DNA of 64,000 bases from Defluviicoccus sp. (GTDB lineage: Bacteria; Pseudomonadota; Alphaproteobacteria; MPNO01). Every line of letters begins with the position of its first letter. The first letter of the stretch is position 1. Shown one piece after another: positions 1 through 64,000 of this stretch. The notes beneath the pieces were generated by a model, which saw nothing but the letters and a program-made list of their open reading frames with translations, ran no database searches and was not told the DNA's origin. The stretch covers positions 1 to 64,000 of the forward strand of contig JAPPGP010000126.1 in assembly GCA_028821395.1 (NCBI GenBank), read 5' to 3'. The position numbers and the translations under genes were made by a program.

Positions 1-2
1 GG

Positions 3-1079
3 TCGCCGCCCGAGCTGGAGCCGCCCAACGACAAGGACCAGATCAACTCCTCGCTCACCTATGGCTTCGTGTTCGATTTCTGCGGCGTCGAGATCGACCG
101 CGACACCGGCGCGGTGAAGATCGACAAGTACGTGACGATGCACGATTCGGGCACGCTGCTGAACCCCAAGCTCGCCGAAGGGCAGGTGCACGGCGCCTTC
201 GCCTGGGCGGTGGGCTGCGCGCTGCACGAGGAGTTCGCCTATGGCGAGGACGGCAGCTTCCTCAACGGCACCTTCGCCGACTACCTGGTACCGACCGCCT
301 GGGAGGTGCCGGAGCCCCAGGTCGTGCACATGGAGACGCCGTCGCTGGTCACCCCGCTGGGCGCCAAGGGGGTAGGCGAGGGCAACTGCATGTCCACACC
401 CGTCTGCATCGCCAATGCGGTATGCGACGCGCTCGGGATCGAAAACGTCACATTGCCCCTCACCCCCAACAAGGTCGCCGGCCTGATCCACGGCGAGGAA
501 CGGCCGCCGCCCGACGGTCCCGAGGCCCCTTCGGCCGCGCGGAAGGCAGCGGGGAATGTCATCGCGGGAACCGGCGATGCGTTCGTGCCGTCCCCGCCCG
601 AGGAGGTATGGGCGGCCCTGCTCGATCCGGAAAGGCTCGCCTCGGTCATCCCCGGCTGCCACGCTCTGGACCGGGTGGGCGAGAACGACTACCGCGCCGA
701 GCTGTCGATCGGCGCGGGCCCGGTCAAGGGCCGCTTCAAGGCGAATGTCAGGTTGAGCGACCTGGACCCGCCCAACGCGGCGACGCTCACGGGCGCGCTT
801 ACCGGGATGCTCGGGCTCTCGGAAGGCAGCGGGCGGGTGACCCTCGCACCGAAGGACGGCGGCACGGCGCTCGCCTACGATTACCGGATCGAGGTCTCGG
901 GCACCGTGGCGGCGGTCGGCGGGCGCATGCTCGAAGGCGCCGCCCGGGCGCTGGTGCGGCAGTTCTTCGACCGCCTCGCCTCGGTGCTCGGCGGCGGGCC
1001 GGCCGAGGCTGCGGCGGCGGACGTGGACGCGGCCTCCTGGTGGCGGCGCCTGCTGGCAGCGCTCGGAATCGGCCGATGA
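3..1079 (+). CDS. Xanthine dehydrogenase/CO dehydrogenase-family molybdopterin-binding subunit (C-terminal part, truncated by window start) fused to a C-terminal CoxG/SRPBCC-like domain
   Basis: Frame open from base 3. CoxL C-terminal motifs (DSGTLLNPKLAEGQVHGAFAWAVG, METPSLVTPLGAKGVGEGN), then CoxG-like VPSPPEEVWAALLDPERLASVIPGC...ALVRQFFDRL. Confidence 0.88.
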   Translation, partial: SPPELEPPNDKDQINSSLTYGFVFDFCGVEIDRDTGAVKIDKYVTMHDSGTLLNPKLAEGQVHGAFAWAVGCALHEEFAYGEDGSFLNGTFADYLVPTAWEVPEPQVVHMETPSLVTPLGAKGVGEGNCMSTPVCIANAVCDALGIENVTLPLTPNKVAGLIHGEERPPPDGPEAPSAARKAAGNVIAGTGDAFVPSPPEEVWAALLDPERLASVIPGCHALDRVGENDYRAELSIGAGPVKGRFKANVRLSDLDPPNAATLTGALTGMLGLSEGSGRVTLAPKDGGTALAYDYRIEVSGTVAAVGGRMLEGAARALVRQFFDRLASVLGGGPAEAAAADVDAASWWRRLLAALGIGR

Positions 1080-1903
1080 AGCCGAGCCCGTTCGATTACA
1101 TGCGCGCGGCCTCCGCCGAGGAAGCGCTCGACGGCCTGGCCAGAAACGGCGACGACGCCCGCATTCTCGCCGGCGGTCTCTCGCTGGTGCCGATGCTCAA
1201 CTTCCGCCTCGTCGAGCCGGCCATGCTGATCGACATTTCCGGCATCGCGTCGTTCGACTACATCCGCCTCGACGACGGCGCGGTGGAGGTCGGCGCGTCG
1301 ACCCGCCAGAGCGCCCTCGAACGCTGGGACGGGACCGCCGGGAGCCTGCCGCTGGTGCATGCGGCGTTTCCCCATATCGGGCATTACCAGACCCGCAGCC
1401 GGGGAACCGTGTGCGGCTCGGTCGCCCATTCCGATCCGAGCTCGGAGCTGCCGCTCTGCCTAGCGACGCTGGGCGGCGAGGCGGTGCTGCGGTCTGCCGC
1501 CGGCGAGCGCCGCGTCGCCGCCGCTGACTTTCAGACCGGGATGCTGACCACGGCGAAGCGCGACGACGAGATGGTGGCCGCAATCCGCTTTCCGGTGGCG
1601 GAGCCCGAAAGCGGCTACGCGTTCGCCGAGATGGCGCAGCGGCGCGGCGACTTCGCCATCGTGGCGCTTGCCGCTTCGGCCTCCGGCGAGCGGGTCCGGC
1701 TCGGTGTCGGCGGCGTCGCCGACCGCCCGGCGGTGCGCGAATGGGACGGGATCGAGGGCAGCGCGCTCGACGACGCGCTGAACGCCTTCGCCTGGGAGCT
1801 CGGCGGCTATGACGACGTGCACGCGACCGCGCGCTACCGCCGCGAGCTGGTCCGCCGGCTGGGCAGGAAAGTCATCGAGGAGGCCAGGTCATGCCGCAGC
1901 TGA
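1076..1903 (+). CDS. FAD-binding subunit of molybdenum hydroxylase (CoxM-like)
   Basis: ATGA overlap with upstream gene. MKPSPFDYMRAASAEEALDGLARNGDDARILAGGLSLVPMLNFRL typical of the FAD subunit. Confidence 0.9.
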   Translation: MKPSPFDYMRAASAEEALDGLARNGDDARILAGGLSLVPMLNFRLVEPAMLIDISGIASFDYIRLDDGAVEVGASTRQSALERWDGTAGSLPLVHAAFPHIGHYQTRSRGTVCGSVAHSDPSSELPLCLATLGGEAVLRSAAGERRVAAADFQTGMLTTAKRDDEMVAAIRFPVAEPESGYAFAEMAQRRGDFAIVALAASASGERVRLGVGGVADRPAVREWDGIEGSALDDALNAFAWELGGYDDVHATARYRRELVRRLGRKVIEEARSCRS

Positions 1904-2382
1904 ACCGGGATGCGCGGCACGCGATCTCCTTCACCCTCAACGGCAAGCAGGCCCAGGGCCACGCGGAGCCGCGCTTGCTGCTGTCGGACTTCCTGGTCCA
2001 CGAGCTCGGCCTGACCAGCGTCCATGTCGGCTGCGAGCACGGCGTCTGCGGTGCCTGCACGGTACGCATCGACGGGGCGGTGAGCCGGGCCTGCCTCACC
2101 TTCGCGGTGCAGGTCGACGGCAGGCGGGTCGACACCGTGGAGAGCCTCAGCCCCGAATCCGGGGGGCTCAGCGACCTGCAGCAATCCTTCCGGCGGAACC
2201 ACGGGCTGCAATGCGGGTACTGCACGCCGGGGATCCTGATGTCGCTGAGCGCCTATCTGGAAGAGAACCCGAAGCCGAGCGAGGATGAGCTGCGCGACAT
2301 GCTGAGCGGCCATCTCTGCCGCTGCACAGGCTATGTCAACATCGTCCGCGCGGTGATGGAGCATGTCGGCAATTCGCCGTAG
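1891..2382 (+). CDS. (2Fe-2S)-binding subunit of molybdenum hydroxylase (CoxS-like)
   Basis: Cys motifs GCEHGVCGACTV and CGYCTPGILMS, HLCRCTGYVNIVRA. Confidence 0.95.
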   Translation: MPQLNRDARHAISFTLNGKQAQGHAEPRLLLSDFLVHELGLTSVHVGCEHGVCGACTVRIDGAVSRACLTFAVQVDGRRVDTVESLSPESGGLSDLQQSFRRNHGLQCGYCTPGILMSLSAYLEENPKPSEDELRDMLSGHLCRCTGYVNIVRAVMEHVGNSP

Positions 2383-2391
2383 ATCCGGGCG

Positions 2392-3900
2392 GTGCCGGCC
2401 ATGACCGGGGCGGCGCTGCCGACCGCGATCGAGGATCGGGCGGCCTATCGCAGCGCCGTCCGCCATCTGCGCGATGCGCGGGTGGTGCTTCCGACCTTCG
2501 CCGAGCTCGCCGACCCCGCGGCGATACCGGCCGATATCGCTGCCCGGACCGCTCGCATAGACCGCGATGCGGCCGATCCCTGCAACCTGTTCCGCGTGCA
2601 CTGGTTCAACGACATCGAAACCGGCGGCATCCGGGCGGTGCCGCCGCATGTGGTGCTGCCCCGGGGGCTGACCGGCGTCGACGCGCCGATCGCGGTCGCG
2701 CTCGGCAACAGCTTCCCGATGATCGGCGCGCACAAGGTGCTCGCCGCCTATGCCTGCCTGGTCTGGCGGCTGGTCACCGGACGCTTCGACCCGGCCCGCC
2801 ACAAGGCGGTGTGGCCGTCGACCGGCAATTACTGCCGCGGCGGGGTCGCGATCTCGCGCATCATGGGGGTGCGCGGCGTGGCCGTGCTGCCCGAAGGGAT
2901 GAGCGCCGAGCGGTTCGACTGGCTGCGGGAATGGATCGAGCACCCGGACGACATCGTGCGCACACCGGGCTCGGAGAGCAACGTCAAGGAGATCTACGAC
3001 GCCTGCGACGCGCTGGAGCGCGATCCGGCCAATGCGATCCTCAACCAGTTCTCCGAGTTCGCCAACTATCTCGGCCATTTCCGCTGCACCGGGCCGGCGC
3101 TGGAGGCGGTCCATGCGCATCTTCGGAGGAGCAACCCCGATCTTTCGCTCGCCGCCTTCGTCGCCGGCACCGGTTCCGGCGGGACGCTCGGCGCCGGGGA
3201 CCATCTGAAGGCGGCGCTGGGCGCGCGGATCGTCGCCGTCGAGCCGCTCGAATGCCCGACCATGCTCTATAACGGCTATGGCGCGCACAACATCCAGGGG
3301 ATCGGCGACAAGCACATCCCGCTGATCCAGAACGTGATGAACACCGATGCCGTGGTCGGCGTCTCGGACCGCAACTGCGACCGGCTGAACGCGCTGTTCA
3401 ACAGCGAGGCGGGGCGCGCCCATCTCGTGGGGCGATGCGGCGTCGATCCGGGGATCGTCGCCGGGCTCGCGGATTTCGGCCTGTCGTCGATCGCCAATTT
3501 GCTGGCCTCGATCAAGATCGCCAAGCGCTACGGCCTCGGGCCCAACGACCTCATCGTCACCGTCGCGACCGACGGGGCCTCGATGTACGACAGCGAGCGG
3601 GCGAAGACGGTCGACGCCGAGTTCTCGGGCGCCTATGACGACATCGCGGCGGCGGAGACCTTCGGCCGGGACCTCTCGGCGATCGGCACCGACCACGTGC
3701 TGGAGACCGGCTGGGCGGAGCGGACGCGGATCTTCAATCTCGGCTATTTTACCTGGGTCGAGCAGCGCGGCGTGGACCTCGCGGCGTTCGACGAGCGCCG
3801 CGACCAGGGGTTCTGGACCGGGCTCCACCACGTGCTGCCGCGGTGGGACGAGGCGATCCGGGCGTTCAACGCCGAGACCGGCGTCAACCGGCCGGGCTGA
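2392..3900 (+). CDS. Pyridoxal-phosphate-dependent enzyme (cysteine synthase/threonine dehydratase fold)
   Basis: 502-aa [19 protein letters not shown] (PLP-Lys region), [17 protein letters not shown] glycine loop. ATG alternative start at 2401. Confidence 0.75.
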
Positions 3901-3912
3901 GGAGGGGACGAG

Positions 3913-4866
3913 GTGACCAAGGCCTATGCCGATCTCAGGCGCGAGACCGAGGCGCGGGACCGCAGCCTGCGCGAGAAGGTGATGTCGCTGGAAGAGGCGG
4001 CGGCGCTGGTCAAGGACGGCGATCACGTCGCGCTCGGCGGCTGCACGCTCTCGCGCACGCCGATGGCGATGGTCTGGGCGCTGATCCGGGCGCGCCGGAA
4101 GGACCTCGTGGTCTCGCGCAGCATCACCTCGACCGAGGGCGATCTGTTCTACGGCTCGGGCGCCAGCAGGCACGTGCTGACGAGCTGGTTCTCCCAGGGC
4201 ATCGTCTGGGGCGTCTCCAAGGTGATGCGCCACTTCACCGAGACCGGGCAGGCGGTGTTCGAGGAGTGGAGCCACATGGCGATCGGGGTGCGCTACCGCG
4301 CCGGCGCGATGGGGGTGCCGTTCATCCCGGTGCGCAGCATGCTGGGCTCCGACCTCACCGGGCGGATCGACGGGCCGAAGGAGATGGACTGCCCGTTCAC
4401 CGGGGACAGGCTGCTGCTGGTGCCCGCGCTCAACCCCGATGTCGCGCTGATCCACGTCCAGCGCTGCGACGAATACGGCAACGCGCAGATGGACGGGCTG
4501 CCCTTCATGGACGCCGACATCGCGATGGCGGCCAACCGGGTCATCCTGACCACCGAGCGCATCGTCTCCAACAGCCAGATCCGCCGCGCCCCCGACCGCA
4601 CGCGGATCCCGTTCATCACCGTCGATGCGGTGGTCGAGGCGCCCTATGGCTGCGCGCCGCATGAGTGCTACGGGGTGTACGAGCCGTTCCTCCCCAATCT
4701 CGACTCCTATGCGGCGCAGATCGCCCGTGACCCCGAGGCCGGGGTGAAGGAATATTTGGAGCGCTACGTCTACCAACCCAAGGACTGGGTCGCCTATCTC
4801 GATCTCCTGGGCATGGACAACGTGATCGACGCGGCCCGGCGCGGCAGGAGCGTCTACAATGACTGA
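3913..4866 (+). CDS. CoA-transferase subunit A (glutaconate CoA-transferase-like)
   Basis: GTG start. VSLEEAAALVKDGDHVALGGCTLSRTPMAMVWALIR; overlaps the B subunit. Confidence 0.85.
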   Translation: MTKAYADLRRETEARDRSLREKVMSLEEAAALVKDGDHVALGGCTLSRTPMAMVWALIRARRKDLVVSRSITSTEGDLFYGSGASRHVLTSWFSQGIVWGVSKVMRHFTETGQAVFEEWSHMAIGVRYRAGAMGVPFIPVRSMLGSDLTGRIDGPKEMDCPFTGDRLLLVPALNPDVALIHVQRCDEYGNAQMDGLPFMDADIAMAANRVILTTERIVSNSQIRRAPDRTRIPFITVDAVVEAPYGCAPHECYGVYEPFLPNLDSYAAQIARDPEAGVKEYLERYVYQPKDWVAYLDLLGMDNVIDAARRGRSVYND

Positions 4867-5653
4867 CCACGGGACTGACCACGGGACCCACAACGGATCC
4901 CACAGCGCGTCCGAGCTCCTCGCGGTGATGAGCAGCCGCTCGCTGGAGGACGGGCAGACCGTCTTCGCCGGCGTCGGCATCCCCCTGCTCGCCGCCACGC
5001 TCGCGCAGCGCACCCACGCGCCGGGGCTCACCATCCTGTTCGAGGGCGGGGTGCTCGGGCCGTTCATCGTCCCCGGCGAGCTGCCGCCCTCGACCAACGA
5101 GCAGCGCTGCACGCGTCAGGCGAACATGGTGCTGTCGAACACCGACGTGCTGCTGCTGCTGCAGCGGGGCTATGTCGATATCGGCTTCATGGGCGGCGCC
5201 CAGATCGACCGGTACGGCAATCTCAATAGCTCGTTCATCGGCGATGCCGCGAGCCCCAAGATCCGCCTGCCCGGGACCGGCGGAGGCAACGACATCGCGA
5301 GCCTGACGAGAATGATCGTCTCGATGATCCACGAGAAGCGACGCTTCGTGGAGGAGGTCGATTTCGTCACCTCGACCGGCTACTGGCACGGCGGCACCAC
5401 GCGCAGCGATTCCGGGCTGACCACGGGCGGGCCCTACCGGGTGATCACCGACCTCGCCGTGCTCGGCTTCGACGACGAGACTCGCCGGATGAAGGTCGAG
5501 GCGCTGCATGACGGCGTGGAGCCGGAACAGGTGCAGGAGGCGACCGGGTTCGAGCTGATGTTCGACGACGAGATCGGCCGGACCGAGCCGCCGACCGCAG
5601 ACGAGCTGGCGGTGCTGCGCGAGATGGACCCGGACCGGGTCTACATCGCCTGA
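4859..5653 (+). CDS. CoA-transferase subunit B (glutaconate CoA-transferase-like)
   Basis: LLLLQRGYVDIGFMGGAQIDRYGNLNSSFIG and ...PGTGGGNDIASL typical of the beta subunit; overlaps the A subunit. Confidence 0.87.
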   Translation: MTDHGTDHGTHNGSHSASELLAVMSSRSLEDGQTVFAGVGIPLLAATLAQRTHAPGLTILFEGGVLGPFIVPGELPPSTNEQRCTRQANMVLSNTDVLLLLQRGYVDIGFMGGAQIDRYGNLNSSFIGDAASPKIRLPGTGGGNDIASLTRMIVSMIHEKRRFVEEVDFVTSTGYWHGGTTRSDSGLTTGGPYRVITDLAVLGFDDETRRMKVEALHDGVEPEQVQEATGFELMFDDEIGRTEPPTADELAVLREMDPDRVYIA

Positions 5654-5689
5654 GCCGCGCGCGCGGCGAACCGGAGAACGGGGGAAGAC

Positions 5690-6634
5690 ATGGCCAGCAA
5701 GATCGTCGGCATCGCGATGCAGAATTTCACCGCCGCGCCGGAGATGCCCGATCCGCAGGCGCTGATCGACTACGCGGTCCGCGTGGAGGAGCTGGGCTAC
5801 GAGTCGGTCTGGGTCTGGGATCACGTCCTGCTCGGCGTCGACCCCTATTTCCCAATCCTCGACTCGCTCACCGTGCTGACCGCGGTGGCGGCGCGGACCA
5901 GCGAGATCCGCATCGGCACCGGCATCCTCGTCCTGCCCTCGCGCAACCCGGTGGTGCTCGCCAAGCAGCTCTCCAGCCTCGACCAGATCTCCAACGGGCG
6001 GCTCACCCTCGGCATGGCGTCGGGCTGGTACAAGCGCGAGTTCGACGCCATGGGCGTGCCGTTCAACAAGCGCGGCAACATCATGGATCAGAACCTGGAG
6101 ATCCTGACCCGCCTGTTCACCGAGGACTCGGTGACCGGGAACTACCCGCCCTATGAGCTGCGCGAGGCGGTGATGTCGCCCAAGCCGGTGCAGAAGCCGC
6201 GCCCGCCGATCCTGATCGGCGGCTATGTCGACCGGGTGCTGAGGCGCGCCGCAGTGGCCGGCGACGGCTGGCTCACCTACTACTACACCGTCGAGGGCTT
6301 CGTGAAATCCTGGGACAAGGTGCGCCGCTTCGCCGAGGAGGGCGGCAAGGACCCCGACACGCTGAAGAGCATCAACCAGCTTCCGATCATGCTGGGCCCG
6401 TCGCGCGCCGAGGTGGAGAAGCCGATGTATGAGTGGCTGACCACCGAATGGGATTTCGCCGGCTGGAGCGATTCGACCACCGACAGCGCGGTGCTCGGCA
6501 CGGCGGAGGAGTGCATCGAGCAGCTCCGCGCCCATCTCGACGCGGGCGTGCAGCAGATCACCCTGGTTCCCTATCGCTTCGACATGGAGCAGATCGCGCG
6601 GATCGCCGAGGAGATCCTGCCCGAGATCGGCTGA
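5690..6634 (+). CDS. LLM-class flavin (F420/FMN)-dependent oxidoreductase
   Basis: DYAVRVEELGYESVWVWDHVLL, TGILVLPSRNPVVLAKQLSSLDQISNGRLTLGMASGW. Confidence 0.92.
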   Translation: MASKIVGIAMQNFTAAPEMPDPQALIDYAVRVEELGYESVWVWDHVLLGVDPYFPILDSLTVLTAVAARTSEIRIGTGILVLPSRNPVVLAKQLSSLDQISNGRLTLGMASGWYKREFDAMGVPFNKRGNIMDQNLEILTRLFTEDSVTGNYPPYELREAVMSPKPVQKPRPPILIGGYVDRVLRRAAVAGDGWLTYYYTVEGFVKSWDKVRRFAEEGGKDPDTLKSINQLPIMLGPSRAEVEKPMYEWLTTEWDFAGWSDSTTDSAVLGTAEECIEQLRAHLDAGVQQITLVPYRFDMEQIARIAEEILPEIG

Positions 6635-6650
6635 GGGACGGAGGCGCGAC

Positions 6651-8141
6651 GTGGCGGCGGATGGCGGGTTCGCGGTTGCCGAAACCAGCATAGCGAAGAT
6701 TCACGCGGCGTATCGCGCGGGCGCGCTGACGGCGAGGGCGCTGGTCGAGACCTATCTCGCCCGCATCGAGGCCTATGACCGGAACGGCCCGGCGATCAAT
6801 TCGATCGTCTCGGTCAATCCCGAAGCGCTGGAAGACGCCGCCCGGCTGGACGCGGCGTTCGAGAAAGAGGGCTCGGTTGGCCCGCTGCACGGCATCCCGG
6901 CGATCGTCAAGGACCAGGCCGATGTCGCCGGCATGCCGACGACGATGGGCTCGGTGCTGTTCCGGGACCATTACCCGGGGCGGGACTGCTTCGTGGCTGC
7001 GCGGCTCCGCCGGGCCGGGGCGATCTTCATCGCCAAGTCGACGCTGGGCGAGATGGGCGCGGGCGACACCCACGGCTCGCTGTTCGGCTCGACGCGCAAC
7101 GTCTACGATCTCGCGCGTACCGCGGGCGGCTCTTCGGGCGGCTCGGGCGCGGCGGTCTCCGCCAACCTCGCCGCCGTCGCTATCGGCCAAGAGGGGTTCG
7201 CCTCGATCCGCCGGCCGGCGGCGTGGAACGGGATCGTCGGCATGCGCCCGACCGCCGGGCTGGTCAGCCGGGGCGGCGTCTATGCCGGCTGGCCGATGAT
7301 CAACGGCTCGCTCGGGCCGATGTGCCGCAGCGTCGCCGATGCCGCGCTTCTCCTCGACGTCATGGTGGGCTACGACCCTTCCGACCCGGTCACCGCGCGC
7401 GGCGTCGGCCATGTACCGGAGAGCTACGCCGCCGGGCTCGACGCGGACGGGTTGAAGGACGCGCGCATCGGGATCCTGCGCGAGCCGATCGGCTTCGCCA
7501 GCGAACCGGAGTCGGAGGACTTCGCCAGGGTGGACGCCGTGTTCTCCCGCGCGGTGCGGGAGCTCGCGGACTGCGGCGCGGAGCTCGTGGACCCGGTGGC
7601 GATCCCGGATCTGGTCGAACTGCTGGCCACGCGGGTCAACGACCGGGCGGAGGAGGACGCCGCGTTCCGCGAATACGTCTCCGGGCTCGACAACCGGCCG
7701 TTCTCCACGCGTGACGAGGCGATGGCATCGCCGCTATTCGCCGAGACCAGCCGCGGCGTGCGCGTGCGCTGGGCCGCCCAGGCGAGCGCCGAAGCGCGGT
7801 ACGCATTTCTCGCGGCGCGCGAGAGGCTTACGACCAATCTTCTGGCCGTCATGGCCGACCACCGGCTCGACGCCATCGTCCACAAGGCGGTGGAACACCA
7901 GCCCACCCTGATCGCCGACGGCGTCAACCCGCCCTACGTCGACCAGAAGGGCGCGCCCTGGCTCAACACCTTCCTGGTCTTCGTGCCCTCGATCGTGGTT
8001 CCGGCGGGGTTCACCGAGGACGGGCTGCCGGCCGGCATCACCTTTCTCGGCCGCGGCTACGACGATGCGCGGATGATCCGCTACGCCCACGCCTACGAAC
8101 AAGCGACGCGGCACCGCAGGCCGCCGGCTTCAACTCCCTGA
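6651..8141 (+). CDS. Amidase (amidase signature family)
   Basis: GSSGGSGAAVSANLAAVAIGQEG signature, GPLHGIPAIVKDQADVAGMPTTMGS. Confidence 0.93.
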   Translation: MAADGGFAVAETSIAKIHAAYRAGALTARALVETYLARIEAYDRNGPAINSIVSVNPEALEDAARLDAAFEKEGSVGPLHGIPAIVKDQADVAGMPTTMGSVLFRDHYPGRDCFVAARLRRAGAIFIAKSTLGEMGAGDTHGSLFGSTRNVYDLARTAGGSSGGSGAAVSANLAAVAIGQEGFASIRRPAAWNGIVGMRPTAGLVSRGGVYAGWPMINGSLGPMCRSVADAALLLDVMVGYDPSDPVTARGVGHVPESYAAGLDADGLKDARIGILREPIGFASEPESEDFARVDAVFSRAVRELADCGAELVDPVAIPDLVELLATRVNDRAEEDAAFREYVSGLDNRPFSTRDEAMASPLFAETSRGVRVRWAAQASAEARYAFLAARERLTTNLLAVMADHRLDAIVHKAVEHQPTLIADGVNPPYVDQKGAPWLNTFLVFVPSIVVPAGFTEDGLPAGITFLGRGYDDARMIRYAHAYEQATRHRRPPASTP

Positions 8142-10526
8142 GGCGGCTTCGCCCTCGGCGCGCTTTCTGCGCGTGCGGAGGCTATGCCATGCGATCCACA
8201 GTGCCGCCGCGGCGATGGCGGGGCCGTAGACCGTGCTGTCGTTGGAAATCACCAGGACCGCGAGCGCCAGCCTGAGCCCGGTCTCCCAGATCGGCAGCGC
8301 CGTCCGGTCGAACCGCGCGAGCGCGCTGGCCAGCAGATAGAGCGCCAGCACGAGGCGCGCGAGCAGCCAAAGCAGCGGCAGCAATTCCACGCTCCCGTCA
8401 TATCCGGGCAGATAGGCGATCTCGCCACCGGTCGATTTGGGGTTCACCACCGCTGGTTCGATCAGCAGCAGCTCGGGATAGACCGCGAAGACGAACGGGA
8501 TCACGAAAATGACGATCCCGGACCGTACCGCGGAGAACCCGGTCGCCATGGGTTCCGCCTTGGTGATCGAGCTCGCCGCGAAGGCGGCGAGCGCCACCGG
8601 CGGGGTGATCGCAGACGCCACGGCGAAGTAGAAGATGAACATGTGCGCGGTGAAGATCGAGATGCCGAGCCCGGCGAGCACCGGTCCCATCAGCAGGGCG
8701 ACGTTGATATAGGCCGGCACCGCCGGCATCCCCATGCCGAGCAGCACCGCGAGCAGCATGGTCATCCCGAGCGCCATGAACTGGAAGATCACCGAGCCGC
8801 CCGCCCCCAGATTGAGGCTTTGCAGCCATTGCAGCACGTCGAGCGAGATGAAGAAGGGAAGGCCGGTCAGCTTGAGGCAGAAATCGATGATCGAGACCGC
8901 GAGAAACATCAGATAGAGGGTCGAGATCAGGACTCCCGCGTCGGAGAACGCATCGAGCAGCTTGCGCGGCCGCACCCGCATTTCCGGATCGAGGAAGAGG
9001 AGGAAGCAGAGGAGCGCGACCGCCCACCACCCGGCGCTTCCGGCGTCGCCAGCGGCGTTCTGCAGCAGCTTGAGGAACCACGGTAGCTCGGAGACCTTGC
9101 ACACCCCGTCGGCGAATACGCGCTCGGCGCCGAGCAGCCCGTCGAACCAGCCGCAGCCGACGTTCTCCTTGGACGTCAGCAGCAGGAACAGGATCACCAG
9201 GATGGGCCCGAAGATCATCATCAGGTTGTAGATGTCCTGACGCGACAGGTGCATCTCCGCGGTCATCTCGCCGAAGGCCTCGATGTTCTGCTTGCGCGAC
9301 TGGAAGATCGCCGACAGGAACAGACAGAAGAAATAGGCGATGGCGGGGATCGCGGCGGCGACGATGACCTCGCTGTAGGGGACCGCGGTGAGCGCGGCGA
9401 GCACGAAGGCCGCAACCCCCATCACCGGCGGCATGATCGAGCCGCCCGACGAGGCGGCGGCCTCCATCCCGCCGGCGAAGGTCGGGGAAAAGCCGCGCCG
9501 GATCATCATCGGAATCGTGAGAACCCCGGTCGACAGCACGTTGACGATCGGCCCGCCCGAGATCGTCCCGAACATGGCGGACGACACGATGGCCGCGTGC
9601 GCCGGCCCGCCCCGGAGGCGCCGGGTCCAGCGGAAGGCGAGCTTGATCAGGGACTTGCCGCCCGCCGAGGCGCCGAACAGCGAGCCCAGGATCAGGTAGG
9701 GGAAGATCTCGTTGAGGATGATGTCGATGAAACGCCCGAGCAGGCCAGACGCGTTGTTGGTCAGGATGTCATGGACCCGCGGCCTTCCGTCCCACAGCGA
9801 TCGCGGGTCGCCGCCGAGCTTGGTCACGAGGTACTTGTCCATGCCCTCGGGACCGAAGAAATACCAGATCAGGACGGTGCCGATGGTGTAGGCCGCGATC
9901 AGGATCGCGACCAGGACCAGGGGAAATCCCCAGACCTTGATGTTGTAGGACAGGAACACGACGATGGCGAGGCCGACAATGGCCACGATCCACCCCTCGG
10001 TGGTGTTCAGGCATTGCGGGTCCTCCACCGTCTCCGGCTCGGGCAGGCCGAAGATGGCGGCGTTCTCCTTCTCGATCTTCATGGCCTCGGCGAACAGCCG
10101 GGCGCGGTCTCCGGTGAGCTGATCGATCAGGCAGACCGACTCGACCTCGACGATGTAGGTCAGCGAGATGCCGATCGCCATGGCCACCAGCGCGAGGTCC
10201 ATGAACAGGCCGAAGCCGCGGCGCAGACCGCTCCTGCCGGCCCAGCTGCGCCACATCGAGTGGTGCAGCGCGACCGTCAGCATCATCAGGGCGAAGAAGA
10301 ACGGGTAGTAGTACTCGAACGGGAACTTGCGGATGATGAAGCGGGGATCGCCGGTGACCTCCTTGACCCAGTCGTCGAGCCCGGGGATCCCCGGCATCGC
10401 GTTGACCAGGCCGATCAGGACCAGGGAGATCGACAGGAAGTAGACGACGCGTTTACCGAATCCCCGTTCGACGGCGCGCGGGATTTCGGGGTCTGTCACG
10501 TCGGTGGTTTCCCGCTGCGAAGCCAA
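8130..10526 (-). CDS. TRAP transporter fused permease (TAXI-type, DctQM-like)
   Basis: 798-aa multi-TM protein with GRFIDIILNEIFPYLILGSLFGASAGGKSL, GGSIMPPVMGVAAFVLA, LGMGMPAVPAYIN; adjacent to TAXI binding proteins. Confidence 0.92.
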   Translation of the reverse strand: MASQRETTDVTDPEIPRAVERGFGKRVVYFLSISLVLIGLVNAMPGIPGLDDWVKEVTGDPRFIIRKFPFEYYYPFFFALMMLTVALHHSMWRSWAGRSGLRRGFGLFMDLALVAMAIGISLTYIVEVESVCLIDQLTGDRARLFAEAMKIEKENAAIFGLPEPETVEDPQCLNTTEGWIVAIVGLAIVVFLSYNIKVWGFPLVLVAILIAAYTIGTVLIWYFFGPEGMDKYLVTKLGGDPRSLWDGRPRVHDILTNNASGLLGRFIDIILNEIFPYLILGSLFGASAGGKSLIKLAFRWTRRLRGGPAHAAIVSSAMFGTISGGPIVNVLSTGVLTIPMMIRRGFSPTFAGGMEAAASSGGSIMPPVMGVAAFVLAALTAVPYSEVIVAAAIPAIAYFFCLFLSAIFQSRKQNIEAFGEMTAEMHLSRQDIYNLMMIFGPILVILFLLLTSKENVGCGWFDGLLGAERVFADGVCKVSELPWFLKLLQNAAGDAGSAGWWAVALLCFLLFLDPEMRVRPRKLLDAFSDAGVLISTLYLMFLAVSIIDFCLKLTGLPFFISLDVLQWLQSLNLGAGGSVIFQFMALGMTMLLAVLLGMGMPAVPAYINVALLMGPVLAGLGISIFTAHMFIFYFAVASAITPPVALAAFAASSITKAEPMATGFSAVRSGIVIFVIPFVFAVYPELLLIEPAVVNPKSTGGEIAYLPGYDGSVELLPLLWLLARLVLALYLLASALARFDRTALPIWETGLRLALAVLVISNDSTVYGPAIAAAALWIAWHSLRTRRKRAEGEAASGS

Positions 10527-10565
10527 GGGCCGCGGGAGACCCGCGGCCCTTCCGGTCGGTCCTCG

Positions 10566-11612
10566 CTACGGCCTGGCGCAGTCGGGGATCTTGTGGCCCG
10601 CCTCCTCCCACGCCGCCACGGCGCCCGGGTGGTACTTCACCGGCACCGGTCCGCACAGGCCGGTCTTCGCCGGGTCGGTGTTGCCGATACCGATATTGGC
10701 CATATAGGGCGCCTTCGTCGTGAAGGCTTTCACGTTGGAAATCGCCACCCTGGTCAGCGCCTTGGCAATCTCGAAGTCCATCGACATGTGGACCATGTCG
10801 GCGCCCGCCGTTGCCGGGCTGCGCCAGATGCCGTCTTCCGAAACCAGCGTCAGCCCCTTCAGCGGCTTGACGGTCTTCAAGTCGATGACCCAGGGCGCGA
10901 TTCCGGGCGCCTTGAGATATTTCCGCATGCCCTTGGATCTCCACGCCTTCATCGGCACCGACCAGGCGGTCATGCTTCCCGAGCCGAGCGAGCGGACGAT
11001 ACGGGAGTCCGGGAAGGTGATCGGCAACACCATCGCGTCACCGGTGCCGTCGGTGATGGTCTTGACCATCTGGCCCCAGTTGGACTGCCGGCCCTTGTAG
11101 TCCTTGCCGTCCGAATAGCCGGTCACCAGCCTGACCAGGGCACGGGCGATGCTCAGCGCGGCGCCGCGCGGCGGGCCGTTGACGATGGTCTTGCCCTTGA
11201 TGTCCATCCAGCCTTTGACGGGGGAGCTGTCGTAGGCGTAGAGGGCGTAGCCGCCATAGAGATAGGTGTAGAGCACCGCCGTGTTGGCGGCGAGCTCGGC
11301 GCCCTTCTGCTTGCCGAGCTTCGCGTAAGGCCCGGCTCCCTTCGACAACAGGAAGGGCAGAATGAGCGGGACCGCTGCCACGTCGGTCTTGCCCTGGCCC
11401 ACGTTTTGCAGCGAGTTGGTCAGGGTCTGGCCCTCGGCGATCTGGAAATTGGCGACGCCCGCCCGCGAGGCGAGCTCGCCGAGGGTGGTCACCGCTCCGT
11501 GGGGTACGCCGCCCGGGGGACCGGTTTCCGCGGTCAGGTTTACCTGGGCGCCGGCCGATGCGCCAAACGCGAGCGCGGCCGCCAGGGCGGGCAAGAAGAG
11601 TCTTCTAGACAT
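10566..11612 (-). CDS. TAXI-family TRAP transporter solute-binding protein (copy 1)
   Basis: Signal peptide then QVNLTAETGPPGG...AEGQTLTNSLQNVGQGKTDVAAVPLILPFLL...GPPRGAAL; next to TRAP permease. Confidence 0.87.
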   Translation of the reverse strand: MSRRLFLPALAAALAFGASAGAQVNLTAETGPPGGVPHGAVTTLGELASRAGVANFQIAEGQTLTNSLQNVGQGKTDVAAVPLILPFLLSKGAGPYAKLGKQKGAELAANTAVLYTYLYGGYALYAYDSSPVKGWMDIKGKTIVNGPPRGAALSIARALVRLVTGYSDGKDYKGRQSNWGQMVKTITDGTGDAMVLPITFPDSRIVRSLGSGSMTAWSVPMKAWRSKGMRKYLKAPGIAPWVIDLKTVKPLKGLTLVSEDGIWRSPATAGADMVHMSMDFEIAKALTRVAISNVKAFTTKAPYMANIGIGNTDPAKTGLCGPVPVKYHPGAVAAWEEAGHKIPDCARP

Positions 11613-11669
11613 TGCAGCTTCCTGTTCCGTGTTTCGGGTCTTCGCCGTTCTTGTCGGCGCGGGCCGAGG

Positions 11670-12785
11670 CTACGGCTTCGCGCAGTCGGGAAGCTTGTAT
11701 CCGGCCTCCTCCCACGCCGCCACCGCGCCGGGGTGGTACTTGGCCGGCATAGGGCCGCACATCCCGGTGAGCGCGGGATCGGTCTCGCCGACGCCGGTAA
11801 ACCGCATGAAGGGCGCCTTGTTCCGGTAGACGTCGAGATTGTCGAGGAACACCTTGGTCAGCGCCTTGGCGAGCTTGAAGTCCATCGAGGCCTGTACCAG
11901 CTCGCCGCCGAGGGTGGCGGAGCTGCGCCACTTGCCGTCCTCCGAGACGATGGTCAGCCCCTTGATCGGCTTCACCGAGCTCAGCTCGACGACGAAGGGC
12001 CCGATCCCGGGCGCCTTGAGGTATTTCTGCATGCCCTTGGAGTTCCACGCCTTGAGCGGCACCGACCACAGGGTGATGCTGCCGGACCCGAGCGAGCGGA
12101 TGATCCGGGCGTCCGGGAAGGTGACCGGCAGCACCATCGCATCGCCGGTGCCGTCGGTGATGGTCTTGACCATCTGGCCCCAGTTGGACTGCACGCCCTT
12201 GTAGTCCTTGCCGTCGACATAGCCGGTAATCAGCCGCACCAGGGCGCGGGCATTGGTCAGCGCGGCGCCGCGCGGCGGGCCGTTGACCACGGTCTTGCCC
12301 TTGAGGTCCATCCAGCCCTTGACGCTGGAAGAGTCATAGGCGTAGAGCCCGTAGCCGCCGTAGCGGTAGGTGTAGAGAACCGCCACCTTGCCGGCGAGCT
12401 CGGCGCCTTTCTGCCTGCCGAGCTTGGCGTACGGGCCGGCCCCCTTGGACAGCAGGAAGGGCAGGATCAAGGGCACCGCCGCTAGGTCGGTCTTGCCCTG
12501 GGCCACGTTCTGCAGCGAGTTGGTGAGGGTCTGCCCCTCGGCGACCTGGAAATTGGCGATCCCCGCACCCGCGGCGAGCTCGGCAAGGGTAGCGACGGCG
12601 GTGTGAGGCGCGGTCCCCGGGCTTGCGGTTTCCGACGTCAGGTTGTGCTGCGCGTTGGCGGACACGGCGAATGCCGTCGCCGCGACCAGGGCGGCGAACG
12701 CGAATTTTCCGGACATGATTCCTTCCTGTGTTTCCCTCTTGTCGGGCGACCGACCGGCGGCATTGTATCGACGCGTCTTCGGCAT
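11670..12785 (-). CDS. TAXI-family TRAP transporter solute-binding protein (copy 2); likely true start near 12716 (MSGKFAFAALVAATAF)
   Basis: Close paralogue of copy 1 along its length, with signal peptide. Confidence 0.87.
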   Translation of the reverse strand: MPKTRRYNAAGRSPDKRETQEGIMSGKFAFAALVAATAFAVSANAQHNLTSETASPGTAPHTAVATLAELAAGAGIANFQVAEGQTLTNSLQNVAQGKTDLAAVPLILPFLLSKGAGPYAKLGRQKGAELAGKVAVLYTYRYGGYGLYAYDSSSVKGWMDLKGKTVVNGPPRGAALTNARALVRLITGYVDGKDYKGVQSNWGQMVKTITDGTGDAMVLPVTFPDARIIRSLGSGSITLWSVPLKAWNSKGMQKYLKAPGIGPFVVELSSVKPIKGLTIVSEDGKWRSSATLGGELVQASMDFKLAKALTKVFLDNLDVYRNKAPFMRFTGVGETDPALTGMCGPMPAKYHPGAVAAWEEAGYKLPDCAKP

Positions 12786-12836
12786 GAAAATTCCCGGTTC
12801 GAGCGGGAGCGCCGAAGCGAAACGGGTGGCCCGCCG

Positions 12837-15800
12837 TCAGCCCGGCGGGCCGTACCCGCCCCCGCCCGGGGTCTCGATGACGAAGCGGTCGCCCGCGTTC
12901 ATCTGGGTCATGTCGGTGCCGGTCAGCTCGTCGACCGTGCCGTCGGCGCGCTCGACATAGTTGCGGCCCGTCTTGCCCGGCCTGCCGCCAGCCGCGCCGA
13001 AGGGCGGCACGCGGCGGTGGCTGGAGACGATCGCCGCCGTCATCGGCGCCTGGAACAGCACCTTGCGGACGATCCCGTTGCCGCCCTTGTGGGCGCCGTC
13101 GCCGCCCGAGCCGTCGCGGATGGAGAAGGACTCCAGCACCACCGGGAAGCGCCATTCAAGGATCTCGGGGTCGGTGGCGCGCGTGTTGGTCATGTGGGTG
13201 TGGACCGCGTGCGCCCCGTCGAAATCCGGCCCGGCGCCGGCGCCGCCGCAGATGGTCTCGTAGTTCTGGTATCCCGCGTTGTCGCCGAAGGTGAAGTTGT
13301 TCATCGTCCCCTGGCCGGCCCCCATGATGCCGAGCGCGCCGATCAGCGCGTTGGTCACGGCTTGCGATGTCTCGACATTGCCGGCAACCACGGCGGCCGG
13401 GTAGCGCGGGGCCAGCATGCAGCCCTCGGGGATGATCACCCTGAGCGGCTTGAGGCAGCCGGCATTCAGCGGGATCTCGTCGTCCACCATCAGCCGGAAC
13501 ACGTAGAGCACCGCCGCCATGCACACCGATGACGGCGCGTTGAAGTTGCTGTTCTGCTGCTCGGACGTGCCGGTGAAGTCGATGATCGCCTCGCGCCGCT
13601 CGCGGTCGACCTTGATGTCGACACAGATCTTCGCGCCCGAATCCATCTCGTATTCGTAAGCCCCGTCGGTGAGCACGCCGAGCACCCGGCGGACGCATTC
13701 CTCGGCGTTGTCCTGGACGTGCTTCATATAGGCGTGGACCACGTCGAGCCCGAAATGGGCGACCATCTTGCGCAGCTCCTGGACGCCCTTCTCGTTGCCC
13801 GCGATATGCGCCTTGAGGTCGGCGAGGTTGTTCTTGAAGTTGCGCGTCGGGTACGGCGCGCCGGTGAACAGCGCCTCGGTCTCCTTTTCCAGCAGCCGCC
13901 CGCCGGAGACCAGCTGGAAGTTGTCGATCAGCACGCCTTCCTCGTCGATATGCGTGGAATCGGGCGGCACCGAGCCCGGCGTGGTGCCGCCGATATCGGC
14001 GTGATGGCCGCGCGCGGCGACCCAGAACAGGATGTCCTTCCCGGCCTCGTCGAATACCGGGGTGATCACCGTCACGTCGGGCAGATGGGTCCCGCCGTTA
14101 TAGGGCGTGTTCAGCATGAACACGTCGCCCGGGACGATGGTGCCGGCGCGCTGCTCGGCGACGGTCCGCACGCTCTCGCTCATCGAGCCGAGATGGACCG
14201 GGATATGCGGCGCGTTGGCGACCAGGCTGCCGTCGGGCCCGAAGATCGCGCAGGAGAAGTCGAGCCGTTCCTTGATGTTGACCGAGTAGGAGGTGTTCTG
14301 CAGCACCACCCCCATCTGCTCGGCGATCGACATGAAGAGGTTGTTGAACACCTCCAGCATCACCGGGTCGACCTCGGTGCCGACCGAGGCCTGGCCCGGC
14401 CGCGGCACCACGCGGTTGAGGATCATCTGGTCGTAGCGGTTGATCTCGGCCGCCCAGCCGGGCTCGACCACGGTGGTCGCGTTGGCCTCGATGATCACCG
14501 CGGGGCCGCTGACCTTGCAGCCCGGCTGCATCGCCTGCCGGTCGTAGAGCCGGGTCGCGCGGCTTTCGCCCGCCATGTAGGTCTCGACCTCGTCGACCGG
14601 CGGCGGCGCCTCGGCGGCGCCGGTCTCAAGCGCCGGATCGACCACGTCGGGGGCGCCCGCGATCACCTCGACGGTCACCGCCTCGACGATGTGGTTCTTC
14701 TCCGGCGCGATGAAGCCGTATTGCAGGTGATGCGCCGCCTCGAACTCGGCGACGATGCTCTCCCGGTCGGCGAAGTCGACGATCAGCGGCGAATCCGTCC
14801 CCTCGTAGCGCAGATGCACCTTGCGCAGCGCGTAGGTGCGCGCGGGATCGCCGCCCTGGCGCGCCATCTCGGCGCGGCCCTCACCTTCCATCCCGTCGAG
14901 CGTCCTGCCGACGTCTTCAAGCAGCGCATCGTCGAGGATCGCCTCGACGGCGCGCTCGCGCATCACGCGGAGGTCGGCGAGCCCCATGCCGTAGGCCGAA
15001 AGCACGCCGGCGAAGGGGTGGATGAACACGCGGCCGATGCCGAGCGAGTCGGCGACCAGGCAGGCATGCTGCCCGCCCGCCCCGCCGAAGCAGTTGAGCG
15101 TGTAGCCGGTCACGTCGTGGCCGCGCTGGATCGAGATCTGCTTGATCGCCTTGGCCATGTTCTCGACCGCGATCATCAGGAAGCCGTCGGCGACCTCGAC
15201 CGGGGAGCGCGCGTCGCCGGTCTCGCGCTCGATCTCGGCGGCCAGCGCCGCGAACTCTTGGCGCACCACGTCTTCGTCGAGCGGCTCGTCGGCGCCCGGG
15301 CCGAACACCTTGGGGAAGAAGCTCGCGCGGATCTTGCCCACCATCACGTTGGCGTCGGTCACGCAGAGCGGCCCGCCCCTGCGGTAGCAGGCGGGGCCCG
15401 GGTTGGCGCCCGCCGAATCCGGGCCGACCCGGTAGCGCGTGCCGTCGAAATGGAGGATCGAGCCGCCGCCGGCGGCGACGGTGTGGATCTGCATCATCGG
15501 CGCGCGCATCCGCACGCCCGCGACCAAAGTCTCGAACGAGCGCTCATACTCCCCGTCATAATGCGCGACGTCGGTCGAGGTGCCGCCCATGTCGAAGCTG
15601 ACGATCTTGTCGTAGCCCGCCATCGCCGACGTCCTGACGGCGCCGACGATGCCGCCCGCCGGACCCGACAGGATGCTGTCCTTGCCGCGGAAGAAGCGCG
15701 CATCTGCGAGCCCGCCGTTCGACTGCATGAACATCAGCCGGGTCTCGCCGAGCTCCTGGCGGATGCGGTCGACATAGCGCCTGAGGATGGGCGAGACATA

Positions 15801-16457
15801 GGCGTCGACGACGGTGGTGTCGCCGCGCCCGACCAGCTTCATCAGCGGGCTCACCTCGTGCGAGACCGAGACTTGGCCGAAGCCCACCTCGCGGGCGAGC
15901 TTTGCTACCTGGATCTCGTGGTCGTGGTGGCGGTAGCCGTGGACGAATACCACCGCGACCGACTCGATGCCGTCGCGCCTCGCCTGCTCCAGCGCTTCGC
16001 GGGCGCCGTCGAGATCGACCGGCACCAGGACTTCTCCGTCGGCCGAACAGCGCTCGTCGATCTCGATCACGCGCTCATAGAGCAGCTCCGGCAGCACGAT
16101 ATGCCGCGCGAAAAGCAAAGGCCGGTTCTGGTAGCCGATACGGAGCGCGTCGCGGAACCCCCGGGTGATCAGCAGGACGGTGCGGTCGCCCTTGCGTTCC
16201 AAGAGCGCGTTGGTCGCGACGGTGGTTCCCATCTTGACCGTGTCGATGGCATCGGCCGGAATGTCGGCCGCCGGATCGACTCCGAGCAGGTCGCGTATGC
16301 CCTGAAGCGCCGCGTCCTCGTAGCGCTCCGGGTTCTCCGACAGGAGCTTGTGGGTGACCAACTCGCCGCCCGGCTGTTGCGCGACGAAATCGGTGAACGT
16401 CCCGCCGCGGTCGATCCAGAACTGCCAGCGGCCGTTGCGCAAAGAAGCATCGCTCAC
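12837..16457 (-). CDS. Fused hydantoinase/5-oxoprolinase family protein (HyuA-HyuB in one polypeptide)
   Basis: [15 protein letters not shown]...[13 protein letters not shown] (HyuA) followed by [43 protein letters not shown] (HyuB). GTG start chosen at [20 protein letters not shown]. Confidence 0.9.
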
Positions 16458-16648
16458 GTCGGCACCCCATCCCCGTTTTGCGGTCTTGAACCGGCGAAAG
16501 CCGCGAGCTTCGCGCGAGCCCACGGCATCGCGGCGCCGTTCCGCTTCCGGCGGTCCGCGATTACCCGGTCTGATACTATCTTTGCCGCGATGATACAATT
16601 TCCCCGCCGCGGACGCGAAGCGGACGGAGCAAGGTTGTCGAGGACATC

Positions 16649-17965
16649 ATGGACGACATGAGGCGCACGGCGCGCGGCGACGGCTGGGTCGATGCGGCGG
16701 CCGGCACGGTGAGCCGCGAGGCCTTCGTGAGCGAGGACGTGTTCCGCCTCGAGCTCGACCGCATCTTTCACCGGCTCTGGGTGTTCCTCGCCCATGACAG
16801 CGAGATCCCCGACCGGGGCGACTATGTGGTGCGCAGCATGGGCAGCGTGCCGGTGCTCGTCGTGCGCGGCGCGGACGGCGAGCTGCGCGTGCTGCTCAAC
16901 TCCTGCCGTCATCGCGGCACCAAGCTGTGCCGGGGCGAGGCCGGCAACGCGCGGCGCTTCGTCTGCCCCTATCACGGCTGGAGCTACGCGCTCGACGGCG
17001 GGCTGATCGCCACCGGCTACGAGGATCGCCTGCCGCCGGAGATGGACAAGGCGGATTGGGGGCTGGTGCCGGTGCCCCGGCTGGAGACCTACAAGGGGCT
17101 CGTCTTCGCCGCCTGGGATCCCGGCGTGCCCGCGCTCCGCGACTATCTCGGCGACATCGCCTGGTATCTCGACACGCTGTTCTGGCGCTCGCCAAGCGGG
17201 ATGGAGGTGCTCGCCCCGCCGCATCGCTGGCGCGTGCGGGCCAACTGGAAGATCGGCGCGCTCAACTTCATCGGCGACAGCCAGCACGTGCGGACCACCC
17301 ATGCCGGGCCGATCACGCTCGACCGGGTGCGCTCGGAGAAGGACGGCTTCTACGTGACCGGCGGGGACAGCTTCCAGGTCGTCACCGATCAGGGCCATGG
17401 CTGCACCCTCACCTATCTCGCCCCCGGCATGCCCGAGGAGAACTACCTCACCCACCCGCCGGCGCTCGGCGCGGCCTATGCGGAGACGCTGGGCGCGGAC
17501 CAGCTCGCGATGCTGCACCATTTGCGGGTCTTCGTCGGCAATGTGTTTCCCAATTTCTCGTTCATCGAGTCGCAGGTCGCGCTCGGAGAGAAGGCGGTGA
17601 TCGTCCGCCAGTGGCAGCCGCTCGGCGGCACCGAGATGGAGATTCTGAGCTGGGTGCTGGCCGAGCGCGAGGCCGACGACGGCTACAAGCAGCGCGCGCT
17701 CAGGCACGGTTTCCACAATTTTGGCGCGGCGGGCGTGTTCGAGCAGGACGATTTGGAGATCTGGGCCTCGGCGACCCAGGCGAGCGACAACCCGATCGCG
17801 CAGCGCTACCCCTACAGCTTCCATTCGAGCCTTCCCTTCGACCGGTCGCCCTGCGCGGCGGGTACGCGGCCGGGAACCACCTATCGGCGCTCCGATACCG
17901 AGGTCGCGCAGTTCGCTTTCATGCGTCGCTGGCAGGCGGCCATGGATTCCGCCGACCGGGCATGA
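16649..17965 (+). CDS. Rieske aromatic-ring-hydroxylating dioxygenase, alpha subunit
   Basis: Rieske motif CRHRGTKLCRGEAGNARRFVCPYHGWSYALDG; catalytic-domain NFIGDSQHVRTTHAG. Confidence 0.93.
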   Translation: MDDMRRTARGDGWVDAAAGTVSREAFVSEDVFRLELDRIFHRLWVFLAHDSEIPDRGDYVVRSMGSVPVLVVRGADGELRVLLNSCRHRGTKLCRGEAGNARRFVCPYHGWSYALDGGLIATGYEDRLPPEMDKADWGLVPVPRLETYKGLVFAAWDPGVPALRDYLGDIAWYLDTLFWRSPSGMEVLAPPHRWRVRANWKIGALNFIGDSQHVRTTHAGPITLDRVRSEKDGFYVTGGDSFQVVTDQGHGCTLTYLAPGMPEENYLTHPPALGAAYAETLGADQLAMLHHLRVFVGNVFPNFSFIESQVALGEKAVIVRQWQPLGGTEMEILSWVLAEREADDGYKQRALRHGFHNFGAAGVFEQDDLEIWASATQASDNPIAQRYPYSFHSSLPFDRSPCAAGTRPGTTYRRSDTEVAQFAFMRRWQAAMDSADRA

Positions 17966-18483
17966 ACGGCGAACCGCCCGCCAAGGCATCCGACGATGCG
18001 GCGTTCGTCGAGGTGCTCCGCTTCCTCCATCGCGAAGCCGCGCTGCTCGACGGCCGCGACTACGACGCCTGGCTCGGCCTGCTGACCGGCGACATCCGCT
18101 ATGTCGTGACCGCCCGCGTCTCGCGCCCGGAGGAGCAGGGGCCGCTCGACTACGCCATCGTCGACGAGGACGCGGACACGCTCCGGCTGCGGGTCCGCCA
18201 GATCTCGGATCCGAAGCTCACCTGGGCCGAGAACCCGGCGACGCTCACGCGGCGCTTCGTCTCGAATCTGGAAGTCGAGGATGCGGACGCCCCGAACCGC
18301 CATGTCGCGCACAGCAACCTGCTGGTCTACCGGCAGCGCGGGACGGCGCCCGACGGCGACTTCTACGCCGGGCACCGGCGCGACGTGCTGAGGCGCGTCG
18401 ACGGGTCCCTGAAGATCGCCGACCGCCTGGTCCGGCTCGACCACAACGTGCTGTTCGACGGATCGCTCAGCGTCATTCTCTAG
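17962..18483 (+). CDS. Ring-hydroxylating dioxygenase, beta subunit
   Basis: ATGA overlap with alpha. FLHREAALLDGRDYDAWLGLLTGDIRYVV...RRFVSNLEV...VAHSNLLVYRQR. Confidence 0.9.
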   Translation: MNGEPPAKASDDAAFVEVLRFLHREAALLDGRDYDAWLGLLTGDIRYVVTARVSRPEEQGPLDYAIVDEDADTLRLRVRQISDPKLTWAENPATLTRRFVSNLEVEDADAPNRHVAHSNLLVYRQRGTAPDGDFYAGHRRDVLRRVDGSLKIADRLVRLDHNVLFDGSLSVIL

Positions 18484-18536
18484 CCGCGCCGGGCGTGGCA
18501 TAGTCCGGTCCGGGATACCCGTCCGGAGGAGCCCTC

Positions 18537-19640
18537 ATGCCGGCTGTCGACTACGCCGAGGCGCCCGCCCCGGTGCGCGCGGACATCGTCGCGGCGCATG
18601 ACCGCGCTTGGCGGCGGATCGCCCGCCCGGGAACCTGGCATTCGGGAGAGACCCGGGTGCGCATCGCGGCCGAGACCCGGAATGCGCGGAACTGCCGGCT
18701 CTGCGCCGCCCGCAAGGCGGCACTTTCGCCCTACTCCGTCGCGGGCGAGCACGACAGCCTCGGCAACCTCCCCGACGTCATGGTCGACGCCATCCACCGG
18801 ATCGCCACCGATCCGGGGCGACTCACGCGGGCGTGGTACCGGGGACTGCTCGGCGACGGCCTCGTCGACGCCGAGTACGTGGAGACCGTGGGCGTCGTCT
18901 GCACCACGATATCGGTCGACACCTTCGCCCGCGCGATGGGCATGGATCCGTTGCCGCTGCCGGAGCCGGTGGCGGGCGAGCCCATCCGTGTCCGCCCGGC
19001 GAGCGCGTCCCGGGGCGCGGCCTGGGTGCCGTGGATCGCGCCGGGCGACGCGGCGGATGACGAGCTCGACATGTTCAGCCCGGCGCACGCGAACATCCAC
19101 CGGGCGATGAGCCTGGTGCCCGCCGAGGCGCGCGGCTTCTTCGATCTGGTGGAGACCCAGTACCTCCAGCGCCATCAGATGCGCGACTTCGACAGGGAGT
19201 TCCGCGCCATCACCCACGCGCAGATCGAGCTGATCGCGGGCCGGATATCCGCGATCAACCAATGCGTCTACTGAACCACCAGCCACGCCCTGCTGCTCCG
19301 TGCGAGCGGCGAGCACAAGGGTCAGGCGATCGACCTCGACGCGGTCATCGGCAAGGCCGACGGCGACGGCGGCATCCCGAACGGCGCCGTCCTGGCGGCC
19401 TTCGCGGAGGCGGTGGTGGGCGACGACGGGGTGAAGCTGGCCGAGACGCGCAGCGCCGTCGTCGACGCGCTGGGGCCCGAGGCGCTGGTCGATTCCTGCG
19501 GCGTGGCGGCGACCTTCAACGCGATCGACAGGGTTGCGGACGCGACCGGCATCCCGATCGACGAGAAGCGGATCGCGGTGACCGCGGACCTCCGCGACCG
19601 GCTCGGCATCGACCGCTTCCCGTCGCGGTCGCAGGAATAG
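18537..19640 (+). CDS. Putative selenocysteine-containing AhpD/carboxymuconolactone decarboxylase (CMD)-like protein; TGA at 19272-19274 proposed to encode Sec246 in CVYU-TTS-H
   Basis: ATG with GGAGGA RBS. ORF to 19274 ends INQCVY(TGA). Same frame continues without stop to TAG at 19640: TTSHALLLRASGEHKGQAIDLDAVIGKADGDGGIPNGAVLAAFAEAVVGDDGVKLAETRSAVVDALG... CxxU-xxx-H fits the AhpD CxxCxxxH core. Confidence 0.85.
19288..19321 (+). promoter_or_regulatory. Bacterial SECIS-like stem-loop downstream of the in-frame UGA
   Basis: CCC-TGCT-GCTC-[CGTGC]-GAGC-(GGCG)-AGCA-(CAA)-GGG. 4+4 bp core stem with 4-nt 3' bulge and outer 3 bp. Apical loop contains GU about 26 nt after the UGA. Confidence 0.6.
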
Positions 19641-19651
19641 CCCGCCCGGAC

Positions 19652-20137
19652 TCAGCCCGGCTCGTCGACGGCGATGGGAACCCCGGAGGCGTTCTTCGAG
19701 CTGCGCACGGCGAGCGCCGACTTGACGACGCTGACATTGGGCGCCGCGGTGAGCCGCGTCGTCAGGAAGCGCTGATAGGCGTCCCAGTCTGTCGCCACGA
19801 TCTTGAGCAGGAAATCGGTCTCCCCGGCCAGCATGTGGCACTCGCGGACCTCGGGCCAGGACTCTATCAGCGCTTCGAACGCGGTAAGGTCGGGCTCGGC
19901 CTGGCTGTGCAGCCCGACATTGGCGAACACCGTCACGCCGAAGCCGAGCGCCTCCGGATCGATCTCGGCGTGGTATCCGAGGATGCAGCCGGTCTCCTCC
20001 AGCGCCCGCACCCGGCGCAGGCAGGGGGGCGGCGAGATGCCGGCGCGGCGCGCCAGCTCGACATTGGTCATGCGCCCCTCCTCCTGGAGGTCGCGCAGAA
20101 TGCGAAGATCGATGCGGTCCAGCTTGACCCGGGCCAT
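19652..20137 (-). CDS. Lrp/AsnC family transcriptional regulator
   Basis: KLDRIDLRILRDLQEEGRMTNVELARRAGISPPPCLRRVRALEETGCILGY. Confidence 0.96.
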   Translation of the reverse strand: MARVKLDRIDLRILRDLQEEGRMTNVELARRAGISPPPCLRRVRALEETGCILGYHAEIDPEALGFGVTVFANVGLHSQAEPDLTAFEALIESWPEVRECHMLAGETDFLLKIVATDWDAYQRFLTTRLTAAPNVSVVKSALAVRSSKNASGVPIAVDEPG

Positions 20138-20308
20138 GGAAGACTCTCCATGTCGATGGCGGCTTCGCTTGGCGCAATTATATTATCGACATCGGCAATT
20201 ATATTTCAACCAGAAGCCCGGACGGCGCGGCGGGCGGCCGTCTGGAAATCGCGGCCGCGAGTCCCTAAATTTCCGCCTGCCTGAAGGATGCGCCGGAGCC
20301 GGTAGCCC

Positions 20309-21262
20309 ATGTCCCAGACACGTCGCGCCAAGGTCCTGATCGTCGGCTCCGGACCGGCCGGCTACACGGCCGCGGTCTACGCCGCCAGGGCGGCGCTCGA
20401 CCCGGTCCTGGTCACCGGGATCGAGGTCGGCGGGCAGATGTCCATCACCACCGATGTCGAGAACTACCCTGGCTTCGCCGACGTCATCCAGGGGCCGTGG
20501 CTGATGGAGCAGATGCACCGCCAGGCGGAGAACGTCGGCACCGCCATGATCCATGACCTGATCGCCGAGGTCGACCTGTCGCGCCGGCCGTTCCGCTGCA
20601 CCGGCGACGGCGGCGACCTCTATCTCGCCGACACCCTGATCGTTTCGACCGGTGCCCAGGCGCGCTGGCTCGGCCTCGCCAGCGAGGCGGCGTTCCAGGG
20701 TTTCGGTGTCTCGGCCTGCGCCACCTGCGACGGCTTCTTCTTCCGCGGCCGGGATGTCGCGGTGGTGGGCGGCGGCAACACCGCGGTGGAAGAGGCGCTC
20801 TACCTCACCAACCATGCTTCCAGCGTGACCCTGATCCATCGCCGCGACGCGTTGCGGGCGGAAAAAATCCTGCAACAGCGCCTCTTCGCAAACGACCGGA
20901 TCGACGTGGTCTGGAACACGGTGGTCGAGGACGTGCTCGGCACCGAGGATCCCAAGGAGGTCACCGGGATCAGGCTGCGCGACGTGGCGTCGGGCGAGGC
21001 GTCCGAGCGCCCGGTGGCCGGCCTGTTCGTCGCCATCGGCCACGATCCGGCGACCGCACTGTTTCGCGGTCAGATCGACATGGACGCGGACGGCTATATT
21101 CAGACCGCCCCCGATTCGACGGTGACCAGCGTGCCGGGCGTGTTCGCCGCCGGCGACGTGCAGGACAAGATCTACCGCCAAGCGGTCACCGCCGCCGGCA
21201 GCGGCTGCATGGCGGCGCTGGAAGCGGAAAAATTCATCGCCGAGCACGCCGCCGCCGCGTAA
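20309..21262 (+). CDS. trxB: Thioredoxin-disulfide reductase
   Basis: [83 protein letters not shown]. Confidence 0.95.
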
Positions 21263-21369
21263 TTGGCGGCGCCGCCGACCCGCGGCGGCATAGTCTCCGT
21301 CGCATGCGGGGCGAAACCGTTCGATCTATGCGTGAATTGCATAAGTGAGTTGTGTTATCGGGTATAGTA

Positions 21370-21569
21370 CCGGGCCGCAGGTGGCACCATTTCCCGTTCA
21401 TCGCAAGGCGCTGCGGCGGCTGCACGCTCTCGGGGCTCAAGCGCCGTATCGCCTTAGCGTTCGGGCGCACAGTAGCGTCCGAAAGGGTCTTCGGACCCTA
21501 CGTCTCCCAGACGTGAAGCCTCCCTGTTACACTGGCCCGGAAATCCTAGATTTCCGGGCCTTCTTTTTG
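21370..21569 (+). ncRNA. Candidate structured RNA (independent small RNA or leader of the downstream gene); family unassigned
   Basis: Non-coding interval with several strong hairpins (AGGGTC-TTCG-GACCCT; ACGTCT-CCC-AGACGT; TTCGGGCGC-ACAGTA-GCGTCCGAA) ending in a perfect intrinsic terminator. TATAGT -10-like hexamer at 21363-21368. Confidence 0.5.
21534..21569 (+). terminator. Rho-independent terminator
   Basis: GGCCCGGAAATC-CTA-GATTTCCGGGCC (perfect 12-bp stem) followed by TTCTTTTTG. Confidence 0.92.
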
Positions 21570-21624
21570 TCGCCTGAGGAATGCCGCTGCGGAGGAAGGC
21601 GCGGTTTCGGGCGGGGAGACCTGC

Positions 21625-22608
21625 ATGCGCGCGATGGTGTTGGACCGTCCCGGACAGCCTCTGACACCCGTCGAGCGCCGCGTGCCCGAGCCGCGCGCGG
21701 GCGAGGTCCTGATTCGGATATCGGCCTGCGGCGTCTGCCGCACCGACCTGCACATCGTCGACGGCGAGCTGGCGGAGCCGAAATTGCCGCTCGTGCCGGG
21801 ACACGAGGCGGTCGGGCGAATCGAGCGTCTGGGGGCCGGCGTCGGCGGGCTCGCGGAGGGTGAGCGGGTCGGGATGCCCTGGCTGGGCTGGACATGCGGG
21901 ACTTGCCGCTATTGCCGGGCGGGGCGAGAGAACCTGTGCCCGGACGCCGCGTTCAACGGCTACACGCGGGACGGCGGCTACGCCGATTACGCCCTTGCCG
22001 ATGCGCGCTACTGCTTCCCGGTCCGCGGCGATCTGGTCGACGCGGAAGCCGCCCCCCTGCTCTGCGCCGGTTTGATCGGCTACCGCTCGCTGCGCATGGC
22101 GGGGGACGCGGAGGCGATCGGGCTCTACGGCTTCGGCGCCGCCGCCCACATCGTCGCCCAGGTCGCCGCGCACCAGGGCCGGCAGATCTTCGCCTTCGTC
22201 CGCCGGGGGGACGAAGCGGCCCGCGCCTTCGCCCTGTCGCTCGGCGTGGTCTGGGCCGGCTGGTCCGACGAGCCGGCGCCCGAGCCGCTCGACGCGGCGA
22301 TTCTCTATGCCCCGGTCGGCGCGCTGGTGCCGGCGGCGCTACGCGCCGTGGCGCCGGGCGGCATCGTGGTCTGCGCCGGCATCCACATGAGCGACCTCCC
22401 GCCGTTCCCCTATTCCCTGCTCTGGCAGGAACGGCGCCTGGTCTCGGTCGCCAACCTGACGCGCCGCGACGGCGTGGAGTTCCTCCCGCTGGCCGCCGAG
22501 ATCCCGATCCGGCCGAGAGTCGCCACGATGCCGCTCGCGGAAGCCAATGCGGGGCTCGCCGCGCTGCGGAACGGCGCGGTATCGGGTGCGATCGTGCTCA
22601 CCACCTGA
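21625..22608 (+). CDS. Zinc-dependent alcohol dehydrogenase family protein
   Basis: GEVLIRISACGVCRTDLHIVDGEL, GHEAVGRIERLGAGVGGL, structural Zn cysteines CGTCRYCRAGRENLC. Confidence 0.93.
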   Translation: MRAMVLDRPGQPLTPVERRVPEPRAGEVLIRISACGVCRTDLHIVDGELAEPKLPLVPGHEAVGRIERLGAGVGGLAEGERVGMPWLGWTCGTCRYCRAGRENLCPDAAFNGYTRDGGYADYALADARYCFPVRGDLVDAEAAPLLCAGLIGYRSLRMAGDAEAIGLYGFGAAAHIVAQVAAHQGRQIFAFVRRGDEAARAFALSLGVVWAGWSDEPAPEPLDAAILYAPVGALVPAALRAVAPGGIVVCAGIHMSDLPPFPYSLLWQERRLVSVANLTRRDGVEFLPLAAEIPIRPRVATMPLAEANAGLAALRNGAVSGAIVLTT

Positions 22609-22824
22609 CTCCCGGACGCGTCGCCGTAGACCGGAAGCCGGGCGGGTGGACGAATTTCCCTCCCCCCTTGAAAGGACGGTCGGGATCGCCATCTGAGTCG
22701 CGTTCGACAATCCAAAAGAGCGAACGATGCAAGGTTTTGCCAGGAAAGGTTGTTCGGCATCGACCTCTCCGGCGGCGCCCGGCCCGACCGATCCCGCGGG
22801 CGACGCGCGGACGGGGTCAGTGAG

Positions 22825-23175
22825 ATGAGGAAGGGCAGATTCGGCAACAACCCGTCAGCGGTGACCGCGGCGCGTCACCTCAGGGAATTCGGGTTTACCG
22901 GTTGGCACCTCAGACGGACCGGGAGGTACGATCCCGCCACCGACACCCTGGCAGCCCCGGAGAACCAGATCGAGCGCCAGGTGGTCGAGGCCCTGCAATA
23001 CCTGGTCCAGGATCGACCGGTGCGCGAGGAGGGTGCGGTGTTCCTGATGGCCGGCGAGCCGCGGCCGAGAACGGGCGACGGGCTGGTCGCCCTGACCCGC
23101 CATTGGCTGATCGATACGGTCGATGTCATGGATTCGGGCGGCGACGAGAGAATTTACGTCGTGGTCTGCGTCTGA
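22825..23175 (+). CDS. Hypothetical protein (116 aa)
   Basis: Open frame MRKGRFGNNPSAVTAARHLREFGFTGWHLRRTGRYDPATDTLAAPENQIERQVVEALQYL...; family not recognised. Confidence 0.5.
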   Translation: MRKGRFGNNPSAVTAARHLREFGFTGWHLRRTGRYDPATDTLAAPENQIERQVVEALQYLVQDRPVREEGAVFLMAGEPRPRTGDGLVALTRHWLIDTVDVMDSGGDERIYVVVCV

Positions 23176-24824
23176 CCCGCGCCGCGCGCCAGATCGACGA
23201 GCGCCCGGCAATCCCGCGGCAGACGGTTCCCGCGCCACGCGACGTGGTGGTCGGGCCGGATCAGGACGAGGTCGGCGCCGTAGATGTCGCGTCCCGCGGG
23301 ATCCTCGACCGCCACGACGGCAAGCGGCAGCCCCCGCGCCTCGGCAGCCGCGAGCAGCGGCGCGGGATCGGGCGCGCCGCCGAACCTCAGCAGGGTGAAT
23401 TCCGGCCCCAGCACGTCATGCAGCGCGGCGTGGGCGAGCCACGCATGGGGCGCGCGGGCGCCCGGACAGGCGTTGGGTGTATACGCGTTAGGGTCGTCCG
23501 GCGGCGGCGAGGAGCCGTCGTCGGCGACGATCGGCGAGCCGGCATAGGACAGGCCGAGGAAGATGCCGGGGATGGTGAACTCGAAATGTGCATGGCCCTC
23601 GACGAGCGACCTTAGCGCCGCGCGCGCCGCCCGCCCGGCGGCGCTGTCCTCCTCGATCGCGGCACCGATCGGCATGTGGCCGATCGAGTCGGCGAAGCGG
23701 CTGGCGAAGGCGGTGTTGCGCCTGCCGATCGGCCGGCGCTCCGCCTCGTAGCTGTCGAGCAGGGCCGGGCCGCCCCAGCCGGCGATCTGCGCGGCGAGCT
23801 TCCAGCCCAGATTGACCGCATCGTCGATCCCGGTGTTCATCCCCATCCCTCCGGTGGGCGTGAAGAGATGCGCCGCATCGCCGGCGAGAAAGAAGCGACC
23901 GAGGCGGTAGCGCTCGGCGACCAGCGCGTAGCCCGCCGTCCAGTTTTGCGCCGAAATTATGCGCAGGGGGAAATCCACCCCGGCGGCACGCGGAATCATC
24001 GCAGCCGGTTCGCTCATGCCGCCGTCCCCGGTGCCGAGCGCGGCGATGAACAGGAACTTGTCCCCGCCGTCGACCGGGATGAACAAAGCGCGGATTTCGG
24101 GGTTGAGGACCCAGTACTGCCAGGCGGGGTCCTGCGCGAGCCAGCCGGCGCGGCGACCGGCCTCGAAATAGGTCGCGTACATCGGCCCGCCCATGATCGG
24201 ACGGATTATCCCCGACTCGCCCGCGAGCTCGATCCCGAGCGCGGCGCGAACGCCGCTCCCCGCCCCGTCGCAGCCGATCAGGTAGCCGGCCTCGTAAACG
24301 ACTTCGTCTACGCCGTCGCTCCGCCGGGCGAGCGCCTCGACCCGGTCGCCGCAATCGCGAAATTCCTCGAGCCGCCAGCCGAAGCGTACCTCCACCGCCG
24401 GCAGCGCGTCGACCGCCTTCTTGAGCTCGGCTTCGAGAAAGAGCTGGGAGCAGCGATGCGGCGGCTCCGCCGATGCCCAGCGCCCGGTGCCCGCGGCGGC
24501 TTCGGCCAGCGCCTCGCGCCGCGACGGCTGGCGGTAGCGGCCGATCTCGTAGCCGTTGAGCCGGGTGAAATAGGCGAGATCGGTCGGGTGGTCGTCGTCG
24601 AGACCGCGCGCGCGGACTGCCCGGGCGAGGCCGAGACGGCGTAGATGCTCCATGGTCCGGCTCGATATCGCGTTCGCCTTGGGATGGGTCGCCGTGGTCG
24701 GCCGGTCGTTGAGCAGCACGCAGCGGATCCCGCGGCGACCGAGCTCGATGGCGGCGATCATGCCGACCGGACCGCCGCCCGCGACGACGACGGGAACGCG
24801 CCGCGCCTCGGCCGGCGGGGTCAA
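23154..24824 (-). CDS. FAD-dependent aromatic-type monooxygenase (PHBH/PheA-TfdB-like)
   Basis: VPVVVAGGGPVGMIAAIELGRRGIRC (FAD GxGxxG), FFLAGDAAHLFTPTGGMGMNTGIDDAVNLGWKLA. Confidence 0.93.
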   Translation of the reverse strand: MTPPAEARRVPVVVAGGGPVGMIAAIELGRRGIRCVLLNDRPTTATHPKANAISSRTMEHLRRLGLARAVRARGLDDDHPTDLAYFTRLNGYEIGRYRQPSRREALAEAAAGTGRWASAEPPHRCSQLFLEAELKKAVDALPAVEVRFGWRLEEFRDCGDRVEALARRSDGVDEVVYEAGYLIGCDGAGSGVRAALGIELAGESGIIRPIMGGPMYATYFEAGRRAGWLAQDPAWQYWVLNPEIRALFIPVDGGDKFLFIAALGTGDGGMSEPAAMIPRAAGVDFPLRIISAQNWTAGYALVAERYRLGRFFLAGDAAHLFTPTGGMGMNTGIDDAVNLGWKLAAQIAGWGGPALLDSYEAERRPIGRRNTAFASRFADSIGHMPIGAAIEEDSAAGRAARAALRSLVEGHAHFEFTIPGIFLGLSYAGSPIVADDGSSPPPDDPNAYTPNACPGARAPHAWLAHAALHDVLGPEFTLLRFGGAPDPAPLLAAAEARGLPLAVVAVEDPAGRDIYGADLVLIRPDHHVAWRGNRLPRDCRALVDLARGAGQTQTTT

Positions 24825-25996
24825 GTTCCCCCGCCGAGCGCGTCGATGCGTTTGGCGATCTCGGCGCGCTCCGGCGAGTCCTCGGGCAGGAGCTCGCGCA
24901 GGCGCGACCAGTGGCGCAGCGCGGCGCCCCTGTCGCCGGTCCGGTCGGCCGCCGCCGCGGCCTGGCGGAGCGCATCGCGCTCATTCTCCGCCTCGCCGAG
25001 CACGCGCCAGGAGCGCGCGAGCCGCGCCCAGCCCTCGACGTCGTCCGGCTCCTCCTGCAGTCTCATGGCGAGCCCCTGCACCATGCCGCGGATCATCGCC
25101 GCCCGTTCTTCGGGCACCAGCCGCTCCGCCGCTTCCACATCCTCGCGGGTCGGGCCGGGGGCGAGGCTCGCGATCCGCCGGCGCAGCATGGGCAGCCATT
25201 CGGCGTCCTCGGGCGACGCCGCTTCGAGTGCGCGCCAGCGCGCCAGCGCGCCGTCCCGATCCCCCTTCTGCAAGGCCGCGAGGCCCAGGTAGAACCCCGC
25301 CCGCGGCTCGCCGGGATCGATCCTGAGCGCGGCGGCGAAGCCCTGCTCGGCTTCGGGCGTGACCGTCCCGCCGCTCGCGGCGGTAAGCGCCTCGGCGCGT
25401 CGCGACCTGAGCTCGGCATCGGCGGGCAGCAGCGCGGTAGCCCGGCCATAGGCGCGGGCGGCCTCGTCGTAGCGCCCGAGCGAGGCGAGCGAGCGTCCCA
25501 GCAGGCGCCAGCCGCGAGCGTCGTCGGGCCGGTCCTGCATCCGCTCGGCGAGCCGCGCGACCAGCGTCGCCATGTCGGCCTCGTGCTCCGCCGGGCGGGT
25601 CCCGGATGCGGCAGTGCTGTCGTTCGCCGACCCTCCGGAGAGCAGCGGCGCACCCTGCCAAACATAGAGCCCGCCGGCGGCGAGCGGCAGCACGGCGGCC
25701 AGAGAAGCGGCCAGGATCGCGCGCATTTGCGGGGCGTCGCGGCGTGCTGCGGGCTCCCGGCGCGCGGCGTCGGCCGCGAGCAGCCGGCGGCCGATCTCGG
25801 CGCGCGCGGCGTCGAGCTGATCCTCGCTCACCAGGCCGCGGTCGCGGTCGCGCTCGATCTCGGCGAGCTGATCCCGGTAGATCTCGACATCGTGCTCGGC
25901 GCGGGCGCGCGGTGGGACCTGCGGCCGCAGCAGGGGCATCAGCACGCAGAGCATGGCGGCCAAGGCCAGGCCGGCGAGAACGGCGAGCAGGATCAC
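24821..25996 (-). CDS. ccmI: c-type cytochrome biogenesis protein CcmI
   Basis: N-terminal TM then YRDQLAEIERDRDRGLVSEDQLDAARAEIGRRLL, TPR-containing C-terminus; last gene of ccm operon. GTGA overlap with ccmH. Confidence 0.9.
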   Translation of the reverse strand: MILLAVLAGLALAAMLCVLMPLLRPQVPPRARAEHDVEIYRDQLAEIERDRDRGLVSEDQLDAARAEIGRRLLAADAARREPAARRDAPQMRAILAASLAAVLPLAAGGLYVWQGAPLLSGGSANDSTAASGTRPAEHEADMATLVARLAERMQDRPDDARGWRLLGRSLASLGRYDEAARAYGRATALLPADAELRSRRAEALTAASGGTVTPEAEQGFAAALRIDPGEPRAGFYLGLAALQKGDRDGALARWRALEAASPEDAEWLPMLRRRIASLAPGPTREDVEAAERLVPEERAAMIRGMVQGLAMRLQEEPDDVEGWARLARSWRVLGEAENERDALRQAAAAADRTGDRGAALRHWSRLRELLPEDSPERAEIAKRIDALGGGT

Positions 25997-26469
25997 GGCG
26001 CCCCGTCCTCGTCGAGCAGCCGCGCGATCCGCGCCCGCTCCGCTTCGTCGAGCGCGTTGGGCTCGCGCGAGGATGCGGCGCGGCGGTGGCGCAGGAACGC
26101 CGCGACCGCCGCCGTTCCGATCAGCAGGATCGCCGCCGGGCCGAGCCACAGCGCCCAGGTCGCGGCCTTGAACGGCGGCGACAGCAGCACGAAGTCGCCA
26201 TAGCGCGCGGCGACGAAGCGGATCACCTCGTCGTCGCTCGCGCCCGCGGTCAGGCGCTCGCGCACCGCGATGCGCAGATCCCTGGCGAGCGGTGCGTCGG
26301 AATCGTCGATCGACTGGTTCTGGCAGACCAGGCAGCGGAGCTGCTTGGAGATCGTCCGCGCGCGTTGCTCGAGAGCCGGATCGGCGAGGATTTCGTCGGG
26401 CTCGACCGCTTGCGCCGGCGCGGCGAGCAACATCAGCGTGATGGCGATCCCGGCGGCGCGACGCATCAT
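25993..26469 (-). CDS. ccmH: Cytochrome c-type biogenesis protein CcmH
   Basis: LRCLVCQNQSIDDSDAPLARDLR. Confidence 0.95.
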   Translation of the reverse strand: MMRRAAGIAITLMLLAAPAQAVEPDEILADPALEQRARTISKQLRCLVCQNQSIDDSDAPLARDLRIAVRERLTAGASDDEVIRFVAARYGDFVLLSPPFKAATWALWLGPAAILLIGTAAVAAFLRHRRAASSREPNALDEAERARIARLLDEDGAP

Positions 26470-27017
26470 CGGCCGAGCTCTTCGAGCAAAGGCAGGATCC
26501 GGGCCTCGAGATCGTGCGGCAAAATGGGGCCGATATGCTTGTATCGGATGCGCCCGGAACGGTCGAGGACGAAGGTCTCGGGATAGCCGTACACGCCCCA
26601 GTCGATGGAGACCCGCCCGCTGCGGTCGGCGCCGACGCGGCGATAGGGGTTGCCGAGCCGGTCGAGGAAGCCGCGGGCGGCGGCGGGCTCGTCCTTGATG
26701 TTGATGCCGTAGATCGGAATCCCTGCGCGCGCGAGCCGCATGAGATGCGGGTGCTCCTGGCGGCAGGGCGGGCACCACGAGGCGAAGACGTTGACCAGCG
26801 CCGCCTCGCCCTTCAGGTCGGCGGTCGCGAGCCCGCCGGTCATCCCTTCGATAGGCGGCAGGTCGAACGCGGGCGCGGGCTTGCCGATCAGCGCGGAGGG
26901 GACCCGGGCCGCGTCCTTCTCGCCGCTGCCGATCTGGTGCAGATAGACGGCGAAGACCGCGGCGAGCGCGGCGAAGGCGGCGACCGGGACGACGGTGGAG
27001 AGCCTTGGCCCCGCCAT
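26466..27017 (-). CDS. ccmG: Thiol:disulfide interchange protein CcmG/DsbE
   Basis: VNVFASWCPPCRQEHPHL thioredoxin-like motif, YGYPETFVLDRSGRIRYKHIGP. Confidence 0.95.
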   Translation of the reverse strand: MAGPRLSTVVPVAAFAALAAVFAVYLHQIGSGEKDAARVPSALIGKPAPAFDLPPIEGMTGGLATADLKGEAALVNVFASWCPPCRQEHPHLMRLARAGIPIYGINIKDEPAAARGFLDRLGNPYRRVGADRSGRVSIDWGVYGYPETFVLDRSGRIRYKHIGPILPHDLEARILPLLEELGR

Positions 27018-27019
27018 GG

Positions 27020-29002
27020 TCAGGCGCCGGCCTCGACCGCCTTGCCGGAGCGCGCCCGGCGCGGTGCGCCCACCCTGAGCCTGCGGTCGGTGAGGGAGAC
27101 CGCGCCGCCCGCCGCCATCACCACCGCGCCGATCCAGATCCACGGCACCAGCGGGTTGTGATAGAGCCGCGCGGTCCACGCGCCGGACGATGCGCGCTCG
27201 CCGAGCACGGCGTAGATGTCGGCGAGCCAGGTGGTGTGGATCGCCGCTTCGGTGGTCTCGGACCGCTCGGCGGGGTAGCTCCGCTTCTCCGGCCTGAGCA
27301 CGGCGAGCACGCGGCCGCCGCGCTCGAGCTCAAAACGCCCGGTCACCGCGCGGTAGTTGGGCCCCGCCGTCTCCGCCGCGCCGCGGAACACCAGCCGGTA
27401 GCCGGCGAGCTCGGCCGTGTCGCCGGGTTGCATCGACAGGATGCGCTCGGTCTGCCAGGCGGACGACGCGGTGACGCCGGCGACCACGATGCCGAGCCCG
27501 GCATGCGCCACCGTCATCCCCCAGGCACTCCGCGGCAGGCCCGCGGCGCGGCGCAGCACCGCGCTGGGGGCGAGCCGGAAGATGCCGATCTTGCCGCCGA
27601 GCTCGGCCAGCGCGCCCACGAACAGCCACGCGGCCAGGCCGAGCCCGAACGCGGCGAGCAGGTCGCCGCCGCCCGCACTCCATGCGACGGCGAGGATCGC
27701 CGCGACGGCGACGGCGGCGGCGATGCCGAGCCGGGCGAGAATGCCGGACAGGTCGCCGCGCTTCCAGGCGAGCGTCGCGCCGATCGTGCAGGCTAGAAGG
27801 AGCGGCACCATGACCGGTACGAAGGTCGCCTCGAAGAAGGGCGGGCCGACCGAGACCTTGCCGCCGCCGAGCGCATCGAGCAACAGCGGGTAGAGGGTGC
27901 CGAGCAGGACCACCGCGGTCGCCGTGGTCAGCAGCAGATTGTTAAGCACCAACGCCCCCTCGCGCGAGACCGGAGCGAACAGCCCGCCGCCCCGGAGCCC
28001 GGGCGCGCGCACCGCGTAGAGCGCGAGCGCGCCGCCGACGATGAGGACCAGGAGGCCGAGGATGAAGACGCCGCGTCCGGGGTCGGTGGCGAAGGCGTGC
28101 ACCGAGGTGAGCACGCCCGACCGCACCAGGAAGGTGCCGAGCAGCGAGAGCCCGAAGGTCAGGATGGCGAGCAGCACCGTCCAGCCTTTCAGCGCGTCGC
28201 GCTTCTCCACCACGATGGCGGAATGGAGCAGCGCCGTGCCCGCGAGCCACGGCATGAAGGAGGCGTTCTCGACCGGGTCCCAGAACCACCAGCCGCCCCA
28301 GCCGAGCTCGTAATAGGCCCACCAGCTGCCGAGCGCGATGCCGACGGTCAGCGCGCACCAGGCGAGCAGCGTCCAGGGGCGGACCCAGCGCGCCCAGGCG
28401 GGGTCGACCCGACCCTCGATCAGCGCCGCGACGGCGAAGGAGAACGAGATCGAGAACCCGACATAGCCGAGATACAGAAAGGGCGGGTGGAAGGCGAGGC
28501 CGGGATCCTGGAGCAGCGGATTGAGCCCCTGACCCTCGACCGGTGCCGGGTCGAGGCGGAGAAACGGGTTGGAGGTGAACAGGATGAAGGCGAAGAAGCC
28601 CGCCGCCACCAGCCCGTGCACGGCCAGCACGCGGGCGCGCAACGCCGCGGGCAGGTTGTCGCCGAACCCCGCGATCATGGCACCGAACAGGGTGAGGATC
28701 AGCACCCACAGAACCATCGAGCCCTCGTGGTTGGCCCAGACGCCGGTCACCTTGTAGAGCATGGGCTTCAGCGTGTGGGAGTGACGGGCGACCAGCTCGA
28801 CGGAAAAATCCGAGACCACGAAGGCGTGGCCGAGCGCGAGGAAGGCGATGGCGACCAGGACGAACTGGACAATCGCCGCCGGCCTCGCCGTCGCCATCAG
28901 GGCGGGCTCGCCCTTGGCCGCGCCGATCAGGGGCAGCGTGCCCTGCACCAGCGCCAGGAGGAAGGCGAGGATGAGCGCGAAATGGCCAATCTCCGCGATC
29001 AT
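27020..29002 (-). CDS. ccmF: Heme lyase CcmF/NrfE family
   Basis: MIAEIGHFALILAFLLALVQ, WANHEGSMVLWVLILTLFGA, GGWWFWDPVENASFMPWLAGTALLHS. Confidence 0.96.
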   Translation of the reverse strand: MIAEIGHFALILAFLLALVQGTLPLIGAAKGEPALMATARPAAIVQFVLVAIAFLALGHAFVVSDFSVELVARHSHTLKPMLYKVTGVWANHEGSMVLWVLILTLFGAMIAGFGDNLPAALRARVLAVHGLVAAGFFAFILFTSNPFLRLDPAPVEGQGLNPLLQDPGLAFHPPFLYLGYVGFSISFSFAVAALIEGRVDPAWARWVRPWTLLAWCALTVGIALGSWWAYYELGWGGWWFWDPVENASFMPWLAGTALLHSAIVVEKRDALKGWTVLLAILTFGLSLLGTFLVRSGVLTSVHAFATDPGRGVFILGLLVLIVGGALALYAVRAPGLRGGGLFAPVSREGALVLNNLLLTTATAVVLLGTLYPLLLDALGGGKVSVGPPFFEATFVPVMVPLLLACTIGATLAWKRGDLSGILARLGIAAAVAVAAILAVAWSAGGGDLLAAFGLGLAAWLFVGALAELGGKIGIFRLAPSAVLRRAAGLPRSAWGMTVAHAGLGIVVAGVTASSAWQTERILSMQPGDTAELAGYRLVFRGAAETAGPNYRAVTGRFELERGGRVLAVLRPEKRSYPAERSETTEAAIHTTWLADIYAVLGERASSGAWTARLYHNPLVPWIWIGAVVMAAGGAVSLTDRRLRVGAPRRARSGKAVEAGA

Positions 29003-29451
29003 CCGCCGCCCCCCGGCGCGCCGCGCCACCTGCCCGATTCCTTCAGCGCGTCGGCCACCTCCCTGGGCATGTAGGTCTCGTCGTGCTTGGCGAGCACCTC
29101 GTCGGCGCGGAACCGCCCGTCTGTGTCCAGCCGCCCCTCAGCGACGACGCCCTGGCCCTCGCGAAACAGGTCGGGAAGAACGCCGGTATAGGCGACCTCG
29201 ATGGTGTTCAGCGTGTCGGTAACCCGGAAGCTCACGCTGGTCGCGTCGCCGACCCGGACGACCGAATCCTTGACCACGATGCCGCCGATGCGGAACCGCT
29301 GGTTCGGCGGGGGCGTGTGTGCGGCCACGTCGCTCGGGCTGTAGAAGTAGACGATGCTGTCCTCGAAGGCGGCCAGCACCAGAGCCGCCGCGGCGCCCAG
29401 CGTCACCATGCCGCAGACGACGAAGGCCAGACGCCGCCGCTTAGCCCGCAT
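28999..29451 (-). CDS. ccmE: Cytochrome c maturation protein CcmE
   Basis: RIGGIVVKDSV, FREGQGVVAEG, VLAKHDETYMP (heme-binding His). Confidence 0.96.
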   Translation of the reverse strand: MRAKRRRLAFVVCGMVTLGAAAALVLAAFEDSIVYFYSPSDVAAHTPPPNQRFRIGGIVVKDSVVRVGDATSVSFRVTDTLNTIEVAYTGVLPDLFREGQGVVAEGRLDTDGRFRADEVLAKHDETYMPREVADALKESGRWRGAPGGGG

Positions 29452-29659
29452 CGTCGGTTCCGGAACCGGGTCCGGCGCGCCCGCGCCTCGAACGGCGCGG
29501 GCGGTCCTCTTCCATCGCTTCGACCTCGCGCCTCAGTACCCGCAGGCTGCGCACGCTCTGGACGCCGAGCCCGCCAATGACGATCAGAGCGACCGCATAG
29601 GCGGGCCAGACGAAGCCCGCGTAACCGCCCATGGACAGAAATTCGTGGATTTGGGCCAT
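29441..29659 (-). CDS. ccmD: Heme exporter protein CcmD
   Basis: MGGYAGFVWPAYAVALIVIGGL single TM; conserved position between ccmC and ccmE. Confidence 0.87.
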   Translation of the reverse strand: MAQIHEFLSMGGYAGFVWPAYAVALIVIGGLGVQSVRSLRVLRREVEAMEEDRPRRSRRGRAGPGSGTDDAG

Positions 29660-29705
29660 GTTCCTCGGCGTCCGCCCCCGGCGTAGACCGCGCTCCATCA
29701 TGCAT

Positions 29706-30482
29706 CTAGGGCAAGCCGGTTCCGGTGTCCATTCCGCCGACCGTCGGGACATGCGCGCGGGCGTGGCGCAGCGCGCGCAGACGCCGCGCCAGCAGCCCCG
29801 CGCGGACCCGGACGAAGAGCAGCGTCAGGAACAGGCACAGGAAACCCGCCGCCATCAGCAGCAGCGGCGCCAGCATCGACTCGTGGACCGCCGGCGCGCC
29901 GATCCGGGTCACGCTGGCCGGCTGGTGCAGCGTGTTCCACCAGTCGACCGAGAATTTTATCACCGGCAGGTTGACCGCGCCGACCAGGGCCAGGATCGCC
30001 GACGACCGGTCGCCGCGCGTCGTGTTGTCGAACGCATTGGCGAGGGCGATATAGCCGAGATAGAGGAAGAGCAGGATCAGCACCGAGGTCAGCCGCGCGT
30101 CCCACACCCACCAGCGCCCCCAGATCGGCTTGCCCCACAGCATCCCGGTGGCGAGGCAGACGATGGTGAAGCAGGCGCCGATGGGAGCCGCGCCGTGGGC
30201 GATGACATGCGCCAGCGGATGGCGCCAGATCAGCCCGGCGGCGGCGGCGAGCGCCATCGTGGCGTAGCAGAACAGGGCCATCCACGCAGACGGCACGTGG
30301 ATGTACATGATCCGCACGGTCTCGCCCTGCTGGTAGTCGGGCGGCGAGAACCCGAGTCCGACCACCAGCCCCGCGCCGATCAGCAGCGCCGCCGCCCAGC
30401 CGGTCCAGGGCTGGACACGGTCGGCGAGGCGCAGGAACCGCGCCGGGCTGGCCAATCCGTGCAGGTTCGACACGAAGCTCAT
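29706..30482 (-). CDS. ccmC: Heme ABC transporter permease CcmC
   Basis: YIHVPSAWMALFCYATMALAA, GMLWGKPIWGRWWVWDARLTSVLILLFLYLGYIAL. Confidence 0.96.
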   Translation of the reverse strand: MSFVSNLHGLASPARFLRLADRVQPWTGWAAALLIGAGLVVGLGFSPPDYQQGETVRIMYIHVPSAWMALFCYATMALAAAAGLIWRHPLAHVIAHGAAPIGACFTIVCLATGMLWGKPIWGRWWVWDARLTSVLILLFLYLGYIALANAFDNTTRGDRSSAILALVGAVNLPVIKFSVDWWNTLHQPASVTRIGAPAVHESMLAPLLLMAAGFLCLFLTLLFVRVRAGLLARRLRALRHARAHVPTVGGMDTGTGLP

Positions 30483-30544
30483 CCGCTACCCTCGCGAATC
30501 CGGCCATACGGAAATAGTGATCCCGGTGAGCGCGCTCAATGCGG

Positions 30545-31210
30545 TCATTCCAGCGCCTGGCGGACCGCCGACGCCGACGCCCAGGGGCAGAGCGCCGAGG
30601 CGGCGAGCGCCATCGCGCCCAGCACCATTAGATGCTGGCGGACGGGGTGGCCCGCGATCGCCGCGTCGACCGCGGCGGCGCCGAAGATCAGCACCGGGAT
30701 CAGCAGCGGCAGCACCAGGATCGACAGCAGCACCCCGCCGCGCCGCGCGCCCAGGGTGAGGGCGGCGCCGACGCCGCCGACCAGGCTGACGGTTGGCGTC
30801 CCCAGCGCCATCGCCGCGACCAGGGCGGCATAGCCGCCGCCGCCGAGATCGAGCAGCAGGGCGAGCAGCGGGCTGGCCGCGATCAGCGGGATGCAGGTGG
30901 TCAGCCAGTGGGCGAGCATCTTGGCGCCGACCACCAGCGGCAGCGCGAGCGGGCAGAGCGCCAGCACTTCGAAGCTGCCGTCCTCGTAGTCGCCGAGGAA
31001 CAGGCGTTCGAGCGAGAGCATCGCCGCCAGCAGGGCGGCGACCCAGAGCACGCCGGCGGCGATGCGGGCGAGCAGGTCGGGCTCGGGGCCGACCCCGAAG
31101 GGGAAGAGGAGCGCGGCGAGCACGAAGAACATCGCGGCCGTCGCGGCTTCGCCGGGCTCGCGGATGGCGAGCCTGAGCTCGCGCCCCAGCGCGGCGGCGA
31201 AGGCATTCAT
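30545..31210 (-). CDS. ccmB: Heme exporter protein CcmB
   Basis: LGRELRLAIREPGEAATAAMFFVLAALLFPFGVGPEPDLLARIAAGVLWVAALLAAMLSLERLF. Confidence 0.95.
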   Translation of the reverse strand: MNAFAAALGRELRLAIREPGEAATAAMFFVLAALLFPFGVGPEPDLLARIAAGVLWVAALLAAMLSLERLFLGDYEDGSFEVLALCPLALPLVVGAKMLAHWLTTCIPLIAASPLLALLLDLGGGGYAALVAAMALGTPTVSLVGGVGAALTLGARRGGVLLSILVLPLLIPVLIFGAAAVDAAIAGHPVRQHLMVLGAMALAASALCPWASASAVRQALE

Positions 31211-31866
31211 GCCCGCACCGCCGGATCGGCGGCGTGGCGGCCGACATCGAGCTCGGCCGCGTCGCCGAGATCGAGCGCGGCGTTGGTCGAGACCACGCAG
31301 CGACCGCCGCCCGCGCAGTGTTCGCGGATCGCCGCATGCACCGCGGCGACCCCCTCGCCGTCAAGCGCCACGGTCGGCTCGTCGAGCAGCCAGAGCGGCG
31401 CCTCCGCCACCGCGATGCGCGCGAGCGCGAGCCGTCTGCGCTGGCCGGCCGACAGGAACCGGGCCGGCAGGTCGGCGAGCGGCGCGAGGCCGAACAGCTC
31501 GAGCGCCCGGCCGATCCCGCCGCGCCCGCCGCGCAGCGCGGCCCAGAAGCGCAGATTCTCGGTTACCGTGAGCGCGGGCTTCACCGCGTCGAGATGGCCG
31601 ACATAGTGCAGCCTCTCAGCATGCGCGACCCGGTCGTCCGCGATGTCGGCGCCCTGCCATGCGACGGCGCCCGACACCGGGGCGAGCAGCCCGGCCATGA
31701 TCCGCAGCAGGCTCGACTTGCCGCTGCCGTTGGGTCCGGTCAGCACCAGGGTCGCGCCGGGCGGGAGCGCGAAGTCGAGCCCGGAGAACACCCAGCGGTC
31801 GCCGCGCATGCAGTCGAGCGCGCGGCCCGAAAACGCCGTCGCCGGATCTGGGCTCGCGCGGTTCAC
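31207..31866 (-). CDS. ccmA: Heme ABC exporter ATP-binding protein CcmA
   Basis: LVLTGPNGSGKSSLLRIMAGLL Walker A, LSAGQRRRLALARI signature, LWLLDEPTVALD Walker B. Confidence 0.95.
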   Translation of the reverse strand: MNRASPDPATAFSGRALDCMRGDRWVFSGLDFALPPGATLVLTGPNGSGKSSLLRIMAGLLAPVSGAVAWQGADIADDRVAHAERLHYVGHLDAVKPALTVTENLRFWAALRGGRGGIGRALELFGLAPLADLPARFLSAGQRRRLALARIAVAEAPLWLLDEPTVALDGEGVAAVHAAIREHCAGGGRCVVSTNAALDLGDAAELDVGRHAADPAVRA

Positions 31867-31883
31867 CGCGAGGCGGGCATGCT

Positions 31884-32663
31884 CTAGCGCCGTTCCTCGT
31901 AGGACGGGCGCAGGTTCTCGATCATCGCCACCAGCCCGTCGAGCGCGGCGCCGATGAAGGCCGTCCCCTGTTCGGCGCTCGCGACATGCGGGTTGCCGAA
32001 GATCGAGGCGTGGTTGGTCGCGGGGCTCGGGCGCCGTCGATAGGTGCGCGAGGGCTCGACCGAGGCCACTAGGTCCCAGCCGACCAGCGGCGTGTAGACC
32101 CCCTCGATGCGGTCCATCTTGACCAGCTCCGGCCTTGTCGAGAGCTGAAAGGAGGTCTCGAACTCCCCGCCATGGCCCATCCCGCCGATTTCCGAGTTGC
32201 GCAGCGCGTCGATGCTGGCCGCGCCGGGCTCCCAGTAGCTCACCGCCGTCACCTGGAAGTCGTGCGCCTCGTCGAGATCGTCGACCAGGCGTCGCGCCAC
32301 CGCGTCGTTCGACGTGCCGTTGGGCCGGTTGCCGTTGAGGATCAGGAGGTCCCGGAAACCCTGCCTGACCAGCGCCGCGCCGACCTCGTAGACCAGCTCC
32401 TGATAGGTTGGGATGGAGAGCGAGATCGTGCCCGGGAAGTGCTCGAAGGTCTTGGAGACCGCATAGGGCACGGCCGGCGCGACCACCGCGCCGACCCGCT
32501 CGGCGAGGCGGACCGCCATGTGGTCGGCCTGGTGGGTGTCGGTGTCGCAGGGCATGTGCGGCCCGTGCGACTCGGTCGCCCCCGTGGGCAGGATGACCAG
32601 CCTGCCCGCCTCGATCGCCGCGCGCACCTCTTCATGGGTCATGTGGGCGATGCGGACTTCCAT
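31884..32663 (-). CDS. Creatininase family protein
   Basis: LPTGATESHGPHMPCDTDTHQADHMAVRLAERVGAVVAPAVPYAVS. Confidence 0.93.
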   Translation of the reverse strand: MEVRIAHMTHEEVRAAIEAGRLVILPTGATESHGPHMPCDTDTHQADHMAVRLAERVGAVVAPAVPYAVSKTFEHFPGTISLSIPTYQELVYEVGAALVRQGFRDLLILNGNRPNGTSNDAVARRLVDDLDEAHDFQVTAVSYWEPGAASIDALRNSEIGGMGHGGEFETSFQLSTRPELVKMDRIEGVYTPLVGWDLVASVEPSRTYRRRPSPATNHASIFGNPHVASAEQGTAFIGAALDGLVAMIENLRPSYEERR

Positions 32664-35062
32664 CAGCGCGCCCGCGCCTCCGACAACAGGCGGTGGATCA
32701 TGTCGGGCGACATCGGCGATTCGCGCACCGGCGCGATGCCGAGCGGCGCGAACGCGTCCTCCATCGCCGAGGCTATGACCTGGGAGACCGGGATGGTGCC
32801 GGCCTCGCCGACGCCCTTGATGCCGAGCGGGTTGAGCGGCGAGGGCGTCTCCATGTGCAGGATCTCGGCATCCGGTACCTCCGTCGCATAGGGCATCAGG
32901 AAGTCCATGAAATTGGCGGCGAGCGGGGTGCCGTTCTCGTCGAACGCGCAGCGCTCGTAGAACGCCCCGCCGATCCCCTGGCCGATGCCGCCCATCACCT
33001 GCCCCTCGACGATCATCGGGTTGATCATGTTGCCGCAGTCGTGGATGCAGAGATAGCGCCTGATCTCCATCGCGCAGGTATCGGGGAAGAACTCCACGAT
33101 CGCGGCATGGACGCCATAGGCCCAGGTCGCGTGCGACGGGCTGAAATAGTCGGTCTCCTCGATCCCCGGCGCCGTGCCTTCGGCCAGCGGCGGGCCGTCA
33201 TGGGTCGAGGCCGGCGCGAACTGCGTCGCGGTCTGCGACGCCTCGTTGAAGGCGTAGCGCAGCGGGTTCGACGCGGTGGCGATCTCGGCCAGCGACACCG
33301 AGCGGTTGCCGTCGACGATCCAGGCGCGCCCGTCGCGCAGCTCGATCGAATCCTCGTCGGTCTCCAGCATGTTGGCGGCGGCGGCGATGATGCGGGCGCG
33401 CGCCTTGACGGCGGCCTTGTGGATCGCGTTGCCGCTCACCACCGCTGCGCGGCTGGCGAACGTCGCCACCCCCCATTCATGCGCCTGGGTGTCGCCCTCG
33501 ACGAAGATCACGTCCTTCACGTCGCAACCCACCTGGTCGGCGGCGATCTGGGCGAACACCGTCTCGTGGCCCTGGCCCTGGCTGGTGAGACCGGTGGTGA
33601 CGTAGACCTTGCCGGTGATCGGGTGCACCTTGACGTGGCCGCCCTCATAGGGGCCGAGCCCGGTCCCCTCGACATAGAAGCCGATCCCGAAGCCGAGATA
33701 GCGGCCCTCGGCGCGAGCCGCCTCCTGCTCCTCGCGGAACGCGGCGAGGCCGATGGTCTCGGTGATCAGGTCGAGCGCCTTTTCATACTCGCCCGAATCG
33801 TAGTTCACGGCCAGCCCGTCGGCGAACAGCAGTCCGTCCCGCACATAGGGGAATTCGCCGGGGCCGATGAAGTTGCGCCGGCGGATCTCGGTCCGGTCGA
33901 TGCCGAGCTCGTCGGCGAGCTGGTCGAGTGCGCGCTCGATCGCGAAGCAGGCCTGCGGCCGGCCACAGCCGCGATAGGGCGTCACCTGGACGCAGGGCGT
34001 GTAGACCAGGGTCATCTCGACCCAGATATGGGGTATCCGGTAGGGCCCGGCGATCGAGGTCGAGGCGACCTGGGCGACGGCGATGCCGTACGGGATGAAG
34101 GCGCCGGTGTCGTGGATGAACGAGTCGCGAAGCGCCAGCACCGTCCCGTCCTTCTTCGCCGCCAGCGAGATTTCGTGGATCTGCGCGCGCTCCTGGCTCG
34201 CGCCGATAAAATTCTCCACCCGATCCTCGATGTATTTCACCGGCCGGTCGAGCTGCATCGCCGCGAACGGGACGAGGATCTCGTCGGGGTGGAACATCAT
34301 GATCTTCTGGCCGAACCCGCCGCCGACATTGGGCGCGATAACGCGGATCCGGTCCTCGTCGATGTCGAACAGCGAGGCGAGCCCGCCGCGCACCGAGATC
34401 GTCGCCTGGGTCGAATCCCACACCGTGAGCTCGCCCGACACCCCGTCCCAGCGGGCGGCGACGGCGCGACACTCCATCGGCGCGGCGCTCGATCGCTCGG
34501 CACCGACGCGCACCGTCGTGGTGTGCTCGGCGGCGGCAAAGGCGGCATCGGCATCGCCGCTCCCCTGGATGAAGTGGGCGGCGACGTTGTTGGGGATGTC
34601 GTCATGCACCAGCGGCGCGCCGTCGGCGATGGCCTTCTCCAGGTCGAGCTCGACCGGCAGCGGCTCGTACTCGACCTCGATCGCCGCGCAGGCGTCTTCC
34701 GCGGTATAGCGGTCGACGGCGACCACCATGGCGATACACTGGCCGGCATAGAACACGTCGTCCCGGGCCAGCGGCCGCTGGGTCTTGCCGCCCGAGGTGA
34801 TGCAGGGGTGCGGGATCAGCATCGGCAGCTCGACATCGAGCGCGCCGATTTCGTCGGCGGTGTAGACCGCGACCACGTCGGGCAGCGCCTCGGCTTCCGA
34901 CATGTCGATCGAGCGGATCCTGGCGCGCGCGTGCTGGCTTCTCACGAACGCCGCGTGCAGCGCGCCGGGGAGCGATATGTCGTCGATGAACGCGCCCTCG
35001 CCCTTGAGCAAAGCGGGGTCCGCGTTGCGCTGGACCGGTTCGCCGAACTGCCGTGTCGACAT
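32663..35062 (-). CDS. Xanthine dehydrogenase-family molybdopterin-binding subunit (CoxL-like)
   Basis: GGGFGQKIMMFHPDEILVPFAA, GCGRPQACFAIERALDQLA, GIKGVGEAGTIPV. Confidence 0.95.
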   Translation of the reverse strand: MSTRQFGEPVQRNADPALLKGEGAFIDDISLPGALHAAFVRSQHARARIRSIDMSEAEALPDVVAVYTADEIGALDVELPMLIPHPCITSGGKTQRPLARDDVFYAGQCIAMVVAVDRYTAEDACAAIEVEYEPLPVELDLEKAIADGAPLVHDDIPNNVAAHFIQGSGDADAAFAAAEHTTTVRVGAERSSAAPMECRAVAARWDGVSGELTVWDSTQATISVRGGLASLFDIDEDRIRVIAPNVGGGFGQKIMMFHPDEILVPFAAMQLDRPVKYIEDRVENFIGASQERAQIHEISLAAKKDGTVLALRDSFIHDTGAFIPYGIAVAQVASTSIAGPYRIPHIWVEMTLVYTPCVQVTPYRGCGRPQACFAIERALDQLADELGIDRTEIRRRNFIGPGEFPYVRDGLLFADGLAVNYDSGEYEKALDLITETIGLAAFREEQEAARAEGRYLGFGIGFYVEGTGLGPYEGGHVKVHPITGKVYVTTGLTSQGQGHETVFAQIAADQVGCDVKDVIFVEGDTQAHEWGVATFASRAAVVSGNAIHKAAVKARARIIAAAANMLETDEDSIELRDGRAWIVDGNRSVSLAEIATASNPLRYAFNEASQTATQFAPASTHDGPPLAEGTAPGIEETDYFSPSHATWAYGVHAAIVEFFPDTCAMEIRRYLCIHDCGNMINPMIVEGQVMGGIGQGIGGAFYERCAFDENGTPLAANFMDFLMPYATEVPDAEILHMETPSPLNPLGIKGVGEAGTIPVSQVIASAMEDAFAPLGIAPVRESPMSPDMIHRLLSEARAR

Positions 35063-35072
35063 GCGCTCCTCC

Positions 35073-35609
35073 TCAGCCTTCGGCCGCGTTCATCAGCTCG
35101 ACCGAGCGGCGGAACGCCTTGACGATGTTGCTGTAGCCGGTGCAGCGGCAGAGATTGCCCGACAGCACCTCGCGGATCGCGTTCTCCGAGAGGTCGGGCT
35201 CGGGCGTCTCCTCGAGATAGCTCAGCATCGACATCACGAAGCCCGGCGTGCAGTAGCCGCATTGCAGGCCGTGGCACTCCATCATCGCCTGCTGGATCGG
35301 GTGCAGGGTGCCGTCCTCGGCGGCGACACCCTCGATGGTGCGGATCTCGGCGCCGTCGGCCTGCACCGCGAAGGCGAGGCAGGATCGCCCGGCGCGGCCG
35401 TCGATCATCACCGTGCAGCAGCCGCACACCCCGTGCTCGCAGCCGACATGGGTGCCGGTGAGGCCGAGCTCGTGGCGGATGAAATCGCTCAAAAGCATGC
35501 GCGGGCTCGCTTCCCGGGTGACGGTCTCGCCGTTGACGGTCAGCGTCACCGGGATCTTCGGATCGGACGAGGCGGCGGGGATCGCCTTCTTCAGCACGCT
35601 CTTCGCCAT
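35073..35609 (-). CDS. (2Fe-2S)-binding subunit (CoxS-like)
   Basis: GCEHGVCGCCTVMIDG, CGYCTPGFVMSMLSYL, LCRCTGYSNIVKA. Confidence 0.95.
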   Translation of the reverse strand: MAKSVLKKAIPAASSDPKIPVTLTVNGETVTREASPRMLLSDFIRHELGLTGTHVGCEHGVCGCCTVMIDGRAGRSCLAFAVQADGAEIRTIEGVAAEDGTLHPIQQAMMECHGLQCGYCTPGFVMSMLSYLEETPEPDLSENAIREVLSGNLCRCTGYSNIVKAFRRSVELMNAAEG

Positions 35610-35612
35610 CGC

Positions 35613-36476
35613 CTAGCCTCCCGCCCGCTCCGCGGCCGTCGCCACGGTTCGCCGCACCAGCGCCGCCAGCAGGTCCCTGCGGTAGGCCTCGCCCGCCTGC
35701 ATGTCGGCGGGCGCGGTCATGTATTCCTTCGCCGCCTCGCCGGCTTCCGAGCGCGCCGTCTCGTCGACCGCGCGGCCGGCGAGGGCCTCCTCGGCGGCGG
35801 CGAGCCGGACCGGTTTGGCGCCGATGCCGCAGGCCGCGATCCGCGTTTCGCGGCACACGCCGCCCTCGATCGCAAGCAGGGTGCAGACCCCGGCGAGCGC
35901 GTAGTCGCCCCGGCGCCTGGCGAACTCCTCGAACGCATAGCCGGTCGCCGGGGCGAGGGCGGGGATGCGCACCTCGGTCAGGATCTCGGCCCGGTCGAGG
36001 CTGGTGGTCATGTGGAAGCGGAACAGGTCGTCCGCCGCGATCTCCCGGTTGCCGCCCGGGCCCTCGACCGTCACCGAACCGCCGGCCGCGACCAACAGGC
36101 AGGGGAGTTCGGCCGCGGGATCGGCATGGGCGATGCTGCCGCCGACGGTGCCCCGGTTGCGGATGGCGATATGGGCCACGTTGTCGAGCACCTCGCCGAT
36201 CAGCGGGTTGGCGGCGTTGGCCGCCGCATGGGTCTCCAGCTCGCGGTGCCGGGTCATCGCGCCCACGCGGATCGTCCCGCCCTCCACCGCGATCCCCCGA
36301 AGCGCCGCGATCCTCTGCAGATCGACCAGCCGACCGGGGGTGGCGAGGCGGAAGTTCATCGTCGGGATCAGGCTCTGCCCGCCGGCGAGCGGGCGCGCGG
36401 TCTCGTCTTCGGCCAGCGCCGCCACCGCGGCCTCGACGGTCTCCGGCGCGACGTAGTCGAACAGCGCGGGCTTCAC
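35613..36476 (-). CDS. FAD-binding subunit (CoxM-like)
   Basis: GTG start. VKPALFDYVAPETVEAAVAALAEDETARPLAGGQSLIPTMNFRLATPG, GTVGGSIAHADPAAELP. Confidence 0.93.
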   Translation of the reverse strand: MKPALFDYVAPETVEAAVAALAEDETARPLAGGQSLIPTMNFRLATPGRLVDLQRIAALRGIAVEGGTIRVGAMTRHRELETHAAANAANPLIGEVLDNVAHIAIRNRGTVGGSIAHADPAAELPCLLVAAGGSVTVEGPGGNREIAADDLFRFHMTTSLDRAEILTEVRIPALAPATGYAFEEFARRRGDYALAGVCTLLAIEGGVCRETRIAACGIGAKPVRLAAAEEALAGRAVDETARSEAGEAAKEYMTAPADMQAGEAYRRDLLAALVRRTVATAAERAGG

Positions 36477-38383
36477 TCCGCCGCCTCCGCCGTGGTCTCG
36501 GCCCACCAGCCGGCGTCGGGGTCCCGCCAGCCTTCGGGCCAGTCGAGCCCGCCCGCTTCCCGCGCGGCCTCGACATAGGCGCCCCGGTCGAACATCGGCA
36601 ACGCGCCCCGGCGCGCCCGCATCTCCGCCCGGCGCGCATCGGTTGCCAGCCCATCCACCCCAAGCCGCGCGCCGTCCGGCTTGAGGATCACGCCGTACTC
36701 CTCCTCCGCGGCCGCTTCCGAGACCAGCCCGCACTCGACATCGTAGGCGACGCGTTGGGGCTCGCGCTGCAGGGGGTCGCCCCAGCCGCCGCCGCCGGTG
36801 GTCCGGATGCGGACGGTCGAGCCCGCCGGCACATCGATGTTGTCGGCCATGCCGGCGATCTCGCGCTCCTCGCCGGGGCCGTCCTCGACCGCGATCCGGT
36901 AGGTCGAGCCCGGCCTGCCGCCATTGACGCCCCAGGTGTTGACCAGCGCGCGGTCGGCATTCGACAGGAGCCGGCAGGGCTCGAGCGCGCGGATGCGCTT
37001 GTCGTAGCCGAACCCGCCGCGGCGGAACCCCGCCCCGCCGGAGTCGCGCGCGAGCCCCAGCTTCTCGACCATGACGGGATAGCGCGTCTCGGAGAACTCG
37101 GCCGGCAGGTTGCGCGAGTTGGGGACGATATGGACCACGTCCGAGCCGTCGGCCCAGGGCCGGCCCGGCCCGCCGCCGCCGAGCACTTCGCGGAACAGGA
37201 AGAAGTCCCGGTTGGAGGCGCCGCCGTGCAGCCCCCAGATGCGGATCGTCTCGTGATCCGCCGGCATCCGCCCGCCGGTCGCCTTCGACAAGAGCGCCGC
37301 GAAGATGCCGAGCGAGCGCAAGAGGATGAAGAACCGCATCCCGGTCGCCTTGCCGAAATTGGGCGTCACCAGCGTCCCCTTCTCCGGGAACTTCACGTCG
37401 ATCACGTCGAGCACGCCCTCGTTCATGTCGATCTCGGCCGCGCGCTCGGGCGAGGCGGCGAGCGAGCGCAGGACCGGGCCCATCCACTTGCGGACGAACT
37501 TTCCGTCGGAATAGTCGATCGCCCAGTTGATCGGCCCCCTGGCCTCGCGGCTGGTGCCGGTGAAGTCGAGCAGGATCTTCTCGGCGTTCTTGGTCATGGT
37601 GACGCGCATCGCGTGCAGCCGGGGCGCATCGACGCCGTCGTTCTCGATATAGTCCTCCCAGGCGTAGACGCCGTCCGCGATCCTGGGCAGGAGCTCGCGC
37701 CGGATCGTCTCGGCGCAGTTCCCGATCATCGCGTCGAACGCGGCTTCCAGCGTGTCCGCGCCGTAGCGCTCGGCGAGCGCTACCACCCGCCTGGACCCCA
37801 GCATGGCGGCGCCGATCTCGGCGTCGAGGTCGCCGCGCAGATGCTCCGACAGGCGGGAGTTGCGCTCGATGATGCGGAACGCCGCCTCGTTCACCCTGCC
37901 GCCCTCGTAGAGCTTGATCGGCGGGATCACCAGCCCCTCGGTCCACATGTCCTCGGCATGGACCGGCAGGCTGCCGGGCACCGACCCACCGACATCGTCG
38001 TGGTGGCCGAACACCTGGGAGAAGCCGATCAGCCTTCCCTCGTGGAAGATCGGCAGGGTGGAGCAGAGATCGGGGATGTGGCCGATGCCGCCCGACGAGT
38101 TGTAGGGGTCGTTCCAGAAGAACACGTCGCCCGGGTTGATGTCGTCCGGCGCGAAATACTCGAACACCGGCTCGACCAGGGCGGAATAGGACCGCCCGGT
38201 GAGCTTGCGGCCCTTGGCGTCGAACAGCGCCACGCGGTAGTCGTGCTGGTCGCGGATCATCGGCGAGCGCGAGGTGCGCTCGACGGCGGCCTCGATCTCG
38301 AGCTCGGCGGAGCGGATGGTGCCGGTGATGATCTCCAGCTCGACCGGCCCGAGCTCGCTTGCCGCCTTCCGGCCTTCGCTCAT
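36473..38383 (-). CDS. Hydantoinase B/oxoprolinase family protein
   Basis: GPVELEIITGTIRSAELEIEAAVERTSRSPMIRDQHDYRVALFDAKG; GTGA/ATGA overlaps with neighbours. Confidence 0.94.
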   Translation of the reverse strand: MSEGRKAASELGPVELEIITGTIRSAELEIEAAVERTSRSPMIRDQHDYRVALFDAKGRKLTGRSYSALVEPVFEYFAPDDINPGDVFFWNDPYNSSGGIGHIPDLCSTLPIFHEGRLIGFSQVFGHHDDVGGSVPGSLPVHAEDMWTEGLVIPPIKLYEGGRVNEAAFRIIERNSRLSEHLRGDLDAEIGAAMLGSRRVVALAERYGADTLEAAFDAMIGNCAETIRRELLPRIADGVYAWEDYIENDGVDAPRLHAMRVTMTKNAEKILLDFTGTSREARGPINWAIDYSDGKFVRKWMGPVLRSLAASPERAAEIDMNEGVLDVIDVKFPEKGTLVTPNFGKATGMRFFILLRSLGIFAALLSKATGGRMPADHETIRIWGLHGGASNRDFFLFREVLGGGGPGRPWADGSDVVHIVPNSRNLPAEFSETRYPVMVEKLGLARDSGGAGFRRGGFGYDKRIRALEPCRLLSNADRALVNTWGVNGGRPGSTYRIAVEDGPGEEREIAGMADNIDVPAGSTVRIRTTGGGGWGDPLQREPQRVAYDVECGLVSEAAAEEEYGVILKPDGARLGVDGLATDARRAEMRARRGALPMFDRGAYVEAAREAGGLDWPEGWRDPDAGWWAETTAEAAE

Positions 38384-40431
38384 GAGGACTTCTCCAGGAT
38401 GAGATTGCCGTAGCGGTCGACGCTCGACCGCCAGGTTTCGGGGACCACGGTGGTCGAACCGTACTCCTCGACGATCGCCGCGCCGCCGATCGCGGCGCCG
38501 ACGCCGAGATCGCCGCGCCGCCAGATGCCGCATTCGACCCAGCCGCCCTCGCGCCAGTAGACCCGTCGCGAGGCAACCGGTGCCGCTTCGCCGCCGGCGT
38601 CTTCGAGCGGGCGGATATCGGGGCGGTGCACGCGGCCGACCGCCTGAACCCGGAGGCTCACCACCTCGACATCCTGGCGTCCCTCGTAGTGGAAGCCGAA
38701 TGTGCGCTCGTGCACGGCGTGGAAGTCGCGCCACATCGTCGCCACCGCGTCGGCGCTTTCCGTGCCCCGCGGGATCGGCACCGGCACCTCGTGGCCTTCC
38801 CCGACATAGCGGACATCGGCGCTGCGGACCAGGCGGATGGCGTCGCGCGCGACGCCCTCGGCCGCGATTTCGCCCAGCCCCTGCGCCTCCAGCGCGCGCC
38901 ACACCGCCTCCAGCTCGTCCGCGTCGTGGCTCGACTGCTGGCGCACGCAGGTCCTCACATAGTCGCGCTTGATGTCGGAGACGTGGAGCCCGAAGGCCGA
39001 CAGATTGCCCGGGTTGGGCGGCACGATGGCGGTGGCGATGCCGAGGAAATCCGCGACCTCGGCCGCGAACAGCCCGCCGGCGCCGCCGAAGGCGACCATC
39101 GCGTAGTCGCCCGGGTCGAGGCCGCGCGTGGTGGTGACGCGGCGGATGCCGTGCACCTGGTTGGCGGAGGCGATTTCGAGCACGCCGGCGGCGGCCTCCT
39201 CGGCCGGGATCTCCAGCTTGCGGCCGAGCGTCTCGTAGGCCGCGCGCGCCGCCCCGGCGTCGAGCGCGAGCCCGCCGCCGATCAGGGCCCGGGGCAGGCG
39301 GCCGAGCACGAGGGCGGCATCGGTCACCGTGGGCTCGGCACCGCCGCGGCCATAGCAGATCGGCCCCGGATCGGCGCCGGCGCTCCTCGGCCCGACCTTG
39401 AGCGCGCCGTAATCGTCGATCCAGGCGAGCGAGCCGCCACCGGTGCCGACGGTCTCGATATCGAGCATCGGCGACTTCACGGGATAGCTCTCGATCATCG
39501 CGTGGCTGGTGAGCTGCGGCGTGAGGTTCTGCACCAGCGAGACGTCGGTCGAGGTGCCGCCGACATCGAGCGTCAGCACGTTGCGGTACTCGGCGAGCCT
39601 CGCCATGTGAGTCGCGCCGAGCACGCCGCCGGCGGGACCCGACACCAGCATGGTGACAGGCTTCTCGGCCGCCTTGGCGCTGGAGACGATCCCGCCGTTG
39701 GACTGCATGATCAGGAACGGCAGCGCGCCGGAGCGTGCGCGGATGCTGCGCTCGGCATGGCCGAGATAGGTCTTGCAGTAGGGCTTCACCATGACGTCGA
39801 TCAGGGTCGTCATGGCGCGCTCGTATTCGCGGTATTCGGGCAGCACCACGGAAGACAGCGAGACGTGGATTCCGGGGTGGCGCTCGGCCACCAGCGCGCC
39901 CACCCGCTCCTCGTGCGCCGGGTTGGCGTAGGCGTGCAGCAGGCAGACGGCAAGCCGCGTCACCCCGAGAGCGACCAGCTCGTCGGAAGCGGCGATCACG
40001 CTCTGCTCGTCGAGCGGGACCAGCTCCGAGCCGTCATGGCGCATCCGCCCCACCGCCTCGCGCACCAGATGGAGCGGCACCAGGCGCTTCGGCTTGACCC
40101 AGAAGAACGAGTTGCCGTAGCCGTCCGGAACCGATTGGCGGGCGATCTCGATCAGATGCCGGAAGCCCGCGGTCACCAGGAGTCCCAGCCCCTCGAATTT
40201 GTGCTCCAGCACCGCGTTGGTGGCGGTCGTGGTGCCGTGCAGAATGCGGTCGATATCGCCCGGCCCGGCGGACGCCGCGTCCAGCACCTCGTCGATGCCG
40301 TTCAGCAGGCCGCGGCTCGGATCGGCCGGCGTGCTCGGCGTCTTGATGGCGAACTGGTCGCCGGTCTCCTCGTCGAGCGCGATCACGTCGGTGAAGGTCC
40401 CGCCGGTGTCGATGGCTATGCGAAGCGCCAT
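38380..40431 (-). CDS. Hydantoinase A/oxoprolinase family protein
   Basis: MALRIAIDTGGTFTDVIALDEETG, HGTTTATNAVLEHKFEGLGLLVTAGFRH, LTLDVGGTSTDVSLV. Confidence 0.95.
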   Translation of the reverse strand: MALRIAIDTGGTFTDVIALDEETGDQFAIKTPSTPADPSRGLLNGIDEVLDAASAGPGDIDRILHGTTTATNAVLEHKFEGLGLLVTAGFRHLIEIARQSVPDGYGNSFFWVKPKRLVPLHLVREAVGRMRHDGSELVPLDEQSVIAASDELVALGVTRLAVCLLHAYANPAHEERVGALVAERHPGIHVSLSSVVLPEYREYERAMTTLIDVMVKPYCKTYLGHAERSIRARSGALPFLIMQSNGGIVSSAKAAEKPVTMLVSGPAGGVLGATHMARLAEYRNVLTLDVGGTSTDVSLVQNLTPQLTSHAMIESYPVKSPMLDIETVGTGGGSLAWIDDYGALKVGPRSAGADPGPICYGRGGAEPTVTDAALVLGRLPRALIGGGLALDAGAARAAYETLGRKLEIPAEEAAAGVLEIASANQVHGIRRVTTTRGLDPGDYAMVAFGGAGGLFAAEVADFLGIATAIVPPNPGNLSAFGLHVSDIKRDYVRTCVRQQSSHDADELEAVWRALEAQGLGEIAAEGVARDAIRLVRSADVRYVGEGHEVPVPIPRGTESADAVATMWRDFHAVHERTFGFHYEGRQDVEVVSLRVQAVGRVHRPDIRPLEDAGGEAAPVASRRVYWREGGWVECGIWRRGDLGVGAAIGGAAIVEEYGSTTVVPETWRSSVDRYGNLILEKSS

Positions 40432-40477
40432 GATTCGACCACTATTTCAACACTCTAACCATGTTGCGACGATATTG

Positions 40478-41200
40478 TCAGCCGGTCGCGGCGTCAAACA
40501 GGCGCGGCTCGAGCTGCGCACCCCATTCCCCCAGCAGATCGGCCGAGTCCATCACCAGCCCCATATGGATCGAGACCATCTTGAGCGCCGCCTCCTCCAT
40601 CTCGTCATTGGTGCCGCGCACCAGGTCCCGCAGCACGACGACGCGGTAGTCTCGGTTGCTCGCATCGAAGGCGGCGTTCAGCACGCAGCAATCGGTGAAC
40701 CCGCCGTTCAGCACCACCGTCCGAACCTCCATGTTGCGCAGCAGGAAGTCGAGATCCGTCGGGTAGAACACCGACAGCCGCTTCTTGGTCTGGACGATCT
40801 GGTCGCCGGGCTCGACCCGGGTCTCGAACTCGGTCCAGCGGCTGCCCTCGATGGCGTGCTCATCGGCGTTGGGGATCTCGCCGACATAGAGCGGGAAGAC
40901 GTCGCGCCAGGCCGCGCGCAACCCGTTCACGTCGTCCACCCCGCCTTTCCGCAGCACCGACCTGACATGGACGATGGGCACGCCGAGCCGGCGCGCCTCG
41001 TCGTGGAAGGCGTCGATCGGGGCTACGATCTCGCGCGCCCTGGGCGCCGGGCACGGGCAGTCCGGCGTGTCGGCGAGGTGGCCCTGGTGCATGTCGATCG
41101 AGACTATCGCCGATCTCGACGCATCGGCGTAGAGGTCGAACCCGTCCGGCAGAACCCGGCGGTCGCCGTAGACGTAAGCCTCCATCCCTGCCTCCCTCAT
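40478..41200 (-). CDS. Isochorismatase-family cysteine hydrolase
   Basis: AIVSIDMHQGHLAD, VVLNGGFTDCCVLNAAFDASNRDYRVVVLRD. ATGA overlap with upstream Rieske gene; ATG alternative at 41185. Confidence 0.9.
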   Translation of the reverse strand: MREAGMEAYVYGDRRVLPDGFDLYADASRSAIVSIDMHQGHLADTPDCPCPAPRAREIVAPIDAFHDEARRLGVPIVHVRSVLRKGGVDDVNGLRAAWRDVFPLYVGEIPNADEHAIEGSRWTEFETRVEPGDQIVQTKKRLSVFYPTDLDFLLRNMEVRTVVLNGGFTDCCVLNAAFDASNRDYRVVVLRDLVRGTNDEMEEAALKMVSIHMGLVMDSADLLGEWGAQLEPRLFDAATG

Positions 41201-42555
41201 CAGTGTCTCGCGCCGTTCTCGCCGTCCGCGTAATCCGCGATCAGCCGGCGGATACGGGCGTCGCGGTCGGCCGCGGTCTGGTGCGCGCCCTCGATGTTGA
41301 TCGCGGTGATCCGGTCGCCGATGCGTTGCAGCAGCGCTTCGTCGTCGCCGCCCGGAGCCGCCGGGACGCGCACCACCGTATCGTGGCAGTAGGTCGGGAT
41401 CCGCCCGCGGGCGCGGACCTGCGAGGTCTTCGGCTCGCCGCCCGAGGCGACGCGGCGGATCTCCGCCCTGAGCAGCTTGCGCAACATCAGCACGCCCTTG
41501 TCGGTCGCCGTCATGTGCTCCAGCGCATGGACCGCGATCGGCCGCTGACTGGTCTGGGCGTCGAAATCGCCCGGGATGCGCTGGCGGTCCTCGTAGCTGC
41601 GCGCGCCGTCCTGGCCGAAGAAGTCGACCGATTCGGGGCCGCATCTGCTCTCGTCGGCGTTGTTGCCCGGATCGCCGTCCGGGTGGAAATGGCGCCAGCC
41701 GATGATCCGGCAGGTCCGGTTGTCGACCGGCGTGGTCCAGCGCGTGATGCCGGCACGCGAGTAGAGCTTGGGCTGCCGGCCGTCCTCCCAGATATGGCCC
41801 ACCTGGGCGATGTTGCCGAAGAGGATGTCGTTCGAGCGCACCCAGACATTGTCGCCCCAGCGCCTGGTGGTGACGTAGATCATGCCCGTCGGCGTCTCGC
41901 GGAACTCGGTCACCGGCAGCTCGCCCCAGGCATCGGCGAACTGGGAGAAGCTGATCCTTGTGTGCAGGAACACCGCATGCGCCGGGTCCATCACGTTCTC
42001 CTGCACCTGGAGCCAGTTGCAGGGATAGGTGACGTAGTAGGGCACCAGCCGGTCGTCCGGCATGGCGAACGAGTCGTAGGGCGCGAATTTCGGCCGCTTT
42101 TCGGGCGGCCCCATATAGGCGAAGACCAGCCCGTCATGCTCTTCGACCGGGTAGGCGCCGTGATGGAGCCGGTCCTTGAGCGTGCTCGCCGCCGGCTCGC
42201 CCGGCGTCTCCAGGATCTTGCCGTCGGGGGCGAACAGCCAGCTATGGTAGCAGCAGCGCAGCCCCGCGGGCTCGACCACACCGTATTCGAGCGAGGTGCC
42301 GCGGTGGCTGCAATGGAGGTCGAGCAGCCCCCAGTCGCCCGCTCGCGTGCGGAACAGCACCAGGTCCTCGCCGAACATGCGGATCTTCAGCGGCAGCTCG
42401 CCGACCTCGGAGGCGATCGCCACGGGCTGCCAGAAGCGCCTCAGATACTCGCCGCAGGCCGAGCCGCGCTCGACATGGGTGAGCTCGCAATCCTCGTCCG
42501 GCGTCGGCGGGTTGTGGTAGGCGCCGTAGGGCGTGCGCAGAAAATACTTCTGCAC
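41200..42555 (-). CDS. Rieske (2Fe-2S) aromatic-ring-hydroxylating oxygenase (phthalate/vanillate demethylase-like)
   Basis: DLHCSHRGTSLEYGVVEPAGLRCCYHSWLFAPDGKILETPGEP; GTG start at VQKYFLRTPYGAYHNPPTP. Confidence 0.93.
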   Translation of the reverse strand: MQKYFLRTPYGAYHNPPTPDEDCELTHVERGSACGEYLRRFWQPVAIASEVGELPLKIRMFGEDLVLFRTRAGDWGLLDLHCSHRGTSLEYGVVEPAGLRCCYHSWLFAPDGKILETPGEPAASTLKDRLHHGAYPVEEHDGLVFAYMGPPEKRPKFAPYDSFAMPDDRLVPYYVTYPCNWLQVQENVMDPAHAVFLHTRISFSQFADAWGELPVTEFRETPTGMIYVTTRRWGDNVWVRSNDILFGNIAQVGHIWEDGRQPKLYSRAGITRWTTPVDNRTCRIIGWRHFHPDGDPGNNADESRCGPESVDFFGQDGARSYEDRQRIPGDFDAQTSQRPIAVHALEHMTATDKGVLMLRKLLRAEIRRVASGGEPKTSQVRARGRIPTYCHDTVVRVPAAPGGDDEALLQRIGDRITAINIEGAHQTAADRDARIRRLIADYADGENGARH

Positions 42556-42859
42556 GGGATCCGTCCTCCTCCTCGATCGCCGAGGGCGAATGCTAGAGCC
42601 TATCCGTCCCGGATGGAACCGTGGCGTCCCCCTCGGCAAGCTCAGGGCAGGCTCCCGGTACGCGGCGTGGATACCCGGAAGAAATCCGGGCATGGTGGGC
42701 GAACCGGACAGCGGTGGGCCAAGCCCGACCGTGACGCGGTGAAGACTTGGTCGACATGCGGAACGGGACGCTGCCCGGCGTCTTGACGACAGGAGCGAAT
42801 CTCGCTGTCGTTCGTACAGATTAGTCCGTGGTTCCACGTCCGATGCACCCAGGACGCAG

Positions 42860-43279
42860 ATGGCCCGCCCCGTCCGGCGGGAGACCGGCAACGACGGCGC
42901 CGTGCCGGTGTCGTTCCCGGACATCCCCGAAGCGCTGACCGAAGGTGCCACGGAGGCCGAGGCGCTGGCGGAAGCGCGGGACTGCCGGATTGCCGCTCTC
43001 GATGGGTATGTCGACGGCCGGCGCGACATCCCCACACCGTCGCCGGCGCGGGACAGGCGGCCGGTCGCGTTTCCGGCGCTGGTTGCCGTCAAGATCGCGC
43101 TCTATCGCGCAATGCGCGGACGCGGGCTGAGCAACGCGGCCCTCGCCCGGCGGCTCGGCACCGTCGAAGGGACGGTGCGGCGCCTGGTCGATCCAGACCA
43201 CCGGTCGCATATCGACCAGGTGGAGACCGCGCTGCGCGCGCTCGGCCAGCGGCGGGTGGTGGTCACACGGGCCGCGTAG
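42860..43279 (+). CDS. HicB-like antitoxin with C-terminal HTH (solitary)
   Basis: VPVSFPDIPEALTEGATEAEALAEARDCRIAALDGYVDGRRDIPTPSPA, then HTH LSNAALARRLGTVEGTVRRLVDPDHRS. Confidence 0.8.
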   Translation: MARPVRRETGNDGAVPVSFPDIPEALTEGATEAEALAEARDCRIAALDGYVDGRRDIPTPSPARDRRPVAFPALVAVKIALYRAMRGRGLSNAALARRLGTVEGTVRRLVDPDHRSHIDQVETALRALGQRRVVVTRAA

Positions 43280-43376
43280 CGGTTGTCCCGGGCCCCGTCG
43301 GGCTTGACGCCGCCGCCGCGGGCGAGGACTCTGGGGGTTCGGCTACCAATCCAACCACCTTCGGCGGGGTAGAGTC

Positions 43377-44390
43377 ATGCGAGCGGTATGCTTGCGCGAA
43401 CACGGCGGAATCGACGCGCTCAGGCTGGAGACCGACTTCCCCGATCCCGAGGTCGGCGACGGCCAGGTAGTGATCCGCGTCCGCGCGACCTCGCTCAACT
43501 ACCACGACGTGTTCACCTGCGACGGCATGCCGGGCATCAAGGTGCCGATGCCAATGATCATCGGGCTCGACATCGCGGGTGAGATCGCCGAGATAGGGCC
43601 GGGGGTGGAGGGCTGGCGGATCGGCGACGACGTGCTGGTCAACCCGCTCGATCCCGTCACCCCGGAGAAGGGGCTGATGGGCGAGATGGTGCTGGGCGGC
43701 ACCGCGGAGTACTGCCTGGTCGACGCGACCCGGCTGATCGCCATCCCGGACGGGGTGAGCCACGCCCAGGCCGCGGCGCTGCCGGTCGCCTACGGCACCG
43801 CGCATCGCATGCTGTTCACCCATGGCGGGCTGAAAGCGGGCGAGCGCATCCTGATCCTCGGCGCGAGCGGCGGGGTGGGCTCGTGCTGCGTGCTGCTCGC
43901 CAAGCTGGTCGGCGCCGAGGTGGTGGCCTGCGGCTCGACGCCGGAGAAGCTGGATGCGCTCAGGGAATGGGGCGCGGACCACGTGATCGACTACACCCAG
44001 ACCCGGTTCGAGCGCGAGATCTGGAAGCTCTACGAGAAGCCGCACCGGCGGCGGTTCACTGGCGGGGTCGACATGGCGGTCAACTTCACCGGGGGCGACA
44101 CCTGGGTGCCGAGCCTGAAGGCGCTCAAGCGCGGCGGCAGGCTGATGACCTGCGGCGCCACGGCGGGCTACGATCCGAGCGAGGATCTGCGCTACATCTG
44201 GACCTTCGAGCTCAAGGTGCTGGGCTCGAACAGCTGGGCGCCGGAAGACCTGACCCGGCTGATGGAGCTGATCGCCGACGGCAGGCTCGACCCGGTCATC
44301 GACTGCACGCTCCCGCTGGAGGAGACGCGGGAGGGCGTGCGCCGGCTGCGCGACCGCGAAGTCATCGGAAAGATCATCATCGAGCCATGA
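43377..44390 (+). CDS. Zinc-binding dehydrogenase/quinone oxidoreductase (MDR family)
   Basis: MRAVCLREHGGIDALRLETDFPDPEVGDGQVVIRVRATSLNYHD, LILGASGGVGSCCVLLAKLVGAEVVACGSTPEK. Confidence 0.93.
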   Translation: MRAVCLREHGGIDALRLETDFPDPEVGDGQVVIRVRATSLNYHDVFTCDGMPGIKVPMPMIIGLDIAGEIAEIGPGVEGWRIGDDVLVNPLDPVTPEKGLMGEMVLGGTAEYCLVDATRLIAIPDGVSHAQAAALPVAYGTAHRMLFTHGGLKAGERILILGASGGVGSCCVLLAKLVGAEVVACGSTPEKLDALREWGADHVIDYTQTRFEREIWKLYEKPHRRRFTGGVDMAVNFTGGDTWVPSLKALKRGGRLMTCGATAGYDPSEDLRYIWTFELKVLGSNSWAPEDLTRLMELIADGRLDPVIDCTLPLEETREGVRRLRDREVIGKIIIEP

Positions 44391-45898
44391 CGCGGCCGCG
44401 CAATCTGGGCAGCGTGTTCGCCGCCCATGCCGGGAGCGACCGCCCGGCGGTGGTCGACCTGTTCGACCCGGACCGGCCGCGGAGCATCAGCCACCGCGAG
44501 CTCGATCGCGCCTGCGGCGCGATGGCGGCGGGCCTCGCCGCGCGCAATCTCGGGTGCGGCGACCGGGTGGCGATCTGCGCGCTCAACCGCCTCGAATACC
44601 TGGTGGCGCTGTTCGGCGCGATGCGGGCCGGCTGCGTGCCGGTGATGGTCAACATCAAGCTGCCGGCCGAGACGATCCGCTTCATCGTTGCCGATTCGGG
44701 GGCGCGTATCGTCTTCGCCGATGGGGACTTCGCCTTTGATCCGCCGGACGGCGTGTCGCTGGTCTCGTTCGACGGCGCCGGCTGGCGGGCCTTCGCGACG
44801 CCGGAGCCGGTGCCGGCCTCCGTGCCCGAGCCCGGCGACATCGCCGAACAGCCCTATACCTCGGGCTCGACGGGACGGCCCAAGGGGGTGCTGCTCGACC
44901 ATGCGGGGCAGTGCTGGATGATCGACAAGCTGGTCGAGACCCGCGCGCTCCGCCCCGACGACGCGAGCGTGATCTCGGCCCCGCTCTACCACAAGAACGC
45001 CCTCCTGGCGGTCAAGTCGGCGCTCGCCGCGGGCGGCTCCATCGTGCTCTTCGCCCGCTTCGATGCGAGGCGCTATATCCGCGCGATCGAGCGCTACCGG
45101 CTCACCATGCTGACCGGGGTGCCGACCATGTACGCCCTGATCCTGCAGGAGCAAGATTTACTGCGGGAGACCGACCTCGGCTCGGTCCGCGCCTGCTCGA
45201 TGGGCTCGGCGCCGGCCTCGGACAATCTGCTGGATGCGCTCGCCCGGACCTTCCCCAACGCCGCGCTCAACCTCAACTACGGCATCACCGAGGGCGGGCC
45301 GATCCTGTTCTCGTGGAAGCACCCGGACGGGCTGGAACGGCCGCGCATGACGGTCGGCTACCCGATCGACGGGGTCGAGATCAGGCTGGTCGGCGGGCCC
45401 GACCCGGACCGCGGCACGCTGCATGTCAGGAGCCCGGGCGTGATGGCGGGCTACCACAACCTGCCGGACGACACAGCCCGCGTGCTCGCCGACGGCTGGC
45501 TCGACACCGGCGACGTGCTGAGCCGCGACGCCGAGGGCTGGTACTACTTCGTCGGGCGGGTCGACGACATGTTCGTCACCGCGGGCGAGAACATCTATCC
45601 GGGCGCGGTGGAGGCGATGCTGGAGCGCCACCCGAGCATCATGCAGGCGGTCGTGGTGCCGGCGCCCAACGCGCTCAAGGCCCATGTCCCGGTCGCCTTC
45701 GTCGTCGCCCGGCCGGACGCCGGGATGGACGAGGACGCGGTCAAGCGCCACGCGCTCGCCAACGGCCCGGCCTACGCCCATCCGCGCCGCGTGTTCTTCG
45801 TCGACGCGCTGCCGCTGTCGGGCACCAACAAGATCGACCGCCGCGCCCTTGAGGGCCGCGCCGCGGCGGCGGCGCGGCAGAGCGGGACGGCGGGGTAG
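44387..45898 (+). CDS. Class I adenylate-forming enzyme/acyl-CoA synthetase
   Basis: ATGA overlap. PYTSGSTGRPKGVLLDH (P-loop), YGITEGGP, DGWLDTGDVLSRDAEGWYYFVGRVDDMF, ENIYPGAVE. Confidence 0.94.
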   Translation: MTRPRNLGSVFAAHAGSDRPAVVDLFDPDRPRSISHRELDRACGAMAAGLAARNLGCGDRVAICALNRLEYLVALFGAMRAGCVPVMVNIKLPAETIRFIVADSGARIVFADGDFAFDPPDGVSLVSFDGAGWRAFATPEPVPASVPEPGDIAEQPYTSGSTGRPKGVLLDHAGQCWMIDKLVETRALRPDDASVISAPLYHKNALLAVKSALAAGGSIVLFARFDARRYIRAIERYRLTMLTGVPTMYALILQEQDLLRETDLGSVRACSMGSAPASDNLLDALARTFPNAALNLNYGITEGGPILFSWKHPDGLERPRMTVGYPIDGVEIRLVGGPDPDRGTLHVRSPGVMAGYHNLPDDTARVLADGWLDTGDVLSRDAEGWYYFVGRVDDMFVTAGENIYPGAVEAMLERHPSIMQAVVVPAPNALKAHVPVAFVVARPDAGMDEDAVKRHALANGPAYAHPRRVFFVDALPLSGTNKIDRRALEGRAAAAARQSGTAG

Positions 45899-45904
45899 GG
45901 GTGT

Positions 45905-46753
45905 TCAGCCCATCAGCGCCCGGATGTATCCCGGCAGGCCGAAGGCGGCGACGTGAATCTCCGGCGTGTAGTAGCGGGTCTCGATGGCGGCGGCGCGGAA
46001 GCGGCGTTCGATCTCGGCGAGCGGGGTTTTCCGGGGGGCGGCGCTCAGGCTGCCCCAGCCGAGCGTCATGAAGCCCGCCCCGTAGGTCGGCACCTGGGTG
46101 AGGTAGAGCCAGGCATCGGCGAACAGCGGCTTCATCCGCCGATAGGTGTCGCGCGCCTCGTCCTCCTGCATGAAGGTGACGCCCGACTGGGTGACCAGGA
46201 CGCCTGCCTCGCCGAGCCGGGCGCGGCAGTCGGCGTAGAATTCCTGCTCGAACAGCGCGACCGAGGGGCCGACGGGGTCGGTCGAATCGACGACGATCAC
46301 GTCGAAGGTCTCGTCGGCCTCGCGCATGAATGCGGCACCGTCGGCAAAGATCACCTCGGCGCGCGGGTCGTCGAAGGCATCGCCGCAGATCGAGGGGAGG
46401 TAGCGGCGCGACAGCTCGACGACGGCGGGGTCGAGCTCGACCATCGCGACCCGCTCGACATCGTGCTTCAAGACCTCTTCGAGCGCGCCGCCGTCGCCGC
46501 CGCCTATGATCGCCACCCGTTTCGCATTGCCGTGGGCGAGGATCGGCACGTGGACCAGCATCTCGTGATAGGCGAACTCGTCGCCCTCGGTGGTCTGGAC
46601 GATGCCGTCGAGCGCCAGCACCCGCCCGAAACAGGGGTTCTCGAAGATCATCAGGTCCTGGTAGACGGTCCGCTCGCGGTGCAGGACCTTGGAGATCCTG
46701 AGGCTCTGCCGGTAGTCCGTATACAGGGTCTCGGTGAACCACTCGCCGCTCAT
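45905..46753 (-). CDS. speE: Polyamine aminopropyltransferase (spermidine synthase)
   Basis: [27 protein letters not shown]-type region, [31 protein letters not shown]. Confidence 0.96.
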   Translation of the reverse strand: [282 protein letters not shown]

Positions 46754-47145
46754 CCGACGACGCCCCGCCTGCGCTGTTCGACCGCCTCGCGCGCGGGCCG
46801 GTAGTGGCGCCGGAGCACCGGGACCGCTTCGTGTGGCTCGCAGCTACCGCACATGAAGACGTCGAACGCGGCGTAGCCGATCTCGGGCCAGGTGTGGACG
46901 CTGATATGCGACTCGGCGAGCACCGCGACCCCGGATAGGCCTCCGTTCTCCTCGAACCTGTGCACGTGGATGTGGAGGATCGTCGCGCCGCAGGCCTCGG
47001 CCGCCTCGCGCAGCGCCGCCTCGGCGACGGCGATGTCGTCGAGATGGCGCGCGTCCCAGAAGTCGATCAGCAGATGGGTGCCCGCATGCACCGCCCCTTC
47101 GCTTCGGACGAGGTAGTCCCCGGCGGGCGCGCTGCGGTCGGTCAT
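46750..47145 (-). CDS. speD: S-adenosylmethionine decarboxylase (proenzyme)
   Basis: AVLAESHISVHTWPEIGYAAFDVFMCG processing-site motif; overlaps speE. Confidence 0.95.
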   Translation of the reverse strand: MTDRSAPAGDYLVRSEGAVHAGTHLLIDFWDARHLDDIAVAEAALREAAEACGATILHIHVHRFEENGGLSGVAVLAESHISVHTWPEIGYAAFDVFMCGSCEPHEAVPVLRRHYRPAREAVEQRRRGVVG

Positions 47146-47154
47146 CGGGGCCGG

Positions 47155-48933
47155 TCAGTGCCAGAGGCGCCGCTCGTCGAACCCGTCGAGCAGCGCGGCG
47201 CCGCCGATCGCCGCCCGCTTGAGCGACGCCGCCCGCGGCAGCACGCATTCGGCGTAGAACCGGGCGGTCTCGACCTTGGCGCGGTAGAACGGCTCGCCGT
47301 CCTCTTCGGCCCTCGCGTCGGCGACGACGGCCGAGCGCGCGAGCAGCCAGCCGCCGGCCACCGTGCCGAGGAGGGCGAGATAGGGTGTCGCGGCGGCGGC
47401 GGCGGTGGCGGGCGCCCGGTCGGCGAGCAGCCAGTCGGAGGCTTCCCTGAGCTCCGCCAGCGCGCCTGCCAGCGCTTCCAGGATCGGCGCCGTGGCGGCG
47501 CTGCCCGCCGCCTGCGCGAGCGCGCCCATCTCCGCCATCAGGTCTTCCAGCGCCGCGCCCCGGTCGCCCAGGATCTTGCGCCGCACCAGGTCGAGGGCCT
47601 GGATGCCGTTGGTCCCCTCGTAGATCGGGGCGATGCGGGAATCGCGGTAGTGCTGCGCCGCGCCGGTCTCCTCGATGAACCCGGCCCCGCCATGGACCTG
47701 GACCGCCTCGGAGGCGACCGCGACGCCGGTGTCGCTGCACCACGCCTTGACCACCGGGACCAGCAAATCGACGCGGGCCTGACGGCGGGCGCGGATCCCG
47801 GGGTCCTCGTGGCGGCCGGCGACGTCGAGATCGGCGGCGACCGAGTAGCTGAGCGCCCGCATCGCCTCGATCTCGGCCTTCATGGTCATCAGCATGCGCT
47901 GCACGTCGGGGTGCCTCACGATGGCGACCGGCCCGGCGGCGGGATCGGCGAGCGCGCGCCCCTGCACCCGCCCGGCGGCGTACTCGCGGGCCTGCTGGAA
48001 GGCGCGCTCGGCCATCGCCAGCCCCTCGCGCCCGACGCCGAGCCGGGCGTTGTTCATCATGGTGAACATGTACTTCATGCCGCGGTTCTCCTCGCCGACG
48101 AGGTAGCCGACGGCGCCCTCGTCGTCGCCGTAGGACATCACCGCGGTGGGGCTCGCATGGATGCCGAGCTTGTGCTCCAGCGCGGCGCAGCGGAGATCGT
48201 TGCGCGCGCCGAGCGAGCCGTCCGGATTGACCAGGAACTTGGGCACGATGAACAGCGAGATGCCGCGCGTCCCCTCCGGCGCGCCGTCGACGCGGGCGAG
48301 CACCGTATGGACGATGTTCTCGGCCATGTCGTGCTCGCCCCAGGTGATGAAGATCTTCTGCCCCTTGATGCGGTAATGCCCGTCCTCGCGAATTGCGCGG
48401 GTCCTGAGCGCGCCCACGTCGGAGCCGGCATGCGGCTCGGTGAGGTTCATCGTCCCCGACCACTCGCCGCTGACCAGCCTGGGCAGCCAGATGTCCTTCT
48501 GCTCGGGCGAGCCGTGGATCGAGATCGCCCAGATCGCGCTCTGGGTCAGCATCGGGCACAGGCTGAAGGCGAGGTTGGCCGATTCCCAGATCTCGCCGAT
48601 CGCGGTGGCGACCAGCCAGGGCAGGCCCTGCCCGCCATGCTCCGGGGCGGCGATAGTCCCGTTCCACCCGCCGGCGGTGAACCGGCGGTAGGCGTCGGCG
48701 AAGCCCTCGGGCGTGGTGACGACGCCGTTCCTGAGCGCGCAGCCCTCCATGTCGCCCACTCGGTTGAGCGGCGCCAGCACCTCGGCGCCGAACCTGCCCG
48801 CCTCGGCGAGCACCTGGCGCACCAGGTCTCCGGTCACCCAGTCGAGCCCCGGCAGGGTGGCGACGGTGTCGAGCCCGATCAGCTCCTCGATGACGAAGCT
48901 CATGTCGCGAACCGGCGCCGCGTAGTCGGTCAT
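47155..48933 (-). CDS. Acyl-CoA dehydrogenase family protein
   Basis: AIWAISIHGSPEQKDIWLPRLVSGEWSGTMNLTEPHAGSDVGALRTRA, GQKIFITWGEHDMAENIVH. Confidence 0.94.
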   Translation of the reverse strand: MTDYAAPVRDMSFVIEELIGLDTVATLPGLDWVTGDLVRQVLAEAGRFGAEVLAPLNRVGDMEGCALRNGVVTTPEGFADAYRRFTAGGWNGTIAAPEHGGQGLPWLVATAIGEIWESANLAFSLCPMLTQSAIWAISIHGSPEQKDIWLPRLVSGEWSGTMNLTEPHAGSDVGALRTRAIREDGHYRIKGQKIFITWGEHDMAENIVHTVLARVDGAPEGTRGISLFIVPKFLVNPDGSLGARNDLRCAALEHKLGIHASPTAVMSYGDDEGAVGYLVGEENRGMKYMFTMMNNARLGVGREGLAMAERAFQQAREYAAGRVQGRALADPAAGPVAIVRHPDVQRMLMTMKAEIEAMRALSYSVAADLDVAGRHEDPGIRARRQARVDLLVPVVKAWCSDTGVAVASEAVQVHGGAGFIEETGAAQHYRDSRIAPIYEGTNGIQALDLVRRKILGDRGAALEDLMAEMGALAQAAGSAATAPILEALAGALAELREASDWLLADRAPATAAAAATPYLALLGTVAGGWLLARSAVVADARAEEDGEPFYRAKVETARFYAECVLPRAASLKRAAIGGAALLDGFDERRLWH

Positions 48934-50387
48934 GACGTCCTCCTGGCGGGTCGGGAATCCGGCGGGTCCAGCACCTTCCCCGGGTTCATCAGATTGTCGG
49001 GGTCGAGCGCCTGCTTGATGCGGCGCATCAGGTCGATGGCGATTCCGGGCTTGTACTGGACCAGCGCCTCGCGCTTGAGCTGGCCGATCCCGTGCTCGGC
49101 GCTGATGCTGCCGCCGTGGCGCGCGGCGGCGTCGTGGACGATGGCGTTGAGCTCGCTTTCGCGCGCGAGGAACGCCGCCCCGTCGCCGCCCGCCGGCTGG
49201 CTCATGTTGAAGTGCAAATTGCCGTCTCCGACATGGCCGAAGGCGCAGACCCGGACGCCGTCGACCGCCGTCTCGGCCGCCGCCGCCGCCTCTCTCATGA
49301 AGGCTGGGATGCGCGAGACCGGCACCGAGACGTCGTGCTTGATCGAGATCCCGTCGCGCGTCTGGGCCTCCGGGACAGTCTCGCGGATCTTCCAGAAATC
49401 GGCCGCCTGGCCGCCGCTCTCGGCGATCACCGCGTCGCGCACCAGCCCGTCCTCCATCGCCTCGGCGAGCAGCGACTCCATCCGGCCGCGCACGTCGTCG
49501 TGCTCCGAGCCGGCCGAGAGCTCGGCGAGCACGTAGCACGGGTGGCGTTCGGCGAACGGATCGCGGGTGCCCTCGATCCGTGCGATCGTCATCTCGAAGG
49601 GGAGTCGCAGGATGAGCTCGAACGCGGTCACCCGGTCGCCCGTCGCCGCCCGCGCCCGGGCGAGCAGTTCGACCGCGGCCGCCGGATCGTCGATCGCCAC
49701 CAGCGCGGTCTCCACCGCCCGCGGGCGGGGAAACAGCTTCAGCACTGCCGCGGTGATGATGCCGAGCGTCCCCTCCGCGCCGATGAACAGGTGTTTTAGG
49801 TCGTAGCCGGTATTGTCCTTCCGGAGCGCCGACAGCCCGTCCCAGACCCGCCCGTCGGGCAGCACCACCTCGAGCCCGAGCGCGAGGTCGCGCGCATTGC
49901 CGTAGCGCAGCACCCCGGTGCCGCCCGCATTGGTCGACAAATTGCCGCCGATCCGCGCCGTCCCCTCGCCGCCGAGCGAGAGCGGGAAAAGCCGGTCGAC
50001 CTCCGCCGCCGCGTTCTGCACGTCGGCCAGGATCACGCCGGCCTCGACGGTGATGGTGTAGTTGAGCGGATCGACCTCGCGCACCCGGTTGAGCCTTGCC
50101 AGGCTGAGAACCAGCGCGCGGCCGCTGGAATCGGGCGTCGCCGCGCCGCAGAGCCCGGTATTGCCGCCCTGCGGCACGATGGGGATCTTCCCTTCCGCGC
50201 ACAGCGCGACCACCCGGGCGACCTCGTCGGTGGTCGACGGGCGGACCACCGCCTGAGCCGCCCCGCGGTAGCGCTTGCGCTCGTCGACCAGATAGGGCGC
50301 CATGTCGGCGGACCCGGTCAGCAGCCCGCCGGCGCCGACGATGGCGGTCAGGCGTTCGCGCAGCGCGGGCTCGGGCGTGGCGTCCAT
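48930..50387 (-). CDS. FAD-binding oxidoreductase (GlcD/D-2-hydroxyglutarate dehydrogenase-like)
   Basis: VVRPSTTDEVARVVALCAEGKIPIVPQGGNTGLCGAATPD, SLGGEGTARIGGNLSTNAGGTGVLRYGN, SAEHGIGQLKREAL. Confidence 0.95.
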   Translation of the reverse strand: MDATPEPALRERLTAIVGAGGLLTGSADMAPYLVDERKRYRGAAQAVVRPSTTDEVARVVALCAEGKIPIVPQGGNTGLCGAATPDSSGRALVLSLARLNRVREVDPLNYTITVEAGVILADVQNAAAEVDRLFPLSLGGEGTARIGGNLSTNAGGTGVLRYGNARDLALGLEVVLPDGRVWDGLSALRKDNTGYDLKHLFIGAEGTLGIITAAVLKLFPRPRAVETALVAIDDPAAAVELLARARAATGDRVTAFELILRLPFEMTIARIEGTRDPFAERHPCYVLAELSAGSEHDDVRGRMESLLAEAMEDGLVRDAVIAESGGQAADFWKIRETVPEAQTRDGISIKHDVSVPVSRIPAFMREAAAAAETAVDGVRVCAFGHVGDGNLHFNMSQPAGGDGAAFLARESELNAIVHDAAARHGGSISAEHGIGQLKREALVQYKPGIAIDLMRRIKQALDPDNLMNPGKVLDPPDSRPARRTS

Positions 50388-50419
50388 GCCTGACTTTTAA
50401 CCCGCATGTCTCACCGCTG

Positions 50420-51376
50420 TCACGGGCGCGGCGCGGCGGCGCGGCGCAGCCGGTCCATGATCGCGCGGCCGAGCCCGTCCTCCGGCACCGGCATGGCGAC
50501 GATCGCCGCGCAGCCGCTGCGGTCGAGCTCGTGCAGCGCGGCGAACAAATTGGCCGCCGCCTCGACCGGATCGCCGCCGGGGCTCAGATTTCGCTCGGCC
50601 GCGGCCCCCGGCGGCGCTTCGGGGCCGAAGGACAGCAGCGCCTCGCCGGGCCCGGCGCCCGCGGCGTCGATCCTGAGCGGCAGGGAGGTGGCGTAGTGGC
50701 TCGCGAGCTGGCCCGGCGCCCGCGGCGCATCGCTCGAGCCGGGCTCCGCCAGCTTGCCGATCAGCGCCTCGATATCCTCCGCCGGCGTGCCGCCGGGGCG
50801 CAGAAGCCGGGCGATCCCGCCGTTGAGATCGACCACCGTCGACTCGATGCCGATTGCGCAGGGCCCGTCGTCGAGCACCAGGTCGACCGCATCGCCGAGC
50901 GCGTCGAGCACATGCCGGGCGCAGGTCGGGCTGACGGCGCCGGCCGCATTGGCGCTCGGCGCGGCGACGGGGCGGCCGGTCTCCGCCAGCAGCGCCTCTG
51001 CCGTCCGCCCGCGCGGCGCCCGGACCGCAAGCGTCGGCAGCCCGGACCCGGCCAGCATCGAGACAGGGCAGCCCGGGCGCCGCGGCAGCACCAGCGAGAG
51101 TGGGCCCGGCCAGAACCGCCGGGCGAGGGTTTCCGCCCGTTCGGTCCACGCCACCAGCTCGCGGGCCGCCTCGATCCCGGCGACATGGACGATCAGCGGG
51201 TTGAATGCTGGGCGGCGCTTGGCCTCGAACAGGCGGGCGACGGCGCGGCCGTCGGTCGCATCGGCGCCGAGCCCGTAGACCGTCTCCGTCGGGAAGGCGA
51301 CGAGGCCGCCGGCGCGCAGCACCCGGGCGGCCTCGGCGATGGCCGCCGGGTCGGGCTTAAGCGCCGTCGCGCCCAC
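50420..51376 (-). CDS. L-threonylcarbamoyladenylate synthase (Sua5/TsaC)
   Basis: VLRAGGLVAFPTETVYGLGADA, AKRRPAFNPLIVHV, APSANAAGAVSPTCARHV, GIESTVVDL plus C-terminal Sua5 domain. Confidence 0.94.
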   Translation of the reverse strand: MGATALKPDPAAIAEAARVLRAGGLVAFPTETVYGLGADATDGRAVARLFEAKRRPAFNPLIVHVAGIEAARELVAWTERAETLARRFWPGPLSLVLPRRPGCPVSMLAGSGLPTLAVRAPRGRTAEALLAETGRPVAAPSANAAGAVSPTCARHVLDALGDAVDLVLDDGPCAIGIESTVVDLNGGIARLLRPGGTPAEDIEALIGKLAEPGSSDAPRAPGQLASHYATSLPLRIDAAGAGPGEALLSFGPEAPPGAAAERNLSPGGDPVEAAANLFAALHELDRSGCAAIVAMPVPEDGLGRAIMDRLRRAAAPRP

Positions 51377-52133
51377 GGGCGATGAACTCGGGGTTCAGGA
51401 ACCCCGCCTTGCCGTAGCATAGCGGCGCGCCGTCGATGGTCCGCACGCTGCCGCCCGCGGCCCGCAGGACGGCGTCGCCCGCGGCGGTGTCCCACTCGTT
51501 GGTCTCGCCGTAGCGCGGGTAGAGGTCGCCCTCGCCGGCGGCGAGCAGGCAGAACTTGAGCGAGCTGCCGACGGTGCGGTGGGTGGAGATCTTCAGGCCC
51601 GCGAGCAGCTCGGCGAGCCTCTCGCGGTCGCCGTGCCTGCGGCTCGACAGCACCACCGGGCCGTCGGCGGGCACCGGGCGGGCCGTGATCGTCTGCCGCG
51701 CGGCGCCCGCGCGCGAGCGCCACGCGGCACCCGGCGCGAGTCCGCCATAGGTCACGCCGAGCGCCGGCGCGTGCACCGCGCCGAGCACCGGCGTCCCGCG
51801 CTCGACGAGGGCGATGTTGACGGTGAACTCGTCGGTCTCGCCCAGAAACTCCCGGGTTCCGTCCAGCGGATCGACCAGCCAGAACCGTTCTCCGCCCTCG
51901 GCCGGCGCGGCGCCGGCGGCGGCGGCCTCCTCGGCGATCGCCGGGATGCCGGGGTCGAGCGCCCGGAGCGCCCGGAGGATCAGCGCCTCGGCCTCGCGGT
52001 CGGCGATCGTGACCGGCGATGAGTCCGCCTTGCGCTCGACGGCGACACCCGTGCGGTAATGGCGGAGGATCGCCCGCCCGGCCTCCTCGGTGACCGCCGC
52101 GACGCGGTCGAGCAGGGCGGGACCGGCCTTCAA
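51357..52133 (-). CDS. cysQ: 3'(2'),5'-bisphosphate nucleotidase (CysQ)
   Basis: KADSSPVTIADREAEALIL, WLVDPLDGTREFLGETDEFTVNIALVE, NEWDTAAGDAVLRAAGG. Confidence 0.93.
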   Translation of the reverse strand: MKAGPALLDRVAAVTEEAGRAILRHYRTGVAVERKADSSPVTIADREAEALILRALRALDPGIPAIAEEAAAAGAAPAEGGERFWLVDPLDGTREFLGETDEFTVNIALVERGTPVLGAVHAPALGVTYGGLAPGAAWRSRAGAARQTITARPVPADGPVVLSSRRHGDRERLAELLAGLKISTHRTVGSSLKFCLLAAGEGDLYPRYGETNEWDTAAGDAVLRAAGGSVRTIDGAPLCYGKAGFLNPEFIARGRDGA

Positions 52134-52975
52134 CGCGCCCCTGGCCAGGCGGCGGCCGTCCCCGCGCCGGGCCAGGCGGCTGGCGCGCGGGCGGCCTCGG
52201 CGGCCTCCGCGGAGGGCAGCGCCGGATCCCAGTCATTGCCGACGAAGCGGCAATCCGTCACCCCGTCCGAGGCCTCGGAGGCGAGCCACAGGAGCGGCGC
52301 CACCATCACGCCCGGCTGAACCAGGGCGTCGCGGTCGAACGGGGCGTTGGCGGGGATGAAGCCGGTATTGGTGGGGCCGCCCGGAACCAGCACGTTGGCG
52401 GTCACCCCGGTGCCCTCCAGATCCTTGGCCCAGGTGGAGGTCGCCGCCTCGAGCGCTGCCTTCGACTGGCCGTAGGGGGTGTAGGCCCGGCGGTGCATGG
52501 TATCGAGGCTGGTGGTGACGTTGACGATGCGGCCCCAGCCCTGGGCCACGAGGTGCGGCGCGGCGAACTTGGCGATCATGAAGGGCGCCTTGAAATTCAC
52601 GTCCATCATGCGCTGCCAGCGCTCGATATCGGCCTCCCAGAACGACACCGGCTCGTTCATGTAGGTCTCGCGGATGGTCTGCATGCCGATTCCGGCGTTG
52701 TTAACCACGATGTGGAGCCCGCCGAGGGCGCCCCTCGCGCGGGCGACCAGATCGGCACAGGAATCCGGGTCGGCGATGTCGGCCGCCATGGTGTCCAGAC
52801 GGCCGGGCCCGTTGCGCGCGCGCGCCGCCTCGGCCAGCGCCTCCAGCGGCTCGGCGCGGACATCGACGGCGAGCACGTCGGCCCCATCGCCGACCAGGCC
52901 GAGCGACATCGCGCTTCCCATGCCGCCGCCGCCGCCGGTGACGATCGCGACCTTGCCGGCCAGGGGTTCCGCCAC
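52130..52975 (-). CDS. SDR family oxidoreductase
   Basis: GKVAIVTGGGGGMGSAMSLGLVGDGADV, NNAGIG, YTPYGQSKAALEAATSTWAKDL. Confidence 0.94.
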   Translation of the reverse strand: MAEPLAGKVAIVTGGGGGMGSAMSLGLVGDGADVLAVDVRAEPLEALAEAARARNGPGRLDTMAADIADPDSCADLVARARGALGGLHIVVNNAGIGMQTIRETYMNEPVSFWEADIERWQRMMDVNFKAPFMIAKFAAPHLVAQGWGRIVNVTTSLDTMHRRAYTPYGQSKAALEAATSTWAKDLEGTGVTANVLVPGGPTNTGFIPANAPFDRDALVQPGVMVAPLLWLASEASDGVTDCRFVGNDWDPALPSAEAAEAARAPAAWPGAGTAAAWPGAR

Positions 52976-53081
52976 GAGTTCCTCCCATCACGCGCTCTTG
53001 GGGCGCGCGGAACTTACTTGGGGCAACCCCGGCGGACAACCGCGTGGACCGGCGCCGCCCCGAGGGCGATTCCCGGATTCG

Positions 53082-53441
53082 TCACGCAGCGTGGGGCTCG
53101 ATCTCCCGTTCGATCTTGTCGCGCAAGCCGCGTTCGGCGATTTCCAGGTCGTAACGGGTCTGTAGAGTCATCCAGAACTCCGGCGTCGTGCCGAAATAGC
53201 GCCCCAGGCGCAGCGCGGTGTCGACGCTCACGCCCCGACGGCCGAGCACGAGATCGTTCAGCCGCGGCCGCGAGACCTTGAGCGCCTTGGCAAGCCGGTA
53301 CACGCTGAGCGCCATCGGCGTCAGGAACTCGTCGCGCAAAACCTCGCCGGGATGCACCGGCGCCAGCCGCCGCCCGGAAACGACATCCGAGAAATCGACC
53401 CGCCGCCGGTCGACATCCTCTCGCTCGATGGTCATGGCCAT
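53082..53441 (-). CDS. HigA-family addiction module antitoxin
   Basis: LAPVHPGEVLRDEFLTPMALSVYRLAKALKVSRPRLNDLVLGRRGVSVDTALRLGRYFGTTPEFWMTLQ. Confidence 0.93.
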   Translation of the reverse strand: MAMTIEREDVDRRRVDFSDVVSGRRLAPVHPGEVLRDEFLTPMALSVYRLAKALKVSRPRLNDLVLGRRGVSVDTALRLGRYFGTTPEFWMTLQTRYDLEIAERGLRDKIEREIEPHAA

Positions 53442-53449
53442 GCCGTCCC

Positions 53450-53500
53450 TCAATGATAGTCGACGATCTGGACCTCCCAAGCCGCGCCGTCGTGCCTACT
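53450..53500 (-). pseudogene. C-terminal remnant of a HigB/RelE-family toxin
   Basis: Minus-strand SRHDGAAWEVQIVDYH-stop immediately upstream of higA, matching the usual HigB C-terminus (...DVEIVDYH); an in-frame stop lies a short way further upstream. Confidence 0.6.
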
Positions 53501-53538
53501 CGGGATGAGGGAACATAGAGGACTCCCTCATCCCGAGT
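53498..53538. repeat. Perfect 15-bp inverted repeat with 11-nt spacer
   Basis: ACTCGGGATGAGGGA-acatagaggac-TCCCTCATCCCGAGT. Confidence 0.9.
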
Positions 53539-54388
53539 CGCGGCGCAGCCGCGTATCGAAGGGCGGCCAGACCGTCCCGGCAGCGCGCACCGCCAGCCAC
53601 GCGCCCATGGCGAAATCGGGCGGGATCGCGATCGCGCCGCCGGCGAGCTCGGCGACGGGCACGCCGGCGGAATCGACGAAGCGCCTTGTCGCCGCGATAT
53701 CGGCGCTTTCGAGCACCGCAGCGGCGATGAAGGGAAGGCTCGGCGGGCGTGCGCCGGGGAGGATGCGGGCGAGCCCGCCGGGGTCGACGAAATCGAGCCG
53801 GCCGCGGTCGAGCGCGACGGTCGCCCCCGCCGCCTCGTGCCCGGTGAAGCGGGCGTGGCGGGCGGCGGCCTCCGCCGGATCGCCGGCGCAGATCAGCACG
53901 CCCGAAAGCCCGGAGATGGCGTTGTCCCGGGCGATTGCGGAATCCTGCCAGACGAGGCCGGGCGTCTCGTGGCGCAGGATCTGCATGCGGCCCTCCGCCA
54001 TGGTGCCGGGCGGGACGCGCAGCACCGAGAACGCGGCCTCCTCCTCCCCGCCGCCGTCGACCGGCATCGGCCGGCGCAGATGGGCCACGGGTCGCGGCGC
54101 GAAGCCTGCGGCCTCCAGCCGCCCTGCCTCGGCAGCGGTGTCGTCGACCGCGAACGCGATCAGGTGTAGCCCCTCATGGCGGGCGACGGCCTCGCGGTGG
54201 GCGCGCGCGAACGGCGTGTCGAGCCCGGCCACGTCGGTCAGGATCTCGAGATAGCCGCGGCCCAGCATGGCGCAGCGATTGGCGGTGCCGGTCGGCACCC
54301 GCTCGCCCGCCGCGTCCTCGTTGCGGTGGACCGTGAAGGGGGTGAGCGGGAAGCCGAGGCGGCCGAACGCCTCGGATGCCGTGTCCAT
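53528..54388 (-). CDS. VOC/glyoxalase-like domain protein
   Basis: VGWFVSD-region relatives: FGRLGFPLTPFTVHRNEDAAGERVPTGTANRCAMLGRGYLEILTDV; two tandem VOC-like halves. Confidence 0.8.
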   Translation of the reverse strand: MDTASEAFGRLGFPLTPFTVHRNEDAAGERVPTGTANRCAMLGRGYLEILTDVAGLDTPFARAHREAVARHEGLHLIAFAVDDTAAEAGRLEAAGFAPRPVAHLRRPMPVDGGGEEEAAFSVLRVPPGTMAEGRMQILRHETPGLVWQDSAIARDNAISGLSGVLICAGDPAEAAARHARFTGHEAAGATVALDRGRLDFVDPGGLARILPGARPPSLPFIAAAVLESADIAATRRFVDSAGVPVAELAGGAIAIPPDFAMGAWLAVRAAGTVWPPFDTRLRRDSG

Positions 54389-54456
54389 GTCGGAGACGAA
54401 CCAGCCGACATGGTCGAGGAAGATTTCCCCCGGAGCGGGGGTCTGTGCGGCGGCGC

Positions 54457-55419
54457 TCAGTCGTCCCAGACCTCTTCCCAGCTCCCCTGGGTCGCCGCCT
54501 TGGAATACTCCGTCGCCCGGTTCTCGAAGAAGTTGGTGTGCTCCATGCCGTTGAGCATCTCGTCCATCCAGGGCAGCGGGTTGCGCTCGGTGCGGTAGAT
54601 CGGCTGCAGGCCGAGCTGCGACAGGCGGCGGTCGGCGATGTAGCGGATGTACTGCTTGACCTCCGCCCCGGTCAGCCCCTCGACGCCGCCGAGCTCGAAG
54701 GCGAGATCGATGAATGCGTCCTCGTGCTCCACCACGGTGTTGCAGATCGTGTAGAGCTCGCGCTGGAACGCCTCGGTCCAGATCTCCCGGTTCTCGTCGA
54801 TGAAGGTGCGGAACAGGTGGATGATCGAATCCGTGTGCAGCGACTCGTCGCGCACCGACCAGGACACGATCTGGCCCATCCCCTTCATCTTGTTGACGCG
54901 CGGGAAGTTCATCAGGATCGCAAAGCTGGCGAACAGCTGCAGCCCCTCGGTGAAGGCGCCGAACACCGCGAGCGTCTTGGCGATGTCCTCCCTGGTGTCG
55001 GTGCCGAACTGCTGCATGAAGTCGTATTTGTCCTTCATCTCCTTGTAGCGGAGGAAGGCCTGGTACTCGGTCTCCGGCATGCCGATGGTGTCGAGCAGAT
55101 GCGAGTAGGCGGCGATGTGGACGGTCTCCATGTTGGAGAACGCCGACAGCATCATCTGCACCTCGGTCGGCTCGAACACGCGGGCGTAGTGCCGCATGTA
55201 GCAGTTGTTCACCTCGATGTCGGACTGGGTGAAGAATCGGAAGATCTGGGTCAGCGTGTGGCGCTCTTCCGCGCTCAGCTTGTTGTGCCAGTCCTTGACG
55301 TCGTCGGCGAGCGGCACCTCCTCGGGCAGCCAGTGGATGCGCTGCTGGGTGAGCCAGGCGTCATAGGCCCAAGGATAGCGGAAGGGCTTGTAGACTCCGT
55401 TCGAATCGAGCAGCGACAT
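54457..55419 (-). CDS. nrdB: Ribonucleoside-diphosphate reductase, beta subunit (class I)
   Basis: SLLDSNGVYKPFRYPWAYDAWLTQQRIHWLPEEVPLADDVKDW, RDESLHTDSIIHLF, GVEGLTGAEVKQYIRYIADRRL. Confidence 0.95.
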   Translation of the reverse strand: MSLLDSNGVYKPFRYPWAYDAWLTQQRIHWLPEEVPLADDVKDWHNKLSAEERHTLTQIFRFFTQSDIEVNNCYMRHYARVFEPTEVQMMLSAFSNMETVHIAAYSHLLDTIGMPETEYQAFLRYKEMKDKYDFMQQFGTDTREDIAKTLAVFGAFTEGLQLFASFAILMNFPRVNKMKGMGQIVSWSVRDESLHTDSIIHLFRTFIDENREIWTEAFQRELYTICNTVVEHEDAFIDLAFELGGVEGLTGAEVKQYIRYIADRRLSQLGLQPIYRTERNPLPWMDEMLNGMEHTNFFENRATEYSKAATQGSWEEVWDD

Positions 55420-55437
55420 CGGCGTTCCTACACGGAC

Positions 55438-57333
55438 CTACTGACAGGCGAGGCACTCTTCGTAGTCGTTGGCCGCGGCTTCGGGGGCGGCCGAGCCGTT
55501 GGCCGCGGCAAGCGGCACCGTGGCCTCGGCGCGGGCCAGCGCGGCCCCGTTGCCGATGACCGCGACGTCGACCCTGTTGGCCACCTTGTCGGCGCGCTGG
55601 ATCGAGCGCGAGCGGCAATAGTAGAGCGACTTCACGCCCTTCTTCCAGGCCTGGAAATGGATGTCGTGCAGGGTCTTCTTGTGCACGTCGGCCGGCAGGA
55701 ACACGTTGAGCGACTGCGACTGGCAGACGAACGGCGCGCGGTCGGCCGCGAAGTCGACCAGCCAGCGCTGGTCGATCTCGAATGCGGTCTTGAAGATGTC
55801 CTTCTCGTCGTCGCTCAGGAAGTCGAGATGGGCGACCGAGCCCTCGTTGACGGTGATCGAGGTCCAGATGTCGTCGGTGTCCCGGCCCTTCGCCGCCAGC
55901 AGCGCCTTGAGGTACTTGTTGCGCACGCTGAACGAGCCCGACAGGGTCTTGTGGGTGAAGGCGTTGGCCACGTTGGGCTCGATCCCCGGCGAGCAGCCGC
56001 CGCAGATGATCGAGATCGAGGCCGTCGGCGCGATCGCGAGCTTGTTGGAGAAGCGCTCCTCGAAACCGTAATCGGCGGCGTCCGGGCACGGCCCGCGCTC
56101 GGCGGCGAGCGCCCGCGAGGCGGCGTCGGCATGGCCCCTGATGTGGCGGAAGATGTTGCGGTTCCACGCCTTGGCCGAGGCCGATTCGATCGGCACGTTC
56201 TGGCTCTGCAGGAAGGAGTGGAAGCCCATCACCCCGAGCCCGACCGAGCGCTCGCGTCTGGCCGCGTAGCGCGCCCGCGACATGCTGTCCGGCGCGCTCT
56301 CGATGAAGTCGTCGAGCACGTTGTCGAGGAATCGCATCACGTCCTCGATGAACAGCGGATCGTTGCGCCATTCGAGGAAGGTCTCGAGGTTGAGCGAGGA
56401 CAGGCAGCACACCGCCGTTCGCTCCTCGCCGTGATGGTCGGGGCCGGTCGGCAGGGTGATCTCGCTGCACAGATTCGACATGCGCACCTGCAGGCCGGCG
56501 AGCTTGTGATGCTCCGGCGCGGCGCGGTTCACGTGGTCGATGAAGATGAAATAGGGCTCGCCGGTCTCGATCCGGCTGGTCAGCAGGCGGATCCACAGCG
56601 CGCGCGCCCCGATGCGGCGCACCACCGTCTTGTCCTTGGGGCTGATCAGCGCCCACTCCTCGTCGTTCTCGACCGCGCGCATGAAGGCATCGGTGATCAC
56701 CACCCCGTGATGTAGGTTCAGCGCCTTGCGGTTGGGGTCGCCACCGGTGGGACGGCGGATCTCGATGAACTCCTCGATCTCGGGGTGGTCAATGCCGATA
56801 TAGACCGCCGCCGAGCCGCGCCTGAGCGAGCCCTGCGAGATCGCCAGCGTGAGCGAATCCATCACCCGGATGAACGGGATGATGCCCGAGGTCTTGCCGT
56901 TGGCGCTGACCTTCTCGCCGATCGAGCGCAGATTGCCCCAGTAGCTGCCGATGCCGCCGCCGCGCGCGGCGAGCCAGACATTCTCGTTCCACAGATCGAC
57001 GATGCCGTCGAGGCTGTCGGACGCCTCGTTGAGGAAGCACGAGATCGGCAGGCCGCGCACCGTGCCACCATTCGACAGCACCGGCGTCGAGGGCATGAAC
57101 CAGAGCCGCGACATGTAGTCGTAGAGCCGCTGCGCGTGCTCGGAGTCGTCGCCGTAATGGGAGCTCACCCGGTAGAACAGATCCTGGTAGCTCTCGCCCG
57201 GCAGCAGATAGCGGTCGTCCAGCACCGCCTTGCCGAACTCGGTCAGCAAGGCGTCCCGGTCGCGATCGATCTCGACCGCGACGTCGCGCTTGGACTGAAG
57301 CAGGTCATGCTTCGAGGAAACCAGATCTAGCAC
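55438..57333 (-). CDS. nrdA: Ribonucleoside-diphosphate reductase, alpha subunit (class I)
   Basis: MPSTPVLSNGGTVRGLPISCFLNEASDSLDGIVDLWNENVWLAARGGGIGSYWGNLRSIGE, NLCSEITLPTG, C-terminal ECLACQ. Confidence 0.96.
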   Translation of the reverse strand: MLDLVSSKHDLLQSKRDVAVEIDRDRDALLTEFGKAVLDDRYLLPGESYQDLFYRVSSHYGDDSEHAQRLYDYMSRLWFMPSTPVLSNGGTVRGLPISCFLNEASDSLDGIVDLWNENVWLAARGGGIGSYWGNLRSIGEKVSANGKTSGIIPFIRVMDSLTLAISQGSLRRGSAAVYIGIDHPEIEEFIEIRRPTGGDPNRKALNLHHGVVITDAFMRAVENDEEWALISPKDKTVVRRIGARALWIRLLTSRIETGEPYFIFIDHVNRAAPEHHKLAGLQVRMSNLCSEITLPTGPDHHGEERTAVCCLSSLNLETFLEWRNDPLFIEDVMRFLDNVLDDFIESAPDSMSRARYAARRERSVGLGVMGFHSFLQSQNVPIESASAKAWNRNIFRHIRGHADAASRALAAERGPCPDAADYGFEERFSNKLAIAPTASISIICGGCSPGIEPNVANAFTHKTLSGSFSVRNKYLKALLAAKGRDTDDIWTSITVNEGSVAHLDFLSDDEKDIFKTAFEIDQRWLVDFAADRAPFVCQSQSLNVFLPADVHKKTLHDIHFQAWKKGVKSLYYCRSRSIQRADKVANRVDVAVIGNGAALARAEATVPLAAANGSAAPEAAANDYEECLACQ

Positions 57334-57426
57334 CCGTCACCCCCGCCCTTGCCCGGACCGTTTGCGGAGCCCCGAAACGGCGTCGAAAACGAATCGGTTG
57401 CCGAAGCACCGCGAACTTCCAGCTTG

Positions 57427-57472
57427 CACAAGAAATTGTGGTCTCGCAAGAACAAACCTACCAAACATTGTG
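57427..57472 (-). promoter_or_regulatory. Two NrdR-box-like sites 32 bp apart upstream of nrdA
   Basis: CACAAGAAATTGTG (57427-57440) and TACCAAACATTGTG (57459-57472), resembling the CACwATATwTwGTG-type NrdR half-site palindrome. Confidence 0.6.
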
Positions 57473-57639
57473 TGATGGGCCGCGATCAATTCTCTCATTG
57501 GAATTCAATATTCGTCATTTGTTCATCAATTGTACCAGCTAGGTTCGGCGGCACAAGCCGCCGTTCGCCCTCTGTTCCGATTCGAATTGCGTGAATCCCG
57601 GGGATAGACCACAAGATATGGTGGTCGGGTGGACGCCTC

Positions 57640-59919
57640 TCAAGGCGCCTGCGCCGCGCGGCACATCCGGGCCAGCGCGTCCGGGCGGATCGGGATCTCC
57701 GTCACCTCCACCGCGAACGGGGCGAGCGCGTCCTCGATCGCCGCGGCGACCGCCGCGGCCGCCGGCACGGTGCCGCTCTCGCCCACCCCCTTGACGCCGA
57801 GCGGATTCAGACCGGTCGGCGATTCGAGATGGCAAATCGCGACCGGCGGCAGCTCGGCGGCGCCGGGGATCATGTAGTCGGCGAGCGTCGCGGTCAGCGG
57901 CTGCGCGTCGCGGTCGAAGGCGATTCGTTCCAGCAAAGCAGTGCCGATTCCGTGCGCCACGCCGCCCTGCACCTGGCCGTCGACGATCAGCGGGTTGATC
58001 ATGCGCCCGCAATCGTGCACCACGACGTAGCGAAGGATCGCCACATGCCCGGTCTCCGGATCGGCCTCGACCTCGGCGACGTGGCACCCGTTGGCGTAGC
58101 TCAGCGCATCGAAGGGCAGCGCCGCGGTCGCCTCCAGCCCGGGGGAGGCGCCGGCGGGGAGCGCGTAGCCGGGCGTGCCGTAGACCGCGTTGGCGAGCGC
58201 GCCGAAGCCGACGGAGAGCTCTGCCACGCCGCGCACCCGCGCGCTTCCGTCGACGAGCTCGATATCGTCGGGCGCCGCCTCGAGGCGCAGCGCGGCGAGG
58301 CTGCGCAGCTTGTCCGCCACTTCGCTGGCCGCCGTCAGCGCCGACGAGCCGGCATTGACCGCCTGACGGCTGGCGGAGGCACCGATGCCGATCGCCATCG
58401 CGCCTGTATCGCCCATCACGATGTCGATCGATGCGGGGTCGACGCCCAGCCTGTCGGCGCAGATCTGCGCCAGCATGGTCCGCGTCCCCTGGCCGATCGC
58501 CGTCGCGCCAGTGATCAGGCTCACCCGTCCCGACGGGGCGACGCGCACCGTCACCGCCTCGAACGGGCCGCGCCCGGTCCCCTTGACGTAGTTGGCGAGC
58601 CCAATGCCGAGATGGCGTCCTTCGGCGCGCGCCGCCGCCTGCCGCGCCCGGAAACCGTCCATCCCGGCGGCGTCCAGCGCGGCGTCGAGGCAGGCCGGGT
58701 AGTCGCCGCTGTCGAGGACGATGCCCGAGCCGCTGCGCGTGGCGAGCGGGCGGGCATAGGGCATCTCCCCGGCAGCGATGAAGTTGCGCCGGCGCACCTC
58801 CTCGCGCTCCAGCCCGAGGGTTGCGGCGATGCGGTCGACCACCCGCTCCATCGCGAAAATCCCCTGCGGGTGCCCGGCGCCGCGCACCGGGGTCGTGGGC
58901 ACCTTGTTGGTCACCGCCACCCGCACGCGCAGGCGGTAGGCCGGCAGGAGATAGGGGCCGGGAACCACCGTGGCGGCGTTGTAGGAGAGGTTCAGCCCGC
59001 GCGCGGTATAGGCGCCGTGGTCGTGGATCATCTCGCCGCGCAGGGCAAGCAGGCGGCCGTCTTCGTCGGTCGCCGCCTCCATCTCCCAGTACTGGTCGCG
59101 CTCCTGGGTGGTGGCGGTGAAGTGCTCGCGCCGGTCCTCGATCCACTTGACCGGCCGTCCCAGACGCCGCGCCGCATGGGCGATCACGACGTCCTCGGGG
59201 TAGACCACGAGCTTGGGCCCGAAGCCGCCGCCGAGATCGGCGGCGCGGACCACGATCCGGCTCTCGTCGAGCCCGAGCGTCGCCACCAGGGCGCGCAGCG
59301 CGCCATGCGGCGCCTGGCTCGACAGAAAGAGCGTCAGCCGGTCGTCGAGCGGGTCGGGTACGGCGACCGCGCCGCGGCACTCGATGGCGAGGCCGAGCCC
59401 CTTGTGCTGCTTGAGCGAGACTCGCACCCGGTGAGCGGCGGCGGCGAAACCCGCCTCGACGTTGCCATAGCCGATCTCGTACTCGGCGAGCAGGTTGTCT
59501 TCCAGATGGCGATGCGCACAGGGCGCGCCCTCGGCCAGCGCCTCGCGGCAGTCGGAGGCGGCGGGAAGGGCGCGGTAGTCGATTTCGACCGCTGCGGCTG
59601 CGTCCTCGGCGGCGTAGCGGCTGTCGGCTACGACCACGGCGACCGGCTCGCCGACATGGCAGACCTCGTTCCGGGCGAGGACCTGGCGGTCCAGTATGTG
59701 GCGGTAGGACGGGCTCGGCAGGGCGGTGACCAGCCGCTCGGCGGCGAGATGGGGCGAGATCTCGGCATGGCTCAGCACCGCCACCACCCCGGGCAGCGCG
59801 GCGGCGGGACCGGTGTCGATGCCGGCGATCCCGGCATGGGCGAAGGGGCTGCGCACGAACGCCGCGTGCAGCATCCCCGGCAGGCCGATGTCGTCGACGA
59901 AACGCCCCGCGCCGCGCAA
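57640..59919 (-). CDS. Xanthine dehydrogenase-family molybdopterin-binding subunit (CoxL-like), apparently without S and M partners nearby; N-terminus uncertain
   Basis: LRGAGRFVDDIGLPGMLHAAFVRSPFAHA, DLGGGFGPKLVVYPEDVVIAHAA, GVKGVGESGTVPAAAAVAAAIEDAL. Homologous frame (SATLIGKPIKRLEDPALL) extends upstream of the TTG start called in the ORF track. Confidence 0.93.
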   Translation of the reverse strand: MRGAGRFVDDIGLPGMLHAAFVRSPFAHAGIAGIDTGPAAALPGVVAVLSHAEISPHLAAERLVTALPSPSYRHILDRQVLARNEVCHVGEPVAVVVADSRYAAEDAAAAVEIDYRALPAASDCREALAEGAPCAHRHLEDNLLAEYEIGYGNVEAGFAAAAHRVRVSLKQHKGLGLAIECRGAVAVPDPLDDRLTLFLSSQAPHGALRALVATLGLDESRIVVRAADLGGGFGPKLVVYPEDVVIAHAARRLGRPVKWIEDRREHFTATTQERDQYWEMEAATDEDGRLLALRGEMIHDHGAYTARGLNLSYNAATVVPGPYLLPAYRLRVRVAVTNKVPTTPVRGAGHPQGIFAMERVVDRIAATLGLEREEVRRRNFIAAGEMPYARPLATRSGSGIVLDSGDYPACLDAALDAAGMDGFRARQAAARAEGRHLGIGLANYVKGTGRGPFEAVTVRVAPSGRVSLITGATAIGQGTRTMLAQICADRLGVDPASIDIVMGDTGAMAIGIGASASRQAVNAGSSALTAASEVADKLRSLAALRLEAAPDDIELVDGSARVRGVAELSVGFGALANAVYGTPGYALPAGASPGLEATAALPFDALSYANGCHVAEVEADPETGHVAILRYVVVHDCGRMINPLIVDGQVQGGVAHGIGTALLERIAFDRDAQPLTATLADYMIPGAAELPPVAICHLESPTGLNPLGVKGVGESGTVPAAAAVAAAIEDALAPFAVEVTEIPIRPDALARMCRAAQAP

Positions 59920-59969
59920 GAGCGCCGGGTCCTCCAGCCGCTTGATCGGCTTGCCGATCAGCGTGGCGC

Positions 59970-60440
59970 TCAGCTCCCCCGCCCCCGCTCGGTGACCACG
60001 CGCTCGAACGCCGCCAGGGTCTCCGCGCTGACATGGTGCTCAATGCCCTCGGCATCGGCGCGGGCCACATCCTCGCTGACGCCGATCGCCTGGAGGAAGG
60101 CGACCACGATCTGGTGCCGCCGCCGGGAGGCCTCGGCGATGCGCCGCCCCTCGTCGGTCAGGAATATCGCGCGATAGGGCTGGCTGGTGACCAGCCCGCT
60201 CTGCTGCAGCCGCGCCACCGTCTTGGTGACGCTCGCATGGGTCACGCCGAGCCGGCGCGAGATGTCGGCGGAGCGCGCCTCGCCGGTCGAATCGATGAGG
60301 TCGGCGATCAGCTCTACATAGTCCTCGGCGATCTCGGTCTGTCGCGCGAGCCGGGTCTGGCGGTGGTGACCGGCCTGCTCGTCGGGCTCGACGAGCACCG
60401 GCGCCAGCTTCGCCGGCCTCCTGCGCGTGTCCTTCGCCAC
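59970..60440 (-). CDS. DtxR/MntR-family metal-dependent transcriptional regulator
   Basis: DYVELIADLIDSTGEARSADISRRLGVTHASVTKTVARLQQSGLVTSQPYRAIFLTDEGRRIA...HVSAETLAAFERVV; GTG start. Confidence 0.9.
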   Translation of the reverse strand: MAKDTRRRPAKLAPVLVEPDEQAGHHRQTRLARQTEIAEDYVELIADLIDSTGEARSADISRRLGVTHASVTKTVARLQQSGLVTSQPYRAIFLTDEGRRIAEASRRRHQIVVAFLQAIGVSEDVARADAEGIEHHVSAETLAAFERVVTERGRGS

Positions 60441-60493
60441 CCGGGGCCCCCCGCGTTGCAGCACGGCTCCGACTATGCCGAAGCGGGAGCCGC

Positions 60494-60540
60494 TTGACAA
60501 TTCTTGGTCGAGGCCAAATAAGTTAGCCAGGGTTAAACTG
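60494..60540 (+). promoter_or_regulatory. Candidate promoter (TTGACA-17-AATAAG) overlapped by a DtxR-box-like element
   Basis: TTGACA 60494-60499; AATAAG 60517-60522; GTTAGCC core with imperfect palindrome TTAGCCAGGGTTAA 60523-60536. Confidence 0.45.
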
Positions 60541-60557
60541 TTCAGCGCGGGGCAAGA

Positions 60558-62405
60558 TTGGCATTGGCTGGGAATTGGTGTTGGGCGGTTGTCCGGCCGA
60601 CCGCCTTGGCGACCACGCTGCTCTGTCTCGCCGCCCTCCTGGCGGGCACGGCTTCGGCCCATGTGGCAAGCCGCGCGCAGTGGCACCCGCTGGCCGCCGC
60701 CTATCTCGACGCGGTGTTTGCCAGCCGGATCGACCCGGTCGACTGGCAGGGGATCGCGCGGCGCTACGAGAGCACCGATCCGGCGTTCCGCCACGCCGGC
60801 CCGGTCCCGGCCTTCGTTGCGCTCGCCCGGCTCTCCTCCTTCGCCGGGACCGATCCCGGCGCGGCGATCCGCCGGGCGATCGCCGCGCGCGACGCAAGCG
60901 CGCTGCGGAAAGCGGCGGCGCGGGCCAACGCATTCGCGCTCCGCGCCGGCCTCGATAGGGTGCGTCGGCTGCTGGAGAGGCCGGGCGAGGCGCGCGCCGA
61001 GCTCCGTTCCGCCCGCCTCCTCTGGCGCGGATTCGAAGCGGGCCTCCGCGCCCGCGATCCGGCGGCGCATAAGCGTCTCGGGCTCGCCTGGCTCTCCCTC
61101 GCCACCCTGCTCTCCGGCGAGACCGGCCGGGCGGAGGCGGAACGGCTGATCGGAGAGCTGGCAAGCGAGATCCGCGCCCGGTTCGAGGACGCGGCGCCGC
61201 CCTTGCCGCCTGCCGCCGTTCTGCCGCCGGGCGGCGCGCTCGTCGAGCAGCAGCCGCTGCCCCGGGCGGTGCTCAATTTCGAGCGGCGCGGGGTCGACGA
61301 GAAAGAGCTCTTCCTCGTCGCCTATGGCGACATGCTGTTCGATTCGCCGGAGATTTTCGGCGCGCCCGCGAACGGCCTCGGCCTCGCCTGCTCGTCCTGC
61401 CACAACAGGGGCGACGTCAACCGGGCGCTGTTCGTCCCCGGGCTCAGCCGCCGCGCCGGCGGGATCGATGTCGACAACGGCTTCTTCAACCCGCGCGGCA
61501 ATGACGGGCGGTTCGACCCGCTGGATACGCCGAGCCTGCGCGGCATCCGCTTCACCGCGCCCTACGGGCGGGACGGGCGCATGGCGAGCCTGCGCGAATT
61601 CGTCCGCAACGTGATCGTCGGCGAGTTCGGCGGCGCCGAACCGACCCCGCTGATGCTCGATGCCCTGCTCGCCTACATGAACGAGTTCGACTTCCTGCCG
61701 GCGCCGCTGCTGGCACGCGACGGGAGCCTCAACGAGGGCGCGAGCGCGGCCGCCAGGCGCGGCGAGGCGATCTTCAACCGACCGTTTCCGGGCATGGCGG
61801 GAAGGTCCTGCGCGACCTGCCACGTGCCTGACGGCAATTTCGTCGACGGACGACGCCACGACATCGGCTCCGTCGCGCCGTCCTCGCCCCACGCCCGCGA
61901 CGGCGCGTTGGACACGCCGACGCTCCTGGGGATCCGCTACACCGCGCCCTATTTCCACGACGGCTCGCTGCCGACGCTGCCGGCCGTGGTCGCCTGGTTC
62001 GACCGGCGCTACCGCCTCGACCTCGATGCGGGCGAGCGGGCCGACCTCGCGGCCTATCTGGAGGCAGTCGGCACCGGGGAGGCCCCGTTCGAGGCGTTCG
62101 ACGGCACCAACACGCGCTTCCGGCTGGGCTTCGAGGAGGCCTCGACCTTCCTTTCCACGCTGGACACGCTGATCCCGGCGCGCGACCGCCGCCATGCCTT
62201 GCTGCTGCTTGCCACCGTTGGCCGCGACCTGCGGACCGACGCGGCAGCGATGGGCAACATCGCGGCGCTCGGCCGGGTGTCGGAGCTGGCCGCGAAGATC
62301 GACGCCATCTCGGACGCGGTGTCGGCGGAGGACTGGGCGGCGGCGGAACGCTTGTGGGAAGGCTACAAAAAGGCGGAGGCGCGCCATGCGGCCGAGCTCT
62401 ACTAG
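60558..62405 (+). CDS. Di-heme cytochrome c peroxidase-like protein with extra N- and C-terminal helical regions
   Basis: Signal peptide; two heme motifs CSSCH and CATCH; SLRGIRFTAPYGRDGRMASLREFVRNVI, LGIRYTAPYFHDGSLPTLPAVVAWFD. Confidence 0.87.
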   Translation: MALAGNWCWAVVRPTALATTLLCLAALLAGTASAHVASRAQWHPLAAAYLDAVFASRIDPVDWQGIARRYESTDPAFRHAGPVPAFVALARLSSFAGTDPGAAIRRAIAARDASALRKAAARANAFALRAGLDRVRRLLERPGEARAELRSARLLWRGFEAGLRARDPAAHKRLGLAWLSLATLLSGETGRAEAERLIGELASEIRARFEDAAPPLPPAAVLPPGGALVEQQPLPRAVLNFERRGVDEKELFLVAYGDMLFDSPEIFGAPANGLGLACSSCHNRGDVNRALFVPGLSRRAGGIDVDNGFFNPRGNDGRFDPLDTPSLRGIRFTAPYGRDGRMASLREFVRNVIVGEFGGAEPTPLMLDALLAYMNEFDFLPAPLLARDGSLNEGASAAARRGEAIFNRPFPGMAGRSCATCHVPDGNFVDGRRHDIGSVAPSSPHARDGALDTPTLLGIRYTAPYFHDGSLPTLPAVVAWFDRRYRLDLDAGERADLAAYLEAVGTGEAPFEAFDGTNTRFRLGFEEASTFLSTLDTLIPARDRRHALLLLATVGRDLRTDAAAMGNIAALGRVSELAAKIDAISDAVSAEDWAAAERLWEGYKKAEARHAAELY

Positions 62406-63249
62406 GCGCCTCGCGCTGGCTCTCGCGCTTTCACTCGCCGCCTCGCCGGCGGCGGCCGACCGGCCGCTCACCGTCGCCTTCGTGCCGCAGGAGAACCCGG
62501 AGAAGCTGCTCGGAGACGTGCGCGCCATCGGCGCCTATCTGGAGGCCGCGACGGGACGGCGGATCGAGACGCGCCTCACCGTCGACCACGCGGCGGCGGT
62601 CGAGAGCCTCGGCGCCGGGCACGCGGACATCGCCTTCATGGGCGCGCTCCCCTATGTGATGGCGCGCGCGCGCATCGGCGCCCAGGCGCTGCTGTCCGAG
62701 GTCTATCGCGGAAAGCCGAGCTACCGGGGCGCGGTGTTCGTGCGCCGGGACGGCGGAATCGCGCGGCTGGAAGAGCTCAGGGGCAAATCCATCGCCTTCG
62801 CCGACCCGATCTCGGAATCGGGCTTCCTCTATCCGCTCGACCTGTTCGTCGAGGCGGGGCTGCTGGCCGCGCGCGACGATCCCAGGGCGTTCTTCGGCGC
62901 GGTCTATTTCGCCGGCGGCTACCAGCAGGCGATCCAAGCGGTGGCCAACGGGCTGGTCGACGCCGCCGGGGTGAGCATCTACGCGGCGCTGCTGCTCGAT
63001 GCCGGCCAGCGCGGCGCGGTTACCGCCATCGCCCGGACGCCGCCGATCCCGTCCCATGTCGTGGTCGCCCGGGACGGGCTGGAGCCCGGCCTCCGAACCG
63101 CCTTTGTGGAGGCGATGCTGGGGCTCAACGCGCCCGCAAGGCGGCATCTGCTGAAACATGTCTACGCGCCGGACGGCTATGTCAGGCCGGACCACGCGGC
63201 CTATGACCGGGTCGCCGCAATGGCGCGCAAATACGGGCTGATCCGGTGA
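62386..63249 (+). CDS. Phosphate/phosphonate-type (PhnD-like) ABC transporter substrate-binding protein
   Basis: Signal peptide; LTVAFVPQENPEKLLGDVRAIGAYLEAATGRRIETRLTVDHAAAVESLGAGHADIAFMGALPYVMA. Confidence 0.88.
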   Translation: MRPSSTRRLALALALSLAASPAAADRPLTVAFVPQENPEKLLGDVRAIGAYLEAATGRRIETRLTVDHAAAVESLGAGHADIAFMGALPYVMARARIGAQALLSEVYRGKPSYRGAVFVRRDGGIARLEELRGKSIAFADPISESGFLYPLDLFVEAGLLAARDDPRAFFGAVYFAGGYQQAIQAVANGLVDAAGVSIYAALLLDAGQRGAVTAIARTPPIPSHVVVARDGLEPGLRTAFVEAMLGLNAPARRHLLKHVYAPDGYVRPDHAAYDRVAAMARKYGLIR

Positions 63250-64000
63250 GCGGGGACGCGCTTCGCATATCCGGTCTCAGGGTCCGCTACGCTGCGAATG
63301 CGGAGGTCGCGCTGGCGATCGACGCGCTTGCCATCGCCGGTGGCGAACGCGTCGCGGTGATCGGGCCGAGCGGCTCGGGCAAGACCACGCTGTTGCGCGC
63401 GGTTCACGGGCTGGTCGCGCCGGAAGCGGGCATGGTTGCGCTGGACGGCGTGGCCGCGGACTCCATGGCGGCGCGCAGCCGCGCGTTCCGGCGGCGGCAT
63501 GCGGCGGTGTTCCAGGAGTTCCAGCTCGTCGAGCGCGCGTCTGTCCTCGGCAACGTGCTGTGCGGCCGGCTGGGCCACGCGGCGGTGCTGCCGAGCCTGC
63601 TCGGCCTGTTCGGCACCGCCGACCGGGAGGCGGCGCTGGCGGCGATCGAGGCGACCGGCCTCGCCGAGTACCTGCACCGCCGCGTCGACACGCTGTCCGG
63701 CGGGCAGCGCCAGCGCGTCGCGGTTGCCCGCGCGCTCGCCCAGGCGCCGTCGCTGATCACCGCCGACGAGCCGGTCAGCAATCTCGACCCCGTCATCGCC
63801 GACGACATATTGCGCGCGCTCATGGGCTCGGCGCGCGAGAACGCGATCACCGTGCTCGCCGCGGTGCATCACCCGGCGCTCGCGACCGCGCATGCCGACC
63901 GGGTGATCGGGCTCGCCGGAGGCGAGATCGTCCATGACAGCGCAGACGGCGCGCCGCTCGACGCATCGGCGCTCAGGCGGATCTACGGCCGCAGCGTGGC
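63246..64000 (+). CDS. PhnC-like ABC transporter ATP-binding protein (truncated by window end)
   Basis: GTGA overlap. VAVIGPSGSGKTTLLRAVHGLVAPEAG Walker A, DTLSGGQRQRVAVARALAQAPSLITADEPVSNLDP. Confidence 0.9.
   Translation, partial: MSGDALRISGLRVRYAANAEVALAIDALAIAGGERVAVIGPSGSGKTTLLRAVHGLVAPEAGMVALDGVAADSMAARSRAFRRRHAAVFQEFQLVERASVLGNVLCGRLGHAAVLPSLLGLFGTADREAALAAIEATGLAEYLHRRVDTLSGGQRQRVAVARALAQAPSLITADEPVSNLDPVIADDILRALMGSARENAITVLAAVHHPALATAHADRVIGLAGGEIVHDSADGAPLDASALRRIYGRSV

Follow-up and report, generated by a model that had tools for sequence, protein, structure and literature searches.

The gene located at positions 18,537 to 19,640 of the analyzed stretch of Defluviicoccus sp. DNA (64,000 nucleotides, hereafter the window) is judged, from sequence comparisons and with a probability of about 0.93, to encode a genuine selenoprotein. 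It adds one more member to an established family, the AhpD-related CFYUT family NF041238, predicted in 2005 and modelled by NCBI, and does not define a new one. The analysis adds modestly to what was available: a Cys form was not found in the sampled genomes, and about five NF041238 paralogues are present per genome in Defluviicoccus.

The reading frame spans 367 codons, from an ATG to a TAG at 19,638-19,640, and the TGA at codon 246 is its sole in-frame interruption. The read-through product, 367 aa long, contains the motif C243-V-Y-U246-T-T-S-H250 and, at residues 52-56, the sequence NCRLC. The TAG is separated by 11 bases from the end (19,652) of a convergent Lrp/AsnC gene; a frame staying open past the TGA up to this point had been described in the original prediction, and both its coordinates and the gap were reproduced. 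The features of the region are collected in Table 1. Of the 79 frames in the GC-rich window that end in TGA and have 200 codons or more, as many as 24 stay open for longer than the 121 post-TGA codons of the selenoprotein frame, so that an open frame by itself proves little. The selenoprotein claim therefore needs evidence from homology, from a SECIS element and from the genome, and all three support it.

Table 1. Features of the selenoprotein gene and of its upstream region, in window coordinates
Feature	Position	Strand	Basis
Rieske ring-hydroxylating oxygenase alpha subunit, upstream; possibly same operon	16649..17965	+	Pfam, NCBIfam
Ring-hydroxylating oxygenase beta subunit, upstream, ends 53 bp before ATG	17962..18483	+	NCBIfam
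Shine-Dalgarno-like GGAGGA, 6 nt before ATG	18525..18530	+	sequence
Predicted selenoprotein gene, NF041238 family, 367 aa, Sec at codon 246	18537..19640	+	NCBIfam 495 bits; TGA in 42/42 aligned homologues
CRLC, CxxC of the N-terminal half (C53, C56)	18693..18704	+	present in 38/42 homologues
Putative active-site motif C-V-Y-U-T-T-S-H (C243, U246, H250)	19263..19286	+	sequence, alignment
UGA, predicted to be read as selenocysteine	19272..19274	+	sequence, alignment
SECIS-type hairpin, 6-bp stem, CGUGC loop, 18 nt from UGA to stem	19293..19309	+	91.4% pairing; CGT codon 36/42

Comparison with the NCBIfam models revealed a match to NF041238 (AhpD_rel_CFYUT, "alkylhydroperoxidase-related (seleno)protein") of 495.2 bits, against a cut-off of 175 (E 1.2e-148). 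The alignment spans the TGA, and the read-through protein covers positions 1-356 of the 357 in the profile. The in-frame UGA falls within the CxYUT motif, as membership of the family requires, and the motif deviates only at residue 244 (CVYUT for CFYUT), a change common in the family. The Pfam CMD model was also matched above its cut-off, by a region spanning the Sec site, and TIGR01926 was matched by residues 220-341 with 45.7 bits, below its cut-off of 81.8. According to Table 1 of a 2026 review (PMC13188914), NF041238 corresponds to "hypothetical protein 1" of the Sargasso Sea selenoproteome, reported in 2005 as a CXXU protein with no known function, for which Cys homologues were counted at that time (PMC1088965). 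The CxxU motif and the length are shared with this family, and the match is full-length. The protein had originally been proposed as a new selenoprotein, which does not hold at the family level, since NF041238 already models it and the review includes it; its assignment as an AhpD/CMD-like protein was right, being sustained by NF041238, by Pfam CMD and by sequence and fold matches to solved structures. The AhpD-like (TIGR01926-type) and CMD-like (PF02627) CxxU selenoproteins share with it the C-terminal fold and the position of Sec, but their models correspond to about one domain, whereas the window protein is twice as long and contains an extra N-terminal half.

A set of 42 homologous genes, five of them from the window's own genome, was aligned, and TGA was found at codon 246 in every one, with no Cys form at this codon in the set. 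The closest relatives, 80-89% identical, come from four other Defluviicoccus assemblies, all with TGA at the same codon. Within the order, the family was detected in 22 of 27 genomes; each match covering the site has the TGA, while those without it are fragments stopping before the site. No additional carriers emerged from 399 genomes sampled across the phylum. Homologues match the read-through protein up to its C-terminus, and the dN/dS values relative to the four congeners, 0.20-0.29 for the codons past the TGA as against 0.16-0.21 for those preceding it, reveal purifying selection past the TGA, so that the downstream part is coding.

Four more full-length NF041238 selenoprotein genes (L049-L052; contigs C164, C227, C174 and C164 of G000), 36-52% identical to the window gene, were found in the same genome, and the congeners also contain about five copies each. 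A short AhpD-like frame, L037:202-594 of G027, with the motif CFYUTQSH and an in-frame TGA, apparently encodes a single-domain AhpD-like selenoprotein.

In bacteria, the SECIS hairpin follows shortly after the UGA and has a G in its apical loop. In the window gene, a hairpin with stem CUGCUC/GAGCGG is located about 20 nt after the UGA. In the alignment of the 42 genes its loop G is invariant, and pairing is preserved in 91.4% of the cells, versus 33-54% when the hairpin is slid along the alignment; compensatory, two-sided changes in the stem are few. Codon 254 (L254) is CTC in 41 of the genes and codon 255 (R255) is CGT in 36, as compared with about 10% CGT among the other Arg codons there. 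Folded as a single sequence, the region 19,262-19,330 has an energy no better than that of shuffled sequences (z 0.03), so that the case for a SECIS rests on conservation; Rfam models, at gathering thresholds, gave no match in the window. Both position and loop fit the bacterial SECIS described in the literature (PMC1088965), and the hairpin, which is preserved at synonymous sites, is classified here as a predicted SECIS element.

The window's genome contains a tRNA-Sec with anticodon TCA (UCA), adjacent selA and selB genes and a selD gene, all detected above the respective cut-offs. Within the class, selA is found in all 19 genomes with an above-cut-off NF041238 match, versus 41 of the 290 genomes overall (hypergeometric P ~9e-19, uncorrected for phylogeny). 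Six other genomes have an NF041238 gene (L061, L062, L064, L075, L080 and L081) at a distance of about 2-5 kb from selA, and in several of these selB is also nearby, together with selD or a fusion of a pyridine-nucleotide reductase with SelD; this closeness provides independent support for a role of Sec. Several computational checks had been named beforehand together with the original prediction. Alignment of homologues across the TGA gave matching C-termini, an invariant TGA column and no Cys form; TGA was retained in the four congeners and in all site-covering members, so that it is not a sequencing error; conservation was present downstream of the TGA; and selA, selB, selD and tRNA-Sec were all located in the same genome. 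The proposed full-length selenoprotein of about 367 aa, with Sec246 in a CxxU motif, passes all of them.

Other explanations of the TGA were evaluated against these data. It might be a true stop, closing a 245-aa protein followed by non-coding sequence, or marking a pseudogene: in the rest of the genome TGA serves as a normal stop, and it terminates three of the five NF041238 copies there, and comparable open frames arise commonly by chance in the window. Such a product, however, would be cut within the active-site motif, and the conservation of the family to the C-terminus, the purifying selection past the TGA, its invariance in the 42 genes and the co-occurrence with selA make this reading very improbable; it was rejected on the conservation data. 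Decoding of UGA as another residue, by code reassignment or suppression, is even less probable. The frame would indeed be open whichever residue is inserted, but other copies of the family in the same genome end in TGA, the genome encodes the sel genes and a tRNA dedicated to Sec, and both the hairpin and the CxxU position suit Sec; reassignment was rejected on the TGA terminators of the sister copies, the Sec machinery and the hairpin. The least credible possibility, negligible in practice, is a sequencing or assembly error in a Cys codon (TGC or TGT). The fragmented state of the assembly (266 contigs, 5.3% contamination) could favor it, but it was rejected, since four further Defluviicoccus assemblies and all site-covering members have TGA at this codon too.

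The AlphaFold model of the selenoprotein, obtained from the 42-sequence alignment with Cys substituted for Sec, has a pLDDT of 94.9 and a pTM of 0.94, and is continuous through the Sec site. When the whole model was searched with Foldseek, structures with the AhpD core ranked at the top, over about 200 columns and with a target TM of 0.73, at weak E-values (best 1.4e-3). By sequence, the C-terminal half matches the solved AhpD-like peroxidases 6k40 (E 1e-7), 2oyo and 3c1l. With the D. radiodurans AhpD peroxidase (PDB 6k40) it shares the CxxC/U...H motif, the E-12-C spacing and the fold; unlike that enzyme, the window protein has Sec in place of Cys and an added N-terminal half. In the model, helices 37-61/80-133 look like a repeat of the arrangement formed by helices 227-261/283-337. 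When the two halves were compared as profiles, C53-C56 aligned with C243-U246 (P 7e-4), although BLASTP revealed no match between them. A protein made up of two tandem AhpD/CMD-like halves, as suggested at the outset, is therefore likely, if not proven, on the model and a weak profile comparison. The N-terminal CxxC is absent from four of the 42 genes, including one of the five copies in the window's genome, and thus cannot be essential to all members. Divergent members L052, L066, L067 and L085 are without it and have an intact CFYUT site.

Residues E231, C243, U246 and H250 are invariant in the 42 sequences, and their spacings equal those of Glu118, Cys130, Cys133 and His137, the catalytic residues of M. 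tuberculosis AhpD. This layout agrees with the idea that C-V-Y-U-T-T-S-H is the AhpD pattern with Sec replacing the second Cys and, together with the fold, suggests by analogy that the protein most likely, and rather probably, acts through Sec as a peroxidase or in thiol-disulfide chemistry. In the proposed mechanism, the hairpin would recruit SelB carrying Sec-tRNA(UCA), and insertion of Sec246 at the UGA would yield the 367-aa protein. Its C-terminal half has the AhpD/CMD peroxidase fold, with E231, C243, U246 and H250 as the predicted active site and Sec246 in the place of the AhpD cysteine which attacks the peroxide. Sec246 would most likely reduce a hydroperoxide, or some other oxidized or electrophilic substrate, would then pair with C243 as a selenenylsulfide, and would finally be regenerated by thiols, for example by thioredoxin or by the CxxC of the N-terminal half.

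The gene closely follows the alpha and beta genes of a Rieske ring-hydroxylating oxygenase, and a thioredoxin reductase gene is located beyond Lrp in the window. A gene for a hydantoinase A/B (oxoprolinase-type) fusion, at 12,837-16,598 on the minus strand, is divergent from the oxygenase genes. It is possible, if rather unlikely, that the selenoprotein is not a peroxidase and acts, for instance, as a thiol-disulfide exchange factor or as an enzyme for the breakdown of aromatic or halogenated compounds, serving the adjacent oxygenase. The oxygenase arrangement, common to four congeners, the presence of the Bmp8 debrominase among the Foldseek matches and the diversity of AhpD-fold enzymes would favor such roles. 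The Rieske context, however, is limited to Defluviicoccus, other copies of the family have other genes as neighbors, and the layout of E, C, U and H is that of AhpD. More speculatively, the two-half AhpD selenoenzyme, with about five paralogues per genome in the genus, might be obligately Sec-dependent and have copies specialized for different oxidative pathways, the window copy for aromatic-ring oxidation within the operon of the Rieske oxygenase. The N-terminal CxxC might then even relay electrons to Sec246 inside the protein itself.

Gene callers treating UGA only as a stop truncate the window protein within its active site. In Defluviicoccus, about five selenoprotein genes per genome are apparently devoted to this one AhpD-related family; its many copies, among which no Cys form was seen, make it well suited to learning what AhpD-type chemistry gains from Sec.
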